Source: a virus. From it: a stretch of DNA of 64,000 bases. The DNA is taken from positions 1 through 64,000 of the IMG/VR virus record IMGVR_UViG_3300045740_000163, one strand, 5' to 3'. The position numbers and the translations under genes were made by a program. Below the pieces are notes generated by a model. That model was not told where the DNA came from. It worked only from the letters and a program-made list of their open reading frames with translations, and searched no databases. This document shows, piece by piece, positions 1 through 64,000 of the stretch. Position 1 is the stretch's first letter; each line of letters opens with the position of its first letter.

Positions 1-44
1 CCAGAGTAAGCGTAACTCGCTGGTGCCATTGAAGGGCCGTTCAT
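1..44 (-). CDS. Start of a minus-strand gene cut by the left window edge
   Basis: The minus strand has an ATG at 44 followed by 14 open codons running off the window (reads MNGPSMAPASYAYS). It lies 42 bp downstream of the stop of the 87-1877 gene, in the same direction, so it is probably the next gene of the late operon. No function can be inferred from so few residues. The start is uncertain because no clear ribosome binding site is visible. Confidence 0.4.
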   Translation of the reverse strand, partial: MNGPSMAPASYAYS

Positions 45-55
45 ACGCTTACTCT
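3..55. repeat. 12-bp perfect inverted repeat
   Basis: The arms AGAGTAAGCGTA (3-14) and TACGCTTACTCT (44-55) are exact reverse complements with a 29-bp spacer. One arm covers the minus-strand start codon at 44 and the other falls inside that ORF. A transcript could therefore fold the start region into a stem. There is no T-tract, so it is not an intrinsic terminator. Confidence 0.5.
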
Positions 56-86
56 AAACGCCTCAAATCCTGCAATTATTTTACTA

Positions 87-1877
87 TCAATATCCAGCGT
101 ACATCGCAGCACGAGGCGCTTGTTGCTGAATAAAGTCTTTGACTCGTTGCAGGTGAGGCTGAACTTGAGGGGATGTTGCCCCGACCATGTCGAAAGCACC
201 GGGATTGCCGTTCACCACGGCGTCAGCAGTTGCTTCAGCGTTACCAACAGCAGCAGAATCAACCTTGGAGCCAATCGGAGCAGTCACTGTGGTGGTAGTG
301 ATTGACTCAGCGCTCTGCTGATTAGCTGCAGGATTAACTAGCTGACGACGCTGATACTCATAAGCAAGCGCGGGGTTCGATTGAGCCCAAGCAGAAAGTT
401 GAGCACCGATGGTGGGAGATTGTCCCTCCATGTACTTCATCAGTTCCCGCTGCTTATCAGCTGAACCTGCGTAAGCCGCACGAGCAGCGTAGTAATCTTC
501 AATGCTGCGGTACTTCTCAGGGCTCATGGGTTCCACAGCGCGGCGTACAGCGGCTGCGCCAGGAGCAGACTGAGCGAGGGCTTCGCGGATCGTGCTTTCT
601 CGCTGAAGATTCCCCGTGGTGACGATAGGAGCTGCTGCAGGGTCGATGTTGCCAGGAGCAGGAGGAGCTGCAACTGCAGCAGGATCCACAATGCCTAGCG
701 GGCTACCGTCTGCCTCGGTGAACAAGGGAGTCGTCGGGACCTGAGCCAAAGGAAGACTGGGAGGAGAACCAGCAGTTGTCTCGCCCGTGCGGTCACGAGG
801 CATCATCCCTGCGACACCAGCACCAAACAAACCAAGACCAGCCGCTCCAGTCGCAGCTCGGAAAGCAGGATTGTTTAAGAGAGCGCCGAGATCGACAAGC
901 TCAGCTCCGCTTGCTGCATTACGAGCAAACGCAGCAGACGCCAAGGGATCCACGGGGGCGGGGCCTGCGCCGCCACCGAATGCAGGACGCGGAGCGACAG
1001 GGCCGAAGTCGGCCGCTTCACGCATCATCATGGTTCCAATGCGTTCTTGAGCTTCCTTAGGAAGTTGACGCAGAAGTTCCGGGCGGATGTTGTATTCGCC
1101 GCTAAAGATATCAGGTAATTTGGACGTAAAGAATGATTGCTGGCCTTCAGGTGTTCCGACAGGGCGAACAACTTCAGGTTGCGCTTGGCTTAAACGAATC
1201 GTTTCAAGATTCCGTTCAGTCGCTACAGGACCGCCGCGATAAGGCTGTCCGCCAATCGGGGTACCCTCGGGTCGAAGAGCACCTTTAGCTGTGGTGAATT
1301 CAGTAGCCGCACGCGATCCAGGGGGAAAACGAAGATCGAGCTGACCCTGGACTGGTGTACCAGTCATCGAGGGACCTTGCATCGGAGCTCGCAGAGGGCC
1401 CTGAACTGTAGGCTGAGTAATTAAATCCTCTGTAAACTGAGTGCGTGCAGCAGGCGACTGTAAGGTCTCTTGTGTAGTAGTCGCAAGGGCGCCTCCACGC
1501 GGGCGTGGTCCCTGCATCGGCTGAGTGATAAGGGTATTTATGGTTCGCGACCCAGCGGGAGGAGTCGCGGTCCCACCCCATTGAGGTACCGGAGCTTGAC
1601 CCAGTTGACGGGAAGTGGGGACATTCAGGGTACCTAAAGTGCCTAAATTCCCACCGCGCTGGCTGACAACAGAAGGAAAAGCAGTAAGCTCATCCATCAA
1701 ACCAGCTTGTACGGCTGCTCGGCGGACAGGGTCGCTGATGCCTCGCACACCGCTCATCTCAGCAGCCGGGAGAACCTGCCGAACGGACTCCATTAACTGA
1801 CGTGCTTGCTTAGCGCCGCCAGCACGTTGAATTAAGTTCCTAAGAAGACCGAACCCCCCACGAATACCCGACTGCAT
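87..1877 (-). CDS. Large low-complexity virion-like protein
   Basis: A 596-residue protein rich in Pro, Gly, Ala, Gln and Thr. The N-terminal half carries repeated QGP and TGT-type low-complexity segments. A short hydrophobic Gly/Ala stretch (about residues 345-360, GLGLFGAGVAG) is followed by a Pro-rich linker and an alpha-helical C-terminal third. The C-terminal motif ELMKYMEG...W....PALAY resembles the C-terminus of the protein at 25857-26705. It sits at the end of the head-gene series, so a virion or DNA-ejection role is likely by position only. No enzyme motif was recognised. The minus-strand frame is open throughout and 31 bp separate it from the next gene upstream. Confidence 0.8.
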   Translation of the reverse strand: MQSGIRGGFGLLRNLIQRAGGAKQARQLMESVRQVLPAAEMSGVRGISDPVRRAAVQAGLMDELTAFPSVVSQRGGNLGTLGTLNVPTSRQLGQAPVPQWGGTATPPAGSRTINTLITQPMQGPRPRGGALATTTQETLQSPAARTQFTEDLITQPTVQGPLRAPMQGPSMTGTPVQGQLDLRFPPGSRAATEFTTAKGALRPEGTPIGGQPYRGGPVATERNLETIRLSQAQPEVVRPVGTPEGQQSFFTSKLPDIFSGEYNIRPELLRQLPKEAQERIGTMMMREAADFGPVAPRPAFGGGAGPAPVDPLASAAFARNAASGAELVDLGALLNNPAFRAATGAAGLGLFGAGVAGMMPRDRTGETTAGSPPSLPLAQVPTTPLFTEADGSPLGIVDPAAVAAPPAPGNIDPAAAPIVTTGNLQRESTIREALAQSAPGAAAVRRAVEPMSPEKYRSIEDYYAARAAYAGSADKQRELMKYMEGQSPTIGAQLSAWAQSNPALAYEYQRRQLVNPAANQQSAESITTTTVTAPIGSKVDSAAVGNAEATADAVVNGNPGAFDMVGATSPQVQPHLQRVKDFIQQQAPRAAMYAGY

Positions 1878-1908
1878 CTCTAGTTAACGCAAGATCAATA
1901 GAGACAGT

Positions 1909-2529
1909 CTATCTCCAATTTGCGTAAAAGTAGAGACGGTCTGAGCGAGAAACGTCTGGAGGACCAGGGATCGCCTGGATGAACTCTCCACCACTACGCT
2001 CAAATCGATACCGTGAAGCCACGGGGTCTTTGTAGTTTGGTACGTAAAGCATTTCAGCTAAACGACCGCACTCGTATAGATAGTTTTCGCGCCAGATTCG
2101 AGCTGTTTCCCGCTTATCCTGAATCGAGATAGAGCGAGAAACGTCACCAAGAATTGTTTCCTGACGGCTGGTAGCCCTTCCGGCAGCCAGTTCAGTTAGA
2201 CGCTCAGCTTCTTCACAGCGCTCGACCTGAGCAACGATTTTGTCGTAATAAAACTCACTAGGAATACTGTTACAAGCCTCCAAAAGGCGAGCGTAGTCAC
2301 CAGCAGGAACTGTGGCAATGTTATATCCTAAGTGATAAGCAATACGACTGAAGTTAAAATCATCAACACGGTAGCCAAAGGTTTGCGCAGGGTTACGCGT
2401 TAGCTGATTAACTGCCGCGTAAATTACTTCGCGCTTTGTGGCGTCTGTGCTAGTGGGTTGAAATACAACCCCCTGCTGAGCTAGAAAAGATTGAATCTGT
2501 TCTAGCTCGTTCTGGCTTAACTGCGCCAC
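1909..2529 (-). CDS. Putative head or neck protein, unknown family
   Basis: A 206-residue, mostly alpha-helical protein with mixed charge and no membrane segment. It starts with an N-terminal helix (LSQNELEQIQSFLAQQG) and ends in an aromatic tail (YFYANWR). It lies in the minus-strand operon downstream of the capsid genes and between an HhH protein and a large low-complexity virion protein. A connector or neck role is plausible from position only. I do not recognise the family. Confidence 0.75.
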   Translation of the reverse strand: MAQLSQNELEQIQSFLAQQGVVFQPTSTDATKREVIYAAVNQLTRNPAQTFGYRVDDFNFSRIAYHLGYNIATVPAGDYARLLEACNSIPSEFYYDKIVAQVERCEEAERLTELAAGRATSRQETILGDVSRSISIQDKRETARIWRENYLYECGRLAEMLYVPNYKDPVASRYRFERSGGEFIQAIPGPPDVSRSDRLYFYANWR

Positions 2530-2551
2530 AACCCAGTACCCTTACATTTCT

Positions 2552-3007
2552 CTATTCTACGTACACAACTCCAGTAGCAAACACTTCGGACCATTCGACT
2601 CGTTTAATACTTTCAAGTTGTTCGAGCTTTGTAAAACGCTCACCAGGCAAGGATTGACGAAGTTCGACAATTTCTTTAGCCGTTTTAAGGCCGACTCCAG
2701 GCAGACACTGTGTCAAACCTTCCGGAGTGAGGTTATTTAAGTTAATACGATTGTCAGTAGGAGGAAGTGGCTTGACGACAGTCACTTCAACCTCATCTTT
2801 CTTGATGTTCCGACGCCCACGGCGGGTTTGGAGCGTATTCGAAACCGTTTTTGGCTCTAAATCCTCTTTAAACTCATCAACTTGATCTTTATGAGCGAAG
2901 AAAACCTTACCAGTGGTGCTGGAGCGCACCATAAAGTACTCACCGTCGTCGTGAGTAGAGATTACGTCGATCTTAACCCCACTGGGCTTATAGACTTTGG
3001 CGGACAT
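2552..3007 (-). CDS. Helix-hairpin-helix (ComEA-like) protein
   Basis: 151 residues. The N-terminal part (about 1-50) is beta-rich and SH3-like in pattern. After a charged linker, the C-terminal 60 residues read as a ComEA-type double helix-hairpin-helix, with INLNNLTPEGLTQCLPGVG, then KTAKEIVELR, a basic loop and a second helical pair. ComEA HhH motifs bind duplex DNA non-specifically. Placement among late genes suggests packaged-DNA binding or head completion rather than DNA uptake. Family assignment is by motif; the virion role is inference. Confidence 0.75.
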   Translation of the reverse strand: MSAKVYKPSGVKIDVISTHDDGEYFMVRSSTTGKVFFAHKDQVDEFKEDLEPKTVSNTLQTRRGRRNIKKDEVEVTVVKPLPPTDNRINLNNLTPEGLTQCLPGVGLKTAKEIVELRQSLPGERFTKLEQLESIKRVEWSEVFATGVVYVE

Positions 3008-3050
3008 CTGAAAAAGTCAGTATGTGGGCAGTAGTTTAGATCAAAATAGC

Positions 3051-3314
3051 CTAATCCTCACGCATACGCTTCAGGTCTTTCTCGAAATTGCCTAAAAACT
3101 CGGCTCGTTTAGCCCAAGTGTCCCCGCCTGTGCATCCTTTTTTGGGGTTGATGCAGACAGGATCGTTAACTCTGTTACAAACAAGCCCTGCAAGATCTAA
3201 CTCATTGCCTTTATAGCCGGTTTTCCAGTGATGTACGCCGTTAAGCCACGTGGCGCCACACCGAGAACACTCTCTACGCTCTAGCTTTAGATCTGAAAGC
3301 TCCCGATCGTCCAT
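3051..3314 (-). CDS. Small zinc-ribbon-like protein
   Basis: 87 residues with CSRCGATW near residue 16 and further cysteines at about 46, 54 and 61 (VCNRVNDPVC, KKGC), consistent with a metal-binding ribbon. The start and end are acidic and basic helices. It is the first gene after the minus-strand terminator at 3405-3433, so it and the genes below it may have their own promoter. I do not know the function. Confidence 0.7.
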   Translation of the reverse strand: MDDRELSDLKLERRECSRCGATWLNGVHHWKTGYKGNELDLAGLVCNRVNDPVCINPKKGCTGGDTWAKRAEFLGNFEKDLKRMRED

Positions 3315-3404
3315 ATAAGTGGATAATTACGGTACGCTTCATTAACTCTGACAGCGGAATGCGTTAAATACTGTAAAAAATTAATTAAGAACAGGAAATA
3401 AAGA

Positions 3405-3433
3405 CAAAAAAAGACCCCTCCGAAGAAGGGGTC
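3405..3433 (-). terminator. Intrinsic terminator, minus strand
   Basis: Read on the minus strand, the arms GACCCCT and AGGGGTC form a 7-bp stem with a CUUCGG-type loop, followed by a run of T. The plus-strand reading lacks a T-tract. It ends minus-strand transcripts arriving from higher coordinates. Confidence 0.8.
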
Positions 3434-3493
3434 CCCCTTGGTTTCGCAACCTGAGTATATCAGATACAGTGTCTACACGTTAAGGCTCCTCCC

Positions 3494-3994
3494 ATGGACC
3501 GAAACCCGCAGGCCAAGCATCCGTTATACCAGACCTGGAAAGATATGAGAGATCGCTGCCTTAACCCTAATAACACAGCTTACCAAAAGTGGTATGGCGC
3601 AAAAGGTATCACTGTATGTGAAAGATGGCTTAAGAGAAATCCTATTGGTACAAACAAAGGATGGGCTCCTGGATTTCAAGCTTTTGTTGAGGATATGGGA
3701 CCAAAACCAACTCCAAAACATCAACTCGATCGTATAGACCCAGCAAAGAGTTACGAGCCCTCAAATTGTCGTTGGGTTACAACTTCAGAACAGGCTTCAA
3801 ACAAAAAACCATATAAAAGACCTTCTGTTCAAGGAGAGAAGAATAAAAACGTTAAAATTACTGAAGAAAAAGTAAAACAACTTAGAAAAGATAGAAAACA
3901 AGGATATACGTATGACCAACTCAAAAGTAAATACGGTATTTCTAAATCTACAGTGGCTCAAATAGTAAAAAGAAAAACTTGGCAACATATATAA
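3494..3994 (+). CDS. Free-standing HNH-type homing endonuclease
   Basis: 166 residues. The N-terminal two thirds follow the phage endonuclease pattern W-x-x-M-x-x-R-C-x-N-P ... Y-G-x-x-G-I-x-V-C ... LDRID ... Y-x-P-x-N-C-R-W-V-T ... N (residues 15-105). The C-terminal third is Lys-rich and holds a helix-turn-helix (KLKSKYGISKSTVAQIVK) likely to set target recognition. The gene is on the opposite strand to its neighbours, is more AT-rich than they are, and lies between two minus-strand terminators. All of this is typical of a mobile free-standing endonuclease. Target site unknown. Confidence 0.8.
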   Translation: MDRNPQAKHPLYQTWKDMRDRCLNPNNTAYQKWYGAKGITVCERWLKRNPIGTNKGWAPGFQAFVEDMGPKPTPKHQLDRIDPAKSYEPSNCRWVTTSEQASNKKPYKRPSVQGEKNKNVKITEEKVKQLRKDRKQGYTYDQLKSKYGISKSTVAQIVKRKTWQHI

Positions 3995-3996
3995 TT

Positions 3997-4021
3997 AAAA
4001 AGCCTCTCCCGAAGGAGAGGC
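3997..4021 (-). terminator. Intrinsic terminator after the 4044-4922 virion gene
   Basis: An 8-bp stem, GCCTCTCC (4002-4009) with GGAGAGGC (4014-4021), is capped on the minus strand by a UUCG tetraloop and followed by TTTTT. It is 23 bp downstream of the stop of the 4044-4922 gene and presumably closes the capsid transcript. Confidence 0.9.
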
Positions 4022-4043
4022 GTATACGCTCTAGAGCGTTAGA

Positions 4044-4922
4044 TCACGTCGGTGATGTCGAGGTGTACACCGAAGATTCGATGAGACCACCGGGCTGCAG
4101 AGCGAGATCGGCACGCTCCGGAGGTGCGTCGGGAACGATCCAGCACACTTCGCAGATAGCGAGGGCTTTGTTCTTACCAGCCAGCTTGCCAGCAGCGGCA
4201 CGGGGATCATAGATACCCGAACCTTGGGCCAGACCAGAAGCGGCAACACCGCCCAGGTTGCTGGTGGTGAACAGTTTCCACTGGGTATCAGCAGTCAGAG
4301 CAGACAGGCTGCTCGAATTGATGATGTTGGTGGAACCGACAGTGCCGTTAGCAATGCGGCTGTTCGAGCCAGTGACGGAAGTACCGAACTGACCGGACAC
4401 CACGGTGGTGGTGTTGCGCAGACCTTGGCCCACAGAGGGGATCAGGGTCAGCTGAGGAGTAGCAGAACCGCCGGCGACGCCGGAGCTCACCACATCGCCG
4501 CCGTCCACACGGAGGGAGGTACGGTACACGAAAGCACCAGAAGGCACAGTAATGCCGTTGGTGATGTCGGCCCGAATGTCCTTGTGGTAATCGGGGGAGG
4601 GGATGATGACGTTGGCGTTCAGGAAGGGCTGTTGAGCACCGTTCTGACCGGAACCATAAGGCTGGGTGTAGTAATCCAGCTGATTATTGGTGCCGAGAGC
4701 CTGATAGCTCAGGTCAACGTAACCGATGGCTTGCTGAGCAATCCAACCGGGACGGAACACCACGCCCACGGGGCCACCAACGGGTTGGTTGGTGTAGCTC
4801 GTTTGAACGCCATTGGCGTTCTCGAACTGCATGGTTTTTTCTTCGTGCCAGTAACGAAGAACGTTGGTGTAGTTGCCGGGATAAATCTTGGCAACCGAGA
4901 TCTGGTTAGGGTTGATCGTCAT
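4044..4922 (-). CDS. Virion structural protein next to the capsid gene
   Basis: A 292-residue, beta-rich protein high in Gly, Ser, Thr, Asn and Val, without Cys clusters or membrane segments apart from a hydrophobic patch near residue 260. It follows the major capsid gene by 14 bp and is closed by a strong terminator, so both are probably expressed at high level. Codon use is strongly biased: the opposite strand stays open by chance over both genes. A head decoration, head-fibre or second coat protein is plausible; the family is not recognised. Confidence 0.8.
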   Translation of the reverse strand: MTINPNQISVAKIYPGNYTNVLRYWHEEKTMQFENANGVQTSYTNQPVGGPVGVVFRPGWIAQQAIGYVDLSYQALGTNNQLDYYTQPYGSGQNGAQQPFLNANVIIPSPDYHKDIRADITNGITVPSGAFVYRTSLRVDGGDVVSSGVAGGSATPQLTLIPSVGQGLRNTTTVVSGQFGTSVTGSNSRIANGTVGSTNIINSSSLSALTADTQWKLFTTSNLGGVAASGLAQGSGIYDPRAAAGKLAGKNKALAICEVCWIVPDAPPERADLALQPGGLIESSVYTSTSPT

Positions 4923-4936
4923 TGTTAGTTACCTCC

Positions 4937-6052
4937 TCAAGCGTCGAAAGAGTAACCAACGGTGACGAAGTCAGCATTCAGAAGCTCGAAACCTGCGTAC
5001 AGGCTCCAAATCATCATGATGAAGCGGCTGAAGTCGTCGTTGTTGTTGAGCAGCACCTGGGCGTTGTTGCCACCGATGCCGACACCAACAGCTTGAGGAC
5101 CAAAGAAGATACCGACAGCAGCGTTGTAATCAGCGGTGCTGGAGGCGATGGTCGCGCTCTGAGTTTGGGTAGGCATGTTGGTGCTTTCGAAGAAGCGCAC
5201 GCCTTCAAACACGAAGCCGGTGGGCATGATCGGCTCGCCAGCCACGAAGGTGGCTTGGCCGAAGCCTTGACCCATGTACAGGGCAGCGTTGGGCTGCATC
5301 CCGGACATGAGGGGATTGATTTGACCGTTGCCAGGATAACGAGCAACTTCGCGGAAGTCGCTGTTCTGACGCAGGTGCATCAGGAAGGTGGGATCGCAAA
5401 CGCAGCGATAGAAACCATCCTGGAAGGTAGGAGTGTTCCGCTTGCGCAGGCTCTTCACCACGCGCAGCAGGTCATCCTTAACGTCGAACTTAGCTTGCTC
5501 GGCGTTGGTGTAGCTCAGAGCACCGGTGGCGAGATCACCGGGGAAGTAGTAACCGCCTTGGGTGTCAGAAGACTGACCCTTAGAAACAGCCTTCAGGAGT
5601 TCATTGATGAACACCCGATCACGCCAACGACGATAGTCGTCGAGCAGAGTCAGGCTGCCGATGGACTGGTGGAAAGTGGTGAGGTTGCCAGTGTCCAGCA
5701 GAAGGCGCTGGGCAGTGATCAGAGTCTCACGCGCAATCTTGAAGGTGCTGGGCTGAGTGGGATCACTCGGGTCAGCAGGGCCGGTGTACTCGCGAAGAGT
5801 CACGAGCACCTTATCCTTCACAATATTGCGGCTGTTAGCAGTACCGATGGTCTGCTCAGCAGTACGCTCGCGAGATTCTTTAGAGCCAGGATTACCGAAG
5901 AACCGGTAGCGATCTAACTGAACCGTCTGGCCGGGCTGCTTCGAGAAGTCGTGAACAACCACAGGCTCCGCAGCCATCTCAACGATGTATGCGGGGTGAG
6001 GACGGTAAAGTTCCGCACCAAGGATCTTCGGGAAGTCGTTGTCAATAAACAA
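4937..6052 (-). CDS. Major capsid protein
   Basis: 371 residues. Length, position downstream of portal and scaffold-like genes, and the C-terminal ending (ELLNADFVTVGYSFDA) match the N4 gp56/P22-type group of HK97-fold capsid proteins, which end in a similar G-Y-x-F strand. The N-terminus (FPKILGAELYRPHPAYIVEM) and the central helix around RRWRDRVFINELLKA fit the spine-helix region. It shows strong codon bias. Assignment rests on context and ending motif, not on a search. Confidence 0.75.
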   Translation of the reverse strand: MFIDNDFPKILGAELYRPHPAYIVEMAAEPVVVHDFSKQPGQTVQLDRYRFFGNPGSKESRERTAEQTIGTANSRNIVKDKVLVTLREYTGPADPSDPTQPSTFKIARETLITAQRLLLDTGNLTTFHQSIGSLTLLDDYRRWRDRVFINELLKAVSKGQSSDTQGGYYFPGDLATGALSYTNAEQAKFDVKDDLLRVVKSLRKRNTPTFQDGFYRCVCDPTFLMHLRQNSDFREVARYPGNGQINPLMSGMQPNAALYMGQGFGQATFVAGEPIMPTGFVFEGVRFFESTNMPTQTQSATIASSTADYNAAVGIFFGPQAVGVGIGGNNAQVLLNNNDDFSRFIMMIWSLYAGFELLNADFVTVGYSFDA

Positions 6053-6134
6053 CGCTTATCTCCGAAAAAACTACCTACTAACTATAAGAGTGGAGAGGGC
6101 CCCATAAACTACAGGTTGTTGCAATTTTAGTGTT

Positions 6135-6938
6135 TTAAATTTTTGTCCCTGGGCTAAATTTGCGCACCATGTTACGCACACCTTCACCAAGCACACCGTA
6201 TATAGAACCGTAGTTCGGAACATACCTTAATGACTTCCCTCGGTAGCTGAAGCGGACCGGGGCGCCCATCTGGCCAGGAACGCCGGAGTAACGAGTTTCC
6301 GTGAAACTTTGACAGTAGATAGGGTAGTGATACACCCACGCGGCACGAGAGCCTGAGGTGTCGTTAGTTGGGTTAGTAAGCGAAGGAGAGGCAACCGTGG
6401 GGTGAGTAACTCCCCCGCCGGTGATACCCCCTCCGTCTATCGTGTTGTCGTTTGAACTAGGTGTTTGGAACGGAGAGTAGACCTGGTTATCAGGAATCTG
6501 CTCGCCATACCAAGTGTGCGTACCGAAGTTACGCAGACCAGGCTCAGGGCCGTAAGCAGTCTGGACACTCGCGTTAGCGTTGGTGTAGATACCCTGCGCA
6601 CGAAAACCGACATAGCTATCGAGCAACCCAGATGCGTGAGGCTGGGTATTCTGATAGTTTGTCCAGTAACCAGAAACTGCAGGCGGTACTGCGCGCCAAT
6701 CCGTAGTGAAATAACCGCTGATATTCGGCGGACCTACAGGAATACGCCCAAAATCAGCACCTTCATCGTTGACTCCGAACCAGGTTTGTTGGACACCAGA
6801 CGGAGGAACATATCCACTCGAAACAACTAAATAGGTATCCGTCAGGTCCAGGTTGTCGCCTGTGCGCTGAGGTCCAGATTGAATCGGGTGATAGAGGTTT
6901 TTATCGTATTTCCAATTAGTTTGCGGTGCGTATACCAT
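6135..6938 (-). CDS. Virion-like protein, unknown family
   Basis: 267 residues rich in Tyr, Gly, Pro, Asn and Ser, including a YGPEPG segment and a GGGITGGGVTHPTV linker. The C-terminal 60 residues are more ordered and basic (YRGKSLRYVPNYG, VRNMVRKFSPGTKI). It lies directly upstream of the capsid gene on the same strand. No enzyme motif is seen. Composition and position suggest a virion component such as a head fibre or connector. Confidence 0.7.
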   Translation of the reverse strand: MVYAPQTNWKYDKNLYHPIQSGPQRTGDNLDLTDTYLVVSSGYVPPSGVQQTWFGVNDEGADFGRIPVGPPNISGYFTTDWRAVPPAVSGYWTNYQNTQPHASGLLDSYVGFRAQGIYTNANASVQTAYGPEPGLRNFGTHTWYGEQIPDNQVYSPFQTPSSNDNTIDGGGITGGGVTHPTVASPSLTNPTNDTSGSRAAWVYHYPIYCQSFTETRYSGVPGQMGAPVRFSYRGKSLRYVPNYGSIYGVLGEGVRNMVRKFSPGTKI

Positions 6939-7001
6939 AGTGCTACTACAGCTTATTTAATTGTACTTGGTCTAAAATATTTAAGAGCTTTGTAAGGGCG
7001 A

Positions 7002-7337
7002 ATGTCCTCGCACGTTGAGAGAGCCCTTACAGTGTTTTTCGAAGATCCTGAAGCTTCTATCGCCTGTTTCTCAGGTTCGATAACGGAAAGTTTGACGCAC
7101 CCACGCGGCATTAAAAAAGTTATTCCGTACTTAATTAAGGCATCAATCGTCGGCTACATGCTGGCTACCTTTGTCAGCCCCGCCATCGAAGAGCGGTTTA
7201 AACTCACAAAAAATGAGGCCATAGCGACCTCATTTATTATTGGTTACGCAGGAATTCGAATTTTGGCAGCAGCGGAAAGACTTGCCGAAAAGGAATTCGA
7301 GCGCAGATTGGGAAAGAAAGAAGACGATATCAGCTGA
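7002..7337 (+). CDS. Holin-like small membrane protein
   Basis: 111 residues. An amphipathic N-terminal half leads to two hydrophobic segments (about 45-63, IKASIVGYMLATFVSPAI, and 75-92, ATSFIIGYAGIRILAAA). These are separated by a short charged loop and followed by a highly charged tail (EKEFERRLGKKEDD). This two-segment plan with a charged C-terminus is that of class II holins. It is a lone plus-strand gene in the minus-strand head block. A weak Shine-Dalgarno (AAGG) lies 5 bp before ATG. Alternative: another small inner-membrane protein. Confidence 0.5.
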   Translation: MSSHVERALTVFFEDPEASIACFSGSITESLTHPRGIKKVIPYLIKASIVGYMLATFVSPAIEERFKLTKNEAIATSFIIGYAGIRILAAAERLAEKEFERRLGKKEDDIS

Positions 7338-7467
7338 TAACAACAGAGTCGTCGAATGTATTAGCTGTTTCAGCCTGAGGTTCAGTAGCCTGAACTTCTT
7401 GAGTCGGCTCTTGGGTTTCTTCTTGTTTGGCGTCTTCTTTACGAGGGCGGTAACTAAGTGAGCGCAT
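7330..7467 (-). CDS. Short acidic protein, unknown
   Basis: 45 residues: a basic N-terminus (MRSLSYRPRKED) followed by a Gln/Glu/Thr-rich disordered tail. It is collinear with the late operon, lies after the terminator of the scaffold-like gene, and overlaps the end of the opposite-strand holin-like gene by 8 bp. Function unknown. Confidence 0.45.
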   Translation of the reverse strand: MRSLSYRPRKEDAKQEETQEPTQEVQATEPQAETANTFDDSVVIS

Positions 7468-7498
7468 AATCAAAACTTGTCTTTAAAAACACTAGCAA

Positions 7499-7524
7499 GA
7501 AAAAAGCCTCCCGTTTTGGGAGGC
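7499..7524 (-). terminator. Intrinsic terminator after the scaffold-like gene
   Basis: GCCTCCC (7506-7512) pairs with GGGAGGC (7518-7524) around a 5-nt loop, and the minus-strand reading continues into TTTTTT. It is 25 bp beyond the stop of the 7550-8473 gene. Confidence 0.9.
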
Positions 7525-7549
7525 TGTGAACTTTAGCGTTTTGAAGCTA

Positions 7550-8473
7550 TCAGGCAGGGTCCATGAAGAGGAGCTTGCTGCGCATAGCTTCAGGGCCCAT
7601 CTGCTGCAGAACACGCCAGGCGTTCTCGGGGCTGCGATTCATAACATCGCTGAACTGTTCCCACTGTTGCTGGGGAGCTGCACCCATGGCAGAACCACCG
7701 GCGTTGGCCGGAGGAGCGGGCATGTCATAGCGAGGCTGATAAGCCTGGGCCTGCTGCTCGTAAACACTGGTCTCACCATCGATGTCCACGGGGACAACCT
7801 CCGTGAAGTAACGATCAGTGTAGTTAGCCAGATGATCAGGATCAGTCAGGATGATCTGCATCGCGTCGTGGCGAGCAGCCAGAGCGTCCATTTGCTGAGC
7901 TTGATCGATCAGAAGATCTTCAAGCGAGCAGGCATACTGATTCAGAATGCCAGGAGCTTCGATCCCGAAGTGATTAACGACCTCGGCGGTTACGGGACTT
8001 ACGCTCGTTTGCGGGTCCGTAGAAGTTTGCGAGGAAATTTGGGTCGGTGAAGCGCTGGTATACGAGGTCGGCGCTACCTGCTGTTCCTGATAAGCCCAGG
8101 GTTGGGCCTGTAAATTCTGACTGCTCAGTTGAGTAGCCAGTTGCGTAGTTGCCTGGTAAGGCGACTGTTGAGCCGGGCTGAGGGATTGAGGATTGACCTG
8201 CGTCAGCACCCGCTCCAGGGTACCCATCGCTGCTTCCCAAGGATTGCTCGGGGAGGATTGCGACGTTAACGGGTTGAACTGGTTGCTGATAGAAGGGGCC
8301 GAAGCCTGTTGTACCTGCGACGGCGGTTGGGCTGTAGGTACCGAAGCTACCGCCGGGGTAGAGGTTTGCGCCACCCACTGCGGGTAGGCGGTTGAGCCCT
8401 GGTCCGAGGATACCGCCGGGGCTGCCGCCGGGGAGACCGGGCTCGGGGTCGAAGCTTGGATCTGCTGGCTCAT
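7550..8473 (-). CDS. Scaffold-like head assembly protein overlapping the portal gene
   Basis: 307 residues. The first ~160 are disordered (Gln, Ser, Pro, Thr). From about residue 164 (VVNHFGIEAPGILNQYACSL) a helical domain follows, with LLIDQAQQMDALAARHDAMQ and an acidic stretch (LTDPDHLANYTD), then a short Pro/Gly tail. This disordered-plus-helical plan and the slot between portal and capsid genes fit a scaffolding or head-assembly protein. The first 500 nt overlap the 3' end of the portal gene in another frame. The ordered domain begins almost exactly where the portal ends and has no usable Met of its own before residue ~193. A downstream start at residue 83 (8227) would shorten but not remove the overlap. 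Confidence 0.65.
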   Translation of the reverse strand: MSQQIQASTPSPVSPAAAPAVSSDQGSTAYPQWVAQTSTPAVASVPTAQPPSQVQQASAPSISNQFNPLTSQSSPSNPWEAAMGTLERVLTQVNPQSLSPAQQSPYQATTQLATQLSSQNLQAQPWAYQEQQVAPTSYTSASPTQISSQTSTDPQTSVSPVTAEVVNHFGIEAPGILNQYACSLEDLLIDQAQQMDALAARHDAMQIILTDPDHLANYTDRYFTEVVPVDIDGETSVYEQQAQAYQPRYDMPAPPANAGGSAMGAAPQQQWEQFSDVMNRSPENAWRVLQQMGPEAMRSKLLFMDPA

Positions 8474-10199
8474 AGCTACCCGAGTAAGTTAGTTCTTCCG
8501 CGAGGTGGTCGAATGTCCTGTAAAGGAGCGGAGTTATGTTCAGTCTAGGATCAGCCGCAAGTGGCTGATTAGGCGCAAGGGGATGCGGCGACTGCAACAT
8601 CTGGCTTAATAATACCAGAAATTGTTGCATTGCTGATTGAGTTTGCTGCACCATGCGGAAGGGGAAACCCTTCAACATCTCAGCTCTTTCAGAGTCAGTC
8701 TTTTCAGGAAAAAGGAATTTAAGAGCTTCAACGCTGTCCACGCCAAGCTCTTGCAAGTTACGAACAACGATCGACTTTTGGTTGATGTCGTACGCTGTGT
8801 CTTCGTAAACATCGCCCTGGTACCTATAAGTAACAGTGCGATCCCCGTCTTCAGGTAAACCGATGACGCCAGGAGGGACTTTATTTTCCTGAAGCGAAAG
8901 TTGAATAGTTTGAGTGACTTTGGCTTCAAAGCGAGAGAGCGCTTTTTGATATTTCTCTACACTTTCTTCGGTTTGCTCTTTCGGAGGGCTTGGTTCTTTA
9001 AGTCCAGCTGCAGCGATAAACGATTCGCGGAAAATAACTTCCTGGTGATAGATCATCATCTCTAGGAGACGATTGAATCCATAAGTAAGGAAGCTTTTGT
9101 TCTTTCGAAGAGCCGTGGCCTGAGCACGACCCATCAAACCTTTAATTTCAGTTGCGGTCGCACCTGCGGAGATTGAAATTTCATCAACCCCGCCGAGAGC
9201 TGTTCTAATTTCCTCTCGCAGCAGAAGCGCATACCGGTTCATGTCTCCATTAACCGGATCCGGGGTCATGTAACCCACGCGGTCAGAAGGCTCAACGTTC
9301 GCGATAATGCGAGGAACGCGCAAACCGCCTCCCATCCCAGCCCCGAAAGGCTCGCTTACGCGTGTCGAAGGGCTATCGACTCCCGAAAAACCGCTTTGAC
9401 TGCTGATTGTCGGCCTAAAAGTGCTTCCTGAATCGCTTGCTTCGACCAGATCGCTCCTAGGACGCGAACTAATCAGCGTAGGATTGCCAAAAAACTCAAT
9501 ATTCTTAGCAATATTTCGAGTGAGCTCGTCGTGGAGCACAATTTGCTCCATAAACGGATCAAACTCACCCTCTCCCTCGGTACCGCTCGCGTTTGGCTTG
9601 TTTAAAACCTCAACAGCGGGAATAAAGCCTAAGGTATTGGGTCGCTTTCTGGCTGGAGTGAGGATAGAACCCGGCTCTAGATCAAAACTAAGCTCAGTAT
9701 CAGTCTCAACCTCACTAATTTCGTCAGCAGTTATAGCTAAACGAACATACCGCTTGTTTTGCCCGTAGCTATTGCTGGGTAAACCAAGATTCGCGTTCTT
9801 GACTTTGTAGCTATAAACAATAATTACTTCCTCAACCTCACCATTTACATCGTGGTACACACGATATTGGTTTTTGTTGAAGAAATAAATCTGATATTTG
9901 AGCTTTGGGTCTGGGCGGAAGTAAAAAAGCCCACAGCCGTCAATTAAAAAGTTGCGAATTATCGCAGGAAAACGAATATCTAACTTATTTAAAGCAATTA
10001 CATCATCAAGAAAACGAGTACGCCCCTTAAACGTATCCTGGTCACAATAAAAAGTAAGACCCTTCTTAATCATCAGAAGGGTCATCTGTTGCAGATGGCT
10101 CAAAACAACCATGGTCGATGCCTGGTTGCTTCGATCTTGAGTGCGCGATGCCTCTAAGATCTCGTTGAACCTTTTCCTAGTTTCAGTCGAGCTGGCCAT
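7974..10199 (-). CDS. Portal protein
   Basis: 741 residues. The N-terminal 550 residues have the portal pattern: helical start, FYFRPDPKLKYQIYFFN followed by a beta-rich wing region, a central disordered loop (residues 260-300), a long helix (MGRAQATALRKNKSFLTYGF, about 355-375) and further helices resembling the stem and crown. The last ~170 residues are Gly/Pro/Ser-rich and overlap the 5' part of the scaffold-like gene in a different frame. Gene order terminase - portal - scaffold - capsid supports the call. It would form the dodecameric DNA entry channel of the head. Confidence 0.75.
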   Translation of the reverse strand: MASSTETRKRFNEILEASRTQDRSNQASTMVVLSHLQQMTLLMIKKGLTFYCDQDTFKGRTRFLDDVIALNKLDIRFPAIIRNFLIDGCGLFYFRPDPKLKYQIYFFNKNQYRVYHDVNGEVEEVIIVYSYKVKNANLGLPSNSYGQNKRYVRLAITADEISEVETDTELSFDLEPGSILTPARKRPNTLGFIPAVEVLNKPNASGTEGEGEFDPFMEQIVLHDELTRNIAKNIEFFGNPTLISSRPRSDLVEASDSGSTFRPTISSQSGFSGVDSPSTRVSEPFGAGMGGGLRVPRIIANVEPSDRVGYMTPDPVNGDMNRYALLLREEIRTALGGVDEISISAGATATEIKGLMGRAQATALRKNKSFLTYGFNRLLEMMIYHQEVIFRESFIAAAGLKEPSPPKEQTEESVEKYQKALSRFEAKVTQTIQLSLQENKVPPGVIGLPEDGDRTVTYRYQGDVYEDTAYDINQKSIVVRNLQELGVDSVEALKFLFPEKTDSERAEMLKGFPFRMVQQTQSAMQQFLVLLSQMLQSPHPLAPNQPLAADPRLNITPLLYRTFDHLAEELTYSGSYEPADPSFDPEPGLPGGSPGGILGPGLNRLPAVGGANLYPGGSFGTYSPTAVAGTTGFGPFYQQPVQPVNVAILPEQSLGSSDGYPGAGADAGQSSIPQPGSTVALPGNYATGYSTEQSEFTGPTLGLSGTAGSADLVYQRFTDPNFLANFYGPANERKSRNRRGR

Positions 10200-10236
10200 C
10201 TACACACAGAACAGAAAATTAAAACCCTAAGAAGGC

Positions 10237-10395
10237 TCACTTGCTAGCAAGAGCTTCCTTAGCCTTTTTAGCCTTAGCCTTAGCGCGCTTACGAGTGTCT
10301 TCAGAACCACTTACCTCCTGACCGCTTGGAGCTTTTTTAGCTTCACGATCAGCAGCAAATTTCTTGAGAAGCTCAGCAGGCATTTTGTCAGCCAT
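10237..10395 (-). CDS. Short Lys/Ala-rich basic protein
   Basis: 52 residues, with a C-terminal stretch of alternating Lys and Ala (KRAKAKAKKAKEAL). Its start overlaps the end of the GT17-like gene by 8 bp, and it sits 38 bp before the portal start on the same strand. The histone-tail-like composition suggests nucleic-acid binding, possibly with packaged DNA; this is inference. Confidence 0.55.
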   Translation of the reverse strand: MADKMPAELLKKFAADREAKKAPSGQEVSGSEDTRKRAKAKAKKAKEALASK

Positions 10396-11200
10396 CTGGC
10401 AAAAGGTACGCTTTGACTCTTTCCAGTTTAACTGCTTCCTGCGGTAAATCCTCGATTGGATACGAGGTTAACAGATGATCTTGGCGTCCGAGCATATCGG
10501 TGTTGCCCTCCTTAGGTTCAAACTCATCACAGAGTTTTTGAACATCAGGACGATCCCAGATGTAGTACTCAGCGATTGACCGCAATTTGGTCTTTCTCTT
10601 ATCTGCATCACCCATCCAACTAAGGTGCCAACCAGCGTCTCTGTTACCGAAGTAACGATTGTGCTGCGTGGCGCGCATCGAGGATAAAGTACCGAGCTGC
10701 TTTAACCGGCTTACTGTACTAACCACGCCGCAACGCCAATCGAAAAGCTCACCTTCAGGGGAGATTAACTGGCGATCTGCTCTTCCGTAGTGCATCGACA
10801 TGCTCAAGCGAACGACTTTATCTTTCTCCTCTTCAACAACTTTCAAAAGTTCAGGAAACTTAGCTGGATTCGCGATCTCGTCACAATCCGAGCAAATAAA
10901 AACCGTATCGTCAGGCATCATGTGGAGCCCAACGCCGAGTGCATCACGCTGACCCCTCTCACGAATCCAAGGATCGGGAGCCTCTTCAGCAGAGGGAAGC
11001 TCTACGTGGAGCACTTGAATCTTGTCTTCAGGTAACCCCAGCTCACGTATGGTGTCTAAACAAGTAAATGGTTTCTCTTCGCCACGGTGCGTACGGTTAG
11101 CGTCCGTAATCAAAAAACCATCAACATGGTTTTCTAGAGTCCTAACCCTAAGCTCAAGAATTTCGCGCTCATTAAAATAACAAAAACAGTCTAAGAGCAC
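10388..11200 (-). CDS. Glycosyltransferase family 17-like protein
   Basis: 270 residues matching the GT17 pattern (beta-1,4-N-acetylglucosaminyltransferase-like): N-terminal FNEREILELR, VDGFLITDANRTHRGEEKPF (27-46), WIRERGQRDAL (78-88), and a CSDCDEI metal-binding motif (103-109). A conserved His/Trp segment follows (AGWHLSWMGD). GT17 enzymes add GlcNAc to mannose in eukaryotes, and bacterial and viral relatives are known. The gene lies in the head operon between small virion-like genes and the portal gene. The substrate may be a virion protein, a phage-modified sugar or host surface glycan. Confidence 0.75.
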   Translation of the reverse strand: MLLDCFCYFNEREILELRVRTLENHVDGFLITDANRTHRGEEKPFTCLDTIRELGLPEDKIQVLHVELPSAEEAPDPWIRERGQRDALGVGLHMMPDDTVFICSDCDEIANPAKFPELLKVVEEEKDKVVRLSMSMHYGRADRQLISPEGELFDWRCGVVSTVSRLKQLGTLSSMRATQHNRYFGNRDAGWHLSWMGDADKRKTKLRSIAEYYIWDRPDVQKLCDEFEPKEGNTDMLGRQDHLLTSYPIEDLPQEAVKLERVKAYLLPDG

Positions 11201-11231
11201 TGTGAGCGAAAGCGTGTCGTACTATATTAAC

Positions 11232-11525
11232 TCAATCGCCCAGCTGGATGTACTTTGAAGCTTTTTGCTTAGCGCGCTTTAATGAATTTCCGTTGGTTTG
11301 ATCCAAGAACAATCCTTCGTCTGTCCCAATCCCCGTGTACTGCTCTGATGGTGGAGCGGGAGCCTGGGGAGCAGGTGAATAGTTGTAGTCCCGCTCTTCA
11401 TCTTCCATAACTGCAGCGAACGCATCGCTAGCAGGTTGATTAGCGCGCCGCTGCTCATCCGCAGCACGCATATTCATTTCGTATGCTTTGGCAAACCCGA
11501 AAGCAGCTTGAGTAAAAGGGTCCAT
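11232..11525 (-). CDS. Small virion-operon protein, unknown
   Basis: 97 residues: a helical N-terminus (FTQAAFGFAKAYEMNMRAADEQ), an acidic Pro-rich middle, and a basic C-terminus. It overlaps the next upstream gene by one base (11525), which suggests coupled translation. No family recognised. Confidence 0.6.
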   Translation of the reverse strand: MDPFTQAAFGFAKAYEMNMRAADEQRRANQPASDAFAAVMEDEERDYNYSPAPQAPAPPSEQYTGIGTDEGLFLDQTNGNSLKRAKQKASKYIQLGD

Positions 11526-11809
11526 CAGTACAGCACGAAAACACCGTTGACACTACCGCTAATTAAAGCAGTGCAAGCGATAGGAATAAGATCATTGCCG
11601 TCTAGGTTTACAGCAGTAGCATGTTGGCCAGGTGCGTCCGAAAGCTCTACAGTTAGATAATCCTTGGAGTTGGAAGCCTTAGCTTCAATGAAGATGGCTC
11701 GACATGTAGCAAAGTTCTTTCGACCTTGAGCGGGAGCCCAACCAAAACCACTGGCATAGGGCAGTGCAGCAGTCTGCCCGTATACAGAGCCAAACGCCCG
11801 GATATCCAT
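11525..11809 (-). CDS. Small beta-rich virion-like protein
   Basis: 94 residues, predominantly beta, with Gly-rich N-terminus (SVYGQTAALPYASGFG) and regular hydrophobic alternation, ending in VNGVFVLY. It has no charged clusters or membrane segment. It reads like a compact beta-barrel decoration or adaptor protein, judged from composition only. Confidence 0.6.
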   Translation of the reverse strand: MDIRAFGSVYGQTAALPYASGFGWAPAQGRKNFATCRAIFIEAKASNSKDYLTVELSDAPGQHATAVNLDGNDLIPIACTALISGSVNGVFVLY

Positions 11810-11841
11810 ATAAAAAGACTGTTTCGTCTATCTTAACGTGT

Positions 11842-12126
11842 CTAGCTGTTCTTCTCCAAGTAAGTAATCAAGCGATCTAAATACCACCGGGCTTTTTTGA
11901 GATCTTCTAAACCGTTTTTATATTTCTCTCTCGACACGTACTTCAGTACATTCATTTTGCAGCCCCCGCAAAACTCTTCAGGGGATAAGCAAGATTCCAT
12001 GTACTCGATTGTCTCGATAGATCCTTTTGTGTAGTGACTAGGGTGATTAACACAATCGTTTAGATCTTGCTGTGCGCTCAGACCTAGTCCAGAAAAACTG
12101 AGCTGAACGTAATCTTCGTTACTCAT
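11842..12126 (-). CDS. DUF3310 family protein
   Basis: 94 residues from the ATG at 12126 (an upstream GTG at 12132 is less likely). It carries the DUF3310 signature NHPSHYTKGSIETIEYMES near residue 28 and a C-terminal LKKARWYLDRLITYLEK helix. DUF3310 proteins are common in phages, including T7-like and cyanophages, and are often linked with nucleotide kinase domains; the biochemical role is not settled. The start overlaps the end of the upstream glycosyltransferase gene by 8 bp. Confidence 0.8.
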   Translation of the reverse strand: MSNEDYVQLSFSGLGLSAQQDLNDCVNHPSHYTKGSIETIEYMESCLSPEEFCGGCKMNVLKYVSREKYKNGLEDLKKARWYLDRLITYLEKNS

Positions 12127-13003
12127 AACCAAACATCTCCGTGATGTCGAGAACTTTGCCCAGTTTATCCTCTAACTGCGAACTGTATTTTGTGTCGCAG
12201 TGCTCTACTAAACCGCATGGAGCAATCTGAAGCTTATTGCCTACTTTTAAAACAGGGACGACTCGACGGTGCTCCTGTCCTTCCAACAAATTTTCAAAAG
12301 CAAGTCCCATAGAACTCCGGTCAGCGAGCGGCCAGCAACGAAACTGGGTAAGCTCAAAACTTCTTATAGGGTCGGAGCTCGAAGAGGTTACGTACTGTTC
12401 TGCCATCTGCTGGTCGAGAATCATCATCCCCATATAGGGATTACCGAGAGAAACAAATCCAACAAACCAGTCATCTAATGGAGTTAGATAAGAGTTAACT
12501 GTGTAAGGTCTGTCTCCCCACACGTCTCGCGTCGGTTGGTTCAGCTGCCACACCTTGTGGTTATCAAACGGAACCATCAGAGACTTATAAGACTCATACC
12601 GACAAAACCCAGGCTCTAAATTGAGTTTCTTTAATCTGTCCTTGTACAGGAACCAGTACAAAAAGTTTTCACTGGTAAAACAGATATCGTTCTCGGTATA
12701 GACGTAAAAGTCGTAGTACTTATTTAATACAGCTTCACGAAGCAAACCTTTATGAGCCCAAGTTAAAGAGTACCCCTCCCACTCTTCAGAAGCTACAACA
12801 ATATGTATAGAGTTAAAAGTAACGTTAGAGTCAAGTAACTCTTTTAAGGTAGCTTCATCACCTCTATGCGCGTAGTCGATGTAAATAAAAACATCCTTTA
12901 CGCCCGGTATCTCCTCATAGCCCCGAAGAGTTTTTAGTAAAGCGTCGAACCGAGAAAGAGGATCGTGAGCAGTGACAAAAATAAGAAACTTGTGTTCGTT
13001 CAT
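12119..13003 (-). CDS. GT-A type glycosyltransferase-like protein
   Basis: 294 residues. The N-terminal half has the GT-A nucleotide-sugar fold pattern: FLIFVTAHDPLSRFDALLKTL, a hydrophobic strand DVFIYIDYAH, and the acidic motif YVYTENDICFT (about 97-107) in the position of the metal-binding DxD. The C-terminal half is less conserved. It starts in a TGATG overlap with the terminase stop codon (13003), so it is probably translationally coupled. Acceptor unknown. Confidence 0.65.
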   Translation of the reverse strand: MNEHKFLIFVTAHDPLSRFDALLKTLRGYEEIPGVKDVFIYIDYAHRGDEATLKELLDSNVTFNSIHIVVASEEWEGYSLTWAHKGLLREAVLNKYYDFYVYTENDICFTSENFLYWFLYKDRLKKLNLEPGFCRYESYKSLMVPFDNHKVWQLNQPTRDVWGDRPYTVNSYLTPLDDWFVGFVSLGNPYMGMMILDQQMAEQYVTSSSSDPIRSFELTQFRCWPLADRSSMGLAFENLLEGQEHRRVVPVLKVGNKLQIAPCGLVEHCDTKYSSQLEDKLGKVLDITEMFGYE

Positions 13004-14526
13004 CAGTACTCCATTTCGAAATTACCGCGACGTTGTAAGAAGCATACTAAGTGCGTATACGCATCCAGTAAGTCATCGTGGGACGTCGCACCAATGTTGA
13101 TCAGCTGATCAAATAAAGCATCAAATTTGCGATACCTGTTAAATATCACCTTTTTATTCTCCAGGAGACCTAGCGTCCCACGGAAACGGGCGATCTTATC
13201 CCCTCTAAAACCTTTAACCTCGTGGATATGAAGGTTACCGAGACCCCATTCGTTCAGCATCACACGTCTTAGGTCAGCCGCTAGAGAAGCCTGATAAGCG
13301 ACCGATTCAACGACTAACGAACAGGTTGAATAAGTAGGGAAGAACTTACCATCAGTATCCTCTTGGAGTATGCCCCACTCAACCAACATCTTGCACAGTA
13401 AGTCAATCTTTTCAAGATTACCGATAGAGCGCACCTGATGTGCGTCAATAATATAGTATTTATCTTTTAAGCGGCCGCCCAAAACGAATGCCGTATAGTC
13501 TGACGTCTCGTTCTTACTCGCCGAAAGATCAACACCTACAGCAAGACTATCGAACTCAGTTACCACGTCGCCTTTGACTAACAAATCTGGCGAGAGAACC
13601 AGATCAGATGTCATCACAGGTTGTTGCTGATACTGGAAAGCAAAAGCAACTGGATCAAGTTCCTTCTGCCCTAGCAGATAATCAACACTCCACTGCTCGG
13701 GCCAGTAACTGACGGGTTCACCATCGTTGTCGTAGGTAAGCGCTTCCTGCTGAACTTGTTTCCAGCCTTTATCTGGCACAAACATCGTCTTGTGGATATC
13801 CAACGGGTGGAATCGGGTCCCCAAGCAGATAGCTCGACCACCTTCGAAAATAATCGGCGCGATCACAGAACTCCAGTTATTGTTCATTTCTTCTCTAATG
13901 GTAGGGTTTTTAATATCAGTACTTGATTTAATAGGGTCATCTACAATAACAAGGTGCGCACGTTTTGACGTAATCGAGCCTCGTAGACCAGCAGCTCGGA
14001 GCGTAAATTCTTCGTCACCCACACGGCTAATGCCGGCATAATCAAAATCGATACTCCAACCGATATCAGACTGCATACCAGAACGCAGTTGAACCTTTGG
14101 AAAGATCTTTTTATAGGTAGAAGAATCGATAATCTGCTTGATGATGCGGCTTTTAGGAATAGCCGTGGCGATGTTGTACGAACAATAAATAATCTGAAGA
14201 GGGAGACCCGCAGTAGTGTGCCTCCCAATAATCCATGCGGTGAACATGTTCAACACAGTGGATTTAGCGCTACCCCTAGGAGCTAGAATATCTAGATTAG
14301 GTCCAGCAATGTCTAAAAGGTACCTATTACTTTCACCGGTTATTAAATGCTTATGCCACTCCAGCATGTGAGCTGCTGGCGCTTTATCCATAATAGTACA
14401 AAACGTATGGAAGTCATCTGCCGCACGCATAAAGATATTATCAATCGCGCCGCTCTCTGAATCCACGGCTTTCGCTGCACGTAGTTTTAACGCACGACGA
14501 TACGCAAATGTCTCTCTGCTGGGCAT
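13003..14526 (-). CDS. terL: Terminase large subunit
   Basis: 507 residues. It has a Walker A-type P-loop APRGSAKST (82-90), Walker B LVIVDDPI (192-199), and a C-terminal RNase-H-like nuclease with VGVDLSASKNETSDYTAF (330-347) and DDLLDAY (about 487-493) supplying the acidic residues. It packages the genome into the prohead and cuts concatemers. Length is normal for the family. Divergent from the plus-strand GT4 gene at 14576, with about 50 bp between the starts. The neighbouring 16906-17436 gene may be its small subunit, but this is unproven. Confidence 0.92.
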   Translation of the reverse strand: MPSRETFAYRRALKLRAAKAVDSESGAIDNIFMRAADDFHTFCTIMDKAPAAHMLEWHKHLITGESNRYLLDIAGPNLDILAPRGSAKSTVLNMFTAWIIGRHTTAGLPLQIIYCSYNIATAIPKSRIIKQIIDSSTYKKIFPKVQLRSGMQSDIGWSIDFDYAGISRVGDEEFTLRAAGLRGSITSKRAHLVIVDDPIKSSTDIKNPTIREEMNNNWSSVIAPIIFEGGRAICLGTRFHPLDIHKTMFVPDKGWKQVQQEALTYDNDGEPVSYWPEQWSVDYLLGQKELDPVAFAFQYQQQPVMTSDLVLSPDLLVKGDVVTEFDSLAVGVDLSASKNETSDYTAFVLGGRLKDKYYIIDAHQVRSIGNLEKIDLLCKMLVEWGILQEDTDGKFFPTYSTCSLVVESVAYQASLAADLRRVMLNEWGLGNLHIHEVKGFRGDKIARFRGTLGLLENKKVIFNRYRKFDALFDQLINIGATSHDDLLDAYTHLVCFLQRRGNFEMEY

Positions 14527-14575
14527 ACTATCTAGAAAAGTGTCTGTATACTGATAGGCAAGATTCTACTGCCAA

Positions 14576-15748
14576 ATGGCAAAAATTCTTTGGTACGGCG
14601 ACATCCTCTCCAACACGGGATTCGCCCGAGTTACACACAGTATTTTAGAGCACCTAGCAAACACACATGAAATTGTAGTTTTTGGGATCAACTACAATGG
14701 GGATCCTCATGATCTGCCCTTTAAAGTTTATCCAGCTGCAGCAGCAAATCCCTCAGATCGCTTTGGGATCGGTCGCCTGCCTCAAATAGTCGAAAAGGAA
14801 AAACCAGACTTTATTATCTGCTTGAACGACATCTGGGTCGTCAATCAAGTCTGGGAGAGGGTTCACCTTCTAAAAGACGCTATTAAATTCAAATTCATTG
14901 CCTACTTCCCAGTTGATTCAGCGTACTACGTGAGCTCTATGCTTTCGTATATTGCTGACTGGGATTTTGCGATTACGTTTTCTGTTGAGCAAGCTCACAG
15001 AATCATGGCTCAGGGGGTTCAACCAAAACTTCTCGGCGTGGTTCCCCACGGGCTGGATGAAGGTAAGTTCTATCCAATGCCGCAAGCAGAAGCTCGTAAA
15101 GCTCTGCGACTGCCTGAAGACAAGTTTATTGTTCTCAACGCGAACAGAAACCAACCAAGAAAACAAATTGACCTGACAATCAAAGCATTTGCTGAGTTTG
15201 CTGCAGATAAACCAGATACTCTGCTCTATCTCCACATGAGCGAAAAAGATCTCGGTTGGGATATACGGGCACTTTTCGACGCTGAAATGCGCCGCAGGAA
15301 CGCACCAGTTGACAACCGTTTAATCATGACGAGCGCGAATATCGATTATTTAAACGCACCGCCGGATGACCTTTTAAATAAGATCTACAACGCATGTGAT
15401 GTCGGCATCAACACAGCAAACGGAGAAGGTTGGGGCCTGGTTTCGTTTGAGCACGCATCCTGCAAAAAACCGCAGGTTCTCCCAAACCACACGTCGTTCA
15501 GTGACATCTGGAAAGGAAGCGCGTTGCTTGCGGACGTCGCCGCGTGGATCTACGACAAAGACCTAAGCGTCGAACGGGGAATTGTTGATGTTAATGACGT
15601 TGCAGTAAAACTAACAAAGCTGTACACCGATAAGTCTTACTACAGCGAAGTTGCCGAAGCTTGTTACAAGGTGACCCAAAACCCGGCATATCGCTGGGAT
15701 CGTATCGCTGACGCATTCAACAAAGCCGTGGAGGAGCTGAGCAAGTGA
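14576..15748 (+). CDS. GT4-family glycosyltransferase
   Basis: 390 residues with the two-domain GT-B pattern. The N-terminal domain starts with ILWYGDILSNTGFARVTHSI. A linker (VVPHGLDEGKFYP, about 157-169) precedes a C-terminal domain containing FIVLNANRNQPRKQIDLTIK, and then NTANGEGWGLVSFEHASC (about 280-297), the E-x7-E-type nucleotide-sugar site of retaining GT4 enzymes. It overlaps the next gene by 4 bp (TGAC...), forming a two-gene plus-strand operon with a putative TATACT at 14547-14552. It probably glycosylates a virion protein or surface sugar. Confidence 0.85.
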   Translation: MAKILWYGDILSNTGFARVTHSILEHLANTHEIVVFGINYNGDPHDLPFKVYPAAAANPSDRFGIGRLPQIVEKEKPDFIICLNDIWVVNQVWERVHLLKDAIKFKFIAYFPVDSAYYVSSMLSYIADWDFAITFSVEQAHRIMAQGVQPKLLGVVPHGLDEGKFYPMPQAEARKALRLPEDKFIVLNANRNQPRKQIDLTIKAFAEFAADKPDTLLYLHMSEKDLGWDIRALFDAEMRRRNAPVDNRLIMTSANIDYLNAPPDDLLNKIYNACDVGINTANGEGWGLVSFEHASCKKPQVLPNHTSFSDIWKGSALLADVAAWIYDKDLSVERGIVDVNDVAVKLTKLYTDKSYYSEVAEACYKVTQNPAYRWDRIADAFNKAVEELSK

Positions 15749-16830
15749 CTCAATTTCATCGTTATCGCACTTACTACAACCGCGCAACTCAACGCTCTTT
15801 TGCGCCCTCAAAAACAGGGTTCCCTTCTGTATTTGATCAAGCGAGCGATATCGGAGGAACTTTCACCAAAATAACTTCCGGGCTACCTAAAGACAGCTTT
15901 GCTAATTTCAGCCCCTGCGTCACACAGCACCGTGGGGCCACCTTAATCGCGTGGCGGTCGCAGCCGAAACATTTTGTATTCCGGCACGACATGAAGTACT
16001 TCTACTACAACAACACGCCCACGGATATTTGGATCGGTCAGCTGTTGAGTGACGACACGATTGTCGCTCCTCGGAAGCTAATCGACAAACCACATCGACT
16101 CAGCTACGAAGATCCTCGTATCTTTGTATCCCCTGAAAACGACTTACTTTGTCAGTTTGTCACTAGTACATACGCAACCAAATGGGACAGTACGAAACAC
16201 AAGATGATCCAGTCCCCAAAGGTATGCACAGGAGTCGTTAATGAATTTGGTTCGCTAGTCGATAAACTTTATCCTCCAGTAGGTCAAAACCTGGAAGCAG
16301 GTAAATCCGAGAAAAACTGGTGTTTCTTCTCCGACCTTCAATATCTTCGATTGCTCTATTCCACGCAGCCTATCGTCATAAAAACTCCCGGACAGGTTGA
16401 TAAAACAATTGACTCAACCTGTTTGAAAAAGGTCACGGGCGAGCATCCGACATTTAACTCAACAGCACCTATTTTGCTCGATGACGAATGGCTCGTATTT
16501 TTCCACTGGAAATTTATGTGCCGAGAAGTTGATAGACGTCCTTACTTGATGTACGCATTAGGTGCTTACACACTGGATAAGGATCTAACACGAGTAACTC
16601 GGATGATCAACGAACCTCTTTTTATCGGTTCGACAAACGATGATCTAGTTACTTGGACAGATCCAATCGGCAACGATATATCCAATCAACCAGCGTGCAT
16701 CCTTCCTTTTGGCTGCTTTGTGGACATCAACGAAGATTTGGTGATGTCGCTCGGAGTTAACGACTACTTTATGGGTATCTTTAGAACACCTGTACTCAAT
16801 GTACTATCGTTAATGGAGCCCGTCGATTAA
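15745..16830 (+). CDS. Five-bladed beta-propeller glycosidase/phosphorylase-like protein (GH130-like)
   Basis: 361 residues. Repeated beta-blade elements include FANFSPCVTQHRGATLIAWRS (first 20 residues of it), LSYEDPRIFVSPENDLLC and EKNWCFFSDLQYLRLLYS. The E-D-P-R motif and KNW...LLYSTQP resemble the active-site blades of GH130 mannoside phosphorylases and related GH43-type propellers. It is coupled to the GT4 gene upstream, so it probably acts on the same sugar, trimming or remodelling a glycan. Enzyme class is uncertain. Confidence 0.6.
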   Translation: MTQFHRYRTYYNRATQRSFAPSKTGFPSVFDQASDIGGTFTKITSGLPKDSFANFSPCVTQHRGATLIAWRSQPKHFVFRHDMKYFYYNNTPTDIWIGQLLSDDTIVAPRKLIDKPHRLSYEDPRIFVSPENDLLCQFVTSTYATKWDSTKHKMIQSPKVCTGVVNEFGSLVDKLYPPVGQNLEAGKSEKNWCFFSDLQYLRLLYSTQPIVIKTPGQVDKTIDSTCLKKVTGEHPTFNSTAPILLDDEWLVFFHWKFMCREVDRRPYLMYALGAYTLDKDLTRVTRMINEPLFIGSTNDDLVTWTDPIGNDISNQPACILPFGCFVDINEDLVMSLGVNDYFMGIFRTPVLNVLSLMEPVD

Positions 16831-16864
16831 AGGATTCTGTATCCTTAATAATCCACGAAGCCAA

Positions 16865-16900
16865 GGCGGGCTAGAGGGTAGGTGTAAACCTACCTTCGCC
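16865..16900. terminator. Stem-loop between convergent genes
   Basis: GGTAGGT (16877-16883) and ACCTACC (16888-16894) make a 7-bp stem with a GTAA loop, with an outer GGCG/CGCC pair. It lies between convergent genes ending at 16830 and 16906. No good T-tract exists on either strand, so termination is only suggested by position. Confidence 0.45.
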
Positions 16901-16905
16901 AACTT

Positions 16906-17436
16906 CTAGCTCTTCTCTTCTTTTTCGATAGTCGACCAGACAACCATCGACGCGTCCTCAAGTAACGAATACATCGTGGGCGCGTCTTCGAAGCTATTCA
17001 TCAACTCGCGCATACAGCGGTCAGCTCCAGCCAGCAACAAACCTCGGCGGTCTAAGCCGTCTGTAAGTTGCCTGACTGCTTGGATGTGAGATCGAATTTC
17101 TTTTTGAAGGACAGCAATCTTCGTAGCAGCAGTTGCGTAATCCAGCATTCCCGTAAGGGTCATCTGCCTTACGTTGTGTAGATCAGTTTTTAAAGAGTCG
17201 ATCTCAATAAGAAGAACCTTTCGGAGATCTTCTTTTGGGTACTTCTCTTGTACCCACGCTGTAAGATCTGCGATAGATCCGGTATAGCTCGGTTTTAAAA
17301 ATCGAGCATAAAGATACGCTTCGATATCACTCGCGGCGTTCTTTGCGTAGTGTTTAAAAGCGTCTTGTTGGGACTTGTCTAATGAACTAAGCCAAGTCCC
17401 TACAGAAGTCGAATCACCAATTGTAGATTTAATCAC
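16906..17436 (-). CDS. Helical protein, possible terminase small subunit
   Basis: A 176-residue, almost entirely alpha-helical protein. Segments LTAWVQEKYPKEDLRKVLLI and KTDLHNVRQMTL, and the C-terminal LLAGADRCMRELMNSF, give a compact helical plan seen in some terminase small subunits and head-linked proteins. It overlaps the upstream gene by 4 bp and is 2.4 kb from terL with plus-strand genes between. The small-terminase idea is inference; I do not recognise the family securely. Confidence 0.6.
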   Translation of the reverse strand: MIKSTIGDSTSVGTWLSSLDKSQQDAFKHYAKNAASDIEAYLYARFLKPSYTGSIADLTAWVQEKYPKEDLRKVLLIEIDSLKTDLHNVRQMTLTGMLDYATAATKIAVLQKEIRSHIQAVRQLTDGLDRRGLLLAGADRCMRELMNSFEDAPTMYSLLEDASMVVWSTIEKEEKS

Positions 17437-18152
17437 GCAAAAGCTCGTGTACCAGCAAGAGCTTGGTTAGCGCCGAACTGTTTAATGGCTAGCTGACCTT
17501 TGGTAGCTGCTTTTGTTCGGGCCAAGTCACCAAGCGTCCTCACTTTATCTAACTGAGCCGCATTTTCAAACTGCTGTGCACCCAAAGCAAGAAGTCCCTC
17601 GTTTTGAGCACGAGTTTGAGCGATCTTGTTAAGGGTTTCTGCTTGGTTCTTAGCGACGTCGCCACGGAGCTGCTCTTGGTAAGAACGAACTCCCATGTTC
17701 GTCAATCCAAGTTGATTGGCGAGTTGGTTTTGACCGGCTAAGGAAGCTGAACCAGCTTGAGCCAAGAGCGTGGGAGCACCAAGCTCTGTAGATAACTTAG
17801 CTTGTCCTAAGTTATACAGAGTATCAAGACCCTTACCGGAGCCGTACCCAGCTACAGAAGCTTGTAGTGTTGCGTCTTTCTGAGCTCGCTGAAGTGCTTC
17901 AGTGAGCATACTCAGCTGAGCAGAAGCTTTAGTCGTAGCTTCTTGGCCGATAGCTCCAGCTAAAGCGCCTTGAAGAAGACTTAAACCTTGATAAGCAGCG
18001 GTTAAAGGGTTGTTTTGCGCAGCCATCTGCGCTGCGAACTGAGTGTAAGCGTCGTTGGACTGACTGCCTCCACCGCCGCCGCCAAAAATAGTAGGAAGAA
18101 TACTCCCCCCGACACCTGCAGCTAAACCGCCGAGAATTGCTGGTAAGACCAT
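17433..18152 (-). CDS. Ala/Gln-rich virion protein with membrane-like N-terminus
   Basis: 239 residues. The N-terminus is a hydrophobic Gly-rich segment (LPAILGGLAAGVGGSILPTI) followed by a Gly run. The rest is a long Ala/Gln/Leu helix region suited to coiled coils. Together with 18155-18775 and 18781-19302 it forms a set of proteins combining a glycine-rich hydrophobic N-terminus with helices. That plan is typical of internal virion or DNA-ejection proteins of short-tailed phages. The role is inferred from composition. Confidence 0.65.
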   Translation of the reverse strand: MVLPAILGGLAAGVGGSILPTIFGGGGGGSQSNDAYTQFAAQMAAQNNPLTAAYQGLSLLQGALAGAIGQEATTKASAQLSMLTEALQRAQKDATLQASVAGYGSGKGLDTLYNLGQAKLSTELGAPTLLAQAGSASLAGQNQLANQLGLTNMGVRSYQEQLRGDVAKNQAETLNKIAQTRAQNEGLLALGAQQFENAAQLDKVRTLGDLARTKAATKGQLAIKQFGANQALAGTRAFA

Positions 18153-18154
18153 GA

Positions 18155-18775
18155 TTAGCTGATGGTGGAAGAGGGCATACCGAAACCAGATCGACCCTGA
18201 CCCGCAAGAGCAGCGCCGCCCTGAAGAACATTCGGGTTAGGCATACCAGCCGTATAAGCCAGCTGCATCATCCCCAAACCAAGCGTGGCGTCGCGGTTGA
18301 TTTGAGCCTCGGTGATGCCACGCCAAGCGCCGATAACGTCACCTTCGATTTTGCGACGTGTCAGCTCGCGGGTTTGCTCCATACCCGCAATTCGATTCAG
18401 CTCCTGAGAACGCTCCCAGTTTGCTTGATCAATTGCAGCACGCTCAGCATATAAGCGTGGATCTAAGTTAGCGAGAGCAATCTTTGCTTGAAGCTCGTTG
18501 GAGCCTTTAAGTTGCTCTAATAGAGCGGCAGCTTGAGCTTCCCCAGCACCCGACTGCAGACGAATCTGCTCTAAAGCAAACTTTGCTTTTTCACGCTCAA
18601 GTGCTAAATCACGCTGAAGTTGAGCATCCCTTGCAGCTTCTAAAGCTGCTCGTTGCGCAGCCTTTTCTTCAGGTGATTCACCAAAGAGTGCTTGAGCGCC
18701 GACGGTGCCAGCAGCTCCTAAGCCAAGGGTACCAAGACCTCTAAGCGCTGATAAAACTAAAGGATTTAAAGCCAT
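18155..18775 (-). CDS. Ala-rich helical virion protein (ejection-like)
   Basis: 206 residues: a hydrophobic N-terminus (LGTLGLGAAGTVGAQALFG), a long charged coiled-coil region rich in Ala, Glu, Arg, Gln (about 30-110), a helical middle and a Gly-rich C-terminus (GGAALAGQGRSGFG). It lies 2 bp from the next gene in a tightly packed set with 17433-18152. Similar composition and order suggest co-assembly inside the virion; no named family recognised. Confidence 0.65.
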   Translation of the reverse strand: MALNPLVLSALRGLGTLGLGAAGTVGAQALFGESPEEKAAQRAALEAARDAQLQRDLALEREKAKFALEQIRLQSGAGEAQAAALLEQLKGSNELQAKIALANLDPRLYAERAAIDQANWERSQELNRIAGMEQTRELTRRKIEGDVIGAWRGITEAQINRDATLGLGMMQLAYTAGMPNPNVLQGGAALAGQGRSGFGMPSSTIS

Positions 18776-18780
18776 CTCTA

Positions 18781-19302
18781 TTACATCCCCTGTGCGACAG
18801 TTTGAAGCGATGGATCAATATTAGGACGAGCTAAGTAACTTTGGAGAAACTGTTGAGCAACCCCAGAAGCAGCTTGAGCTCCCGTACCAGCAGCTTGAGC
18901 AATAGCAGGAATAGCTGCAACAGGAATTGCAACCTGAGCTTTAGCTAATTCACGAGCACCAGCTTCATCAGCTGAGATTCGAAGCTGTGCTTCACGCTCG
19001 TTAATAATATCTTGAGCGTTGAGCATAGGCAGCTCTTCGCCACCGGGGAGCATATTAAGCACCTGGCGACGCATATTCTCACCAGCAACAAACTTTTCGA
19101 TCTCCTTGACGTCTTGCAAGGTGATCATGTATTTGCTACCGGAGCTACCTTGAGGAGCCGGAGCTTCTAAACCACCGGTGGCGGCTTGAGCTAAACCCAT
19201 CCCTCCCGAAACAAGAAGGCTACCTAGCACTTCTTGAAGCAGACCTCCAGGGGTAAGGCCGCCCATCTTACCTACAGCAGCGGCAGGAATTTGCGGTGCC
19301 AT
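18781..19302 (-). CDS. Ala-rich virion protein
   Basis: 173 residues: hydrophobic Gly-rich N-terminal third (LGSLLVSGGMGLAQAATGG), a charged helix around 60-100, then an Ala-rich helical C-terminus (PVAAIPAIAQAAGTGAQAAS). Spacing to both neighbours is 3-5 bp. It is a member of the same compositional group as the two genes downstream. Probable internal virion component. Confidence 0.6.
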   Translation of the reverse strand: MAPQIPAAAVGKMGGLTPGGLLQEVLGSLLVSGGMGLAQAATGGLEAPAPQGSSGSKYMITLQDVKEIEKFVAGENMRRQVLNMLPGGEELPMLNAQDIINEREAQLRISADEAGARELAKAQVAIPVAAIPAIAQAAGTGAQAASGVAQQFLQSYLARPNIDPSLQTVAQGM

Positions 19303-19305
19303 TAA

Positions 19306-19545
19306 TCAATAACCCCCTGGATTGTCGTAACTAGTCCCACTAGGGGGCTTCTTAGTTAATTTTATAGGATCTTGCTGATTGTCGGTACTTACACCACGCT
19401 CGAGTTGCTCAGGCGAGGGATAAGCAGCAGTCTGAGGGAAATTACTTGCAATATATAGACGCATAAAAGTATTTGCGTCTAACGCAGGAGAGAGCTTACG
19501 AACATCCCTCTCTCTTAGCTGCTGCTGACGAGCGTTTAATTCCAT
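19306..19545 (-). CDS. Small virion-operon protein, unknown
   Basis: 79 residues, with a helical N-terminus (LNARQQQLRERDVRKLSPAL) and a disordered Pro/Ser/Gly C-terminus. It overlaps the upstream gene by one base, consistent with coupled translation. No recognised domain. Confidence 0.55.
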   Translation of the reverse strand: MELNARQQQLRERDVRKLSPALDANTFMRLYIASNFPQTAAYPSPEQLERGVSTDNQQDPIKLTKKPPSGTSYDNPGGY

Positions 19546-20042
19546 CAGCTCAACTGTTGATAAGCGCGAGAAGGTTCGATGCCGTTAGACGATGGAGCGT
19601 TTAAAACGCTGTAGTTAGAACCAAGATTCGGGGTGTCGTACTCAAGAGGACGCTGAGAAGAGAGACGATCTGACTCTTCATCTTCTTGCTCAGCAAGTTG
19701 CTCTAAGAGCATCATGATCAAATTAAATTCCTCAGGATCTAAGGATGCGATCAGCTCCATGAGGTAGGCATCCTCGTGGGGACGCTCAGGCTCCGTCCGA
19801 AGACGAGATGCCAACTGTGCTTTCTGCATCGGCATCGTGTTGTCCGGATACCCGTTCAACGAACGAGTAGCACCTGTGTAAAAACCGTCGCCTTCCATAC
19901 CCGGCATCGGGGGAAGACCGCGACCAAACTGTCGAACGATTTGAGCGGTAGCAGGTGCGGCGGCTGCCATCTCCGCAGCAGTCTGAGGAACGGGGAGTCC
20001 AAGCACCCGAGCTGCTAATTCGTAATCAGCTTTAGAAAACAC
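19545..20042 (-). CDS. Virion-operon protein, unknown
   Basis: 165 residues: an Ala-rich start, a Pro/Gly-rich loop (GRGLPPMPGMEGDGFYTG), an acidic helix (LIASLDPEEFNLIMMLLEQL, then Glu-rich) and a disordered end. It overlaps the 3' end of the upstream HTH gene by 11 bp. The acidic helix could be an interaction or assembly element. Function unknown. Confidence 0.55.
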   Translation of the reverse strand: MFSKADYELAARVLGLPVPQTAAEMAAAAPATAQIVRQFGRGLPPMPGMEGDGFYTGATRSLNGYPDNTMPMQKAQLASRLRTEPERPHEDAYLMELIASLDPEEFNLIMMLLEQLAEQEDEESDRLSSQRPLEYDTPNLGSNYSVLNAPSSNGIEPSRAYQQLS

Positions 20043-20304
20043 CGGACACTACCACAGCTTGTTCTTCTATCTTACCTTGTATCTTTAAAATATCGCCAGG
20101 AGCGCAACTAAGAGCCGTACAGAGCTTCTCTAAAACATCAGGTGATGGTATGTACGCAGGGTTTGTGTAGATCTTACGGGTTGTCGTTGGTGATAAGTCA
20201 GCTAGTTTGCTGAGGCCAAATGACGAGATATTTCTAGCGCTAAGCAAGGACTTTAAATTATTTACAAGACGTCCCCCGGCCGTATAAGAAGAATAAAAAG
20301 GCAT
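20032..20304 (-). CDS. XRE-family helix-turn-helix protein
   Basis: 90 residues matching the small Cro/C1 pattern: LKSLLSARNISSFGLSKLAD followed by LSPTTTRKIYTNPAYIPS and LEKLCTALSCAPGDIL. The turn and recognition helix lie at about residues 30-45, with the typical last helix ending in GDIL. It probably binds an operator and regulates phage genes. It stands at the head of a late cluster; its own promoter should lie in the 80-bp gap 20305-20384. Confidence 0.8.
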   Translation of the reverse strand: MPFYSSYTAGGRLVNNLKSLLSARNISSFGLSKLADLSPTTTRKIYTNPAYIPSPDVLEKLCTALSCAPGDILKIQGKIEEQAVVVSGVF

Positions 20305-20384
20305 CTTATGCGTTGAGTTTGTTCTACTCAGTTAGTTTAAGCCCTTCACCAATGTTCACTAAGTCCGTACTGGGATCCTCCCCA

Positions 20385-21152
20385 TCAGAAACCTAGGTGT
20401 TTGCGGCGAACAAACTCTAAATCGTACGTTGTAAAGTCAATAGGAAGCTCAGGGACATTGAAAGGTGTTTTATAGGTCTCACCGTCAACATGTGCCTGCC
20501 ACGCCTCGCTCCATTTCATATGGAGATACCTCTTGTTGAGCTCGTGTGCGACGTGAACGGCTGTCTGAAGTCGAGGCTCAGACCGCCAAGTCTGAGAACC
20601 GTCTGAGTAGTCTTTCTTCGTACCGTGGTAATACTCGTGATCCAGGCTTAAAACTCTCTTCAAGTCGTCATGGATAAAACGCATTCCATAATCCATGTCT
20701 TCGCAGTAGCCCGGATATAAGTTTTCATCAAACAAACCATACTTATTAACGACCCAATCTTTCAAAAGAAAGATATCCCAGCCGCCTGACCCGTGGATAA
20801 TCCCTGTTTCTTCGTCTTGAGCTTTTTCATTCATTTCTTGAAGAAAACCTGGCTCAAACATAATGTCGTGATTCGAGATTACCCAGTAAGGGGATCTCAT
20901 AAAACATTTAATGATTAAATTCCAAGCACCTGAACACCCAACGTTTGCTGGCATGTGCGTCACATGCACATTCTTTACGAACGGATTAGACAACTTGCGA
21001 ACATTTTCTACCGCGTCCGTAATCTGCCCTCTGCCGTTGTTATTAAATACGACGAAGTTATCGACTGGGTAGTCGATACTCATGAACAGTCTGTGCAGCC
21101 AGTAAGGGTTATTGACGATAGCTGTACCTAAAACCGGGATCGACTCGCGCAT
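20385..21152 (-). CDS. GT2-like glycosyltransferase
   Basis: 255 residues with the GT-A pattern: N-terminal LGTAIVNNPYWLHRLFMSID, strand NFVVFNNNGRG, then PANVGCSGAWNLIIK. The acidic motif SNHDIMFEPG (about 93-102) is at the DxD position, and PGYCEDMDYGMR (about 144-155) is the ED catalytic-base region of GT2 enzymes. It is probably inverting. It is one of several sugar-handling genes in the late region. Confidence 0.8.
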   Translation of the reverse strand: MRESIPVLGTAIVNNPYWLHRLFMSIDYPVDNFVVFNNNGRGQITDAVENVRKLSNPFVKNVHVTHMPANVGCSGAWNLIIKCFMRSPYWVISNHDIMFEPGFLQEMNEKAQDEETGIIHGSGGWDIFLLKDWVVNKYGLFDENLYPGYCEDMDYGMRFIHDDLKRVLSLDHEYYHGTKKDYSDGSQTWRSEPRLQTAVHVAHELNKRYLHMKWSEAWQAHVDGETYKTPFNVPELPIDFTTYDLEFVRRKHLGF

Positions 21153-21164
21153 ACGACTGATAAC

Positions 21165-21614
21165 TTATGTCAGCATGTTATCAGAAACTATCGCTTGGAA
21201 CAGGTTGCAGCCACGGGCATCCTCCGTCTCTGCCTCCGGTATATCAAACGAACAACCATAAGGAGTCAGGTGAGCACAATCACAGCAAGGTATGCCATCA
21301 GGCACAGACACAGCAACAGGCTCAGGAGTGGCTTCTCTTAGTGGAGGATTTACATCCCCAAATATCTGTTGTAACTGGGAAAACTTGGAACGCAGAGAAC
21401 GAAGCTCTTCGTACACACTTGAATCTACTTCGTATGTAGTGTATTTGTAATCACACGATAAACACACATATCTTCTTCGAACACCCTCGAAAACCTTCCG
21501 ACTCTCTTTTACCTTGGACTTTTGTTCGCCGCAGGCAGGACATTCTTTTAATTGTTGAACACTAAGGAGTCCAGAGATCTGTTCGGGTGTGTGCTTTTTC
21601 TTTTGAGGAGCCAT
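21165..21614 (-). CDS. NrdR-like zinc-ribbon protein
   Basis: 149 residues from the ATG at 21614; the longer frame would run into the tRNA gene. Residues ~22-63 mirror the NrdR zinc ribbon: CPACGEQKSKVKESRK, then RRRYVCLSCDYKYTTYE, keeping the four cysteines and the R-R-R and T-T-Y-E elements. The ATP-cone of NrdR is missing. Instead there is a coiled region and a second Cys cluster (CCDCAHLTPYGCSFD). NrdR represses ribonucleotide reductase genes. This one may bind DNA similarly, but lacks the nucleotide sensor. Confidence 0.65.
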   Translation of the reverse strand: MAPQKKKHTPEQISGLLSVQQLKECPACGEQKSKVKESRKVFEGVRRRYVCLSCDYKYTTYEVDSSVYEELRSLRSKFSQLQQIFGDVNPPLREATPEPVAVSVPDGIPCCDCAHLTPYGCSFDIPEAETEDARGCNLFQAIVSDNMLT

Positions 21615-21628
21615 AAAAGATTTGATAA

Positions 21629-21710
21629 TGCTGCAGGTGGGACTCGAACCCACATGAGATAAACTCAACGCATTTTAAGTGCGCAGCGTATACCATTCCG
21701 CCACTGCAGC
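21629..21710 (-). tRNA. tRNA-Leu (anticodon TAA)
   Basis: The acceptor stem GCTGCAG/CTGCAGC, an anticodon stem GCGCA/TGCGT around the loop CTTAAAA, a long variable arm (TTGAGTTTATCTCA) and a TTCGAGT T-loop fold as a class II tRNA. UUA-reading tRNA-Leu is commonly carried by phages. It lies between the NrdR-like gene and an acidic protein gene on the same strand. Confidence 0.9.
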
Positions 21711-21733
21711 GGCATGAGGACTATAGCGATTAA

Positions 21734-21949
21734 TCAGGCGTCCTGGTCCTTTGTTTCGGATTTTTTCCAGGTTTCGTCGCCAGGCAACGGTTCTGTGCCG
21801 TACTCAAACGTGTCGTAGTCCTCGTCGTTACGGGGATCTTCTACAAACACGTAGTGCGTGGTCTCAGACTCAATAAACTCTTGTAAGTTAGACAGAGCCT
21901 GAGAGAGGAGGCTCTCCTCCTCAGGTGTCAGTTTTTCAGGCGTCGACAT
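21734..21949 (-). CDS. Small acidic protein
   Basis: 71 residues, highly acidic, with helical N-terminal half (LTPEEESLLSQALSNLQEFI) and a disordered Asp/Glu-rich remainder. It is transcribed toward the tRNA-Leu and follows the membrane protein gene by 2 bp. Function unknown; a DNA-mimic or small inhibitor role is conceivable from charge alone. Confidence 0.55.
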   Translation of the reverse strand: MSTPEKLTPEEESLLSQALSNLQEFIESETTHYVFVEDPRNDEDYDTFEYGTEPLPGDETWKKSETKDQDA

Positions 21950-21951
21950 GA

Positions 21952-22233
21952 TCAGCGGTAGATAGGGACGTAAGCATTAGCGATCCGGTGACACTGCCAG
22001 TCGTCGTACTTGCCGTACTTACTGAGCTGTGCCTGCATACACGTTGTCTTGATAGCGGTGTACTCGCGCCGACGCTCTCTCTGTATCTTACTTTTCTCAA
22101 GGAACCCAGGAATGCAGGCGACAAATAAAATAGTGAAAAAGATCAGCACAAAGTAAGTTGGTCCTTTCCAAGCGATGGCTGCCTGAACGGCGTGCCTAGA
22201 GTCGATGTTGATGTTGGTTGTCATGTGAGTCAC
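21952..22233 (-). CDS. Single-pass membrane protein
   Basis: 93 residues. One hydrophobic segment (YFVLIFFTILFVACIPGF, about 27-44) is followed by a strongly basic stretch (KSKIQRERRRE) and a Cys-containing tail. The basic side suggests the C-terminus is cytoplasmic. A start at residue 5 is equally possible. Function unknown. Confidence 0.55.
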   Translation of the reverse strand: MTHMTTNINIDSRHAVQAAIAWKGPTYFVLIFFTILFVACIPGFLEKSKIQRERRREYTAIKTTCMQAQLSKYGKYDDWQCHRIANAYVPIYR

Positions 22234-22316
22234 CTAGTGACACGACAAGCATACACGTCAGACTGGGGCCTGTCAAGAAAATCCTGCTACGATACTGACA
22301 CATCAAAGTTCTGCCC

Positions 22317-23030
22317 ATGACCACGACAAGCAAGCCGAGCTTCAAGGAGCTGATGGCTCAGCTGGGCGAGGAAACCGCAGCAGTCGCCCCCGTGGTCCAG
22401 ATCCAAGGTAAAAAGAAACTAGACGACCGGTATAACTTCAACCAAAGCTGGTACGACGCCCTTTTAAACACCGATATGGTGTTGTGCACCCGCGACGAAG
22501 CGGCAGAACTGCGCCTAAACCCCGCTGAAAAGCGTCAAATCGTCGAAATCGGTGTTTACGAAGGTGCTTCTAGCTGTTTTTGGTCCGATTTTTACCTCTC
22601 ACACCCCGAATCCCGCTTAACTTCGATCGATCCGTTCACCGGAAGCTCTGAGCACCACGAAAAACCGGAAAATTACCCAGAACTACCCAATATCGAGTTG
22701 ATTGCCCGTGGAAATATCGCCAAATCCGACAACGCAGCGAAAATCGAGATCATCAAAGGCTGCAGCTGGGACGTTTTTCCGGAACTGAACCGCCGAAATC
22801 AGGGCGAACCTTGGATCGACCTGCTTTATATCGACGGAGCTCACGATCCGACCTCTGTTGCAAGGGACACCACGCTGTTTGTCCCCATGGTTAAGAGTGG
22901 GGGCGTCGTTATTTTTGATGACTACGGCCATCCCGATGTTCAGCGCGGTGTCGATATGGCGCTCAACGCTTTCGCCTCGATGAAGCTGGCTGTGTTTACA
23001 GGCTGGCAACTCGTAACCAAGGTCGCATGA
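22317..23030 (+). CDS. SAM-dependent methyltransferase (class I, Methyltransf_24-like)
   Basis: 237 residues. The Rossmann methyltransferase motifs are visible: VEIGVYEGASS (about 77-87) as the SAM-binding loop, TSIDPF (about 103-108) as the acidic strand end, IDLLYIDGAHDP (about 178-189) and GGVVIFDDYG (about 207-216). This is the pattern of small-molecule or sugar O-methyltransferases seen next to glycosyltransferases. It overlaps the next gene by 4 bp (ATGA). Probable target is a glycan made by the neighbouring sugar genes. Confidence 0.8.
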   Translation: MTTTSKPSFKELMAQLGEETAAVAPVVQIQGKKKLDDRYNFNQSWYDALLNTDMVLCTRDEAAELRLNPAEKRQIVEIGVYEGASSCFWSDFYLSHPESRLTSIDPFTGSSEHHEKPENYPELPNIELIARGNIAKSDNAAKIEIIKGCSWDVFPELNRRNQGEPWIDLLYIDGAHDPTSVARDTTLFVPMVKSGGVVIFDDYGHPDVQRGVDMALNAFASMKLAVFTGWQLVTKVA

Positions 23031-23242
23031 GTTCTGAAGACATCTGCCGCAACTGCCGGTACTTCCAGTTAACGCACGATGCGGAAGTCAACGGGACAGG
23101 ACAATGCCGCCGGTTTTCTCCTGTTCCCGTCTATATTCAATCTGCGCTGCTGCCACGGGCTCAATGGCCTCAGGTCAACGCAGACAAGGATTGGTGTGGA
23201 CAGTTCAAACCCCTTAAATCAAATCTCAAACGAGACACATGA
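23027..23242 (+). CDS. Small cysteine-rich protein
   Basis: 71 residues with CRNCRYF near the start and single Cys at about 27 and 62 (GQCRRFSP, DWCGQF), forming a C-x2-C ... C ... C set as in small metal-binding proteins. It is coupled by an ATGA overlap to the methyltransferase gene. Function unknown. Confidence 0.6.
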   Translation: MSSEDICRNCRYFQLTHDAEVNGTGQCRRFSPVPVYIQSALLPRAQWPQVNADKDWCGQFKPLKSNLKRDT

Positions 23243-23318
23243 GATTGGCGCTTAAGGGGTTTCGGCCCGCGCCCCACACCTTTCCCCACCAGTAGCTGAG
23301 CACGTACGCAGTTTTTTC

Positions 23319-23564
23319 TTACACCCGCTGCCCTTCGTCTTCTACAGCTTGCTCCTTGGCCGCTTTTTTAGCATCCCAATCCGCTGGCTTTGTCCTTCGC
23401 GTCAACTGAGCTTTCCTCTCATCCACCAGGTGCCAGCTACTGACAAAACTCTGTTCTCCCCACGCTGCCTTAACCAAGATCCCGTAATCATCAACCCCAA
23501 TAACTTCGAAATCAGCCTCATCAAATAACACACAAGTCATATACTTTACTAACTCCCTGGGCAA
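23319..23564 (-). CDS. Small protein with SH3-like beta start
   Basis: 81 residues: a beta-rich first half (MTCVLFDEADFEVIGVDDYG, then VKAAW) and a charged helical tail rich in Lys, Ala, Glu. It is flanked by plus-strand genes on both sides, so it is transcribed alone. Function unknown. Confidence 0.5.
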   Translation of the reverse strand: MPRELVKYMTCVLFDEADFEVIGVDDYGILVKAAWGEQSFVSSWHLVDERKAQLTRRTKPADWDAKKAAKEQAVEDEGQRV

Positions 23565-23612
23565 ACATAAATGCTAAAGTGATAATACACCCTTAAAACT
23601 AAAGGGACTGAA

Positions 23613-24455
23613 GTGGCCAACGGAATTCAATACTTACCGACATATCGCTCTGGCTTCACTGGTCCTAGCGAACGGATTGGCGGCTCATCCCCGTATCACA
23701 TCGACCTTAAAGTCTTACAAACCCTTCCGCTGCAAGAACGAGTCCGCGCGATGGATTCGCTTGCTAACCAATACAGCTCAATTGGACGCGAAATTGAATT
23801 CTCCAACCAAGCTGTTTCTGGTCGTCGATGGAACCCAACAGCGCCCCTAGAAGAAAAAGTTAACTTACTCGAAGCTGCTGCCAAGGCCCACGCTCCGCGT
23901 AGCGGTTGGGATTCGTACGATTTTTACGTTCCCTTTAAAGGCAAATCCCGTTTTGACCCCGGCGCAGTCGAAGGTGCCTCAATTTATATTCCTGGTGTTC
24001 CTGGCGGCAAAATCACCCGTGGCTCAGGTGGTGGTTATGGGTTCTTCAGTGAAGCTGTAGACCCCGCCGGCCGTGTTGTGTTCCGTGTTGGCCACGGTGA
24101 CATCAACCGCCCCGAAACCGAAACTGAACTTGCTGTCGCAGAACAAGCTGCACAACAAAACCAGACAGCACAAAAACAAGATAAATCTGCTGAAGATCTG
24201 CTCAACGAAGCAATCGCAGCAGCTCTGAAGCCCGCACCGCCTGAATTCAAATCAAGCTATGCGGGCCCTAGCGAAGAAGAATTCCGCCGTCGTCGCAACC
24301 AACTTGAGAGCACCATGCTCGAACTGATGCTCGATCAAGCATCGCGCCAACAAGAACAACCCGCCACGCCTCAGCTCGGCCAAAACACAAGCGGTGCTCA
24401 AGCGGCAGCTATGGGACTTCGCAGCTTTGGGCAGATTCCAAAGTCAACGATTTAA
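23613..24455 (+). CDS. Virion-like protein with a possible M23-like fold segment
   Basis: 280 residues from a GTG start. Residues ~105-175 read YDFYVPFKGKSRFDPG, GGKITRGSGGGYGFFSEAV, then VVFRVGHGDI. This resembles the LytM/M23 beta-core (GYG...V...G...GH.D) seen in phage lysis or tail peptidases, but the complete zinc ligand set is not evident. The C-terminal half is Gln/Glu/Ala-rich coil. A GATAAT element (23581-23586) could be its -10. It may be a degenerate peptidoglycan-interacting protein; uncertain. Confidence 0.55.
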   Translation: MANGIQYLPTYRSGFTGPSERIGGSSPYHIDLKVLQTLPLQERVRAMDSLANQYSSIGREIEFSNQAVSGRRWNPTAPLEEKVNLLEAAAKAHAPRSGWDSYDFYVPFKGKSRFDPGAVEGASIYIPGVPGGKITRGSGGGYGFFSEAVDPAGRVVFRVGHGDINRPETETELAVAEQAAQQNQTAQKQDKSAEDLLNEAIAAALKPAPPEFKSSYAGPSEEEFRRRRNQLESTMLELMLDQASRQQEQPATPQLGQNTSGAQAAAMGLRSFGQIPKSTI

Positions 24456-24472
24456 GTCCGCTAAACCTCAAC

Positions 24473-24688
24473 TTACTCAGCCGCTTCGTAGCCCTCACCG
24501 GGAAACAGCGCGTGCAGGACGGACTCTACCTCAGATGCGGCTTTACGGCGACGATCAAGCTCCGCACATAATGCTTTTTTAATATTAGGAATAAATTTAT
24601 CAGCCATATCTTCATCAAAGTGTTCTAAAACACTTTCTTCTAACCTACTGTACACATTCTGCTCGTACGTTTCAGTTACGAACGACAT
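24473..24688 (-). CDS. Small acidic helical protein
   Basis: 71 residues from ATG at 24688 (SFVTETYEQNVYSRLEE...), all helical with acidic N-terminal half and a basic helix (KKALCAELDRRRKAAS). It overlaps the membrane protein gene upstream by 17 bp and is convergent with the 23613-24455 gene. Function unknown. Confidence 0.55.
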   Translation of the reverse strand: MSFVTETYEQNVYSRLEESVLEHFDEDMADKFIPNIKKALCAELDRRRKAASEVESVLHALFPGEGYEAAE

Positions 24689-24875
24689 CGTTCCAATGAC
24701 GGATGACACCCGCAACAATAAGGCAGTTCGTCACCAGATAGCTCACAAATATGAAAGTCCTGATCCAAGCCACACGGTCTGAGACCTTCGAGCACTCGTC
24801 AGCCTTAGGCCCCAGCGCACTCGCCCAAATCTTAAACGCCTTCTGCCTACGGCGCATAAATCGATCAAGTCTCAA
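24672..24875 (-). CDS. Small single-pass membrane protein
   Basis: 67 residues: a basic amphipathic N-terminus (MRLDRFMRRRQKAFKIWASA), then one transmembrane segment (FIFVSYLVTNCLIVAGVI, about 42-59). It overlaps the next gene. The short basic-plus-TM plan could be a holin accessory or membrane peptide; no family recognised. Confidence 0.45.
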   Translation of the reverse strand: MRLDRFMRRRQKAFKIWASALGPKADECSKVSDRVAWIRTFIFVSYLVTNCLIVAGVIRHWNDVVRN

Positions 24876-24896
24876 CTAAGTCTATCGACCTTAAAA

Positions 24897-25082
24897 TTAT
24901 CGAATATCCAGCTCGCCATCTTCGTCCCAAGTCATGCTGTGCATAAGTTGGTAGTTAGGTTCTTTCATGTGCCGTGTGGCTACAGGTGTCCCAGCACGGT
25001 TTGTATGAGCTCTAGGAGACAAAGCCAACAGCTTGCCAAATTGCGTCGTGATTCGATCAAACGCTTTACAGGGATCCCCCAC
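24897..25082 (-). CDS. Short hypothetical protein
   Basis: 61 residues from a GTG start (GDPCKAFDRITTQFG...), with no recognisable domain. It is collinear with its neighbours and fills an otherwise empty gap, which is the main support. Coding status uncertain. Confidence 0.35.
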   Translation of the reverse strand: MGDPCKAFDRITTQFGKLLALSPRAHTNRAGTPVATRHMKEPNYQLMHSMTWDEDGELDIR

Positions 25083-25157
25083 AGCTTCCTTGCGTGTCCT
25101 TTACTCTAGTAAGCCTTGCGCCGCAGGGGATCTCAGCTTTGTAAAAACATTACGTAT

Positions 25158-25646
25158 TTACACACCACCCAAGGGGTAGCCCTGCTTCCTGAGGTTCCTG
25201 CGAGCGCGATCAATCTTGCCGCTTTCTCGAAGCTGCTGAATAAAGTCAGCCAACTGAGCAAAAGACTCAGGAGACTCAGGACCGCCTACATCAACGTCAG
25301 CAGGGGCGACTCCTTTAAAAGGAACATAGCCAGCAACTAGTCCACGATCAAGCATAAACAGATCTAAAAATGTTTTAGCTGCACGATCTGCGTCTTCGAT
25401 TTTCCTTATAAAGTCAGGGCCGAGAGAATCTACGGAAGCAGTACGAGGGATTTCACTAATTCCATAATCTGTAGGGGTATCGGCAATAATCCCACCACCG
25501 CTACCGGGACCACGTCGACGAGCCCTATCAAGGAGATCAATCTCCATGGTGTACTTATCTTCAGGGCGAAAAACTAGATCTCTAGTACTGTAAGAATCTT
25601 CGCCAGGCCGAAAAACAAGGTCCCTCAACATGCTGCTCTTCGGCAA
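25158..25646 (-). CDS. Virion-like protein with an internal RDLVFRP repeat
   Basis: 162 residues. The N-terminus contains RDLVFRPGED and RDLVFRPEDK in tandem (about 8-33), then a Gly-rich linker, and a helical C-terminal half (FAQLADFIQQLRESGK) ending in basic residues. Part of the minus-strand run of low-complexity late genes. The repeat resembles short capsid- or partner-binding peptides, by analogy only. Confidence 0.55.
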   Translation of the reverse strand: MPKSSMLRDLVFRPGEDSYSTRDLVFRPEDKYTMEIDLLDRARRRGPGSGGGIIADTPTDYGISEIPRTASVDSLGPDFIRKIEDADRAAKTFLDLFMLDRGLVAGYVPFKGVAPADVDVGGPESPESFAQLADFIQQLRESGKIDRARRNLRKQGYPLGGV

Positions 25647-25755
25647 TAAACCTCAATCTATTTTAGAGCCTCCTAAAGGAGTTAAACGCTCCATAGTAGT
25701 TATTTTGCTGCTGTGGGCCGTAGGCTTTGTGATTATGTACTTAGACAATATCTGC

Positions 25756-25857
25756 CTACAAGTCATTCGCTTCAAGAATTACTGCTGCAACAACAAGCAT
25801 CAGTAAAACAAAAAGAGTGCCAATCAAAAAGATGACTGGCCAAACCACAGAGGTCAT
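25756..25857 (-). CDS. 33-residue transmembrane peptide coupled to upstream gene
   Basis: The ORF starts in a TAATG overlap with the stop of the 25857-26705 gene and is nearly all one hydrophobic helix (VIFLIGTLFVLLMLVVAAVI) with a short polar tail (LEANDL). The tight coupling supports translation. A competing 58-residue ORF with a membrane segment lies antisense at 25630-25806; both could not easily be conserved. Small lysis or membrane peptide is a guess. Confidence 0.45.
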   Translation of the reverse strand: MTSVVWPVIFLIGTLFVLLMLVVAAVILEANDL

Positions 25858-26705
25858 TAAGCAGGCTCCGGCAACAATCCGCGCTTCTCAGCTAAGCGGT
25901 ATGCAAGATCCGGATGTGCTTCGACCCAAGTCATCAGAGCTTCGGGGGACATGCCTTCAACAGCTCCACCCTCATAAAGACGGCGCTGAAGCTCGCCACC
26001 TTTAGCCATCTCAGCTCCCAGAACACGCTGGCGCGCATAGAGTTGGGCTAATTCGTTCATAGCCTGCGGCTGAGCCTGCGCTTGAGGCTGAGGTGTTGGA
26101 GAGGCAGGAACCTCACGAGTCACAGGAGGGCGCCGTTCTTCAACAGGACGTCGAGATGCCGGGGGTGTTGCATCACGTCGTGGCTGTACATCCTGGGTCT
26201 CAGCATTTGCAACCCTAGGACTAAACCTATCAATACGATACTCACCCATTAATACTGTGCCGTCGTCGTACCTTACAGGACGCGGAGGGCCGTAATCGTC
26301 AGCAATATACACACCAGGAGGGCGTCGGTCTATAGCTTGCTCAAAAGCTTGCTGCTTAGCCACACGGGAAACCATGTCCTCGCGAGAGTTATAACCAAGA
26401 CGTTGCCAGTTGCTATACGGATCGTCCGATTGGGGAGTACTTCCGGCAAGACTTGCTGTGATATTAAGCGGACCAGAAGCAAGGTATAATCCAGTATCTA
26501 TAATCTTTTTAACAGGATTCTCTTTTGGCAAGAATTCACTAGCGACAATTCCTGCGATTTCCGGCCTGAAACCAATAGTAGGTCGCACATAGCTACTACC
26601 TAAAGCCCGACCAGCTAAACGAACTGGTGCAGACTGAGTAACTGCCTGAACAGCTTGAGAAGTTTTAGCGGTTAGTGCTCTTTTAAGATCCTCAAGCCAG
26701 CTCAC
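25857..26705 (-). CDS. Virion-like protein with ALxxWxxxxPxLAY C-terminal motif
   Basis: 282 residues: a helical Ala/Val-rich N-terminus, a hydrophobic Pro/Gly section (TGLYLASGPLNITASLAG), a charged middle, a Pro/Gln-rich linker (PTPQPQAQAQPQ), and a C-terminal helical module. The last 45 residues (EALMTWVEAHPDLAYRLAEK) resemble the C-terminal part of the 87-1877 protein, so the two probably share a partner or a location in the virion. Function otherwise unknown. Confidence 0.6.
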   Translation of the reverse strand: MSWLEDLKRALTAKTSQAVQAVTQSAPVRLAGRALGSSYVRPTIGFRPEIAGIVASEFLPKENPVKKIIDTGLYLASGPLNITASLAGSTPQSDDPYSNWQRLGYNSREDMVSRVAKQQAFEQAIDRRPPGVYIADDYGPPRPVRYDDGTVLMGEYRIDRFSPRVANAETQDVQPRRDATPPASRRPVEERRPPVTREVPASPTPQPQAQAQPQAMNELAQLYARQRVLGAEMAKGGELQRRLYEGGAVEGMSPEALMTWVEAHPDLAYRLAEKRGLLPEPA

Positions 26706-26923
26706 TTTTAATCAAACTATCTCTCAGCAATAATTATAAGCGGGTTATAAGGCTAATAAAAAAGGGGGCGTAACCCCCCTGAAGACCTTATCCTCCGTCC
26801 CCTCGTAGGAGACATTTGTACGATAACAACTCAGAAGCCAGAGGCAAGAGGCAGTTACACAGGTTAATAAAAACCAAGGTGAGCTCAAAACTCAGCTAGA
26901 GAGATCGTGCTGACTCAAGTGAA
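26706..26923. other. 218-bp intergenic region
   Basis: No convincing ORF. The segment holds a minus-strand terminator at 26756-26779. The remaining ~140 bp are polypurine-leaning and show no clear promoter that I can defend. Confidence 0.5.
26756..26779 (-). terminator. Intrinsic terminator, minus strand
   Basis: GGGGG (26764-26768) pairs with CCCCC (26774-26778) around CGTAA. On the minus strand the stem is followed by TTTTTTATTA. It would end the transcript of the 26924-27829 gene. Confidence 0.8.
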
Positions 26924-27829
26924 CTAGCGACCACCGCGAAGGTAATTACCGGGTGCCGAATGGCCTCCGCGAACATTCTTTTGGAAGATTTGATTCCCAA
27001 TCCGTACATCAGCTCGCTGAAGAGCCGAAGCATCTACACCAGTTCCGCGCCGCCTTGCAATCTCCTCAGCCACGGCTTGCCTATTGATAGGCATACCCAT
27101 GCGCAGAGCTAATGCGGGGTTCGCAGAAATATCATAATTGGACGTTACCGTCTCAGATCCAGCCTTACTCAGGGGATCGAAATTGGGATTGCGCTGAGTC
27201 TGGAACGCTGTAGCCCACTCGTTATAGCTACTAGGTGTCAACTTACCGGAGAAAGTAAATTGAGGATTGTTGATGGTGCCGCCACCAGTTACATATTCAG
27301 GCATCATGCTGCCTGTAACACCACCGGCGGTTGTAGTTTGCCCAAACTGTTCAGGATTAGGATGAGGCATAAGGTAGCGCTTCATACCCATTGAAGCGAT
27401 ACGTGCAGTATTTCTAGCCATCGCTTCGGACACTTCGTGCATCTTGCCTTTAAACGATCCATAGCCACGATTATCCTGCACATAAAATTTGCCATCACGC
27501 TGCTCGATTTTTGGCATAAAGCCCGCGTAGGACCCGTAAGGATCCAAGATAGTCTTGCCTTCAGCGGTTTTACCGAAGCCAATATCTCCTAAATCACCGA
27601 CCATCGAACCGCCTGCAGGAGCACTGGCGGCATTTGTGCCAGCTTCCATCATGGTGGTGGGGTTAATCTCCTGGAATCCAGTAGAAGTTCCAGTAGATGC
27701 GGTATCAGGATTCGTTTTAACGGGAGTAAAACCCTGTAGATACTGGCTTAAAAAATCCTGTGGGCTGCTTGAAGAGCCAAAACCCCTACGAGAACGCTTG
27801 AAACCTGCAGAAGAAGGAGTTTGGGCCAC
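26924..27829 (-). CDS. Virion-like protein, unknown
   Basis: 301 residues rich in Gly, Thr, Asn, Phe and Gln, with a disordered Ser/Thr/Gly N-terminal third. Central beta-rich segments follow (YAGFMPKIEQRDGKFYVQDN) and a basic C-terminus (RIGNQIFQKNVRGG). There is no membrane segment or catalytic motif. Long, low-charge and closed by its own terminator, it fits a virion component. Confidence 0.6.
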   Translation of the reverse strand: MAQTPSSAGFKRSRRGFGSSSSPQDFLSQYLQGFTPVKTNPDTASTGTSTGFQEINPTTMMEAGTNAASAPAGGSMVGDLGDIGFGKTAEGKTILDPYGSYAGFMPKIEQRDGKFYVQDNRGYGSFKGKMHEVSEAMARNTARIASMGMKRYLMPHPNPEQFGQTTTAGGVTGSMMPEYVTGGGTINNPQFTFSGKLTPSSYNEWATAFQTQRNPNFDPLSKAGSETVTSNYDISANPALALRMGMPINRQAVAEEIARRRGTGVDASALQRADVRIGNQIFQKNVRGGHSAPGNYLRGGR

Positions 27830-27877
27830 AACACTTAAGTATTTAACACCATTATAAACAACAATTTAATTGGTAAA

Positions 27878-27950
27878 TCGCGAGGGACGGAATCGAACCG
27901 CCCGTTTCTGAGCTATCTGCTCAGCGTTCTTCCTCTTGAACTACTCACGC
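27878..27950 (-). tRNA. Degenerate tRNA-like gene (formal anticodon GAT, Ile)
   Basis: A near-complete cloverleaf is present: D-stem GTTC/GAAC, a perfect 5-bp anticodon stem CTGAG/CTCAG, and a T-loop TTCGATT. It departs from a normal tRNA in three ways: the loop CAGATAG has A instead of U at position 33, the T-stem is 6 bp (GGGCGG/CCGTCC), and acceptor pair 1-72 is mismatched. Reading positions 34-36 as GAT gives isoleucine. It may be a decaying tRNA or a tRNA-like element. Confidence 0.6.
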
Positions 27951-27982
27951 AGCCCGATACCAGTGGTAGAGCGGGAACTTTT

Positions 27983-28144
27983 TCACTTTAGCGTGGTGTT
28001 CTCGTGCGAATAACGAGGATCGATTTCCACGCCGCGATAGACACACCGGGGGCTTGCTTCACGGGTCGCTTTTTGCCACTCAAGCACCTCTTTCTGGTGC
28101 TCAACAGTGTCATACTGTTTGCCGCGATACGTTAAAACAGTCAT
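27983..28144 (-). CDS. DUF4278-like small protein
   Basis: 53 residues from ATG at 28144, with an AGGGAG element upstream. The start TVLTYRGKQYDTV and the later CVYRGVEIDPR repeat the Y-R-G-x-x-Y/D pattern of DUF4278, a family found mainly in cyanobacteria. It is a marker for host range rather than for function, which is unknown. Confidence 0.6.
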   Translation of the reverse strand: MTVLTYRGKQYDTVEHQKEVLEWQKATREASPRCVYRGVEIDPRYSHENTTLK

Positions 28145-28222
28145 GGGTAGCCTGTAACTCCCTACATTGTAAGATTTGGTAGCGATTGATACTGTATTAC
28201 TGCTATACAAAACACACATTTA

Positions 28223-28251
28223 ATTGTTGAGCCCACACTTCAGCCGTAGAA
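28223..28251 (+). promoter_or_regulatory. Sigma70-type promoter
   Basis: TTGTTG (28223-28228), a 17-nt spacer, then TAGAAT (28246-28251). It lies 25 bp before the GTG at 28277. Confidence 0.5.
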
Positions 28252-28276
28252 TTTACGTGTACTCTGCATTCCTCCC

Positions 28277-28474
28277 GTGGCAAGGGAGTGGAACACGCCC
28301 GTCCGCGAGCCGTGGAACGGGATGATCAAAGCATCATTGGATGCGGTAGATCGCCACAACGACCATTATTTAAAGACAAATAACTATAAACACCTTGTAG
28401 CCGCACATTACTTAAGGCAGTACGTAGCTTACGTAAAAGATATGATAATTGAGATAGAACTAACTCAAAACTAA
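28277..28474 (+). CDS. Small helical protein
   Basis: 65 residues from GTG: AREWNTPVREPWNGMIKASL then a long helix with His, Tyr and Lys ending in VKDMIIEIELTQN. It is a lone plus-strand gene in the late block with a plausible promoter and overlaps the end of the opposite-strand gene by 4 bp. Function unknown. Confidence 0.5.
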   Translation: MAREWNTPVREPWNGMIKASLDAVDRHNDHYLKTNNYKHLVAAHYLRQYVAYVKDMIIEIELTQN

Positions 28475-30834
28475 CGACCAAATAGTAACTCAGACAGGCC
28501 AAACTCACCTTTGCGTGGGTTAAAACGCTCTTTTGCAAGGTCCATACGACGTTGCAGCTCGCTCCGAGTCTGGTTTTTGTACATTTGCTGCTTTTGAGCC
28601 GCCGTTAATGGCTTGATTTCAGCCACGAGTGGCTTTGCGCCTTGTGTCACGGGCGCCGAAATGCCAGTTCGAGGCGCAGTTCCGAGGAATTGACGCACTT
28701 TAGGCACGATACCTTCGCCAGTTTCCTGCCGAACCACTTCATTCAGCGCCCGAGCACCAGCAGTTCCGACCATCCCTGCACCAATTCCAGGTGCAAAAGG
28801 AGCTGCAACCGGCGTAGACAGCAACATTGCAGCACCAGCAGCAGTAGGTAAGCTTTGTGCAAACTCCTGCGCCATTTGTTTGCCCATAGCCACGGGGCCT
28901 TGAGCATATCCAGTGCGGATAGCTTCGGGGCTTGGGATTAAATCAGCTGCGCCAGGAAGGAGTGAGGAAGGGACGCGGCGGATATTAGACAAAGCCTCAG
29001 CACCCCCACCTAGTACTGCACCAAAGACAGGATCTACGCCGTAATAACGCGGAGTAGCAGAAGCGGGTAACGCAGGCTGGAACACAGAAGCATCTCCAGC
29101 GTCACGAATAGCAACAATACCTCTTAGTGGTACTTCAGTGCGTTCTAATTGAATTGGTATAGCTTGTCCTTTATCATCAACATAAGACACCTGTGTACCA
29201 GTTTTGCTTACAGGACCAAAACCAGCTGAGGTGTAAGCTAAACCACGCAGGTTAGGAAGTTGGCTATTTGCGTCAACAAAAGGTTGCAGCCTACGCAAGG
29301 TACTGCTTTCTTCTTTTGTCTTGCCCTCCTCGACTCGTTTATCTAAAAGATCACTAGAACTGAGTGGACTATTAGTAACTACTGTCCCCGGACGCAAGCC
29401 ACTAAATGCTGTATCTGCGACAAATCCAGATACAGGGTTAACAAGCTCGGGAGGTAAAACCTTTGCACCATAACCAGTATCTCTGTAGCCAGGCTCTCTC
29501 GTGGAAAAACTTACGCTTGTGTTGGCCGTAACAGGATAATCAGCTAGAAAACGCAAGGCATTCTTAGATACTTCAGAGCCAAGGAGATTCTTATCTACCT
29601 CCATTAATGAAATATCGCTAGGCACATATCTACTGACATCAACTGCATAAGCGTCAGGATCGTCAAACGAAGCTAAAGACACTTCTCTAGTGTCTGGGTC
29701 TAAGTAAAAAGCTCCTTGACTACCGGTTCCACCTTGAGTTCTACGTAAACCAGGATACGTCTGAGCCAGCCGTTTTCTATCTTCAGCGTCTAATTGGTCA
29801 TAGAGATCATTAAATTCTTTTGCTCGTTGGTTAATCCTCTTGATTAAAGGGTTGTCTTGTACAGACACGTAGCCACCGCCGCCGATTACAGGGCGATTTT
29901 CACGAAAAGCCGAGGTCTCGATTCGGTCCAGATCTGCAGGGTCTTGAAGGATGTTCCGTAAAAACTCACGTGCGCCTGCCTGCAGATCCGTTTCTCCACT
30001 GGTGTAGTCTGCCTCTGCTATCCTCAAAGCGTTGGCAACATCCGAGACGGCAAAAGCCTCGCCTGCAAGAGAATCAGACTCGGACAAAATTTGGTTATAA
30101 AGAGCGGCACGATCCTCGGGAGAGGAGAACACTTGCTCTTTGTCTACATAGCTCAAATAAGGCTCAAACCCTGCCTTACGTACACGAGACGCCTTACCTT
30201 TTAGCTCAGGTTCTGCAAGAAGAACCTTATCGAGTTCTGGATACTTAGTAAGAAGATCATCAAAAGCCTCAACAGTTCTTTGACTACGTAATTTCTCTAA
30301 CTCATCATTAATATCTTCGACCTGACTAAAAAGTCCAGGAATACCTGGCTGAAAGCCGGCAGAACCAAGTCCCCGGTAAGAAATAGGTTCAGGGAGTTGA
30401 ACCGGTACAGTTACAGGAGTGCCGCGAAGACGATTGAGAGCTTCTCGGTCTGCCTCTTCTATACGTTGTAAGTTAGTTCTTTCGCTATTTTGACGTTGTT
30501 GCTCTGCATACGCATTTTGAACACCGTAATCACCTAGAACCTCTCTAACTTGAGGGAGAATCTGAGATTCGAAAAATTCCCTAGGGCTTACCGGACGCGC
30601 AGGAGCAAGGTTAGGAGACCACGCCTGGGTAGGTCTAGGAGTAACAGGCTGAGCTGTTGCCGGAACAACATCCTCCGTTGAAGGATCGCCGAATACGTCG
30701 CCAGGTTCTATAGGTTGCGGTTGACCAGCAACACCCTCCGCTAAGGGCTCCTCGAATACAGTGCCGGGTGCAAATTGCCGTTGACGAGCAATACGATCCT
30801 GAAGTCCAGGAACCTTATATCCGTACGAGTTCAT
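28471..30834 (-). CDS. Large virion protein, ejection- or internal-type
   Basis: 787 residues, the longest late gene in the window. The N-terminal ~110 residues are Pro-rich. A helical region (about 110-260) has charged coiled-coil character, and the middle is mixed alpha/beta. Near residues 690-730 there is a hydrophobic Gly/Ala/Pro stretch (AAGAAMLLSTPVAAPFAPGI) able to enter a membrane, and the C-terminus is basic (QRRMDLAKERFNPRKGEFG). This layout suits a DNA-ejection or internal head protein. No lytic motif seen. Confidence 0.65.
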   Translation of the reverse strand: MNSYGYKVPGLQDRIARQRQFAPGTVFEEPLAEGVAGQPQPIEPGDVFGDPSTEDVVPATAQPVTPRPTQAWSPNLAPARPVSPREFFESQILPQVREVLGDYGVQNAYAEQQRQNSERTNLQRIEEADREALNRLRGTPVTVPVQLPEPISYRGLGSAGFQPGIPGLFSQVEDINDELEKLRSQRTVEAFDDLLTKYPELDKVLLAEPELKGKASRVRKAGFEPYLSYVDKEQVFSSPEDRAALYNQILSESDSLAGEAFAVSDVANALRIAEADYTSGETDLQAGAREFLRNILQDPADLDRIETSAFRENRPVIGGGGYVSVQDNPLIKRINQRAKEFNDLYDQLDAEDRKRLAQTYPGLRRTQGGTGSQGAFYLDPDTREVSLASFDDPDAYAVDVSRYVPSDISLMEVDKNLLGSEVSKNALRFLADYPVTANTSVSFSTREPGYRDTGYGAKVLPPELVNPVSGFVADTAFSGLRPGTVVTNSPLSSSDLLDKRVEEGKTKEESSTLRRLQPFVDANSQLPNLRGLAYTSAGFGPVSKTGTQVSYVDDKGQAIPIQLERTEVPLRGIVAIRDAGDASVFQPALPASATPRYYGVDPVFGAVLGGGAEALSNIRRVPSSLLPGAADLIPSPEAIRTGYAQGPVAMGKQMAQEFAQSLPTAAGAAMLLSTPVAAPFAPGIGAGMVGTAGARALNEVVRQETGEGIVPKVRQFLGTAPRTGISAPVTQGAKPLVAEIKPLTAAQKQQMYKNQTRSELQRRMDLAKERFNPRKGEFGLSELLFGR

Positions 30835-30885
30835 GCAGCTAAAAGCCCTGAAACTATCCTAAAACAAAAAATAAGAGCCGACCGC

Positions 30886-30913
30886 TTGACAGACCCGCGC
30901 GACACTGTATACT
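30886..30913 (+). promoter_or_regulatory. Strong sigma70 promoter
   Basis: TTGACA (30886-30891), a 16-nt spacer and TATACT (30908-30913). Transcription should begin about 25 bp before the ATG at 30944, the first plus-strand gene after the late block. Confidence 0.8.
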
Positions 30914-30943
30914 GGTCGTGTGCCCACATAAACACTGTATTAC

Positions 30944-31282
30944 ATGTCAAACGCCATGATGTCCATCAAAATCTACAAACACTGCGACACCTGGGCCTTC
31001 ACGGATTTATCCAAAGGTCTCAGAGACGAGCCTTTCGTCTGTGGAATCCCGGAAATTATCAATTACTTCATCGAAAACTTTAGCGATCCTTCTAAAGAAA
31101 CGCACAGAATTATATTTTCAGCACGAAATTTCCCGCATTCACATGGAAAACTCGTAAAAACCGAGATGGAGTCCGGAGGAGCATGGTATTCCTACGAAAA
31201 CTCTATGAAAGGCTGGCTTTGCCCCGCAACATTGGAGTTTTTTGAAGAACATCCAGACGAACTGTACGTAAGGTTTGAGTAG
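30944..31282 (+). CDS. DUF6717-like protein
   Basis: 112 residues. I recognise the pattern KIYKHCDTWAFTD ... LRDEPFVCGIPEIIN ... RIIFSARNFP ... GGAWYSYE ... GWLCPATLEFFEEHPDELYV from a small family in bacteria and phages (DUF6717). It is monocistronic, with its own promoter and a strong terminator just after the stop. Role unknown; strong independent expression suggests an early host-directed protein. Confidence 0.65.
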   Translation: MSNAMMSIKIYKHCDTWAFTDLSKGLRDEPFVCGIPEIINYFIENFSDPSKETHRIIFSARNFPHSHGKLVKTEMESGGAWYSYENSMKGWLCPATLEFFEEHPDELYVRFE

Positions 31283-31311
31283 AAAAAGGTAAAACAGAAA
31301 ATTTTTCACCA

Positions 31312-31337
31312 ATCGCTCCCACGCGGGGCGATTTTTT
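31312..31337 (+). terminator. Intrinsic terminator, plus strand
   Basis: ATCGCTCC (31312-31319) and GGGGCGAT (31325-31332) form an 8-bp stem with a 5-nt loop, followed by TTTTTT. It closes the 30944-31282 unit and also shields the tRNA-Met. Confidence 0.9.
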
Positions 31338-31346
31338 GTATCTGTA

Positions 31347-31419
31347 TGGGGGTCGCGAGGATCGAACTCGCCTGAAATCGATTATGAGTCGACCGCTTTC
31401 ACCAGATAGCTAGACCCCC
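31347..31419 (-). tRNA. tRNA-Met (anticodon CAT)
   Basis: 73 nt with acceptor GGGGGTC/GACCCCC, anticodon stem GTCGA/TCGAT around CTCATAA, a GCGAG/CTCGC T-stem and a TTCGATC loop. CAT could also be a lysidine-modified Ile tRNA. A TATAGT hexamer lies just upstream on the minus strand (31431-31436 region). It borders the structured noncoding region. Confidence 0.9.
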
Positions 31420-31433
31420 GTGCCTGCCACTAT

Positions 31434-31462
31434 ACTGACAATGGACCTTTTGGGGTCAGTTT
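31434..31462. repeat. Left copy of a flanking hairpin repeat
   Basis: ACTGAC (31434-31439) pairs with GTCAGT (31455-31460), and TTTGGGGTCAGTTT (31449-31462) recurs exactly at 32559-32572 in a hairpin of the same design. Confidence 0.6.
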
Positions 31463-31569
31463 ACTCCGCCGAAAACCATAGGTATCTCGCCCGCGTCGTC
31501 GCGCGAGCTCTATATATAAAAAAAAGGCCGAATTGCGGGCAGATTGCGCCCACTATGTAACACAAACCT

Positions 31570-31690
31570 CGCGCGTGCGCGTATGCGCGTGCGTGTGTGC
31601 GTGTATGCGCGTGCGTGTACGCGTGTGCATGATGCGCGCGTGGGCGGGGGTGCGCGTTTTTCTACGCGCGTGTGCGCATGGCGTGCGCGC
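31570..31690. repeat. Alternating purine-pyrimidine tract (Z-DNA potential)
   Basis: Bases 31570-31631 alternate pyrimidine and purine without a break for 62 bp, mostly as CG, TG and CA steps; further shorter alternating blocks continue to 31690. CG/TG alternation is the classical Z-forming sequence. It lies between tRNA-Met and the structured RNA region, at the turn from late to early transcription. Possible roles are a replication-origin element, a supercoil sink, or a recombination or packaging site. Confidence 0.8.
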
Positions 31691-31699
31691 TTCCTCTCC

Positions 31700-32640
31700 C
31701 TGCTGACTGAGCTTACCGAGCTCACCTAGTGTGCCAATCTGCAATCCGGTTGCAAGGGGTTGACCTAGTGCGCCGTGGTGTGATCTCATTAAGGGGTCGA
31801 AGGGCGAGAGCCCGATCGGCAGAACCTGGACAACCTGCAGCCCACGCGTCGCCACCCGGTACGATCCCGGCGGTTGATCAGCCAAGCCCTGCGAACCTAC
31901 GCGTTCCCGCTTGTGCCGATCGCCAAACCGTCACTCCATCGTTCCGACAGGCTCCGCACCATGCTGTAGGATTCCAGCAACGGGCCGAGAGGCTCGACGA
32001 CATAGCAGCTCAGCCATCGCTCAGCTGGCCGCAGACGGAACGTCGCCATAAGTAGGCTCCCCAGGGAGCCGAGACGGCGAGACGACGGACTGTAGGCTAG
32101 GTGTTCCGACAGGCTGCGGACTGATCCCCCTGAGGCTAGTAGCCATAGGTGCGGCCGCCGAACCATTCAAGGCCCGCATCAGCACTAGAATCTCCCGCCC
32201 ACCCGGCGATGGCCAGCGCGTCACGCTAAGGGAAGCTCGGAGCTAGTGTCTCGCCCGGAAGGCCCTTAGTCCGCTGCTGTAGGTTTTTAACTTCCTACAG
32301 TTGTGCTGAGTTACAATCGCCATACTCTGACGACAGGCAAGCCGGGTGGGACCCGTGAGAAGTCCAGGGATCGAGCGTGGTGAGAAGTAACGCAATACCT
32401 AAACACTTTTTATCCGCAGGGATGTTGTGTCCGAGTACCTGCATCAAACACAGGTACGCTGGCACAAGCCGCAGGAAGTTATCTTCTACGGTCATCATCC
32501 CGGCGGGGCACAATTTAATAGCTTTTGTGCGCATTATGTGCGCCATAACTGACTTTAATTTGGGGTCAGTTTCCCGGATTCACTCTTTAGTGGGGCCTGG
32601 TATTACCTACCGGGCTCTACTTAGGGGTGTGTTTGTTTGT
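31700..32640 (+). ncRNA. Candidate giant structured noncoding RNA (GOLLD/ROOL-like)
   Basis: About 0.9 kb without a convincing ORF and more GC-rich than its flanks. Plus-strand stems include GAGCT/AGCTC (31709-31723), TGCAA/TTGCA (31740-31754), GGGC-GAGA-GCCC (31802-31813), GGGCC-GAGA-GGCTC (31982-31995), GGCTCC/GGAGCC (32055-32070) and CTGTAGG/CCTACAG (32277-32300). Further stems are CGGGT/ACCCG (32343-32355), GTACCTG/CAGGTAC (32434-32456), GCGCA/TGCGC (32529-32543) and ACTGAC/GTCAGT (32548-32570). A long-range helix GATCGGC/GCCGATC joins 31814-31820 with 31915-31921. Two GNRA (GAGA) loops favour the plus strand. Large size, ornate folding, phage location and a neighbouring tRNA are hallmarks of GOLLD and ROOL RNAs. 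Boundaries are uncertain. Confidence 0.6.
32548..32572. repeat. Right copy of the flanking hairpin repeat
   Basis: ACTGAC (32548-32553) with GTCAGT (32565-32570), sharing the 14-mer at 32559-32572 with the left copy 1.1 kb away. The two copies enclose the Z-DNA tract and most of the RNA candidate. Confidence 0.6.
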
Positions 32641-32691
32641 ATCCGTGATCACGTTTGATCATGGTGCAAAGTTTCGTTTCTGCTTTTATGT

Positions 32692-32717
32692 CTGACGCTC
32701 TCCCTGTGCGCTATAGT
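32692..32717 (+). promoter_or_regulatory. Early promoter with shared downstream element
   Basis: TATAGT (32712-32717) is followed by TGAGGGCCTCT (32724-32734), the same pair of elements as at 36537-36555. A CTGACG hexamer at 32692-32697 is a poor -35 with a short 14-nt spacer. It would drive the early gene chain from 32775. Confidence 0.5.
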
Positions 32718-32774
32718 GCACACTGAGGGCCTCTACCCTCACCTTTTACTACAGTTTCACAGGTGTATTTAAAC

Positions 32775-33080
32775 ATGACTGAACTGACAATCAAGACCAA
32801 CAATCAGCCACCCCCGCTGTTCAATCCCTGCGAACTTTCGCAGTCTCAGCGTGCCAAACTGCGCCGCCAATTTGATTGGATGAGCGACGATGAGTTTGAC
32901 CATAATTGTTCATTCTTTCTCTATCGCGGTTGGTATTACAACCTCTCTGACTTCCTGACTAACACTAACCCTGACGGTATGTTTAAGGGTTGGCACGGTA
33001 TCGCTAGCGATTCCTATTTCACAGGAACGCTAGTCAAACTGTGCGGCAACGATGTTATCGTCGGCCGTTATTCTTCCTGA
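32775..33080 (+). CDS. Early small protein, unknown
   Basis: 101 residues from ATG 32775: helical N-terminal half with LSQSQRAKLRRQFDWMSDDE and a beta-rich aromatic C-terminal half (FKGWHGIASDSYFTG, VIVGRYSS). It is the first gene of the long plus-strand chain, just downstream of the structured RNA. Similar W-H-G-x-x-S-D-S patterns occur in cyanophage hypothetical proteins, as I recall. Function unknown. Confidence 0.7.
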   Translation: MTELTIKTNNQPPPLFNPCELSQSQRAKLRRQFDWMSDDEFDHNCSFFLYRGWYYNLSDFLTNTNPDGMFKGWHGIASDSYFTGTLVKLCGNDVIVGRYSS

Positions 33081-33114
33081 TTACTGTAACTAACACCAAC
33101 AACATCACAACACC

Positions 33115-33315
33115 ATGAACAACCTACGCTCAACCACGCTGCGTACAGCTCTTGTTGACTACCGAGCAGAACTTATCCGCATGATGGTTAAGTATCCAAT
33201 GACTTTTTGCGGCAATAAAGAGATCATTAAAGAGATTGATGATGTTCTGCTTTCTATTGAGGGCAACATCACAACAGTCTGTGTAACCCCGAATACCTGT
33301 AACGCCAACATTTGA
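33115..33315 (+). CDS. Early small helical protein
   Basis: 66 residues, mostly one or two helices (LVDYRAELIRMMVKYP, KEIIKEIDDVLLSIEG). The upstream leader CAACAACATCACAACACC has no Shine-Dalgarno, a pattern shared by several early genes here. Function unknown. Confidence 0.6.
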   Translation: MNNLRSTTLRTALVDYRAELIRMMVKYPMTFCGNKEIIKEIDDVLLSIEGNITTVCVTPNTCNANI

Positions 33316-33317
33316 TC

Positions 33318-33572
33318 ATGAACTACACTTACACTCCTGCACATTTCCCCAACAATGTCAGTTGGTATCGCGAACTTGTGCACCTTGATGGTGAACTTGT
33401 CGGCGAGATTAGTGAACCAACCGACTCTACTTCCGCACGCAGAATCTATCGCGTCGGTAAGTACGTTCCCTTTCAAGTTGCCGATGGTTATGTAGATCTT
33501 GTCAGTCTCGTGGCAAGGTTCGACACAGTATCTGAGTGCAAAGACTTTATCAACAACGGAGGTATCAAATGA
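33318..33572 (+). CDS. Early small protein, unknown
   Basis: 84 residues from ATG 33318 (YTYTPAHFPNNVSWYRELVH), beta-rich with alternating charged positions. It starts 2 bp after the previous stop and ends in an ATGA overlap with the next gene, which indicates a co-translated chain. Confidence 0.6.
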   Translation: MNYTYTPAHFPNNVSWYRELVHLDGELVGEISEPTDSTSARRIYRVGKYVPFQVADGYVDLVSLVARFDTVSECKDFINNGGIK

Positions 33573-33829
33573 ACATGCAATCTCGTTTGGATGAACTTTC
33601 TGCCCAGCTCGATGTACTAGCCACGCGGAAGCTTAACGCTCGCAAGAATCAACAATGGGATCTTGTGGACGCTTTGTATCAGCAGGAGTGGCTACTTGAT
33701 CAAGAACATTACAAGATCAAGCAACAGTTACAGTTCCAAGCTGACATGCAAGCTATGGACGATTGGTATGACGACGACAAGAATCGCGACGCATACAACG
33801 AACGTATTGTCTCTATGTATCTTGATTGA
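33569..33829 (+). CDS. Early coiled-coil protein
   Basis: 86 residues from ATG 33569: one long heptad-like helix (SRLDELSAQLDVLATRKLNA, then DLVDALYQQEWLLDQEHYK) rich in Gln and Leu, followed by an acidic Asp/Tyr stretch. It probably oligomerises. ATGA overlap with the upstream gene. Confidence 0.6.
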   Translation: MNMQSRLDELSAQLDVLATRKLNARKNQQWDLVDALYQQEWLLDQEHYKIKQQLQFQADMQAMDDWYDDDKNRDAYNERIVSMYLD

Positions 33830-33831
33830 TC

Positions 33832-33999
33832 ATGAACATGCAACCTATTCCTAACTTCAACTTCATTAATCGTCGCGAGGTTGAGTTCACTCTTGCTGCG
33901 CTTAATCGACTCGCACAATCTGGCGAGATTGATCCCATAGAGCAAGACGAGTTCTATAACTTCCTTGACGCTTTCCAAACATTCGCCCTGCAAATCTGA
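33832..33999 (+). CDS. Early 55-residue protein
   Basis: The frame reads MNMQPIPNFNFINRREVEFT then helix LAALNRLAQSGEIDP and FYNFLDAFQTFALQI. Spacing of 2 bp upstream and 5 bp downstream fits the surrounding chain. It is too short for confident family assignment. Confidence 0.55.
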   Translation: MNMQPIPNFNFINRREVEFTLAALNRLAQSGEIDPIEQDEFYNFLDAFQTFALQI

Positions 34000-34004
34000 T
34001 CACA

Positions 34005-34316
34005 ATGGCTTACACAATCGACACAGTTGCTGCACGCGAACTAGAAGTGTACGCAGTCAACTTCTCAGACTCTCACTACAACACAGTGGGCAAGACTCTA
34101 TCTAAGTTCTACAAGCAAGGTACATTTAGTCTCGACCGGGCTATTGCTTACGTTGAGCGCTATCTGTTAGTGCCAGCCGCTAAAGATTACCAACGCGAAC
34201 ACGGTTCTATGACAACAGCATGGAACACAATGTTTCCCAAACCTGAGCGACTTGTGGCCGCAGAATCTATCGCCCACAGCTTCGTTTCTGAGTTCCGTCT
34301 TGGTAACTTCTGGTGA
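34005..34316 (+). CDS. Early small helical protein
   Basis: 103 residues: helical throughout, with LEVYAVNFSDSHYNTVGKTL and AIAYVERYLLVPAAKDYQRE. It resembles conserved hypothetical proteins of cyanophages, as far as I recall. No catalytic motif. Ends in a GTGA overlap with a possible alternative start of the next gene. Confidence 0.6.
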   Translation: MAYTIDTVAARELEVYAVNFSDSHYNTVGKTLSKFYKQGTFSLDRAIAYVERYLLVPAAKDYQREHGSMTTAWNTMFPKPERLVAAESIAHSFVSEFRLGNFW

Positions 34317-34348
34317 CAACTAACAACATCGACGACAACTACATCATC

Positions 34349-34540
34349 ATGGATGATCTCATCAACAGGCAATTCACCCTACAACGTGATGTTCTAGCCA
34401 GCTGGAATGAACTGCACAAGATGAAGCTCAAGCACGAAGCTTTGCTATCCGAACTGCATAAGATTCGTGAGCAGATTAAGTATGAATCTGAGCCATCTTT
34501 GTTTGATCAAATGTTTGGCGAACTAGAACCTAACCGCTAA
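34349..34540 (+). CDS. Early coiled-coil protein
   Basis: 63 residues from ATG 34349; a GTG at 34313 would add 12 residues. The ATG is chosen because its leader (AACAACATC then CATCATC) matches other early genes. One helix with heptads (LASWNELHKMKLKHEALLSE) and an acidic end. The stop codon lies in the loop of a short hairpin (34533-34546). Confidence 0.5.
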   Translation: MDDLINRQFTLQRDVLASWNELHKMKLKHEALLSELHKIREQIKYESEPSLFDQMFGELEPNR

Positions 34541-34546
34541 CGCGGT
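34533..34546 (+). repeat. Stop-codon hairpin, copy 1
   Basis: ACCGC/GCGGT stem with a TAAC loop that contains the TAA stop of the 34349-34540 gene. It is followed by a CAATCACACAA segment shared with the other copies. Confidence 0.5.
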
Positions 34547-34575
34547 GCGCCCAATCACACAATACCAACAACATC

Positions 34576-34755
34576 ATGGAAACCTCAAAGCGTCAACAAC
34601 TCACCTCTGACTACATTGATCGTGTACTCGATAACATGAGCACAAAAGATCTCGTGCGCATTGTATGGGAGCAACTCGAAGAGAATCTCGAAGGCTATTC
34701 AGACGAAGAGTTAGTTAGTGAGATTCAAGACTATTATCCTGAACTCCTAGACTGA
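34576..34755 (+). CDS. Conserved cyanophage-type small protein
   Basis: 59 residues: YIDRVLDNMSTKDLVRIVWE, then a helix and an acidic end (YSDEELVSEIQDYYPELL). I recall close relatives of this short acidic protein in many cyanophages. Its leader is AATACCAACAACATC directly before ATG. Function unknown. Confidence 0.6.
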   Translation: METSKRQQLTSDYIDRVLDNMSTKDLVRIVWEQLEENLEGYSDEELVSEIQDYYPELLD

Positions 34756-34783
34756 CAACTCACACAATACCAACAACATCACC

Positions 34784-35065
34784 ATGAAACTTTCCGTCTT
34801 TGATCTTCACCGTGGCTGCACAGAATACGTAGAGCTGCCATCAGGTAGGTGCGTTAATGTCCACGTTGCTCGCTTAGCTAACACCACAGAGGTTCACGTT
34901 CAAGCTAACAACGAACAGTGGCCGCAAGAATACAGCGACACGTTTCTACATTGCAAGCGTTGTGTGAATGTGTTTCACAGTGCATCGAAGTCACTAACTC
35001 ACGAAGACATTGAGTATCTGCAGGATCGCTACTTCCGCCCTTACGAAGAACTTACCTTTGCTTGA
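34784..35065 (+). CDS. Early small protein, unknown
   Basis: 93 residues with an N-terminal beta-rich half (SVFDLHRGCTEYVELPSGRC) and a Cys/His-containing helical half (FLHCKRCVNVFHSASKSLTH). C-x2-C with nearby His might bind metal, but the ligand set is incomplete. The leader AATACCAACAACATCACC precedes ATG. Confidence 0.55.
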   Translation: MKLSVFDLHRGCTEYVELPSGRCVNVHVARLANTTEVHVQANNEQWPQEYSDTFLHCKRCVNVFHSASKSLTHEDIEYLQDRYFRPYEELTFA

Positions 35066-35067
35066 TT

Positions 35068-35283
35068 ATGTTTAAGCAACTCAAAGTAGATCTAACAGTC
35101 TCCGCTGAACAACTCGAACTCTTGCACTTTCTTCTATGCAACGATCGCATGAGATTGTTTCGAGACAACCCAGACTCATTCAACAATCCTGGATCTTACG
35201 CAGAACAGATAGAACAACTGTGGGCTTTAGTAACACACACTCGTGACAACAACTTAACTACATCTAATGAGCGGGAGGATTGA
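35068..35283 (+). CDS. Early small helical protein
   Basis: 71 residues from ATG 35068: KQLKVDLTVSAEQLELLHFL, basic middle and polar end. It begins 2 bp after the previous stop. A GGAGG near its end serves the next gene. Function unknown. Confidence 0.5.
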   Translation: MFKQLKVDLTVSAEQLELLHFLLCNDRMRLFRDNPDSFNNPGSYAEQIEQLWALVTHTRDNNLTTSNERED

Positions 35284-35285
35284 CC

Positions 35286-35429
35286 TTGCCTGAGTTCACT
35301 GTTGTTCTTAATGATCACCACTCGTTTGACATCTTCATCGACGGCGAGCGTTGTTACTTTGACTTCACTCCTGATGATCTCAAAGCGTTCAGCATAGCTT
35401 TCGCTCTTACACACGAATCTGAAGACTAA
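35286..35429 (+). CDS. Early 47-residue protein (TTG start)
   Basis: PEFTVVLNDHHSFDIFIDGE then CYFDFTPDDLKAFSIAFALT, a compact alpha/beta peptide. The TTG start lies 7 bp after a good GGAGG, the reason for choosing it. Function unknown. Confidence 0.5.
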   Translation: MPEFTVVLNDHHSFDIFIDGERCYFDFTPDDLKAFSIAFALTHESED

Positions 35430-35431
35430 TT

Positions 35432-35599
35432 ATGTACTACATCCAACGCCGTTCAATCAACCACAACTACTTAGAAACTGTGGATGAGTTCGAGTCTCAC
35501 AAGGAGGCTAAAGCCACGCTGCATGAGTATCAAATCTGTGATTACTCAGCTGATTACTACATAAGCTCACGTTGCTGCAAAGCATGGAGGGATTCATGA
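35432..35599 (+). CDS. Early 55-residue protein
   Basis: YYIQRRSINHNYLETVDEFE followed by a helix and a Cys-containing end (SSRCCKAWRDS). The end overlaps the next start in ATGA, and its last codons supply the GGAGG of the next gene, so the pair is translationally coupled. Confidence 0.5.
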   Translation: MYYIQRRSINHNYLETVDEFESHKEAKATLHEYQICDYSADYYISSRCCKAWRDS

Positions 35600-35829
35600 A
35601 GCTAACTATTGAATACGAAGTAACAACATCGTTCAGAATCACCATCGAGCGTGACGCAATCCCAGAAAGTCACGATGCTTTGCTTGACTCAGTAACTCGT
35701 GATGAACTAGCTGAAGCTCCTATGGAAGTTAATGAGATTGAGTGGGGTCACATTAAAGAAGCGTGGCGATCTTCAAGCCCCGAGACTACTTACGTCTTTG
35801 ACGAGAACAACGATGTTCTTTTCCCATGA
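35596..35829 (+). CDS. Early small acidic protein
   Basis: 77 residues from ATG 35596, chosen because GGAGG lies 6 bp before it. Beta start (KLTIEYEVTTSFRITIERD) and an acidic helical rest. ATGA overlaps on both sides. Function unknown. Confidence 0.55.
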   Translation: MKLTIEYEVTTSFRITIERDAIPESHDALLDSVTRDELAEAPMEVNEIEWGHIKEAWRSSSPETTYVFDENNDVLFP

Positions 35830-36041
35830 AACAATCAGCCAACCTAGTCCGTGAACAAACTAGAGCAACAGATCTGTGGACACTACTGCACGATGCTGAG
35901 CAACTTGTAGTTAATCACGAGTATCTCCACGCTCGTATGCACCAACGTCTGCAGGATCTTATGAATGTCGTTGAGTCTTATCAAGAAGCGATTGAGCTAA
36001 AGCTTGAGCAAGACAATCTAGACAGCGACTACCTAACCTAA
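35826..36041 (+). CDS. Early helical protein
   Basis: 71 residues, one long acidic helix (ATDLWTLLHDAEQLVVNHEY, LQDLMNVVESYQEAIELKLE). It ends just before the second hairpin copy (36042-36055). Function unknown. Confidence 0.55.
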   Translation: MKQSANLVREQTRATDLWTLLHDAEQLVVNHEYLHARMHQRLQDLMNVVESYQEAIELKLEQDNLDSDYLT

Positions 36042-36055
36042 CCCGCTAACGCGGG
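36042..36055 (+). repeat. Stop-proximal hairpin, copy 2
   Basis: CCCGC/GCGGG with a TAAC loop, placed directly after the stop of the 35826-36041 gene and followed by GGCCAACTCACACAATC. Confidence 0.5.
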
Positions 36056-36085
36056 GCCAACTCACACAATCACTTCAACAACACA

Positions 36086-36490
36086 ATGTCTTTCACACAA
36101 CACTGCGCAATCGCTACCTGCAGCATTAACAACGTGCTCGACGTTAATGATCTCTGCTCTAATCTTTATGACTACTTGACTAACCACGAAGACGAGATCC
36201 CCGAAGCTCTGCAGGATTGTGCTTCCTTCGAAGAGTTTGCTGATCAAGTCTCAAACTATGTAGAACTTGTCGGCGACAAGCTCACAGTGACAATGGACAC
36301 GGAAGAGATCAATAGCGACAACGAGATCTTTGACTTCATCACTGATCACTACGCTTGCCTGATGACAAGTAAGTTTATGAAGATCGTGTGGACTTCATAC
36401 GATAGTCGCGCAGGTATCTCTGCTGATTGCACTTACTACGACAACAGCAACAAACTAATCGACATCGAAGCGATCCTCAATGCCCGCTGA
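36086..36490 (+). CDS. Early acidic protein, unknown
   Basis: 134 residues, strongly acidic, alpha/beta, with a Cys-rich beginning (HCAIATCSINNVLDVNDLCS). The leader CAATCACTTCAACAACACA precedes ATG. The stop TGA lies in the loop of hairpin copy 3. No recognised domain; acidity might indicate a nucleic-acid-mimic or host-protein inhibitor, but that is a guess. Confidence 0.6.
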   Translation: MSFTQHCAIATCSINNVLDVNDLCSNLYDYLTNHEDEIPEALQDCASFEEFADQVSNYVELVGDKLTVTMDTEEINSDNEIFDFITDHYACLMTSKFMKIVWTSYDSRAGISADCTYYDNSNKLIDIEAILNAR

Positions 36491-36496
36491 AGCGGG
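36483..36496 (+). repeat. Stop-codon hairpin, copy 3
   Basis: CCCGC/GCGGG with loop TGAA holding the stop of the 36086-36490 gene, followed by GGCCGACTCACACA. Confidence 0.5.
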
Positions 36497-36514
36497 GCCG
36501 ACTCACACAGAGCC

Positions 36515-36542
36515 TTGACTGTTCCGACAGGCATGGTATAGT
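36515..36542 (+). promoter_or_regulatory. Strong sigma70 promoter with shared 5' leader elements
   Basis: TTGACT (36515-36520), a 16-nt spacer and TATAGT (36537-36542), followed by TGAGGGCCTCT. The spacer contains GTTCCGACAGGC, which also occurs twice in the RNA candidate. The leader carries an 18-mer (36566-36583) identical to 32481-32498. Confidence 0.8.
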
Positions 36543-36591
36543 GTGAGGGCCTCTCTTCTCATCACATCTTCTACGGTCATCATTTCGCATC

Positions 36592-36816
36592 ATGGCAAAT
36601 CACATCCCTTACGATCTTTACACCTTGAGCTGGCACTCTCTTGCGTATCACTCTCTCGCTCGCTTTAAGCAAATCGTGCGGAACGATTGCACGATTCCCG
36701 CAGATGTAATCGAACAGATCGAAGACAACATCATCCCCGCACTTGAGTATCTCGAAGGGTGGGAACCTACAGATGACATGATTCAAGCTCACATCGACTC
36801 ACACGGGATGATCTGA
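36592..36816 (+). CDS. Early small protein, unknown
   Basis: 74 residues: NHIPYDLYTLSWHSLAYHSL, basic helix, then acidic helix (IEQIEDNIIPALEYLEGWEP). First gene after the 36515 promoter; its leader carries the 18-mer shared with the structured RNA region. Overlaps the next gene by one base. Confidence 0.6.
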   Translation: MANHIPYDLYTLSWHSLAYHSLARFKQIVRNDCTIPADVIEQIEDNIIPALEYLEGWEPTDDMIQAHIDSHGMI

Positions 36817-37019
36817 TGATTCAAATTGTCGTTGACGATGAGTATGGCGCACCGTTCGCCATTGATACCTTCCTAACCATTGAGGATGCTCGTCACGCTC
36901 TAAATGAGCTGGAGTGCTCTCTTGAAGATTGCATGACACCAGCGCGTGCGCATCGCTTAATGCAGGCAATCGACCAGCTTAAACAATCCATTGCAGACCA
37001 TGAAGATGGTGACGATTAA
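36816..37019 (+). CDS. Early small acidic protein
   Basis: 67 residues: beta start (IQIVVDDEYGAPFAIDTFL) and helices ending in an acidic tail (IADHEDGDD). Overlaps neighbours on both sides. Function unknown. Confidence 0.55.
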   Translation: MIQIVVDDEYGAPFAIDTFLTIEDARHALNELECSLEDCMTPARAHRLMQAIDQLKQSIADHEDGDD

Positions 37020-37371
37020 CACCAACGAAGGTGCTTTCAAGATCCCTACTAAATGGATGGGAGAAGCCTTAGCTGTCCACCGCCCGGTTGTTGGTTTCGG
37101 TGGCAAACTCAGCAAGGAGAAATGCACCTGGACAATCACTCACATTGAGTCAGGGATGACTGCCGGCAGGTATAACGGCCCCATGCAAGAAGCAATCAAA
37201 CTAGCTAAAGCTTGGGATCTCACGTTCAGAGATGAACTACCTGGCCCGGATCCTGATGCGAAAGCTTGGATACGTAAAGACCAATGGCTAAATCAAATCC
37301 GCAAATTCAGTCCAATCGCTTCACCTAATTCGTTTGAGGCTGTGGTGAACCACTACACAAGCGATGATTAA
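37000..37371 (+). CDS. Early protein, unknown
   Basis: 123 residues from ATG 37000 (another ATG at 37006 is possible). Basic, alpha/beta, with WTITHIESGMTAGRYNGPMQ followed by a helix AIKLAKAWDL. It overlaps the upstream gene by 20 bp. The pattern of short strands and one helix is domain-like but not one I can name. Confidence 0.55.
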   Translation: MKMVTINTNEGAFKIPTKWMGEALAVHRPVVGFGGKLSKEKCTWTITHIESGMTAGRYNGPMQEAIKLAKAWDLTFRDELPGPDPDAKAWIRKDQWLNQIRKFSPIASPNSFEAVVNHYTSDD

Positions 37372-37497
37372 CTTCTTCTGCTCAACAATTACCTGTGTAC
37401 AAATGTACACCGGAGTATCACCAACTTATACACAAACACCAAACAACTACTCAGCAGTTACCCAATCAAGCGTTATTACTTGTACTAAATCAGGCCC

Positions 37498-37809
37498 TCA
37501 ATACGCCTGCTCAAGTGCACGAAGCGCTTCATCAAGCGCATCTTCAGGAGCTCGGCCAACCATAGACGGCTTCCTTGACTGGTAGCCGACATAAATAGAG
37601 GGATCCATACCAGCAGATCCTCTGAAGATCAGCGGCGAATCAGCTCGCTGAATCTCTACCTCACCACGCGGAGTTATCGTGATCCTGCCGGTTTCATCCT
37701 GAAGCATCCCTTTCAGCAAGAGATTCTTCAGAGCTTCTCCTTCAGGAGGTAAGGTAACTTCCCCAGCCTTACGGACAAACTCACCGATTAACTGATTACT
37801 TACGTCCAC
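37498..37809 (-). CDS. Lone minus-strand protein in the early block
   Basis: 103 residues: helix-rich start (SNQLIGEFVRKAGEVTLPPE), then ITITPRGEVEIQR, and an Ala/Glu-rich C-terminal helix (PEDALDEALRALEQA). It is the only minus-strand gene between 31.4 and 53.8 kb. Its style (Ala/Pro/Glu helices) matches the late genes more than the early ones, so it may be late-expressed. Confidence 0.6.
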   Translation of the reverse strand: MDVSNQLIGEFVRKAGEVTLPPEGEALKNLLLKGMLQDETGRITITPRGEVEIQRADSPLIFRGSAGMDPSIYVGYQSRKPSMVGRAPEDALDEALRALEQAY

Positions 37810-37841
37810 TTAAAAACGCCAACCTCTCAACAGTTTACGTC

Positions 37842-38207
37842 ATGAGAACCATCGAAAAGAAGATGCTCAGCGCAATCATCGAGCGAAAGAATTTCAGCTT
37901 GGATAACACTCGCGTTGATTGCATTTATCTCCCACATCCTGCGGACTCTGAAGATCGAATCATCGACCGCTGCAATGTTTATCTGCACGGCAATCTGATT
38001 GCCACGGTGACTCCTGACGACGTAACAGTAAACAACTGTGGGTGGCGGACTAATACAACTAAGTCTCGCCTGCACGTTATCTTGCGTGAGTTCTGCGGTG
38101 CCTGTGTATCACAAACTAATTTCGAGTGGTTTCTGACTACGCAAAGCGATGTCATCCACATGATGGACAAACAGGATTACACTGTTAGCCGCGTTCCAAT
38201 GCACTGA
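37842..38207 (+). CDS. Early protein, unknown
   Basis: 121 residues, beta-rich with scattered Cys (VDCIYLPHPADSEDRIIDRC; VNNCGWRTNTTK). Ends in a TGATG overlap with the next gene. No recognised domain. Confidence 0.55.
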   Translation: MRTIEKKMLSAIIERKNFSLDNTRVDCIYLPHPADSEDRIIDRCNVYLHGNLIATVTPDDVTVNNCGWRTNTTKSRLHVILREFCGACVSQTNFEWFLTTQSDVIHMMDKQDYTVSRVPMH

Positions 38208-38461
38208 TGCCTCTGCCTAATCTGCGAACTAACCAACGTAACCTTATACGTTTGGTAGCACAACACGAACACCGCTATCCTGACGAACCTTGCTACCTCG
38301 GCAAAGTCACAGCAAGTAGGCAGAACGTCTTTCTAAAAGCTGTTGCTTCACTGGAAGAACGGAAACTTGTGGAAATCGACCGCACAAGTAACAACTTCAG
38401 AGCCTGGACAATTAAGCTTCTAGTTCCTCTCGAAGATGTAATCCCTCAGTCTCTCAACTAA
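38207..38461 (+). CDS. Small winged-helix-like protein
   Basis: 84 residues: LRTNQRNLIRLVAQHEHR then NVFLKAVASLEERKLVEIDR, which reads as helix-helix-wing of a small DNA-binding protein. Coupled by TGATG to the gene before and 2 bp from the SH3 gene. Possible local regulator; low certainty. Confidence 0.5.
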   Translation: MPLPNLRTNQRNLIRLVAQHEHRYPDEPCYLGKVTASRQNVFLKAVASLEERKLVEIDRTSNNFRAWTIKLLVPLEDVIPQSLN

Positions 38462-38463
38462 CC

Positions 38464-38742
38464 ATGAAACTCCTTACTTCCTTACTCCTTACTTCTTTCG
38501 CTTCCCTTCTTATCGCCACGCCGGCTAAAGCTCAGTGGGCGATGACTTGCACTCGTGAGTACAACAGCTCAGTAAATCTTCGTACTCAACCATCAACACG
38601 AGCAACAGTAATTGCTTCGATCCCAAACGAAAGCTACCTGCGTGCACTTACGTGGGTGTGGGGCGGAGACAAACTGCGCTGGTGGAAGGTTGAGTACAAC
38701 GGCCTAGTTGGCTGGATGCGCAGCGATTACCTCTGCAGATAA
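38464..38742 (+). CDS. Exported SH3-domain protein
   Basis: 92 residues. A signal peptide (MKLLTSLLLTSFASLLIATP, cleavage likely after AKA, residue 23) is followed by a bacterial SH3 (SH3_3) domain: NSSVNLRTQPSTRATVIASI, WWKVEYNGLVGWMRSDYL. Such domains bind peptidoglycan in the periplasm. It precedes a membrane-anchored Pro-rich protein and an L,D-transpeptidase-like enzyme, suggesting a cell-wall or lysis set. Confidence 0.8.
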   Translation: MKLLTSLLLTSFASLLIATPAKAQWAMTCTREYNSSVNLRTQPSTRATVIASIPNESYLRALTWVWGGDKLRWWKVEYNGLVGWMRSDYLCR

Positions 38743-38764
38743 ACAACCAAACTCATCAACGATT

Positions 38765-39184
38765 ATGTTTCGCAAACTAGGTTGGGTAGCTGTAGGCGTA
38801 GGCGCCTTCTTCGTTGCCTCTATTTGTGTGAGTCTCGGGGGCATGGTCATCTCGGCTTTGATACCCGGAGCTTCTAAAGACGAGCCAGGCAAGCTAGAGG
38901 CAGACCCACAACAGCAATCTAAAGCTGAGTGGCTCCAACAACTAGAAGGGGGTGGCCCAGCTAAGACTCAAGAGACTAAGACCGAAACTCAACAGAAGAC
39001 AACATCAGAACCAACTCAACAACCAGCACCGGAGGTAGCGGCTGATTCAGCTCCCATGTTTCAACCAGCTAATACGGCTCCTGCTTCAGCTCCCCCAGCA
39101 CCTAAGGTAGGACCGGGCAACTTTGACTCACCCTCACCCTACCAAGCTCCTCCAGTTATCCAGTCAGGCCCTGGCAACATGTAA
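38765..39184 (+). CDS. Membrane-anchored Pro/Gln-rich protein
   Basis: 139 residues from ATG 38765. One N-terminal transmembrane segment (VAVGVGAFFVASICVSLGGM) is followed by a long disordered Pro, Gln, Thr, Ala periplasmic tail. This layout could span the envelope as an inner-membrane spanin does, and it sits between two cell-wall genes. The spanin role is inference. Confidence 0.65.
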   Translation: MFRKLGWVAVGVGAFFVASICVSLGGMVISALIPGASKDEPGKLEADPQQQSKAEWLQQLEGGGPAKTQETKTETQQKTTSEPTQQPAPEVAADSAPMFQPANTAPASAPPAPKVGPGNFDSPSPYQAPPVIQSGPGNM

Positions 39185-39191
39185 CTAACTG

Positions 39192-39935
39192 ATGAACCTC
39201 AAAATGTACGCTTTAGTTGGCACCGTCAGTGGTCTCGCGCTGGCGCTAGGTGTTCACCACGGGCAACAGTTTTTCAAATCGAGAGCAGAAGTCAGCGAGT
39301 ATCACCAACAGATGATGCTTGCAACAGAACAACCCTTAGAGTTGGGCGACAACCCAGCTCGAATCTATCCCGATGGTGGGCTACCTCTGGATGCTACACC
39401 TGAGCCAGGTTATGAAAGCGAGCCAGGATCATTACGCCCGTCCATACAGTTCACAGATCAACCTCCGCCGCTTCCTCCACTATCTAACACACCGTTCCTC
39501 GTTCTTAAGAAATCAGCGCAAACGATCAAAGCAACTAAAGATCCTATTTGGACGCTCCAACTGATCAGTAAGGATGGCACTGTCCTAGATAGCCTTCAGG
39601 CTGTGACGGGTAGAGCGTCCCGACAAGCAGTTAGTCGTCACGTCTCAGGTACAAAAGCACCTTTACCTGTAGGAACTTATCGGATCGACCGAGCTGGGAT
39701 CGAGCGAGGCCCCTTCAGTGACCCTGAACTAGGTCGCGGCTACTGGATTCCCATCACTCCCCTGTTTTCCACGGGGCGATCTGATCTTGGCTTTCACGTT
39801 GACCCCTCATGGGGCAAGCTAAACGGAGAGTCAGGAACCAGCGGGTGCATCGGCCTTGAGAACGTTGATGCGACAGTGAAACTGGTTACCTGGATCAAGC
39901 ACTTCAACGTATCTAAACTGATTGTTCAATCATGA
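39192..39935 (+). CDS. L,D-transpeptidase-like (YkuD/DUF2778-type) enzyme
   Basis: 247 residues: an N-terminal membrane anchor (LVGTVSGLALALGVHHG), a Pro-rich linker to about residue 100, and a catalytic domain with PLPVGTYRIDRAGIE, LGFHVDPSWGKLNGESG and the Cys active-site motif GTSGCIGL (about 213-220). The His in GFHVD and Cys218 would form the catalytic pair. Host enzymes of this fold crosslink or trim peptidoglycan. In a phage it could alter the wall during infection or lyse the cell. Confidence 0.75.
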   Translation: MNLKMYALVGTVSGLALALGVHHGQQFFKSRAEVSEYHQQMMLATEQPLELGDNPARIYPDGGLPLDATPEPGYESEPGSLRPSIQFTDQPPPLPPLSNTPFLVLKKSAQTIKATKDPIWTLQLISKDGTVLDSLQAVTGRASRQAVSRHVSGTKAPLPVGTYRIDRAGIERGPFSDPELGRGYWIPITPLFSTGRSDLGFHVDPSWGKLNGESGTSGCIGLENVDATVKLVTWIKHFNVSKLIVQS

Positions 39936-40093
39936 CACGCAGCATTTACAAGAAGTTTCAAATCCTTGCTCTGACTTTCTCAGCATCAGTTCTTCTGAGT
40001 GCAGTAATGCGCGGAGGTACTGTTTCTAAAAGTCACTCCATGCAGTGCCCTGTAGCACCCAATGGTAAGCTCTACCTAGCTCCGGGGTGCTAG
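39932..40093 (+). CDS. Small secreted or membrane protein
   Basis: 53 residues with a hydrophobic N-terminal segment (FQILALTFSASVLLSAVM) and two Cys in a short polar tail (MQCPVAPNGKLYLAPGC). Overlaps the L,D-transpeptidase gene by 4 bp (ATGA), so it belongs to the same cell-wall set. Confidence 0.55.
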   Translation: MTRSIYKKFQILALTFSASVLLSAVMRGGTVSKSHSMQCPVAPNGKLYLAPGC

Positions 40094-40263
40094 TGACATC
40101 ACCAATCACAGTTGTATTGCATTCACAGATTAGCAACAAACACATCACCTATACGAACTTAAGTCCCTCCGCTCTGCTCGCTCTAGTCAAGGGAAGCAAA
40201 AGCAAACAAGCCAAAGAGTTAGCAAACCGACTCATCCCTGTCTTGGAAGATCTCGCCAAGTAG
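40093..40263 (+). CDS. Small protein (GTG start)
   Basis: 56 residues; TAGTG overlaps the previous stop. SPITVVLHSQISNKHITYTN then a basic helix (KGSKSKQAKELANRLIPVLE). Function unknown. Confidence 0.45.
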   Translation: MTSPITVVLHSQISNKHITYTNLSPSALLALVKGSKSKQAKELANRLIPVLEDLAK

Positions 40264-40286
40264 ACTTTCCTCTTACTTCTCCCTCC

Positions 40287-40409
40287 ATGAAGCTTCTTAC
40301 CGATCTCATTCTGATCTCATTCAGCGTCATCTGTTTAAGCTCTGTGGCTGCCCACGCGCATCACAACGGTCATCACCCTGAAATCACCCAAGACCAATGT
40401 CAGAAGTAA
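40287..40409 (+). CDS. Small exported His-rich peptide
   Basis: 40 residues: signal peptide (KLLTDLILISFSVICLSSVA, cleavage likely at AHA) and a short mature part HHNGHHPEITQDQCQK. His and Cys suggest metal binding. It overlaps the next gene by 13 bp. It ends the run of exported proteins from 38464. Confidence 0.5.
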   Translation: MKLLTDLILISFSVICLSSVAAHAHHNGHHPEITQDQCQK

Positions 40410-40594
40410 GCTTCACTAAAGACGAGATCCTCACTCTCCGTCGCGCCCTCAACGCACTAGTCACTCGGCAAGAACTCAACTTGCTGTCGGCTTCGGAACC
40501 TATGAAGCGAGAGATCAGGGAGACTCTCTCGAACTTACATGATCTTGACATTAAATTACTACAGCTAAAACCTCAATGCTCTCACGCGTTATAG
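40397..40594 (+). CDS. Small helical protein
   Basis: 65 residues, helical (FTKDEILTLRRALNALVTRQ ... ETLSNLHDLDIKLLQLK). It overlaps the MarR-like gene by 19 bp. Function unknown. Confidence 0.5.
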   Translation: MSEVSFTKDEILTLRRALNALVTRQELNLLSASEPMKREIRETLSNLHDLDIKLLQLKPQCSHAL

Positions 40595-40890
40595 AACCCT
40601 TCGCTCGTTACAATCCACGCGAAGTTTCCTGTACTACATTTCTTATCTTTCTTGCTGTCGGGGAGTCTCACGAGGGACTCCTTCAGACAGACCTAGCTCG
40701 CAAGCTCAACATCCCGAAGTCAAGCGTTAGTCGAAACTGTAGCTTGTTGGATACACAAACTCAGAAGGGTGAACCTGGCATGGGCCTGGTGACCCGAGAG
40801 CCCTGGCACGCAGACCAAAGAGTCAAGCTTGTAAAACTTACAGCTAAAGGTCGTGAATTGTTTGATGAAATTCACAGCCGCTTAGGTTAA
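40576..40890 (+). CDS. MarR-family winged-helix regulator
   Basis: 104 residues. LIFLAVGESHEGLLQTDLAR and LNIPKSSVSRNCSLLD form the helix-turn-helix; GLVTREPWHADQRVKLVKLT is the beta wing, and TAKGRELFDEI the usual final helix. MarR proteins bind palindromic operators. Inverted repeats at 41437 and 43382 are possible local targets. Confidence 0.8.
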   Translation: MLSRVIEPFARYNPREVSCTTFLIFLAVGESHEGLLQTDLARKLNIPKSSVSRNCSLLDTQTQKGEPGMGLVTREPWHADQRVKLVKLTAKGRELFDEIHSRLG

Positions 40891-40908
40891 TCTCACTGGA
40901 GTCTCTTG

Positions 40909-41430
40909 ATGTCTGTGGTCTTACCTGACTGGCGGATCAAATCTCTATGCGAAGAAGGGATGATCACTCCCTTTGATCCCACGCTGGTCAACCCAGCAAG
41001 TTTAGATGTGACTCTCGGCACTAACCTTTACGTCGAGACGGAGAAAGGTGGGCTCCTGCCTAAGGACATCTCGGAGAACACGAGAAATAACCCTTATCTC
41101 CTGATGCCTAATGAGTTTGTCTTAGCTGAGACGTCGGAAGTATTTAACATCCCTGACTTCATTAGCGCACAGTTTGTGCTTAAGTCTTCTCTCGCTCGCG
41201 CAGGCTTGGAACATCTTCTTGCCGGCTACATCGATCCAGGCTTTCACGATTCTGTTTTAACTCTTGAGTTCAAGAACGCTAAACAATTCAGTCCCTTTCC
41301 GATGTGGCCCGGTATGCGCTGTGGTCAGATCGTGTTCACTGAGATGACTGATGTTCCTCAAGCTAGCTACAGGTACACTGGTCGATACAATCATGATGCA
41401 AAGGTAAGCAGATCGAAAGGTATTCTGTAA
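40909..41430 (+). CDS. dcd: dCTP deaminase / dUTPase-like enzyme
   Basis: 173 residues from ATG 40909, with GGAG upstream (TTG at 40906 rejected). Trimeric Dcd/Dut fold motifs: NPASLDVTLG (28-37), KSSLARAGL (92-100), AGYIDPGFHDSVLTLEF (105-121; the catalytic Glu is in TLEF), and a C-terminal GRYNHD segment. It converts dCTP to dUTP, feeding thymidylate synthesis by the ThyX encoded at 60773-61471. Confidence 0.85.
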   Translation: MSVVLPDWRIKSLCEEGMITPFDPTLVNPASLDVTLGTNLYVETEKGGLLPKDISENTRNNPYLLMPNEFVLAETSEVFNIPDFISAQFVLKSSLARAGLEHLLAGYIDPGFHDSVLTLEFKNAKQFSPFPMWPGMRCGQIVFTEMTDVPQASYRYTGRYNHDAKVSRSKGIL

Positions 41431-41436
41431 CTCACT

Positions 41437-41454
41437 GGATCTCATACGAGATCC
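41437..41454. promoter_or_regulatory. Inverted repeat GATCTC-N4-GAGATC
   Basis: GGATCTC/GAGATCC around ATAC. It lies just after dcd and before the AAA+/VWA module, so it could be a weak terminator or an operator; a similar element is at 43382. Confidence 0.5.
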
Positions 41455-41596
41455 TTTGAGTCTTAGGTGAGAAAGATAAAAGTATTTAAGTGTGTCTAAG
41501 TTTGTTGCTAATCTTACTTATAGAAAAAGTTTTCTTATTAAGAAAAGTTGCACTTACTAGCTCAGGGTATGCACAGGATAAATACCTGGAGAGGGG

Positions 41597-41625
41597 TTGA
41601 CACTGTGCTTTGAACGATGTACATT
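41597..41625 (+). promoter_or_regulatory. Sigma70 promoter of the AAA+/VWA module
   Basis: TTGACA (41597-41602), a 17-nt spacer and TACATT (41620-41625), 58 bp before ATG 41683. Confidence 0.75.
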
Positions 41626-41682
41626 GCTCTGCATGGGCGGCACCGGCCCCAAACGTGGTGCGGAACCATCGCATAACATCAC

Positions 41683-42108
41683 ATGACTAAGATCACTACA
41701 CAAGCTTTAGTTAATCAAGGACGCATCAGTGCTGAGCGTTATGACTCCTGCGACACAGCTTTAACTGAGTTGAATGACAGCTTTGGCGTCGAGTACGAAG
41801 CATCAAAAAGCAACCTGAACTCGATGCTTTGGCAGGCAGACACAAACGAGATTGATCTCTCAGTATTCCAAGGAGAAGATTCTCTTTTTAAGTTTCCTGA
41901 GTTCAAAACCAACATCGTGGTGAGGATTGATCGCATCCCCACGCCGCATCAAAAGATCGACAAGCTCGATGACAAGATCGCTGATCTAGAGCTCAAGCTC
42001 AAGCTTGCCAAGGCTGAGCGCAAGGCACTGATCGAGCAGCTAATTCTCAAGGGTCAGGTCGATCTTCTGACTGACAAAATCACCGCCGTCTTCCGTCGCC
42101 TCAAGTGA
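41683..42108 (+). CDS. Module protein with C-terminal coiled coil
   Basis: 141 residues: alpha/beta N-terminal half (LSVFQGEDSLFKFPEFKTNI) and a Lys/Glu/Leu coiled coil (LDDKIADLELKLKLAKAERK). It is the first gene of the unit with DUF3150-like, MoxR and VWA genes; 2 bp separate it from the next start. Probably a partner of that complex. Confidence 0.6.
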   Translation: MTKITTQALVNQGRISAERYDSCDTALTELNDSFGVEYEASKSNLNSMLWQADTNEIDLSVFQGEDSLFKFPEFKTNIVVRIDRIPTPHQKIDKLDDKIADLELKLKLAKAERKALIEQLILKGQVDLLTDKITAVFRRLK

Positions 42109-42110
42109 TC

Positions 42111-43322
42111 ATGAACACCGACAAGATCTTTTTGCTTCACTGCTCTGTTAGTGCTTCAGTTCGGCAGAGCACGCAGATCAAGATGGCTGATCTTCAGCTG
42201 CCAAACTCTGTGATCGACGTTCTTGAGAAGCAGCAATCCGTTTCTGTGCGGCCCACTCTTTCAGGCAAACTAAAAGATTTCCTGAACCTGCTGCGTATAG
42301 AACAACGGAAGTTGTATGACGAATGCACAATCCATAATGGTGATGTGCACTTCCTCCACGAGGATTACTTTGAGGAAGCTATGGAGCGCATCGCCAAGAT
42401 TCGTTCTGATGCCAACTCTTACAACGAGCAACTCAATGAACTGTGGTTGCAGGAATACACTAGGTGGAGCAACACTGTTGAAGGATTTCTTGAGCCTCTC
42501 TTCCGTGATGACCCTGAAGGTTTCAAGCTGGCGAAGGAAGCTTATTTAACTATCTTTCCTACCAAGCAGGAGTTTGAGAATCCGATTCAGGTGTTCGTGG
42601 TCGGGCCGAATCCTGTAAGCATGGTTGTCTCTGAGAGCAAAGAAGAGCACTCAATCTCATCTGCGATCCAAGAAGCTGCGATCTTCAACACCACGCAAGT
42701 GTTGGAAGCTGCTCGTGAAAGCGCAGCCGATCGAGCACTAGCTAAAGCGGCCGAGCTTATTGATGATCTCGATGTTCGTGTGTCCAGCAAGGTGGGTGAA
42801 CGTCAGACCGGCGGCACCAAGCGCCGAGGATCTTGGCAGATCACTGCAGAAACTTTGCAGCTAATCACCAGACACTGCCCTGGCTTTGAGAATCTCTCAA
42901 AGCTATCAGACGATCTACTTGAGGTTGGTGTACGTCTTCAATCCGAATCCGCCAAGATAAAGAATCAGGCGTTTAAGGATTACACGGACATCAAGGCAGA
43001 GATCCGGAGTGAGCTACAAGCAATTGTAGACTCGCGAAGTTCTTCTAATGGCTTGGAGTCTCTTAAAAGATCCTTGGCACTCTCGGGCACGTACCGAGAT
43101 TTGCTTGGCAAGATCACCAGCGCTGAAAACCAGGAGCAGCTCGATGAGCTTTACCACGAGCTTCAGATTGAAAAAGATGTGTATCACCAGCGAGCCAAGC
43201 ACCTACAAACGTTGTTCGATCAGCGTCTTGAACTTGTTAAAGCTCAAGCCGTGGGCCTGGACGACTTGATTGATGAAGTTAAATCAATTGAAGCGGAGAC
43301 TACGGATGACCTTGACTTCTAG
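42111..43322 (+). CDS. DUF3150-like protein
   Basis: 403 residues from ATG 42111. Mostly helical: N-terminal NTDKIFLLHCSVSASVRQST, a region with Trp-rich helix (LWLQEYTRWSNTVEGF), Ala/Glu coiled coils, and an acidic end DDLDF. I associate this layout and its position just before MoxR and VWA genes with DUF3150 proteins of phages and plasmids, whose function is unknown. It probably works with the ATPase as adaptor or substrate. Confidence 0.6.
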   Translation: MNTDKIFLLHCSVSASVRQSTQIKMADLQLPNSVIDVLEKQQSVSVRPTLSGKLKDFLNLLRIEQRKLYDECTIHNGDVHFLHEDYFEEAMERIAKIRSDANSYNEQLNELWLQEYTRWSNTVEGFLEPLFRDDPEGFKLAKEAYLTIFPTKQEFENPIQVFVVGPNPVSMVVSESKEEHSISSAIQEAAIFNTTQVLEAARESAADRALAKAAELIDDLDVRVSSKVGERQTGGTKRRGSWQITAETLQLITRHCPGFENLSKLSDDLLEVGVRLQSESAKIKNQAFKDYTDIKAEIRSELQAIVDSRSSSNGLESLKRSLALSGTYRDLLGKITSAENQEQLDELYHELQIEKDVYHQRAKHLQTLFDQRLELVKAQAVGLDDLIDEVKSIEAETTDDLDF

Positions 43323-43381
43323 ATTCAGTCTTAAAGATCTTGTTTTTCTACGCGTCAACAACAGTCTAAGTAAAGGCTATA

Positions 43382-43399
43382 GATCTCGAAAACGAGATC
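43382..43399. promoter_or_regulatory. Inverted repeat GATCTCG-AAAA-CGAGATC
   Basis: Perfect 7-bp arms in the 120-bp gap before the MoxR gene, resembling the element at 41437-41454. Candidate operator or RNA hairpin. Confidence 0.5.
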
Positions 43400-43442
43400 G
43401 TTTAAAGAAACTACTCAACTGCATCTTCACTATCTTCGACTA

Positions 43443-44627
43443 ATGAACGACAAACTTTTTGCTCAGCTTCAGAACTTTCGCTCCAGCCTCAACACTGTTT
43501 TTCTTGAGCGTGAAGATGTCATTGATGGGTTGCTCGCTTCCCTGATCACCAAGCAGAATAGTTTTCTGTTTGGTATGCCTGGTACCGGTAAGTCTGAACT
43601 GGTGCGAGCAGTATCAAATGGTTTTAAAGGATCACACTTCTTTGGCTATTTACTTTCACCCACAACAGATCCCTCTGAGCTGTTCGGTCCAGTCGCAGTC
43701 TCCAAACTGCTGAAAGATGAATACGTTCGTGATGTCAAAGGGTATCTCCCAAGCGCCAACATCGCATTCCTTGACGAGCTGTTTCGTGGCAGCTCAGCTG
43801 TTCTCAATTCACTGCTTACGATTCTCAACGAACGTACTTTTAACAACGGACGGGATGTCATTGAGACCCCGATCCAATCCATCGTTGCTGCAACTAATAG
43901 CTTTCCTCAAGAAGAATCACTTCAAGCTTTCTGCGACCGATTCCTCTTCAGGCCCACAGTGGATCTTCTAAAGAAACCAGCTTCCAAACGCCAGCTTGAT
44001 GCGTGGGCTCTTGGTATTAAGGAACGCCCAACCGCAACGTCAGAACTCACCTTCGAAGATTTACAAACTCTCCAGCAGGAAGTTACATCTGTCCAAGCAA
44101 GCGATGAGTTTCTCGATTCGTTTACTCAGGTAATTGATCTACTCGCAACCAGAGGTATCACCATTAGTGATCGCCGTCGCGTTCAGATTCTGAAGTTCTT
44201 GCGAGGCTGGGCGATCGTACAAGGTGATGAAGAGCTGTACCCGGAACATCTTCATCGTTCTCTTGTTCACATCGTTTATCAAACGACAGACGATGTACAG
44301 TCCATCAAGGATGTGTTAGAGCAAGTAGTACCTACTGCTGAAAAACTTCTTGAAAGTATCAAGCGGGCTCACAACGGAATCCTTACGGAATACCACGCCG
44401 TCCACGCTCAAGAATCTAAGAGTGTAGATGATCTGAATCGTCTTGTAGGGAAGCTCCGCAAGATGCACCGAGACCTTGATACTTTAAATAACAAGCTGGA
44501 TAACATTCTCGAATCTGGTCAGTACAGAATCTCAGCTCACGCTCGACAGACAGCAACCAAACTCGCTCAAGCAATTGAGTCGTCATCACAATCAGTAGCT
44601 AGCTCTATCTCAAACATCTCCTCATGA
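43443..44627 (+). CDS. MoxR-family AAA+ ATPase
   Basis: 394 residues. Walker A GMPGTGKS (44-51), Walker B IAFLDELF (107-114), sensor 1 IVAATNSF (147-154) and an FLFRPTVDLL segment typical of MoxR/RavA. The C-terminal ~120 residues are coiled coil. MoxR ATPases act with VWA proteins as remodelling chaperones (RavA-ViaA, CbbQ-CbbO, CobS-CobT). The next gene is exactly such a VWA protein, overlapping by 4 bp. Confidence 0.88.
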   Translation: MNDKLFAQLQNFRSSLNTVFLEREDVIDGLLASLITKQNSFLFGMPGTGKSELVRAVSNGFKGSHFFGYLLSPTTDPSELFGPVAVSKLLKDEYVRDVKGYLPSANIAFLDELFRGSSAVLNSLLTILNERTFNNGRDVIETPIQSIVAATNSFPQEESLQAFCDRFLFRPTVDLLKKPASKRQLDAWALGIKERPTATSELTFEDLQTLQQEVTSVQASDEFLDSFTQVIDLLATRGITISDRRRVQILKFLRGWAIVQGDEELYPEHLHRSLVHIVYQTTDDVQSIKDVLEQVVPTAEKLLESIKRAHNGILTEYHAVHAQESKSVDDLNRLVGKLRKMHRDLDTLNNKLDNILESGQYRISAHARQTATKLAQAIESSSQSVASSISNISS

Positions 44628-46165
44628 AAACCAACACCGAGTTCCTCCGCCTTGTAAACAACGATCCTCTTGTACTAGCGGTCTCTGCTCTGTCTGACTT
44701 TTTGTGGGATGACTTTATTCGAGATGCTCGTCCTATCGTCAAGTACATCGAAGATCGCTACAACATCCGTCAGCTGTCTCGCTTTGGGAAAGAGCTGTTC
44801 GATTTTCTATACAACGGCGGACAGGTAACTACGGTCATCACTTTGGATGAAGCCGAAACTTACTTCCGAGCAAAACAAAACGGCCAAAACCCTGAACTGC
44901 CTAAGAACTACAAGCCTGAATATGCGTTCTGGGTAAATCTGTTCATTCAGATTTGCGAGTCGCCTGCTTGGCCACGGCTCGTATCCCTTTCAGTTGGAGA
45001 TCAGTTCACTGCAGGTAATAACGCTATCAACGTCCTGAATGAGCTAAGCGAGGTTATCGATAAGCAGATCGAGCAGGGTTTTATCGATGCTCACATGCTT
45101 GCTGATGCTGGGCAAGAGTTACAGAACATACGAGAACAGTTCATGCAAGCTAAGGCTCGCGGTGACCTTGCCAAGGCTGCGGAACTTCGCCAAAAGGGTA
45201 AAGAACTCGGTCAACAGATCGAACAGGCCATGCAAGAAGCTGCAGAAAACATGCAGCCTCAGGTGGGTAAAGCTGTCGACCGGGCTCATCAGACTGCTAA
45301 AGATGTTCAAGATGCTATGAGTCAGTTGGCTGGCTCGGAAGCAGGAAAAGGTCTTGCTCTCAACGACATAGCACAAAAACGAAACCTAGCTCGTAAACTC
45401 TCAGCCAACCCTGGGTTACGCGAACTGGTCCGTCGACTGGGTGCATTCAGGCAAGCTTGGGCGGATCGCAAGCGTGCTCGCAAAGGCCGTTCAAACTACA
45501 GCGACATCGTAGGAGCCAAGTTCTCGGATGAAGTGATTAAAGCTTTCCCTGCCGAAATCGCTCTTGCTGCCACAGAGCATGGTCGCGCTTTGTTCGCCCT
45601 GAAATACAGCCAGAAAACGTTACTCACAAAAGACTACGAAGCAAAGATCAAGGAACTCGATAAAGGTCCTGTCGTTATGTACATCGATATCAGTGGCTCG
45701 ATGGCTGGTGAGTCTGAGCTGTGGTCGAAAGCACTTGCTTACGTCGTTGCGGAAGAGTGCTTAAAGCAGAACCGGGCTACTCATATTCACTTGTTCGACA
45801 CCGTAATTCAAAAGAGTATTCATCTCGATAAGAACAGAAGTGACAACGAACGTCTTCTTAACTTTGTTCTCAGCTGGACCACACGCGGTGGTACGTCGTT
45901 TTGCTCTGTAATCGATCATGCCTTAAGTAAGGTAAACCATGTCGACAAAGCTGACATTTTGATGATTACTGATGGTAACGCTGAAGTGTCTGACCCTTTC
46001 ATCAGACGCCTAAATGCTTTCAAGCAAGAACACGGAGTCCAATGGAACAGCTTTTGTATCGGAAAGAAATCACGTGTGCTGAGTCAATTCAGTGATGCTG
46101 TGCACACTGTAGATCCTTCAGACGACTTTAGTAGTGCAGAACTGTTCCAAAACGCTTTAAACTAA
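44624..46165 (+). CDS. VWA (CoxE/CobT-like) protein, MoxR partner
   Basis: 513 residues. Helical N-terminal ~330 residues with a coiled coil at about 150-225, then a von Willebrand factor A domain whose MIDAS is complete: DISGSMAG (about 353-360), the Thr in RGGTSFCS, and MITDGN. Metal binding should therefore be intact. Start overlaps the MoxR stop (ATGA). Together they probably form a substrate-remodelling machine as in RavA-ViaA. Confidence 0.85.
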   Translation: MKTNTEFLRLVNNDPLVLAVSALSDFLWDDFIRDARPIVKYIEDRYNIRQLSRFGKELFDFLYNGGQVTTVITLDEAETYFRAKQNGQNPELPKNYKPEYAFWVNLFIQICESPAWPRLVSLSVGDQFTAGNNAINVLNELSEVIDKQIEQGFIDAHMLADAGQELQNIREQFMQAKARGDLAKAAELRQKGKELGQQIEQAMQEAAENMQPQVGKAVDRAHQTAKDVQDAMSQLAGSEAGKGLALNDIAQKRNLARKLSANPGLRELVRRLGAFRQAWADRKRARKGRSNYSDIVGAKFSDEVIKAFPAEIALAATEHGRALFALKYSQKTLLTKDYEAKIKELDKGPVVMYIDISGSMAGESELWSKALAYVVAEECLKQNRATHIHLFDTVIQKSIHLDKNRSDNERLLNFVLSWTTRGGTSFCSVIDHALSKVNHVDKADILMITDGNAEVSDPFIRRLNAFKQEHGVQWNSFCIGKKSRVLSQFSDAVHTVDPSDDFSSAELFQNALN

Positions 46166-46181
46166 CCTGGTCTTTTTGAAC

Positions 46182-46220
46182 ATGCGGAGTAGATTGAGGG
46201 TCGTCGACTACTCCCCGCAT
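46182..46220 (+). promoter_or_regulatory. Hairpin covering a start codon
   Basis: ATGCGGAGTAG (46182-46192) pairs with CTACT...CCGCAT (46208-46220) with a CC bulge. The 3' arm includes the first two bases of ATG 46219. Confidence 0.6.
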
Positions 46221-46647
46221 GGATAGACGAACTGAAGCAGCGGCAATCCGAAAATTAGAGGCTGAGTACTCGCCTGCCACGGAGAGATTTGAACTCGAAG
46301 ACTGGTTAGCTCAACAGTTGTTCGAAACTTATCACAACATAAATGAAGGTAACGCAGAACTATTTAAGTTCAGGGAGGCGGTAATTCTTTATGTTCCATC
46401 TACAGAATTGATCAACGCTACAAGACTAATCGGCAGCGACATAACAGAACATTGTGTTCTACTCAGCGGATTCTTATACAAAAATTATGGAGTAAAAAAA
46501 CTAGGAAACAAAGCTGACGTTGAGATGGAGCTTATGCTTAGCGAGTTTGATTTTGAATTAATGGCACTTCAGATAGCTGACGACTTGATTGCGTGGTACG
46601 ACAATATGAGCTTAGTGAACGATGTGCTTTCAGTGTACAGTAAATGA
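46219..46647 (+). CDS. Helical acidic protein, unknown
   Basis: 142 residues, helical: RTEAAAIRKLEAEYSPATER, LEDWLAQQLFETYHNI, then MELMLSEFDFELMALQIADD. Its start codon is in a hairpin stem, so translation may be controlled. It is the last gene before a gap leading to 46729. Possible accessory to the AAA+/VWA module. Confidence 0.55.
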   Translation: MDRRTEAAAIRKLEAEYSPATERFELEDWLAQQLFETYHNINEGNAELFKFREAVILYVPSTELINATRLIGSDITEHCVLLSGFLYKNYGVKKLGNKADVEMELMLSEFDFELMALQIADDLIAWYDNMSLVNDVLSVYSK

Positions 46648-46728
46648 CGGAAACCTTAAGATAAACTGAAGTCCTCTTGCTTCCAAGCATTGGAACGATA
46701 GTCTCTACTCGTTCCGCTTCACTTCAAC

Positions 46729-47541
46729 GTGAACTTCAAATTCAAAATCGGCGAGACGACTCTCGACAACAATGAGGCAAAAGCTCTTCTGAACGCGGCC
46801 GGCCGAAACCAAGCAATCGTTGTGGACATCGCTGACCACATCGACCCGACAATGATTGATGCAAAAAAGCTGTTCTCAATCAGCGTAGAGACCAAGAACC
46901 CTACCCTTGCATCTCTGGCAGCTCGGTTCGCAATTGAGGGAGTCGAAACCCCTAAGAAAAGAACTTACAACCGAACAGACGCCAACAGGATCTCGCGGAT
47001 CGAGCCGACCACAAGCATCAATGCACCAGATGAAGCTATCGAGGCTCTGTGCAAGATGACAAGCCTCAAGGCAATTGGGGCGGCGATGATTCTTGATGGG
47101 ATTTGCGACGGAAACAGTCGGACTCTGCGTCAGATCGCTACCAGCTGCGTAAATAACATGGCTTATCGCGGCTCAGTAAGTCCGGATTCCCAGTGCTTCA
47201 TGGGCTTCTGTAAGGATGGTGAAGGGCACTACCGGACGCTGAATCAGGGGCCGAACGTCCCTAGAAGTGCTTGCTACCACGCGTCTCCGATGTACACAGC
47301 TATCCGTGATGGCGCTGCTCTTCTTAAAGAATGGGGCCTGCTTGAGATGAAAGAGATCATCGAGTTCGGAAGTAAGGACAAGGTGCTCAACGAAAACAGC
47401 AAGCGGCTCCGTCGCACCGTTTACGCTGTTGCACCTACAGCCATGGGTCAGAAGGTAGCCCGCGAGTGGGGAGACATTAAAGATTTCATTAGTCGTCGTT
47501 GGAGCACCCGCATTCGGGAGCGGAACGCTTACGCTGCATAA
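46729..47541 (+). CDS. Putative DNA-binding protein, unknown family
   Basis: 270 residues from GTG 46729; no Shine-Dalgarno is visible. It has a beta start (NFKFKIGETTLDNNEAKALL), a basic middle (KKRTYNRTDANRISRIEP), a mixed central region with several Cys, and a winged-helix-like C-terminus (TVYAVAPTAMGQKVAREWGD). It ends before a strong terminator, directly upstream of polA. A replication or regulation role is plausible. Confidence 0.6.
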   Translation: MNFKFKIGETTLDNNEAKALLNAAGRNQAIVVDIADHIDPTMIDAKKLFSISVETKNPTLASLAARFAIEGVETPKKRTYNRTDANRISRIEPTTSINAPDEAIEALCKMTSLKAIGAAMILDGICDGNSRTLRQIATSCVNNMAYRGSVSPDSQCFMGFCKDGEGHYRTLNQGPNVPRSACYHASPMYTAIRDGAALLKEWGLLEMKEIIEFGSKDKVLNENSKRLRRTVYAVAPTAMGQKVAREWGDIKDFISRRWSTRIRERNAYAA

Positions 47542-47564
47542 ACTCTTTCCTCGTCAACCCAGTT

Positions 47565-47589
47565 GGGCGTCGAAAGGCGCCCTTTTTTT
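47565..47589 (+). terminator. Intrinsic terminator upstream of polA
   Basis: GGGCGTC/GGCGCCC stem with a GAAA tetraloop, followed by seven T. polA starts 5 bp later, so some readthrough must feed it. Confidence 0.92.
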
Positions 47590-47594
47590 ATCCC

Positions 47595-49490
47595 ATGAAA
47601 ATCTTTTACGCAACTACCCAAGAGCAGTTCAAGCAAGCACTTAATGAACTAACGCAGATACCAAAGATGTGCTTAGACTTCGAAACAACGGGTCTGGACT
47701 CACACGTCTCTAAACCTCGTTTAATTCAACTTTGTACTACCGACGAAAAAATAGAGAATAGGACTGTTTACGTTCTCGATTTATTTAAAGTCCCTGATGT
47801 CACGGGGCTTAAGGAGCTAATTGAAAGTCGTGAAATGCTCCTGGGTCATAATCTTAATTTTGACTTACAGTTTCTTTTATCTTTAGGTATCGATTACAAA
47901 GGAAAAATCTTTGATACTTACATTGCAGAGCGCTGCCTACGAGCTGGGTTTAAGGAGAAAAAGGTTTCCCCGAAATTACAAAAGCCTTATTTCGATGACG
48001 TCAGCTGTTCACTAAAAGCTGTAGTGAGTCGGCGTCTTGAATTAGACATCAGTAAAGAACAACAGGTATCTGACTGGAGCAAAGAAGAACTGGATATAGA
48101 ACAGATTGAATATGCTGCAAAAGACGTAGACCTGCTGCCGAAAGTCGCTGCAGATCAACTAAAAGAGCTAGTCGAAGAGTCGCTTATAGACGTTTACTCT
48201 CTTGAATCCAAATGCGTCCGCCCCGTGGCGCGTATGTGTCACAGAGGATTCAACGTTGATGTTAATAAGCTGATCGCATTAAGAAACGCTATACAAGTAA
48301 AGCTGGATGAGGTTACTCTAGAATTCTGCACTAAGCTCGACGCTGCTTTACCACCGGAACTCAAGCTTCCTAGGAGGATTGATGGCTCACTGGCAATCGG
48401 GAAAAACCTTCGAAAAGAATTCAACCCTGGCTCAGGAGTTCAGTGCACAAAGTGTTTCGAAGCACTTGGCGTTGCACTTCCAACAAATCCAGGAACAGGA
48501 AAATCGACACTTAATCAGATACAGCTCGCAGAGTTCGACAGTGACGATCCCTTTCTCAATCTTTACCGTAAGCGCACAAAAATTGAAACGCAGCTGGAAC
48601 ACGCTGAAAAGCTTATTGCAAATATAAATCCTATAACTCATAGAATTCACTCAGGCTACAACCAATACGGAGCGAACTCGGGTCGATTTACCTCTAGCGG
48701 GGCAAAGAAAACTAGCGCAAAAAAAGTTAAGGATCAGTTTGCGATCAACGCTCAACAGATCCCTCGCGATAAAGAATTTCGTGAGTGCTTTGTAACTACT
48801 CCGGGTTATCAGCTAATCATTTGTGACTTCAGCCAAATCGAGTTAAGACTCGGTGCTGAGTTAATTGGAATCCCTCAAATGATTCAGGCGTTTAAGGATG
48901 GACATGATCTACACACAGTTACAGCCAGTTTAATTTACAAGATACCATTAGACGAAGTTCAAAAACACCAGAGGCAAGAAGGAAAAACTCTAAATTTTGC
49001 GTTGTTATATGGAATGGGGTACCGCAAGTACAAAACTTACGCTGCGCAGAGTGGAAAGATAATTTCATTATCTGAGGCTAAAGTCGCCCACGCTGCGTTC
49101 CACAACGCGTATCCTAGGTTGCGCCAATGGCACAGAGAAAGATCTGCGATGGTTGAAGACGGGTGGACTTACGTAAGGACACCCCTAGGCCGTAGGCGTC
49201 TCCTCTCTTACGATGACGCGGTGATGACTGCTTGTGCCAACACACTGATACAAGGAGCCGGAGCTGATATTCTTAAGCTGTCTCTAGCCAAACTCAACCC
49301 TCACCTCGGGGATGAAGCTCACTTAGTTGCTTGTGTTCATGATGAAATTGTTCTCGAAGCTATTACAGAAAAGGTTGAGTACTACAAAGAAGTGCTTGAA
49401 GGCTGTATGAAAGAAGCAGCCGAAACGATCTTAAAAGAAGTCCCTGCTAAAGCAGACGCCAGTTACGGAGATTCTTGGTCTGAAAAATGA
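47595..49490 (+). CDS. polA: Family A DNA polymerase with 3'-5' exonuclease
   Basis: 631 residues from ATG 47595; the longer frame passes through the terminator and is rejected. The 3'-5' exonuclease begins at LDFETTGLDS (27-36), followed by LLGHNLNFDLQFL and YAAKDVDLLPK. The polymerase domain has motif A DFSQIELRLGAE (about 410), motif B RQEGKTLNFALLYGMG (about 458-473) and motif C VHDEIVLE (about 580). No 5'-3' exonuclease domain. The residue equivalent to E. coli Phe762 is Phe, as reported for fast-replicating virulent phages. Confidence 0.93.
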   Translation: MKIFYATTQEQFKQALNELTQIPKMCLDFETTGLDSHVSKPRLIQLCTTDEKIENRTVYVLDLFKVPDVTGLKELIESREMLLGHNLNFDLQFLLSLGIDYKGKIFDTYIAERCLRAGFKEKKVSPKLQKPYFDDVSCSLKAVVSRRLELDISKEQQVSDWSKEELDIEQIEYAAKDVDLLPKVAADQLKELVEESLIDVYSLESKCVRPVARMCHRGFNVDVNKLIALRNAIQVKLDEVTLEFCTKLDAALPPELKLPRRIDGSLAIGKNLRKEFNPGSGVQCTKCFEALGVALPTNPGTGKSTLNQIQLAEFDSDDPFLNLYRKRTKIETQLEHAEKLIANINPITHRIHSGYNQYGANSGRFTSSGAKKTSAKKVKDQFAINAQQIPRDKEFRECFVTTPGYQLIICDFSQIELRLGAELIGIPQMIQAFKDGHDLHTVTASLIYKIPLDEVQKHQRQEGKTLNFALLYGMGYRKYKTYAAQSGKIISLSEAKVAHAAFHNAYPRLRQWHRERSAMVEDGWTYVRTPLGRRRLLSYDDAVMTACANTLIQGAGADILKLSLAKLNPHLGDEAHLVACVHDEIVLEAITEKVEYYKEVLEGCMKEAAETILKEVPAKADASYGDSWSEK

Positions 49491-50380
49491 GCAAATCCAT
49501 TAAGCGAATTCGCCCCATGTCCCCTAGCAAATTTAAAGTGGGGGATCGAGTAACAGAGAACATAAAGAACATCGCGTTTGTGAGTCCTTTTGCCGAGCAA
49601 AAGGTAAAAGACACTGTCGCAAATTATGTGCACGATACTCGTGTAGGTACGGTTAAAGAAGTTTTTGTTAAAACAAATAGTCGGGGTGACAGACGTCACT
49701 ACGCTTCAGTTCTGTGGGACTACCTACAGTCGACCACAGAGCACGAGCAAGGCCGTTTAAAGCTTCACGCTGCCTCGTTGCAAATGGCAAGCGTGAGTAA
49801 GAGTCCAGAACAACCTAAACCAAATGTAACTACAAAGAGGTCAAAAGCATCGGTGGAGATCCTGAACTTAGATTCAGTTAAAGAAAAAGACATATTCACA
49901 GCTAAAACCGAGAACGGTTACGTAGGTTGTGCCCGCACACAGACAGGTGTTTGTTTCACAGTCGAAGTGTTCGAAAGCGCTCTCGAAGCAGCAAACAAAG
50001 CCCGAAGCTTAAAACGACAACTAGAGTCGAAAGAAGCCCAAGAATGTAAAGAAACCAAAAAAAAGTCAGAAGAAATAAAAAAATGTGTAGTCAGAAAAAC
50101 TAATAAAAAGGTAACCTTGAGATCGAGACTGTACACACTCGACGAGACCAAGGCAATGCCGCTTCTGCGTTTCCAAGAGGTGTGGGTAATTATAAAAGAC
50201 GCTATGTATGTGAGCGACTGCCTAGACCGCGAAAGAAAGAACTTAGTAAGCTACACAAGCAATAAAGAAAAAGCAATGTACTTTACGTGTCATGAAAAAG
50301 CTAAAATGACTATGAGAGTATTAAAGGGTACAGTCGGTCCTGGATTTGACTTGAAGCGTTTTTTTATAGAGAATAAGTAA
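49487..50380 (+). CDS. Basic protein with KOW/SH3-like start
   Basis: 297 residues. Residues ~15-70 are beta-rich with KFKVGDRVTENIKNIAFVSP and DTRVGTVKEVFVKTNSRGDR, an SH3-like layout, then a Lys-rich coil. Starts in an ATGA overlap with polA. A DNA- or polymerase-associated role is suggested by position and charge only. Confidence 0.6.
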   Translation: MSKSIKRIRPMSPSKFKVGDRVTENIKNIAFVSPFAEQKVKDTVANYVHDTRVGTVKEVFVKTNSRGDRRHYASVLWDYLQSTTEHEQGRLKLHAASLQMASVSKSPEQPKPNVTTKRSKASVEILNLDSVKEKDIFTAKTENGYVGCARTQTGVCFTVEVFESALEAANKARSLKRQLESKEAQECKETKKKSEEIKKCVVRKTNKKVTLRSRLYTLDETKAMPLLRFQEVWVIIKDAMYVSDCLDRERKNLVSYTSNKEKAMYFTCHEKAKMTMRVLKGTVGPGFDLKRFFIENK

Positions 50381-50400
50381 AAGCAGTCAGGTGTAGTTGA

Positions 50401-50649
50401 GTGGCCACACGGTACGCTGGTGATTACTTTGGGATCTCTCTGGCTGATAACTACGGCACCGAAAGGTCTCAGCTACTCTCCTATTACCCAGAACTGCGTA
50501 AAGCTAGTTCGCCTAAAAAAGCGGATAGACCTCAGACAGTCACAAAAGAAGTAAGAGCTGTGGGCCCTTTCGCAGGGTTTAAAACTCTGAGCAAAAAAGG
50601 AGATTACAAGGCAGTGCCTGTCTTCAGCGGATTCAAGACTGTCAAGTAA
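50401..50649 (+). CDS. Small protein with FAG-x-x-FGI-x-LA start
   Basis: 82 residues from GTG: ATRYAGDYFGISLADNYGTE, then a basic disordered part with GPFAGFKTLSKKGDY and PVFSGFKTV, an internal repeat. The N-terminal motif recurs in the next gene (50709). Function unknown. Confidence 0.55.
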   Translation: MATRYAGDYFGISLADNYGTERSQLLSYYPELRKASSPKKADRPQTVTKEVRAVGPFAGFKTLSKKGDYKAVPVFSGFKTVK

Positions 50650-50708
50650 TCAAGGACGACAAGGTTTATACTATCTAAATAGATCGAAAAGACTAGCGGG
50701 CTAACCTA

Positions 50709-51593
50709 ATGACCTATTCCCTCCCACAGTTTGCAGGTAATCTGTTTGGGATTGATCTGGCTGGTCTGTTTAAGGACAACGAAGGTAGCGGAATCCCGGA
50801 GGGGTTCATGCCAGGCTTCAACTTTACAGCAAACGTGAAAGGTCGTAGCCCCGGTACTCTCACATACAAAACACCAAAGATACCTTCAGGTACTGTTGAG
50901 TTTTCACTGGTTCCTAAACTACCAGACATAGTCAACCAACCTACAGCACCTGTAACTCCTGCTCCTGCTCCTGCTCCCGCTCCCGCTCCCGCTGCTCGGT
51001 CCCTTCCCACGTACGCGCCTCAGTACGCCTCTCTTTTCAGTGGTACTCCTACTTACACGCCTCCTAGAAATCGTCAACAACCGACACCTGTTGCAGCTGC
51101 CCCAGTAACACCTACCCAGCCAGCGCCTGCAGTCACTCAACCCGTAGCACAAACGCCGACAAAACCAACATACGGCTCCGGCTTGGTGGATCAAATTAAA
51201 GCAGGGGGTGACATTCTTTCTAAAAAAGAAGCCGTTCGAATCGCGGGCGAGACTAAGAAAACAGTTGCTGAAGTGATGTCAAAAGCTCTGAACGTTGGAG
51301 TTGGCTTGGGGACTAATCTTGTTAACGCATATAGCAAAGGTAATTTAGGACCTAACGCAAAAAATCTATATGGTGACTATGTTATTGGACCATACAGCAA
51401 AAATGTTGCAAAAGCGCTTCAAAACCTGGCTCCTTTAAAAAACCTAGAACTTCCTCAAGGCACTGCGTATGTAGGAAGCAGTAAGTATGTCACTCCTGCG
51501 AAATCCACCTACTCGAAGGTCGGAGGAAGTGTTTATACACCTGCTTCGACTGTCTACAATCCAATTATTATTCAACGGCAACTGAATAAATAA
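50709..51593 (+). CDS. Pro/Ala-rich protein, virion-like
   Basis: 294 residues: N-terminal LPQFAGNLFGIDLAGLFKDN shares its motif with 50401-50649. A PAPAPAPAPA tract near residues 80-92, a Pro/Thr-rich linker, then a helical part (EAVRIAGETKKTVAEVMSKA) and a disordered Tyr/Ser end. Composition is like that of late virion proteins although it is in the replication block. Confidence 0.6.
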   Translation: MTYSLPQFAGNLFGIDLAGLFKDNEGSGIPEGFMPGFNFTANVKGRSPGTLTYKTPKIPSGTVEFSLVPKLPDIVNQPTAPVTPAPAPAPAPAPAARSLPTYAPQYASLFSGTPTYTPPRNRQQPTPVAAAPVTPTQPAPAVTQPVAQTPTKPTYGSGLVDQIKAGGDILSKKEAVRIAGETKKTVAEVMSKALNVGVGLGTNLVNAYSKGNLGPNAKNLYGDYVIGPYSKNVAKALQNLAPLKNLELPQGTAYVGSSKYVTPAKSTYSKVGGSVYTPASTVYNPIIIQRQLNK

Positions 51594-51608
51594 GTTAATA
51601 GCGTTATC

Positions 51609-51645
51609 GAAGAGAGGGGCTATGCTGAACATAGCCTATCTCTTC
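51609..51645 (+). promoter_or_regulatory. Two-part hairpin before a small ORF
   Basis: GAAGAGA/TCTCTTC and GGCTATG/CATAGCC form 14 bp interrupted by one 2x2 internal loop, ending 4 bp before ATG 51650. No T-tract follows. Possible translation or RNA-stability control. Confidence 0.55.
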
Positions 51646-51649
51646 CTAC

Positions 51650-51784
51650 ATGAATCGCTACATTAAATTTGTTTTTGAGAGAGCGGCAAAAGCTTTTGGT
51701 CTTTATGTAATTTTTGCCGTAAACGAAGAAGACAGAAGGTGCATAATCGAAGCATCAAATTTCCAGCCGAATGACGTGTACTGA
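51650..51784 (+). CDS. 44-residue protein
   Basis: NRYIKFVFERAAKAFGLYVI then FAVNEEDRRCIIEASNFQ. It overlaps the next gene by 14 bp. The preceding hairpin occupies its leader. Function unknown. Confidence 0.45.
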   Translation: MNRYIKFVFERAAKAFGLYVIFAVNEEDRRCIIEASNFQPNDVY

Positions 51785-52346
51785 TTACTGTCTGTACGTA
51801 GAGCGAAAAGGAAAACGCCTCCGCGTCGCGATATCTGCTAACGAATCAAACCACGCGCAAGCGCAAGCTTCAGACATCACAAGGGCTCTACAAGCGGATA
51901 CGTTCTCCCTCTCGTACGAAAGCGTAAAAGAAACAAACTTATCTATATTGTTCAAACGCCTAGCTTCTAATAATTTTACACACAGCGCATGTGACATTTG
52001 GGAAGGATCCCTCTGTAACGGATCTCCCGTGATGTACGCACTTAATAGAAAGTACTACATACGCCCATTGATACTAGATTATCTTGAAATAAATAAAGAC
52101 GGCTGTGTCAAACCATCCTGCGGCACTCCCGCTTGTATAAATCCGTATCACAACTCTTACAAAAAAATGAAGGCGTCAAAGCTTGGGGACGCCGACACGA
52201 ATTTAGTACTAGCATTCTCCAGCCAAGGCGTCCCGGTCCGGGAAATTGCCAAGGCACTCAAGGTACACCGATCAACGATTTACCGAGCATTAAACCGTGA
52301 ACATTTTCACTCTGGGACTTCGCATCACAGATGCGGCCGAGACTGA
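51771..52346 (+). CDS. HNH-like zinc and HTH DNA-binding protein
   Basis: 191 residues. Central part has Cys/His spacing (CVKPSCGTPACINPYHN, about 118-134) like the metal-bound part of phage HNH endonucleases. The C-terminus has a resolvase-type helix-turn-helix (VREIAKALKVHRSTIYRALN, about 158-177). It may be an endonuclease or a regulator derived from one. It overlaps the SSB-like gene by 50 bp. Confidence 0.65.
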   Translation: MTCTDYCLYVERKGKRLRVAISANESNHAQAQASDITRALQADTFSLSYESVKETNLSILFKRLASNNFTHSACDIWEGSLCNGSPVMYALNRKYYIRPLILDYLEINKDGCVKPSCGTPACINPYHNSYKKMKASKLGDADTNLVLAFSSQGVPVREIAKALKVHRSTIYRALNREHFHSGTSHHRCGRD

Positions 52347-52944
52347 CGAAAACAAAGTCGTGCATGTCTTAGCTGAGTCTCTGCCTTCAAGCGACAAGCG
52401 TGTCGCTACGAAAGTGCAGCTCTCAGTTAAGGAAGACCAGTACAACGCAAAAGTACTTAAAACCCTTCAAGAAAAAGAAACTGTGCTGGCCATCGGGCCA
52501 ACAAAGACAACTCCCGATGGTGTCCTACAGATGCAGCCCATGCTTGTCGTCGCCAAAGATAACTGGGACGATCTGCTTGCTGTCAATCTTTTCGTCTCCA
52601 CGGGTGGTCTTGGTCCAGCTACTGAAGAAACTCAGCTTGGAGACAACACCGTAACCAACCGCTCTCTCGCGTGGCAGGACGAAAAAGGTGAAACTTCCTG
52701 GTTTAAACTGAGCGCATGGGACGCATTATCTGCACAACTTGCTGAGCTTGCGCCTGGCACGCCAACAATTGCTGTCGGTCGCGTAAGCACTAGCGAAAAA
52801 GAAGATCGGAAGTATCTTAACTACGGGGTTGAGAAAATTCTCTACCTGCCACGCAGCAAAAAGGCTGCACCTGCCAAAGCTGCTGATCCTGACAAAGGCA
52901 CAGTGTCTACGGCCGCTCTCGGATCACTGGACTTCTCTCTCTGA
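52297..52944 (+). CDS. Single-stranded DNA-binding-like protein
   Basis: 215 residues from GTG. Beta-rich OB-like pattern in two halves (LTLGLRITDAAETDENKV-type start; NRSLAWQDEKGETSWFKLSA; PTIAVGRVSTSEKEDRKYLN). A disordered Ala/Lys linker leads to a tail ending LGSLDFSL. The tail resembles the protein-recruiting ends of SSBs. It lies just before another protein with the same type of tail and upstream of nuclease and helicase genes. Confidence 0.6.
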   Translation: MNIFTLGLRITDAAETDENKVVHVLAESLPSSDKRVATKVQLSVKEDQYNAKVLKTLQEKETVLAIGPTKTTPDGVLQMQPMLVVAKDNWDDLLAVNLFVSTGGLGPATEETQLGDNTVTNRSLAWQDEKGETSWFKLSAWDALSAQLAELAPGTPTIAVGRVSTSEKEDRKYLNYGVEKILYLPRSKKAAPAKAADPDKGTVSTAALGSLDFSL

Positions 52945-52953
52945 TTAACAACC

Positions 52954-53784
52954 ATGGTTTTTATCGCAGGCAAATTTTCGGCTGATGAAATCCTCTGCCA
53001 GATTCCGCCGCACACGCTACGTATCGACCTTCAAAGCCGTTATTGGAAATCCGATTCTGATAGTGAAGCGGCGATCGTCGACAGCAACGGCAATGGGATT
53101 CCGATTTCGTTCGTGCTTCTTGGGTTCACGCCGTATTTCGGTAACCTCGGTATGCGCAACCACGAGGAATTTATTCGTATTGCTTACATCGGTGTCACTC
53201 CTAATCACCGTCTGCTTCCGCCTCGCTGTGTGTGCACTAGCATCATCAGTGGTAAGTCATCTCAAAGGAACTTCATCTCGTACTTCCAGACGCTCTACAA
53301 CAATCGTATTAACGTAGGCGAAGTAATCACCGAAACGAAGTTCGTTCAAAAATCCTTCAACGAGAGGGATCCGATGACTGGTGCAGATGGCGCCAAGATT
53401 AACTACAACGTCTTAGAGTTTCGGGATCGCCCAGCTCAAACGGATGAAGAGCAGAAGCTCATTGAAGATATCAGCGCGTGGCTTGAATCTGGTTCAGGAG
53501 ATTTGGTGGCATCTGCTTTACGCAGTACTATCTCCGGCGCTCATTTGGTTGAGTTACCTCTGGGAGAAGACCACGCGGCCATTAAGGAAGCGTTTATTGA
53601 AGCTAACCCGAAAAGGTTAGAGGGCTCAGCTCCCGCCGGCTTAGCTGCACTTCCCGCAGGTGCTGGCGCTCCGGGAGCCAAAGCCGAACCTGCTGCTCCT
53701 CCTGAGCCCAAGAAAGCTACCAGCAAAAAGGAGCTGACAGAAGAACAAAAAGCTGCTTTACAGGCTGCTGGTCTGGATTTCTGA
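52954..53784 (+). CDS. Recombination or ssDNA-binding-like protein with LDF tail
   Basis: 276 residues: alpha/beta core (SFVLLGFTPYFGNLG, RNFISYFQTLYNNRINVGEV), an acidic middle and an Ala/Pro/Lys linker ending in KAALQAAGLDF. No family recognised. The pairing with the SSB-like gene, similar tails and the following terminator suggest a nucleoprotein partner made in quantity. Confidence 0.55.
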   Translation: MVFIAGKFSADEILCQIPPHTLRIDLQSRYWKSDSDSEAAIVDSNGNGIPISFVLLGFTPYFGNLGMRNHEEFIRIAYIGVTPNHRLLPPRCVCTSIISGKSSQRNFISYFQTLYNNRINVGEVITETKFVQKSFNERDPMTGADGAKINYNVLEFRDRPAQTDEEQKLIEDISAWLESGSGDLVASALRSTISGAHLVELPLGEDHAAIKEAFIEANPKRLEGSAPAGLAALPAGAGAPGAKAEPAAPPEPKKATSKKELTEEQKAALQAAGLDF

Positions 53785-53815
53785 GCTAAGCTCTTCCTGG
53801 ATTGTTCACGCCAGA

Positions 53816-53839
53816 GGACGCCGCAAGCGTCCTTTTTTT
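53816..53839 (+). terminator. Intrinsic terminator, plus strand
   Basis: GGACGC/GCGTCC stem with a CGCAA loop followed by seven T, 31 bp after the stop of the 52954-53784 gene. It separates that transcript from the oppositely oriented NblA-like gene. Confidence 0.92.
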
Positions 53840-53843
53840 GTGC

Positions 53844-54077
53844 CTACAGCTCCAGCAAGTCACCAAACGAAGGGAGATTGACACCATATGCAATACAGTA
53901 CTTTATAATATTCTCAAGTAACTTAGCCCTTATTAAATAATTAGCATATACTACTTCAAGCACCTCCCTGGACTCTTCAGCACTAAGCTTATCCATGCCA
54001 TCGAGAAAAGCTCGGTGGGTGAATTTTTGCTCAAGCGTTAGGTGAGACTTAAGCTTATCCAGCAACTGTTCTGACAT
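53844..54077 (-). CDS. nblA: NblA-like phycobilisome degradation protein
   Basis: 77 residues. Residues 12-60 follow the NblA pattern closely: LTLEQKFTHRAFLDGMDKLS then EESREVLEVVYANYLIRAKL and IIKY. Conserved features are L-T-L-E-Q-x-F near the start, the middle S-x-E-(E/Q) turn and the R near the end. NblA targets the light-harvesting phycobilisome for proteolysis; homologues occur in freshwater cyanophages such as those of Microcystis. It is the only minus-strand gene in the replication block. Its ATG overlaps that of the divergent 54076 gene in the sequence CATG. Confidence 0.7.
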   Translation of the reverse strand: MSEQLLDKLKSHLTLEQKFTHRAFLDGMDKLSAEESREVLEVVYANYLIRAKLLENIIKYCIAYGVNLPSFGDLLEL

Positions 54078-54612
54078 GTCAAACTTCTACCGTGTGCCTC
54101 GCTACATATTCGATCCTATCCGTGAATCGGGTTTGGTTGATGGAGTAATTCTCTTACCGTACGACCCCGAAGGGGCTCTTGAGAAACAAGTACGTAAAGC
54201 AAAAGTAGATGATGTAATAACAAACAACTGTGAAGAGAACCTAGTAGATCTTGACTGGTGGGCAAAACAAAAAGGTCAGATCGATTGGGTAGTGGCCATA
54301 ACGCAAGGTATGAAAGACTACACTAAATGGATTACTGAGTGCGGGCTACAAGCAGCAAAAAAGGGTGTTTGTATTCTTGACCGCTTGACCTTTCTTGAGC
54401 CCACACGGGCACGAGAAGAATTTTTGCAAAACTCATCGCTAACAAACCTTAAGATCCTGTCCCCTAGGCCATCATTTCGTGCGGATGGTACAAATTCAAA
54501 AGATCCTGTAACTTCTGCGTGGTTCTTGTTTCAAAAACCAGGCGCGGCGCAAGTTAACACCTGCATTGACTTCGAGGTATCGTGGCATCGCCCACAAAAC
54601 CTAAAACTGTGA
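54076..54612 (+). CDS. Degenerate DNA-methyltransferase-like protein
   Basis: 178 residues. The C-terminal half matches phage DNA N6-methyltransferases: KGVCILDRLTFLEPTRAREE, LKILSPRPSFRADGTNS, VTSAWFLFQK. The catalytic N-P-P-Y position reads VVAITQGMKDY and no glycine-rich SAM loop is present, so it is probably catalytically inactive. It may have been repurposed as a DNA-binding protein. The start overlaps the divergent nblA start. Confidence 0.6.
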   Translation: MSNFYRVPRYIFDPIRESGLVDGVILLPYDPEGALEKQVRKAKVDDVITNNCEENLVDLDWWAKQKGQIDWVVAITQGMKDYTKWITECGLQAAKKGVCILDRLTFLEPTRAREEFLQNSSLTNLKILSPRPSFRADGTNSKDPVTSAWFLFQKPGAAQVNTCIDFEVSWHRPQNLKL

Positions 54613-54932
54613 GTAAGCGTCTCTTCAAGCAACTAGATCAACTTATTGAACTTCAGATCGAACAAAACCGTCAGCTCGATAAAATCACTGCATTACTCGT
54701 AGGGCAGCAGCTGCTGACTGAGTGTGTCGATTATCAAGGGAACGCTCGCTCACCTGAGGATTGCGCAGAAATAACAATTGAGAGTTTCTCGGCTGCTCTC
54801 TGTCTAATGTCTGAGCTGGACCAGCGGAATCGGGATTACCAGTATCAAAAGTCTGAGTTCTTCCTGTATGAAGAAAACGACGAAGATGACGAAGATGAAG
54901 ATGATGGTCCTGTAGTATCTAGTTCGTTCTAA
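54582..54932 (+). CDS. Coiled-coil protein with acidic tail
   Basis: 116 residues from GTG: basic start, then helix (SKRLFKQLDQLIELQIEQNR, LDKITALLVG), and a C-terminus of Glu and Asp (about 98-110). Overlaps the upstream gene by 31 bp. Function unknown. Confidence 0.55.
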   Translation: MASPTKPKTVSKRLFKQLDQLIELQIEQNRQLDKITALLVGQQLLTECVDYQGNARSPEDCAEITIESFSAALCLMSELDQRNRDYQYQKSEFFLYEENDEDDEDEDDGPVVSSSF

Positions 54933-54958
54933 AATATTTAGGAATTGACACTAATTCT

Positions 54959-55738
54959 GTGTCCGATACACGAGTAACTATTAACGGTTTAAGGCATTAT
55001 CTCTGTGCTGGTGTTCCTAAACCTCTACCGTCTGTAACGTCCGTACTCAGTGCGACGCAATCGGAGACAACACGTAAAAAACTTGCGCATTGGAATCTAA
55101 TGAATCCAGGCGCAGCAGATGCTGCCGCCACTAGAGGAACTTGGATTCACAACAGTGTAGAAGATTACCTACGTGGCTTAAGAGTCATCCCATCAGAACA
55201 GTACAAACCGTATTGGGATGGTGTGCCCGAACTTCTAGACGAGCTTCTCGAAGGAGGCCGCGTACTTTGGAGTGAGAAGCCGTTCAATCAACCACGGTGG
55301 TCAAAGTACGTCGGCGACGATGGTGTGGGAAGGATACATTACTACAACGAACACACAGGTCACGGGTACGCAGGATGCTGTGACTTGATTTATATGAACT
55401 CAAATGCCGATATCGTTTTGGCTGACTTTAAAACCAGCAATGGACCTTACTCGGCTAGGTTCCCTAACAAAAACCAGAACATCGATGAAAGAACTAAAAA
55501 AGCTCTAATCTCTGGCGTGTTCAAAACTAAGAAGACTAGACTACAGCTCGCTGCCTATAAACTTGCAGCTGAAGCTTGTCTAGGAATTAAAATTGCTAAA
55601 ACACAAATTATAGTTACGACAGCCATACCTGAGTTCAATACTCAGATATTTACATTCGGCTCTGAAGAGGTTGAAAAAGACTGTGAAAGTTGGCTCGAAG
55701 TTCTAAAAAGTTACTACGAACTCCATCCTCAGGCGTAG
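54959..55738 (+). CDS. PD-(D/E)XK nuclease (Cas4/RecB-like)
   Basis: 259 residues from GTG. Early LPSVTSVLSAT and TRGTWIHNSVEDYLRG (the histidine helix), then GHGYAGCCDLIYMNSN with Asp, ADIVLADFKTS (D-x-K core, about 157-167), and TRLQLAAYKLAAEACLG (Q-x3-Y motif). This is the RecB/Cas4 exonuclease layout. No four-Cys iron-sulfur cluster is seen. Probably processes DNA ends in replication or recombination. Confidence 0.8.
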   Translation: MSDTRVTINGLRHYLCAGVPKPLPSVTSVLSATQSETTRKKLAHWNLMNPGAADAAATRGTWIHNSVEDYLRGLRVIPSEQYKPYWDGVPELLDELLEGGRVLWSEKPFNQPRWSKYVGDDGVGRIHYYNEHTGHGYAGCCDLIYMNSNADIVLADFKTSNGPYSARFPNKNQNIDERTKKALISGVFKTKKTRLQLAAYKLAAEACLGIKIAKTQIIVTTAIPEFNTQIFTFGSEEVEKDCESWLEVLKSYYELHPQA

Positions 55739-55840
55739 AATCAAACCCACCAGACGGCTGTTCCTGAGAGGGTTCTTCAACTTTTCTTAGGGTTCACTCG
55801 CCCATTTTCGGGGCATACTAGAGGCGCTCAGCGACATCCC

Positions 55841-58612
55841 ATGAAGTTCATTTGCTCTGTAAACCTTGGGGTCGCGTCTCATCTCGACCCGATCCAGGGC
55901 AAAATCGCGAGCGGCGGTAACTTTGCTGCCTTTAACTCGGGCTGGGATGCTGTCGAATACGAAACAACAGAGCTAGCTGATGTTTTAGGAAAACAAGCTG
56001 GCTTATGTGCGTGGCACCTTCAGGATGGAAAAAGACAAAAGAACACAACAGGAGTAATTAAAGCTGGCCTAATTATTGTCGATATTGATAACCAAGCGGA
56101 TCACAAAGACGAACAGGGAAACAAAGTACAAAAGCAAGAACTAACAGTAGAGCAGGCGCTTGATTTAGATATATGTAAAAAGTATTTAACGCTTGGCTAT
56201 TACTCTCCATCTACCACGGAAAAGTGGCCTCGCTTTCGATTGGTATTTGGTTTAGAAACAACGGTCATCAATCCAAGTTTCTACCAATGGTTCTGTAAAC
56301 AGATCTACGCACAGATACCAGGATCTGACGTCCGTGCGACAACAATCCCAAATCTCTTCTACGGACCGAGGGGACCGGAAGAAATCTTTGCGCAACCAGG
56401 GCGCTTTATCCCTACCGAGAAAATTAACGAAGCCATTCGGGCTTTTGCCTCCCTACCTGTCGATGAGACGGACGCTGGGGGAGACCCTTCGGAGTTTTTA
56501 AACCAGGTAACCATTCGTCAAAACGGAATGGACTTGGTTCGACTGGTATCGAACACCGTCCGTTCGGTGCTCAATGGCGACGAAGTCGGAGACCGCAGCT
56601 CCACAATGGCTGCAGTATTTAAAGAACTGCTGGGCTGGTCCAATTGGTGTCACAAGCATGGAGTGGCTCTAAACACGTCACCATTGACTGTGGCACGTGA
56701 TGCGTTCTATAATATCTATGGTTACCCGCACGACATCGATGGAAAGTTTGACCGGATCCTGAATTCCATCAGGAATCCCGAGGAGCTGCAGCCTGCAGTG
56801 TCATTAGCTTCAGAGCTGGGAGAGCTCGGTACCTGGAAAAAGATCCGACGAATCAGCCGCTCTGTCTTTGACACCCACGCCTCGGCAGAGGTAAAGGAAG
56901 CTCTCGAACAAGCCAAGCGAGATGCAGCTGTAAACGCTGTGCTCGACATGTCTGAATTTGATCTCAGCTCTCCGGAGCCTGAAGTATCTACATCAAAACC
57001 CAAATTAAAAGCAAAAACTAAAGAGATGGACGTTCCTTCCACACCGACTCAGCTTGTAAATCTTCAAGGCAGTGCAAAAAGCCGAGAGTTTTCGGAGAAC
57101 GATGTTGCTGACATTATTGTCACTAACCAGGGTGACCAGTTTATTTACGATAGTTACTTAGATCAATTTTATCATTATGATGAAGACCAAGATATTTGGT
57201 ATCACCAAGATGAACAACATATCAAGCGACGCATAGTCAAAGCTCTCGACTCATTTGTGACTGCTGGTGTGCTAGCTAAGTACAACGCAGCCATGATTAA
57301 TAGTGTCTTTTCGATCCTCAAAGCCAAATTGCTGAAATCGGCAGACGGTGGTCGCCGCAGCATATGGACAAAGTCTCGTGGTTGTATTCCTTTTAAGAAC
57401 GGTGTTCTCGATACAACGACTCTTGAGTTTGAACCAGGTCAACATAAAGAACTTTATCTACGTCACAAACTTCCATACGATTACGACGCTAAAGCTCAGT
57501 GCCCTGAGTTCATGCGGTGGATTACTTCTGCACTAGATAAAGGACAGGAGATACTGATTCAAGCTTTCGCTAGGGCTCTACTTACTGGTTACACCGCAGG
57601 TGAGAGGTTCTTGCACCTTGTAGGTCCGGGTGGTACGGGCAAATCGACGATGCAGCAACTGATGGTAGCTCTCGCCGGTTTCCACGGAACCCACACGTCG
57701 AGCTTGGAAGTCATAGAGACAAACAAATTTGAGAGCTACAACCTGATTGGCAAGAAACTTCTTCTGCTGACAGATGAATCGAACTACAACCGTCGTATGG
57801 ACGTGTTGAAAAAACTGACGTCTGCATCAGATACTCTGCGTGCTGAACGTAAGTATGGCAAGGAAATTATTAGTTTCAAACCAGAATGTTTAGTGTGTAT
57901 CGCAAGTAACGAGCATATTACTTCAAATGACTCCAGCAGCGGTCTAGAGCGTCGTCGTCTGACGATTGTGATGGACAAAGTCGTTGAACCGAGCCTGCGC
58001 AAAGAACTGATCAGTGTTTTCGATGATCACATCGAAGGAGCTTTTGTGCCTGAGATGAGCGGCATCGTGACCTGGGCGCTCAGTATGGACTATGCAACGA
58101 TGAAAGATGTACTTGCCAATCCAACTAAGCACGTTCCTTCCCTAAACCGCACAAACATCGAAGCTCTTTTGTTCAATAATCAGTTTGTGGCGTGGCTCCA
58201 CGACTGCTGCTTGTATGCACCTAACAGTGTCACGCCGGTAGGCCAAGGAGCACGAAAACCAAACACAGACGAAGCCGAAAAAGGAATGTATGTAGCTAAT
58301 GCTTACGGTGCTTTGTATCCTAGTTATGCAAACTTCTGTAAATCGTGTGGGTACAAACCTGCTGCGAAACATCGTTTCGTAGAACGTACCAAAGAAGCTA
58401 TGGTAAACATCTTGAAATTACCGAATGTAAAAATAGTGTTGAATGATGGTATTGCCGGCATCAAAGGGCTGCGGATCAAAGCATATGACTTACAATCCGA
58501 CCGTGCAGCAAAAGGTCCTGATCGCCTGCCTAGTCCGGTGGAATTCGCTCAGGACATGAACAGCAACCGTTGGGATTCAGCTTTCCAAAAACATGATCCG
58601 GTTAAACCCTAA
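55841..58612 (+). CDS. Primase-helicase (AEP primase plus D5-like SF3 helicase)
   Basis: 923 residues. N-terminal primase region with IIVDIDN (about 77-83) as the acidic catalytic motif, LGYYSPSTTEKWPRFRLVFG following, and YGPRGPEE. The middle is helical. The C-terminal D5/poxvirus-type helicase has FIYDSYLDQFYHYDEDQDIW, IPFKNGVLDT, then Walker A GPGGTGKST (about 595-603), LLLLTDES as Walker B and CLVCIASNE as motif C. It is the replicative initiator of this phage. Confidence 0.85.
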   Translation: MKFICSVNLGVASHLDPIQGKIASGGNFAAFNSGWDAVEYETTELADVLGKQAGLCAWHLQDGKRQKNTTGVIKAGLIIVDIDNQADHKDEQGNKVQKQELTVEQALDLDICKKYLTLGYYSPSTTEKWPRFRLVFGLETTVINPSFYQWFCKQIYAQIPGSDVRATTIPNLFYGPRGPEEIFAQPGRFIPTEKINEAIRAFASLPVDETDAGGDPSEFLNQVTIRQNGMDLVRLVSNTVRSVLNGDEVGDRSSTMAAVFKELLGWSNWCHKHGVALNTSPLTVARDAFYNIYGYPHDIDGKFDRILNSIRNPEELQPAVSLASELGELGTWKKIRRISRSVFDTHASAEVKEALEQAKRDAAVNAVLDMSEFDLSSPEPEVSTSKPKLKAKTKEMDVPSTPTQLVNLQGSAKSREFSENDVADIIVTNQGDQFIYDSYLDQFYHYDEDQDIWYHQDEQHIKRRIVKALDSFVTAGVLAKYNAAMINSVFSILKAKLLKSADGGRRSIWTKSRGCIPFKNGVLDTTTLEFEPGQHKELYLRHKLPYDYDAKAQCPEFMRWITSALDKGQEILIQAFARALLTGYTAGERFLHLVGPGGTGKSTMQQLMVALAGFHGTHTSSLEVIETNKFESYNLIGKKLLLLTDESNYNRRMDVLKKLTSASDTLRAERKYGKEIISFKPECLVCIASNEHITSNDSSSGLERRRLTIVMDKVVEPSLRKELISVFDDHIEGAFVPEMSGIVTWALSMDYATMKDVLANPTKHVPSLNRTNIEALLFNNQFVAWLHDCCLYAPNSVTPVGQGARKPNTDEAEKGMYVANAYGALYPSYANFCKSCGYKPAAKHRFVERTKEAMVNILKLPNVKIVLNDGIAGIKGLRIKAYDLQSDRAAKGPDRLPSPVEFAQDMNSNRWDSAFQKHDPVKP

Positions 58613-59168
58613 TTTGACCCTGGCAGTGGTTGCTTCCGCTGCCGTAGGCGTCGCCACAGCGATCACGGCTCCTCAGTTTGTAGGGGCATCTCTAGCCTTC
58701 GCTGGCGGTCTGATAGGTGGTGCTGGTATTGGACGTGAGCGTGCTTTGCGTCAAAAGCAAAACGAAGAGGCAGCTACCCGCGTAACCTCCTGCTTCGCTG
58801 CTCTCTACGAAGCAAATAGAGGGATCATCGATCCGATGCAGCTCGGAGTTCTTGCAAATATTCCGGGAGAACGAGCTCACGCTTTCCTGACCGGTTTAGC
58901 AGAGACAACAAACGGGCAGAAAATTACTGTTGCTCAGGGAGCAGGTGTCGTCTTTGCGTTTCCGCATTCGCAATCGGCCTTAGACGAATTAACTGTCAAT
59001 GCTCGCAATTGGGCTGAAGCGCAAACTCAGCAATTGAGCGCTGAGTTAGATCAACACAAACAAGCTCTTCAGTATCTTCAACTACAGCAAGCTGCTGCTG
59101 CAATGCCTAAAACACCTGCTCCTCGCATGGAGCCAAGTCCTTGGGAGAACGTCGCTCCGCCCGCTTAG
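58593..59168 (+). CDS. Membrane protein with helical tail
   Basis: 191 residues: a hydrophobic N-terminal region with two segments (LTLAVVASAAVGVATAITAP and VGASLAFAGGLIGGAGIG) then a helical domain with a Gln-rich coiled coil (AQTQQLSAELDQHKQALQYL). Overlaps the helicase gene by 20 bp. Could tether replication to the membrane; inference. Confidence 0.55.
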   Translation: MIRLNPNLTLAVVASAAVGVATAITAPQFVGASLAFAGGLIGGAGIGRERALRQKQNEEAATRVTSCFAALYEANRGIIDPMQLGVLANIPGERAHAFLTGLAETTNGQKITVAQGAGVVFAFPHSQSALDELTVNARNWAEAQTQQLSAELDQHKQALQYLQLQQAAAAMPKTPAPRMEPSPWENVAPPA

Positions 59169-59187
59169 TCATTACCACTAATCACCC

Positions 59188-59550
59188 ATGACACAGCAAC
59201 ACCCCATCACCCCACCACCGGAGCTGGTGCAGCAGTGGGACTGCGAATGGAGGGAGCAGCAAAACGCCCCAGTTATCGGCTGGTCGGCCAATCTTCTTGC
59301 CTATGTCGCTGCTCGCGCCGCACAATGGGGCGCCGACCAGGAACTGGAGGCGTGTTGTGAGTGGCTTCACTGGCAAAACCTGGCCACACATCCCGAACTG
59401 ATCCCTTCGCTCCGCGCCGCCCGCCGCCCCAAGGCACCGAGCTTGAAGGAACAGGCGCTTGAGATGCTTGAGAACGCTTGGGAAGGTGGGCACGTCAACA
59501 ACAACGCCGCCCAAACCATCCGCCGCGCCCTGGAGGCTCTCAATGACTGA
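59188..59550 (+). CDS. GC-rich island protein 1
   Basis: 120 residues: PPPELVQQWDCEWREQQNAP then a helix YVAARAAQWGADQELEACCE and a C-terminal helix (LEMLENAWEGGHVNNNAAQT-like). Related to the 60025-60300 protein (shared Q-W-x-x-E-W ... A-A-x-A-A-x-W-G-A). I recall similar proteins in cyanophages and marine or freshwater Synechococcus. Confidence 0.6.
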   Translation: MTQQHPITPPPELVQQWDCEWREQQNAPVIGWSANLLAYVAARAAQWGADQELEACCEWLHWQNLATHPELIPSLRAARRPKAPSLKEQALEMLENAWEGGHVNNNAAQTIRRALEALND

Positions 59551-60028
59551 TTACAAAGCAACGTCCGATCAGTGGAATCAAGTTCAGCGATGTGCCGATG
59601 TAGTTGGCAGCTCTGATTGCTCTGCAATTCTTGAACTCCGCGCCAGGATCGAGATACTAGAGGCTGCAGCTAACAAGCACATCGTCGAAACCAATTCCAA
59701 CATCGTGGCCTTGGCGAGCCGCGTCGAAGCGCTGGAGGCTGTCAAGCGCCCAGCATCAAAGGTCTACGAGATCAGCGAGCCGCTGAAGTTGACGCCTGAG
59801 CAGGCGCAACAGGTCAGGGATCTGCTCGCACCCAACTCCAAGCCAATTCCTAATTCCTCCCAAATTAGGAGTTCGCTGGTGGAGCGGGTGCAGGGCGCGA
59901 TCCACGATGTGGAGTTCCCACACGGCGACGACGAAGCCCGCGCCGCGATCCGCGAGGTGGCGGCGTGGTTGGACGAAAACACCGGCGGTGACGCCGCCTG
60001 GATGCTGACGCAGGAGGCCAAGCGATGA
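59543..60028 (+). CDS. GC-rich island protein 2, coiled coil
   Basis: 161 residues from ATG 59543, which overlaps the upstream stop (ATGACTGA). A coiled coil (LELRARIEILEAAANKHIVE) is followed by LTPEQAQQVRDLLAP and a C-terminal module DDEARAAIREVAAWLDENTG, AWMLTQEAKR. Modules of this kind are common in cyanobacterial phage islands. Confidence 0.6.
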   Translation: MTDYKATSDQWNQVQRCADVVGSSDCSAILELRARIEILEAAANKHIVETNSNIVALASRVEALEAVKRPASKVYEISEPLKLTPEQAQQVRDLLAPNSKPIPNSSQIRSSLVERVQGAIHDVEFPHGDDEARAAIREVAAWLDENTGGDAAWMLTQEAKR

Positions 60029-60300
60029 CACGCCTACTTTCACCACCCGCCAAAATCATCCGCCAGTGGGAAGCCGAATGGGACACCAACGGTGCCGCCC
60101 ATTGCGACAGCGTTCTCTACATCGCCGCCAAAGCTGCAACCTGGGGCGCGAAGGCTGCCATTGAGTGCGCTCTCAGGGACACCGCTTCATGCCACTGGCG
60201 CGTTGCTGATGGCCCTGAAGATGGAGTGCAACTGGTGCGTGCCAGTGATCTGGTGGCTTGGGCTGCTGCCATCGGCAAGCGTTATGAGGTTGAAGAATGA
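60025..60300 (+). CDS. GC-rich island protein 3, paralogue of protein 1
   Basis: 91 residues: PPAKIIRQWEAEWDTNGAAH, YIAAKAATWGAKAAIECAL, resembling 59188-59550. ATGA overlaps at both ends show a co-translated chain. Function unknown. Confidence 0.6.
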   Translation: MTRLLSPPAKIIRQWEAEWDTNGAAHCDSVLYIAAKAATWGAKAAIECALRDTASCHWRVADGPEDGVQLVRASDLVAWAAAIGKRYEVEE

Positions 60301-60530
60301 CTGACCTATCACCCGCCGCGCAGGCGGTGCTGGATGCCGTTGAAGACGACTGCATACACCCCACAGACTTGCACCATATTGCCGCCGCCGCCCTGCGAGC
60401 TGCTGCGGATCAGGTGGTGCCAGAAATGGTCAACGCTGTTGGCGACGAACACGACAACGCCCGCCGTGAGCAGTGGATTCGCATTCGGCGCAAATTCCTT
60501 GCCATCGCTGACGAACTAGAAAACCAATGA
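60297..60530 (+). CDS. GC-rich island protein 4
   Basis: 77 residues: LSPAAQAVLDAVEDD, IAAAALRAAADQVVPEMVNA, FLAIADELENQ. A tandem paralogue of the next gene, sharing both ends of the protein. Confidence 0.6.
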   Translation: MTDLSPAAQAVLDAVEDDCIHPTDLHHIAAAALRAAADQVVPEMVNAVGDEHDNARREQWIRIRRKFLAIADELENQ

Positions 60531-60763
60531 CTGAACTCTCACCCGCTGCGCAGGCGGTACTGGATGCTGCCAACGGCGCTCAATGTTATGGTCCTGACGA
60601 CTGCCTCAATGAATCTCGCTGGATTGCTGCTGCCGCCCTGCGGGCCGCTGCAGATCAGGTGGTTCCAGCACTACGTCTTCCGTATGATTCTTGCTGTGAT
60701 GTAAGTGCATCAGCAATACGAGCCGAACTTCTGGCCATTGCTATTGAACTTGAAACCCAGTAG
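60527..60763 (+). CDS. GC-rich island protein 5, tandem paralogue of 4
   Basis: 78 residues: LSPAAQAVLDAANGAQCYGP, then AAALRAAADQVVPALRLPYD and ELLAIAIELETQ. Start, core and end match 60297-60530 while the middle differs, so the pair arose by duplication. Convergent with ThyX. Confidence 0.6.
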   Translation: MTELSPAAQAVLDAANGAQCYGPDDCLNESRWIAAAALRAAADQVVPALRLPYDSCCDVSASAIRAELLAIAIELETQ

Positions 60764-60772
60764 TCACCTTCA

Positions 60773-61471
60773 CTACTGCGGCAGGTAGCGAATAAAATCC
60801 CAACCTTTAAGAGAAGGATCTTCCGATTCTTTAACAGCTTTAACAACAGTTGGAAGCTCGCGGGCGAGACGATACCCAATCGAACGCGCAATCTCACGAT
60901 GCTCTTTTTGTGTGTCGTCCTTGCCTCTTAACCCAACATAATGAATAAAACTACGAACTGTGCCGCTCATGTGCATACGAGTCGGTGTATATAACGGAAG
61001 AATATTCCTTGCGCATTCACGAGCCACGCCTGCCTGAAGCATCTCGTCGTAAAGACCTTGAATCTGACTGTCGACAATCTCCAGCCTTTCCCAGAAAGAT
61101 TCACACATGTAAGTCGGCAGACGGTCGACACTGCTCTGCCGATTCTTCTGAGCTTGAAAACGAAGCTCAAACTGATAAGGTTTTTCCTCTAGGTCGAGTG
61201 TTTCGCTAGGTGCGCAATACCTCTGCGACAGTTCCTGAAATACGAAACTCCGATGCCTAAGAATTTGAGGAGAAATAGCCCGTGTCGTTGATATCTCAAA
61301 GCTCGCAGAAGCCTGCTCGAAGACACTCCAGTGTGCGTGCTTAATACAATAAGTTAGAAGCTTCTCGTACTCGTCACGATCAGGATCTTTTGTGGAGACC
61401 CTGGCATGTCTAGCAATTACTTTTTCCGCATCTGGTGTAATCCAATCTAACTGAGCTGTATGCAGTTGCAT
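60773..61471 (-). CDS. thyX: Flavin-dependent thymidylate synthase
   Basis: 232 residues. The ThyX signature RHRSFVFQELSQRY is at 72-85, with upstream HWSVFEQASASFEIS and downstream RECARNILPLYTPTRMHMSG and FIHYVGLR. The usual RHRxxS variation (V at the third x-position) is seen in cyanophage forms, as I recall. It makes dTMP from dUMP with FAD and folate, complementing the dCTP deaminase at 40909. Confidence 0.92.
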   Translation of the reverse strand: MQLHTAQLDWITPDAEKVIARHARVSTKDPDRDEYEKLLTYCIKHAHWSVFEQASASFEISTTRAISPQILRHRSFVFQELSQRYCAPSETLDLEEKPYQFELRFQAQKNRQSSVDRLPTYMCESFWERLEIVDSQIQGLYDEMLQAGVARECARNILPLYTPTRMHMSGTVRSFIHYVGLRGKDDTQKEHREIARSIGYRLARELPTVVKAVKESEDPSLKGWDFIRYLPQ

Positions 61472-61480
61472 AAAATTAAA

Positions 61481-62068
61481 TTAGGGTAAGCTAGAAGCGA
61501 AAGAGTTTAATTCAACAATATTAGGCTCATACGCTTCTTCTGGCCACAAATCAATAACGGCTTTGTTACGAGCAGCCGCAGCTTCTTGTATGGTTTCGTA
61601 ATATCCCAAATTTTTAGGCGTACCTTCAATCGTTATCTGCGCTATCCATTTTGACCGCTTACTATTCCAGTGAACTCCTTTCACGCCAGAAGTATTATTT
61701 TTACGCAGTCCTTGATTTTTCTGTGTAAGGCCCACGGTGTCTTTTCGTAAATTGGATACTGTATTGTTTAAACTATTCCTGTCTATGTGGTCGATCTGAT
61801 GAGGGTAAGGATCTTCCCCATAAGCTAAAAGATAAATAACTCTAGAAGCTAGAAATCTTTTTTTGTCGATTACGACACCCCAAACACACCTACCGTCAGA
61901 ACGTCTGGATATAGAGCCAGTCCACTCATCTTGCTTTGCATTGTTCGCTCGGGTGATTTTATTTTTTAACCCACTCTGCGTATTCAATTTATTAATATCC
62001 GGAGATTCTATATAAAATAACTTGTTTACATAATCAACATCAAAAGGAAGCGGTTTAATAACAGCCAT
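61481..62068 (-). CDS. HNH endonuclease with AP2 domain
   Basis: 195 residues from ATG 62068. HNH core PHQIDHIDRNSLNNTVSNLR (about 96-115) followed by an AP2 DNA-binding domain (SGVKGVHWNSKRSKWIAQIT, then LGYYETIQEAAAARNKAV). This pair is the standard free-standing mobile endonuclease. It is next to thyX, a common insertion neighbourhood for homing endonucleases. Confidence 0.9.
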   Translation of the reverse strand: MAVIKPLPFDVDYVNKLFYIESPDINKLNTQSGLKNKITRANNAKQDEWTGSISRRSDGRCVWGVVIDKKRFLASRVIYLLAYGEDPYPHQIDHIDRNSLNNTVSNLRKDTVGLTQKNQGLRKNNTSGVKGVHWNSKRSKWIAQITIEGTPKNLGYYETIQEAAAARNKAVIDLWPEEAYEPNIVELNSFASSLP

Positions 62069-62107
62069 GCTTGTTATCACACACCTAGCGACTATAACAG
62101 CTTTTCT

Positions 62108-62248
62108 CTAAGATTTTGGGAACGTCTGCTGATACCGCAATCTAGCAGTGATCTCACTCGGATTCGACACCATTCGAGCAAGGTCTGCAGGACCGAAGCC
62201 AAGCTTCATACCAGCCATGCGCATGTTATCGGTTTCGCGGTGCATCAT
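62108..62248 (-). CDS. 46-residue late protein
   Basis: MHRETDNMRMAGMKLGFGPA then LARMVSNPSEITARLRYQQT. The start overlaps the upstream stop (ATGA), so it is coupled to the 62245-62760 gene. Possible small virion component. Confidence 0.55.
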   Translation of the reverse strand: MMHRETDNMRMAGMKLGFGPADLARMVSNPSEITARLRYQQTFPKS

Positions 62249-62760
62249 TTGAGAGGCTTTGCAGGAAGCTGAAGAGGCAACATGCCCGGAGTGTTGTAAT
62301 TTTGAATCATGGTCGCTGCAGACAGGTCTGGAGCGTTCAAGAAATTCTGATTAAGAGACGTTGTAAGAATTTTGAGCTGATTACGAAGCTCAGGATTCAG
62401 CGTATTTTGAGTTTTGACTAAGTACTCACCTTTGCTCATGTCCGCAGCGCGGTCAGGAATCACGAGCTGATCGCGGTGGTTGTAGCCAGCAGGCCCTGTC
62501 AACTGCTGGCTCGGAACGATATTCCCAGGCTGCATGTCGGTGGGTCCCACGGCCTCCCGAGTGTGCTCACCCCGATCAACTTGATATTGCGAGTAGATGC
62601 GATTGATATTATCGAGTTGAGTAGCTCGATTAAGTTCAATCATCTCAGGAGTGTTCTGGTACAACGCCGGAACACCAGTAGCCAAGCTACCAAGAGGCTT
62701 AACGCGCTCAGCTGAAGGGCCTAAGCCACCAGGGCGCTGCAGGAAGTTAGAGCCAGTCAT
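62245..62760 (-). CDS. Virion-like protein, unknown
   Basis: 171 residues rich in Asn, Gln, Pro, Leu, with LNRATQLDNINRIYSQYQVD and a disordered end. Gly/Pro-rich start. It matches the late-gene style. Function unknown. Confidence 0.55.
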   Translation of the reverse strand: MTGSNFLQRPGGLGPSAERVKPLGSLATGVPALYQNTPEMIELNRATQLDNINRIYSQYQVDRGEHTREAVGPTDMQPGNIVPSQQLTGPAGYNHRDQLVIPDRAADMSKGEYLVKTQNTLNPELRNQLKILTTSLNQNFLNAPDLSAATMIQNYNTPGMLPLQLPAKPLK

Positions 62761-62774
62761 AGTTTTATCTTAGC

Positions 62775-63008
62775 TCAATCAGGGTTTCTGGTTCGATTTC
62801 GTGAGGCATCAATAGCCCTTAGATTTGAAGGACTGTTGTTATGAGGGTTGCCATCCTTATGGTCGACATCCTTACCATCACCCTTATGGACGCGACCTTC
62901 GCGCATCATATATCTCCTCGCTTTATTTCTAGCTGCACGACGTTTTTTCACCTTTTCGGTGCCGTCGTAATTCTCGTATTCTTTCTCGTAATCTCTCTTA
63001 TACGCCAT
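62775..63008 (-). CDS. Short HNH protein
   Basis: 77 residues: a Lys/Arg-rich helix (GTEKVKKRRAARNKARRYMM) then GDGKDVDHKDGNPHNNSPSN and LRAIDASRNRTRN. The D-H...N-x-x-N-L core is that of phage HNH proteins that assist DNA packaging or act as small nucleases. Confidence 0.75.
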   Translation of the reverse strand: MAYKRDYEKEYENYDGTEKVKKRRAARNKARRYMMREGRVHKGDGKDVDHKDGNPHNNSPSNLRAIDASRNRTRNPD

Positions 63009-63023
63009 CAGCTCACTAAGTTT

Positions 63024-63257
63024 TTACAATTCTAATCCAGCTTTAAACAGATCCTCGACGGCATATCCACGGTGGGTCACCAAGTGACGTGCAAAATCAG
63101 CCAAGTCTGCTTGGAACCGCTGAAACAGTCCCGTGTAGCAGCCATTGCCAGGAGCATAAAACTCATACAAAGCATCTAAAAAGAAAGCTTTGCTCTGCTC
63201 ATCATCAACGCTCCAATTATCAAGGATCGTCTGATAGTCAAACTCGACAGACGCCAT
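63024..63257 (-). CDS. Small acidic protein
   Basis: 77 residues, helical and acidic (LDNWSVDDEQSKAFFLDALY; LFQRFQADLADFARHLVTH). Located between the HNH gene and the C39 peptidase. Function unknown. Confidence 0.55.
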   Translation of the reverse strand: MASVEFDYQTILDNWSVDDEQSKAFFLDALYEFYAPGNGCYTGLFQRFQADLADFARHLVTHRGYAVEDLFKAGLEL

Positions 63258-63286
63258 AAGAGATTGGCAAGGGTTCGTACTCTAGC

Positions 63287-64000
63287 TCACTTGGCCAAGA
63301 TGACCCATCCCGACTTGGGTCCTTCAACCAAGAACCTCGGTCCTAGATTCTTTTTCGAGTACAAACGATATTTACCATCAGTAGACACGTAACCGCCGTT
63401 AACAAGATCCATCTCACCGAAGGGATCGTGAACCCAAAGCTTCGACTTATCAGCGGTGATGCCCACGCAGCAAATCCAGTGGCCTCCACCTGTTGGCCGT
63501 GACACCGGGCCCTTGTGAAGCACGCCCATAGGAACAGGAATTCCCTGTTTCAATTGCGACTCAATCAGAGCCCAATCGGCGTTCTGTACAAACTGTGCAT
63601 CAACGCCAAAGTGCTTCAATGCTTTAAGCTGAGCAGAAGCTTCTGTGGTGTCACCAAACCTATACACCTCTTTAATATATTCATCGTCACTACTAATAGC
63701 GTCAGGCTCCAGGCTCTCTAAGAGCATCGCACAGCTGCTGCTAAAGCAGGTGCGCATGGGATCTTTGCTGTTATCCCGCTGCGAGAAATAAGGAACAATA
63801 AGCTTGATCTCCCCATCAGGCTTAGGGGGATTCTCTTGCGTTTCCACATCGTTGATGATCTTCCAGTGATCTGGGAAAATCCACCACTCTTGATCAGGAC
63901 GTTGCTCTAGGAAAACTCGCTGATGAGACTCGCCCGCATACATCCTCAGTTCGATCCACTGCCACGCGCTGCCTTTGGGGACAAACAGCTTCTCCTCAGC
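63287..64000 (-). CDS. C39-type papain-like peptidase, cut by the window edge
   Basis: The minus-strand frame is open to the last base; residues before the internal Met (EKLFVPKGSAWQWIELR) read as normal protein, so the true start is outside. The catalytic domain has Cys in RTCFSSSCAMLLE, His in GGGHWICCVGI and Asp in LWVHDPFG, the C39_2 triad. In late phage blocks such domains cut peptidoglycan peptides or prohead proteins. It is probably the C-terminal domain of a larger virion protein. Confidence 0.75.
   Translation of the reverse strand, partial: AEEKLFVPKGSAWQWIELRMYAGESHQRVFLEQRPDQEWWIFPDHWKIINDVETQENPPKPDGEIKLIVPYFSQRDNSKDPMRTCFSSSCAMLLESLEPDAISSDDEYIKEVYRFGDTTEASAQLKALKHFGVDAQFVQNADWALIESQLKQGIPVPMGVLHKGPVSRPTGGGHWICCVGITADKSKLWVHDPFGEMDLVNGGYVSTDGKYRLYSKKNLGPRFLVEGPKSGWVILAK

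Follow-up and report, generated by a model that had tools for sequence, protein, structure and literature searches.

Gene organisation of the locus

The window, by which we mean the whole stretch of DNA that was analysed (64,000 nucleotides, positions 1 to 64,000 of IMG/VR record IMGVR_UViG_3300045740_000163), carries a portal gene followed on the same strand by a scaffold-like gene that starts within it and is read in another frame (Table 1). An earlier note, made from the letters alone, had described 500 nt shared by these two genes in different frames, and this proved exact to the nucleotide, with the second ORF in the +1 frame. The low-complexity composition that it had seen in the shared segment, Gly/Pro-rich in the portal and Gln/Ser/Pro-rich in the second protein, was also found as described.

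The portal identity of the 741-aa ORF was borne out by both profile and fold comparisons. Matches were obtained to the portal families phrog_64 (7e-5) and phrog_104 (0.003) and to phrog_20475 (virion structural, 2e-167), with no match in Pfam. The best 50 listed matches of the predicted structure in the PDB were all portals or portal complexes, with E-values down to 8e-9. The AlphaFold2 models were built from an alignment without the sequence of Synechococcus phage S-EIV1, a relative described below. For the portal, mean pLDDT was low (55.6), as expected given much disorder. The predicted core comprises residues 1-572, with the last core helix ending at 572, and is followed by a low-confidence, apparently disordered tail (residues 573-741; block-mean pLDDT 23-53).

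Three further elements were observed around these genes. A 267-aa ORF (6135-6938, minus strand) lies between the scaffold-like and major capsid genes; no function was assigned to it, and it was matched in 71 sequences of the clade of the window (clade 1) and in no locus of the other clades. On the opposite strand, in the gap that separates the scaffold-like gene from the structural gene after it, sits a 111-aa holin-like ORF (7002-7337, plus strand; phrog_2359, 1e-5), which is antisense in 75 clade-1 sequences. Finally, a terminator-like hairpin of the intrinsic type with a T run (7505-7525, minus strand) is found 25 nt past the scaffold-like stop codon and possibly marks the end of a portal-scaffold transcript.

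Table 1. Features of the portal-scaffold region in window coordinates.
Feature	Position	Strand	Details
Portal gene	7974..10199	-	741 aa, ATG; ORF list
Scaffold-like gene	7550..8473	-	307 aa, ATG; +1 frame relative to portal
Dual-coding overlap, 500 nt	7974..8473	-	Four-fold-site diversity and codon-phase equalisation
Major capsid gene	6052-4937	-	phrog_1357, 5e-23
ATG start of scaffold-like gene	8471..8473	-	ATG in 80/80 clade-1 loci
In-frame TAA closing the +1 frame	8489..8491	-	15 nt upstream of ATG; 79/80 clade-1 loci
Portal tail motif IPxPGST, portal residues 671-682	8154..8189	-	Conserved, inside overlap
Scaffold-frame motif NPW[E/Q]xA and predicted short helix, residues 77-92	8198..8245	-	Alignment of 76 sequences, AlphaFold2
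C-terminal helical hairpin, scaffold-like residues 267-304	7562..7675	-	AlphaFold2, outside overlap
Constrained synonymous sites with excess RNA folding (portal codons 520-575)	8475..8642	-	Upstream of scaffold start
Near-invariant hairpin TGCAACA-ATT-TCTGG-loop-CCAGA-TGTTGCA	8593..8629	-	Clade 1, within upstream region

Conservation of the overlap among relatives

The sole match among 50,697 phage records was the cultured Synechococcus phage S-EIV1, with 42% portal identity. Three IMG/VR searches, centred on the window, on S-EIV1 and on a third group, gave 442, 598 and 134 confirmed matches (sets that may overlap), and 80 loci were taken per search. Four of the five matches in a genome collection belonged to the third group, and a small fourth group was made up of four loci (L243, L244, L246 and L247). 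Including the window, 80, 81, 64 and 4 loci could be measured in clades 1 to 4, respectively.

The +1 overlap was intact in all 229 measurable loci, i.e., those in which the portal stop was present, across the four clades, and thus reached clades at about 42% portal identity, S-EIV1 included. Its length, taken as the distance from the start codon to the portal stop, ranged from 446 to 641 nt. Over its whole length the overlap was free of +1-frame stops in all relatives (229/229); relatives with such a stop were what the earlier note had named as evidence against its reading. One locus (L177) seemed to be an exception, but the stop that it carries falls within the core of the portal and leaves the overlap untouched; the locus was set apart. 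Some contigs of this phage group (L163-L167) were found in bins labelled as bacterial (Crocinitomicaceae, Rhodobacteraceae, Blastopirellula, and others), labels that probably reflect binning contamination and not hosts.

We also scored how often other frames stay open when portal amino acids are held fixed and synonymous codons are resampled. In representatives of clades 1 to 3, the +1 frame remained open by chance in 0.1-4.4% of resamplings (0.75% for the window) and the third frame in 0%. The GC-rich clade 4 was an exception, with an open +1 frame in 61-81% of resamplings. Given these frequencies, the open +1 frame of a single sequence is only moderately surprising, but its retention in all 229 measurable loci goes beyond chance.

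Selection on both reading frames

Synonymous-site diversity dropped strongly over the overlap. In clade 1, diversity at portal four-fold sites fell from 0.61 (codons 1-500) to 0.21 (overlap; p 8e-44), and that of the scaffold frame from 0.52 outside to 0.20 inside (p 1e-19). The portal-frame drop was repeated in clade 2 (0.55 to 0.12) and clade 3 (0.60 to 0.26). These p-values take alignment columns as independent although the sequences share ancestry and are only indicative, so that the argument is carried by the size of the effect and its repetition in three clades. Codon phases were equalised as well, from 0.15/0.08/0.53 to 0.21/0.12/0.24, and the third-position excess of each gene vanished in the overlap. 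Synonymous constraint was strongest in the overlap and weaker upstream of it in clades 1 and 2.

As judged from these comparisons, purifying selection keeps both frames, which upholds the proposal that two disordered tails are overprinted here in different frames. The partition of constraint between them was not apparent, as conservation in the two frames was uncorrelated (Spearman 0.13, p 0.11). Codon usage gave no clear decision on which frame is older (portal 0.00 and scaffold -0.05 per codon, errors 0.02).

A scaffold-like protein between portal and major capsid genes

The second protein was predicted to be disordered over residues 1-159, with the exception of a short helix at residues 78-92 (PWEAAMGTLERVLTQ; nt 8242-8198) that had been overlooked in the earlier note. 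A long helix follows (residues 176-210) and then the C-terminal helical hairpin, which is the best-predicted part of the protein (pLDDT 72-85 for residues 271-300); mean confidence of the model was low (47), as expected with so much disorder. With disorder extending to residue ~159 (nt ~7997), the ordered domain does begin near the portal stop, as had been suggested. Judging from the AlphaFold2 boundaries, the overlap thus starts where the order of the portal ends and stops where that of the second protein begins.

Position, architecture and the C-terminal hairpin make an internal capsid scaffold the most likely identity of this protein. The gene lies between those for the portal and the major capsid protein: in 65 loci of clade 1 and 66 of clade 2, the capsid gene comes after it in the same orientation (the flanks of clade 3 loci are mostly short). 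However, no credible match was obtained in PHROG, Pfam or the PDB, and none to a known scaffold, so that the scaffold function is unproven. Of the two names given earlier, portal is confirmed and scaffold is inferred. Because the scaffold assignment draws on position and architecture, there is also a reading in which dual coding is real but the scaffold-like gene encodes a different protein of the head, be it a minor capsid, an internal or an ejection protein. We consider it improbable, though it is the most serious competitor: the size of the protein, its disorder, its long helix and C-terminal hairpin, and the place of its gene after that of the portal and before that of the major capsid protein are all scaffold-like.

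Start codon and mode of translation

The start codon of the scaffold-like gene is invariant inside each clade: ATG in clades 1, 2, and 4 and GTG in clade 3. It is preceded by AAGGAG in all 145 loci of clades 2 and 3 and by a GGAG/GAGG-type site in clade 4. No Shine-Dalgarno sequence (AGGAG, GGAG or GAGG) was found upstream of the start in the 80 loci of clade 1. The +1 frame is closed by a stop 3-15 nt before the start codon in all but one sequence, of clade 1, where the distance is 66 nt. A start mapped downstream of 7974 was the other observation that the earlier note had counted against its reading; the only start codon compatible with the constraint is the conserved one, at the upstream edge of the overlap. 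The second Met of the ORF lies 254 nt ahead of the portal stop and was considered as a start; it is near-universal in clade 1, but it is replaced by Phe in S-EIV1, and is thus more likely a helix residue.

These observations bear on the earlier suggestion of a +1 frameshift. If it were programmed, the second ORF would have no start of its own and would be made as a portal-scaffold fusion. The second ORF is indeed offset by +1 from the first, and its frame continues well beyond the portal stop. Nevertheless, with the conserved stop 3-15 nt before the conserved start, a frameshift upstream has hardly any space in which to occur, and +1-frame constraint begins at the start codon, which would confine a shift to the last few codons before it. 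With a perfect Shine-Dalgarno sequence in every clade-2 and clade-3 locus in addition, we regard frameshifting as very improbable, and independent internal initiation at the conserved start as the most likely mode of translation.

A constrained region upstream of the scaffold start

Constraint extended beyond the overlap into the preceding part of the portal gene, spanning about 170-260 nt before the start in clades 1 and 2. Four-fold diversity in this region was 0.28 in clade 1 (0.61 in the portal body; p 9e-12) and 0.30 in clade 2 (0.55 in the body). Clade 3 showed no such upstream constraint (0.61 vs 0.60). Predicted folding of the region was more stable than that of synonymous shuffles, with the lowest mean z-scores at -2.8 (clade 1) and -3.7 (clade 2); around the clade-1 start itself, the shuffles folded more stably than the real sequence (z +1.4 to +1.5). 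Covarying pairs were scant, with only two pairs in clade 1 and five in clade 2 changed on both sides, and the exact fold is for that reason not established.

Another ORF was considered as the source of the upstream constraint and rejected for clade 1, where no other frame is open throughout; this exclusion is less clean in clade 2, in which both a third frame and one on the antisense strand are free of stops in many sequences. A search for a sigma-70 promoter in the element gave no full match, and the resemblance of TGGTATTAT to an extended -10 was not counted as evidence. Our reading is that scaffold expression may depend on an element that acts in cis here, either as RNA or in transcript processing.

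That RNA structure alone accounts for the constraint, with the +1 frame untranslated in the overlap and the second gene starting downstream as in the S-EIV1 record, which places it after the portal stop, is scarcely credible: in clades 1 and 2, constraint and excess folding do extend to sequence before the ATG, in which no second protein is encoded, but clade 3 is constrained in the overlap (0.26) without being so upstream, the folding excess dwindles at the overlap edge, and the open +1 frame comes with a conserved start, Shine-Dalgarno sequences and protein motifs.

Proposed model and its implications

We favor an account, with a probability of roughly 0.85, in which the second gene of a genuine long out-of-frame overlap has its own start, both frames are under selection, and the second protein is most likely a scaffold. 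Ribosomes would initiate independently at the ATG at 8473, which lies in the 3'-terminal part of the portal gene, and read the +1 frame. The 307-aa product would have a disordered N-terminal half (166 aa) that overprints the disordered portal tail and an ordered C-terminal half encoded past the portal stop. The short helix in the disordered half may dock a partner, and the C-terminal hairpin would likely bind the major capsid protein.

Overlapping genes of this kind could be taken, as in the earlier note, to couple portal and scaffold levels. In the procapsid of P22, a dodecameric portal (12 copies) stands against roughly 250-300 copies of the scaffold (PMC12005531), a stoichiometry that argues against simple 1:1 coupling. 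A separate start, possibly together with the upstream element, would fit better, as equal synthesis would not serve P22-like copy numbers, whereas separate initiation would let the amount of scaffold differ from that of portal. More tentatively, and at somewhat less than even odds, the 3'-terminal third of the portal gene may hold three layers: the portal, the N-terminal half of the scaffold in the +1 frame, and an upstream RNA, processing or promoter element that lifts scaffold output above that of the portal in clades 1 and 2 and takes the place of the Shine-Dalgarno sequence in clade 1.

The analysis thus documents, in a tailed phage, a long and deeply conserved out-of-frame overlap of two genes, both of which should be essential if the head is to be assembled; environmental relatives of the lineage number in the hundreds. 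It corrects the annotation of S-EIV1, the only cultured relative found, and offers a natural test case both for the evolution of two disordered protein segments on shared DNA and for how portal and scaffold amounts are set when one gene begins within the other.

Comparison with known systems

S-EIV1 (KJ410740; AHV82224, AHV82225) has the same gene pair and the same +1 overlap as the window. Its scaffold-like ORF of 325 aa runs from an ATG at 59287 to 60264 of KJ410740 (L001:7748-8725) and covers the portal gene over 554 nt. In the record, the second gene begins only at 59863 (133 aa), 23 nt past the portal stop, and both genes are labelled as hypothetical. By comparison with its relatives, the annotated start is 576 nt too far downstream, leaving out 192 residues and the overlap.

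In phage lambda, the scaffold Nu3 is produced by internal initiation within another head gene, C, in the same frame, and corresponds to the C-terminal part of C. Here, on the other hand, two different frames are used, and they specify unrelated sequences. In P22 the scaffold gene adjoins the portal gene, and no long out-of-frame overlap is known between them. The scaffold-like protein has no detectable sequence match to P22 gp8, but resembles it in length (about 300 aa) and, by prediction, in helical character and a C-terminal helical hairpin. In gp8, which has 303 residues, the coat-binding helix-loop-helix comprises residues 271-300 (PMC9965877).

No description of an out-of-frame portal-scaffold overlap was found in the open-access literature, searched partly with narrow phrases. 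Same-strand overlaps of two real genes are frequent in viruses, the commonest being of 4 nt, and the longest near-identical overlap common to phage families measures 185 nt (PMC7017920). By contrast, the overlap described here measures 446-641 nt and is kept across clades with only ~42-50% portal identity.

Follow-up and report, generated by a model that had tools for sequence, protein, structure and literature searches.

The window analysed here is a stretch of 64,000 nucleotides (positions 1 to 64,000) of the IMG/VR virus record IMGVR_UViG_3300045740_000163. The record is 86,390 bp long and has Synechococcus phage S-EIV1 as a relative; in the terminase it shares 54% identity with S-EIV1 and less than 60% with every other phage record. 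In IMG/VR, 391 stretches code for relatives. Minus-strand late genes (head, portal and terminase) and plus-strand early genes (DNA polymerase, primase and ATPase) diverge from a junction (Table 1) across which the GC content rises from about 45% to 62%. A small plus-strand gene without a PHROG match (30944-31282) lies between the late genes and a tRNA-Met, and it is closed by a classical intrinsic terminator whose hairpin is at 31311-31333. The direct repeat TTTGGGGTCAGTTT occurs at 31449-31462 and 32559-32572, 1,110 bp apart and bracketing the region, with an inverted ACTGAC near each copy. Two ORFs elsewhere in the window, 3494-3994 (plus strand) and 61481-62080 (minus strand), have the look of HNH-type homing endonucleases when judged by eye.

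Table 1. Features of the late/early junction in the window (positions are those of the window; relatives carry L numbers).
Feature	Position	Strand	Remarks
Divergent late (minus)/early (plus) junction	31283-32774		
tRNA-Met (CAT)	31347..31419	-	Divergent neighbour; 0.28 kb from the RNA region
Conserved block TCTCGCC...TATATATAAAAAAAAGGCCGAATTGCGGGCAG	31482..31545	+	Upstream of the RNA; in nearly all homologues
Alternating GC/GT/AC purine-pyrimidine tract, 125 bp	31566..31690	.	Seen in the sequence
Proposed RNA transcription unit	31690..32642	+	About 0.95 kb; 5' end approximate; extent from conserved domains, covariation and terminator-like 3' hairpin
TTGACC element	31760..31790	+	Upstream of first boxA-like motif
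GNRA hairpin GGGC-GAGA-GCCC	31802..31813	+	Directly 5' of boxA-like motif
boxA-like motif AGAACCUGGACAAC	31821..31834	+	
GNRA hairpin GGGCC-GAGA-GGCUC	31982..31996	+	Compensatory changes in homologues
Hairpin GGCUCC-CCAG-GGAGCC	32055..32070	+	Alignment read by eye
3' domain	32116..32272	+	Closed multi-branched structure, 48 pairs, 7 helices; best-supported domain of the window's RNA
Hairpin CUGUAGG-(10)-CCUACAG	32277..32300	+	Also in L088
3' hairpin H3 (UGUGUCCGAGUACCUG...CAGGUACGCUGGCACA)	32426..32467	+	Conserved over 25 family loci
Long stable hairpin, 22-nt arms, loop UUACC, then UGUUUGUUUGUAU	32581..32642	+	Candidate 3' end/terminator
Tandem GATCA boxes, 10-11 bp spacing	32646..32663	.	Between the RNA and the early-gene leader, outside the RNA
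Leader hairpin TGAGGG...CCCTCA of first early gene	32724..32741	+	
First early gene ORF	from 32775	+	

Relatives of this locus were located with the flanking early protein, with the adjoining structural protein and with four DNA patterns derived from conserved islands; a scan of IMG/VR with the pattern TAAAAAAAAGN{4,8}ATTGCRG, which describes the upstream block, recovered the family. At the corresponding position, thirty relatives have a structured noncoding region with the same layout; all relatives carrying the RNA are metagenomic. The order begins with the block TCTCGCC...TATATAAAAAAAAGG..ATTGCGGG, often followed by an alternating GC/GT tract, and continues through the structured region, usually with one to three copies of ACCUNGAMAA, to H3 and further stable hairpins. 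GATCA boxes, two or three in nearly all relatives, come next, and the first early gene follows them behind its TCTCTCCC...GAGGG leader hairpin. The nearest contigs can be aligned with the window blockwise, at 70-90% across about 1.1 kb; the other relatives share the common frame and have different cores. No homologue was found among 50,697 phage records searched by nucleotide sequence.

The flanks of the region carry several candidate control elements. The conserved upstream block is possibly a promoter region of either unit, or a DNA site, and the GC/GT/AC tract is potentially a Z-DNA former. The tract is shared with several relatives; in L222, L218, L232, L306 and L294 a promoter-like TTGAC-N17/18-TANNNN, just 5' of the RNA, stands in its place. 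A consensus scan of the RNA region in the window found no sigma-70 promoter and no good -10 box to accompany the TTGACC element. In 17 of 27 loci, TTGAC(C) lies 57-72 nucleotides 5' of the first boxA-like motif; it is possibly the -35 box of an internal promoter, or else an RNA element. The sequence TGCTGTAGGATTC, considered as a -10 box because of its promoter context in phage L147, was dropped: it occurs within RNA domains in the family and has no regular -35. Downstream of the RNA, the GATCA boxes look like a phage operator. The sequence TGCTGTAGGATTCCAG is also present in phages L147 (971-986), where it sits in the promoter context TTGACC-N18-TAGGAT, and L153 (11390-11405), where GCACCTGGACAACC follows about 90 nucleotides on; L153 is perhaps a distant family member.

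From the letters of the window alone, the original prediction had proposed that about 0.9 kb at the late/early boundary holds no credible gene and forms a large structured noncoding RNA, without deciding between GOLLD, ROOL and a new class. Comparison among relatives supports the view that approximately 31690-32642 codes for a large folded RNA and not for a protein. ORFs of 83-110 amino acids are present on both strands, and stops, frame shifts or gaps break them in relatives, leaving no conserved ORF. None of the three outcomes that would have refuted the prediction was observed: no ORF is conserved, homologues show covariation, and folding on the plus strand surpasses that of shuffled sequence in most homologues. 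Stem counts alone carry little weight at 62% GC. Against dinucleotide shuffles, the plus strand of the window folds with a z-score of -3.3 (none of 20 shuffles as good) and the minus strand with -0.3; a single 600-nucleotide piece of the window gives only -1.5. The plus strands of 13 homologous 600-nucleotide pieces all lie below their shuffles (z from -0.7 to -5.9), whereas those of coding controls range from -2.4 to +0.3, so that the plus strand beats shuffled sequence in the window and in most homologues.

The decisive evidence is covariation, which is present in several domains, the 3' domain of the window among them. In an alignment of seven sequences of this domain (A1), 97.5% of cells are paired and 20 of the 48 pairs show two-sided compensatory changes. 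None of 500 shuffles was as good on four of five measures, and three of 500 were on the fifth; when the partners were slid by one to three columns, only 33-49% of cells paired. The region thus has compensatory changes beyond both shuffled and slid controls together with the lack of a conserved ORF, the combination that we took to mark a structured RNA. A covariance model built on the domain (R1) scores the window's copy at 155.9 bits and finds its seven own members, and no others, among 60 loci. Because R1 matched nothing in 26 further records, the 3' domain is taken as lineage-specific; cultured S-EIV1, whose junction is only 0.5 kb, also gave no R1 match. G-U cells outnumber A-C cells by 31 to 5 in A1 and by 15 to 3, 18 to 2 and 6 to 0 in alignments A2-A4, and the RNA is therefore read from the plus strand.

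Individual hairpins add to this picture. The two GAGA loops closed by GC stems that had been predicted are both there, the second ending at 31996 rather than 31995. The stem of the second is maintained through G-C, C-G and G-U exchanges in six sequences; at the place of the first, relatives also have GNRA hairpins, with different stems. The hairpin at 32055 reads GGCCCC/GGGGCC in L088, a change from U-A to C-G, and the stem of the last hairpin has a compensatory change in L101. That stem ends at 32629 and its U-rich tail runs to 32642, in good agreement with the predicted end points of 31700 and 32640. A simple terminator scan missed the hairpin and detected no classical terminator there. Structure between 31700 and 32115 in the window is only partly supported. 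A long-range 7-bp helix had been proposed in this part; its arms, GATCGGC (31814-31820) and GCCGATC (31915-31921), are indeed an inverted match, but by eye only L085 among the relatives compared conserves it. Proximity to a tRNA holds for part of the lineage only: tRNA-Met stays beside the RNA in close relatives and is at least 3 kb off in L185 and L218.

A second lineage has a core of its own, in which covariation is equally strong. In a 12-sequence alignment of this core (A2), 95.5% of cells are paired, 11 of 22 pairs have two-sided changes and none of 500 shuffles was as good. Its closing helix P1 joins ACCUNG, the first boxA-like copy, as 5' strand to CNAGGU, and the variable position appears as A-U, U-A, C-G and G-U. 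A further helix, P2, was misaligned by MAFFT; with arms read by hand, 93 of 99 cells pair, compared with 68.8 +/- 4.1 for shuffled partners (0 of 20,000 as good). P2 is significant in this comparison across sequences only, and not when searched sequence by sequence. Consensus-fold z-scores are -7.3, -7.3 and -3.4 for the exchangeable cassettes C1, C3 and C5 and -6.1 for hairpin H3, in which 6 of 14 pairs have two-sided changes. H3 (GTCCAG...GTACCTG...CAGGTACGCTGGAC) is also found alone at gene ends or between genes in L276, L284, L283 and L285, with the rest of the region not seen; in bacterial genomes the hairpin pattern gave one match (Zeimonas), at about chance level.

Close phages exchange whole domains at this one fixed locus. 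L158 and L227 are 96% identical over 358 nucleotides, 91% over 338 nucleotides and 99% over the early leader, yet between the first two of these blocks they carry unrelated cores, of 388 nucleotides in L158 and 496 nucleotides in L227, the latter holding the 3' domain of the window type. Conversely, L111 and L218 have a 172-nucleotide cassette in common at 92%, and just 39 further nucleotides align. What the comparisons show is a swap of domains within a fixed frame, made up of the 5' block, the 3' hairpins and the early leader downstream.

BoxA is an antitermination element of the rrn and nut type, allowing Nus-factor-dependent read-through of terminators. The boxA of cyanobacterial rrn operons is GAACCTTGAAAA (PMC8461337). 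The motif in the window agrees with it in 10 of 12 letters; the motifs of L111, L158, L219 and L294 are identical to it, and that of the near relative L085 is mutated. In the family the motif, ACCUNGAMAA, is preceded by a hairpin, often GNRA-looped. The covarying partner in P1 shows that the first copy has a structural role in the second lineage, and a reading of ACCUNGACAA as purely boxA was dropped on account of that CNAGGU partner, which makes the first copy structural in one lineage. The window has an imperfect version of the motif, L085 a mutated one, and in the second lineage the first copy is part of a helix, so the motif may serve a structural role.

Searches against known RNA families, also suggested as a check with the original prediction, place this RNA in none of the four classes named there. 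At the gathering threshold Rfam 15 reported tRNAs only, and relaxed thresholds added only chance matches, mostly to the GT tract (microRNA models) and to the tRNA. When the GOLLD covariance model (RF02032) was run on eight records (the window and seven relatives), nothing matched at E<=10, and GOLLD was also missing from a relaxed cmscan of the window and relatives. ROOL (RF03087) matched neither the window nor any S-EIV1-like locus searched, and for 31283-32790 of the window neither OLE nor HEARO appeared among the matches with E up to 10. The same tool scored ROOL at 346 bits in L293 and 331 bits in L307, both recovered solely through the motif ACCUYGAMAACAGAAUAG. These ROOL loci (L293:7505-8093 and L307:5029-5617) have the boxA-like GAACCTTGAAAACAGAATAG at their 5' end; in L293 a short hairpin and a promoter-like TTGACA...TATAAT come before it. 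Searching by nucleotide sequence with ROOL yielded no more ROOL phages, so the link between boxA and ROOL comes from two related loci. The same motif also follows promoter-like sequences in phage contigs L296 (near 1337), L298 (2439-3746) and L299 (234), with noncoding-looking sequence next; L298 and L299 also have hammerhead ribozymes of type II, at distances of 1.2 and 6.7 kb downstream.

The explanation that we consider probable is that the locus encodes an independent, early-oriented plus-strand noncoding RNA of about 0.95 kb, belonging to a new family in S-EIV1-like freshwater cyanophages and similar in kind to GOLLD and ROOL but a member of neither. We infer that it is transcribed as its own unit and is released as a free molecule. 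It would start near or inside the GC/GT tract and end at the last hairpin and its U tail, and the GATCA operator region that follows would belong to the early genes. By way of the recurrent boxA-like motif and its hairpin, the host NusB/S10 complex would probably keep polymerase moving through the long untranslated RNA, as in rRNA operons; a boxA-type element may in this way help transcription to reach the end. The product would then act in trans as a free structured RNA. Because it is giant, multi-domain and phage-encoded, as GOLLD and ROOL are, the most economical reading makes it most likely a scaffold, cage or decoy, formed by the RNA alone or with host proteins. The exchange of cassettes points to the interchangeable domains as the part in contact with a variable host target. 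Against this explanation, the window has neither a consensus promoter nor a classical terminator for the RNA, its copy of the boxA-like motif is imperfect, the 3' domain of the window type is present in seven loci only, and the RNA is co-oriented with the early genes and ends about 130 nucleotides before their first ORF, so that it could be their leader.

The last point is the starting place of the strongest alternative, a cis-acting antitermination leader of the early operon, in which polymerase would be modified during elongation by boxA and GNRA-hairpin modules, in the manner of lambda nut or HK022 put RNAs, and the early genes would be read through. Its position on the same strand immediately 5' of the first early gene, the location of the boxA-like motif beside GNRA hairpins in up to three repeats, and the rrn boxA letters of several relatives all fit such a leader. 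We nevertheless regard it as unlikely, given that the RNA is ten times the size of nut or put, that in the second lineage the first boxA copy forms part of a helix and that cassette swaps leave the downstream genes unchanged. The strong U-tailed hairpin, together with the operator-like GATCA boxes and a separate leader ahead of the ORF, favors a free RNA over an mRNA leader.

Less probable still, as an account of its own, is an immunity RNA under diversifying selection: a decoy or antisense RNA for counter-defence or superinfection exclusion whose cassettes switch its target. Unrelated cores in one slot of the otherwise near-identical L158 and L227, and one cassette in the distant L111 and L218, fit such an RNA, but mosaicism is common in phages. 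This reading is compatible with a free noncoding RNA and does not exclude it. The divergent junction, Z-DNA-like tract, AT-rich block, palindromic hairpins and GATCA operators might instead describe a DNA element (a replication origin, a packaging or recombination site or a promoter cluster) whose palindromes imitate RNA structure; we find this very improbable, and for the core it is largely refuted by covarying long-range multi-branched pairs, by GNRA loops and by an excess of G-U over A-C that only a plus-strand RNA explains. A divergent member of GOLLD or ROOL, which size, phage origin, the tRNA-Met neighbor and the GOLLD-like variable and constant parts might bring to mind, is the most improbable of all, as Infernal, run on the window and relatives with E up to 5-10, reports neither family while scoring true ROOL at more than 300 bits elsewhere.

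To our knowledge very few giant structured RNAs of phages have been described, GOLLD and ROOL among them without a known function. The free noncoding RNA favored here would add a family without an Rfam match, placed centrally in the transcription programme of a freshwater cyanophage group. Its many domain-swapped variants are natural experiments, in which the constant parts should be structural and the swapped parts should carry specificity. That two ROOL loci have the boxA-like motif as well gives a testable idea of the way in which phages transcribe very long untranslated RNAs. A broader proposal, which we put forward tentatively, is that this RNA stands with GOLLD and ROOL as a third class of giant phage RNA, a modular machine, possibly an RNA particle, that meets variable host factors by exchanging cassettes in a constant frame and is transcribed in a boxA-driven, rRNA-like manner.

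GOLLD is induced during lysis and assembles into a 14-mer RNA cage, and ROOL likewise forms a homo-oligomeric RNA cage. The function of both cages is unknown, and GOLLD is often near tRNAs, one studied example lying downstream of a tRNA-Met (PMC12286853). Like GOLLD, the RNA described here is giant, multi-domain, phage-encoded and without an ORF, and it combines a constant with a variable part; unlike GOLLD, its constant portions are the flanks and 3' hairpins around a swapped core, and it occupies a divergent early/late junction and not a tRNA array. With ROOL it shares the character of a large structured phage RNA and, in two ROOL loci, GAACCUUGAAAACAGAAUAG at the 5' end, although its domains differ and the ROOL model does not match. 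It resembles OLE and HEARO as large ornate bacterial RNAs, and no gene for the proteins associated with them (OapA, IscB) was recognized beside the locus. Compared with rrn, nut and put, it differs in having one to three boxA-like copies within an ornate RNA of 1 kb, the first of them paired in one lineage, and in having no rRNA downstream. What it has in common with the rrn boxB-boxA leaders, lambda nut and HK022 put is the succession of a GNRA-type hairpin and a boxA-like sequence in the window's RNA, and cyanobacterial 16S-23S spacers have the same order of hairpin and then boxA (PMC8461337).
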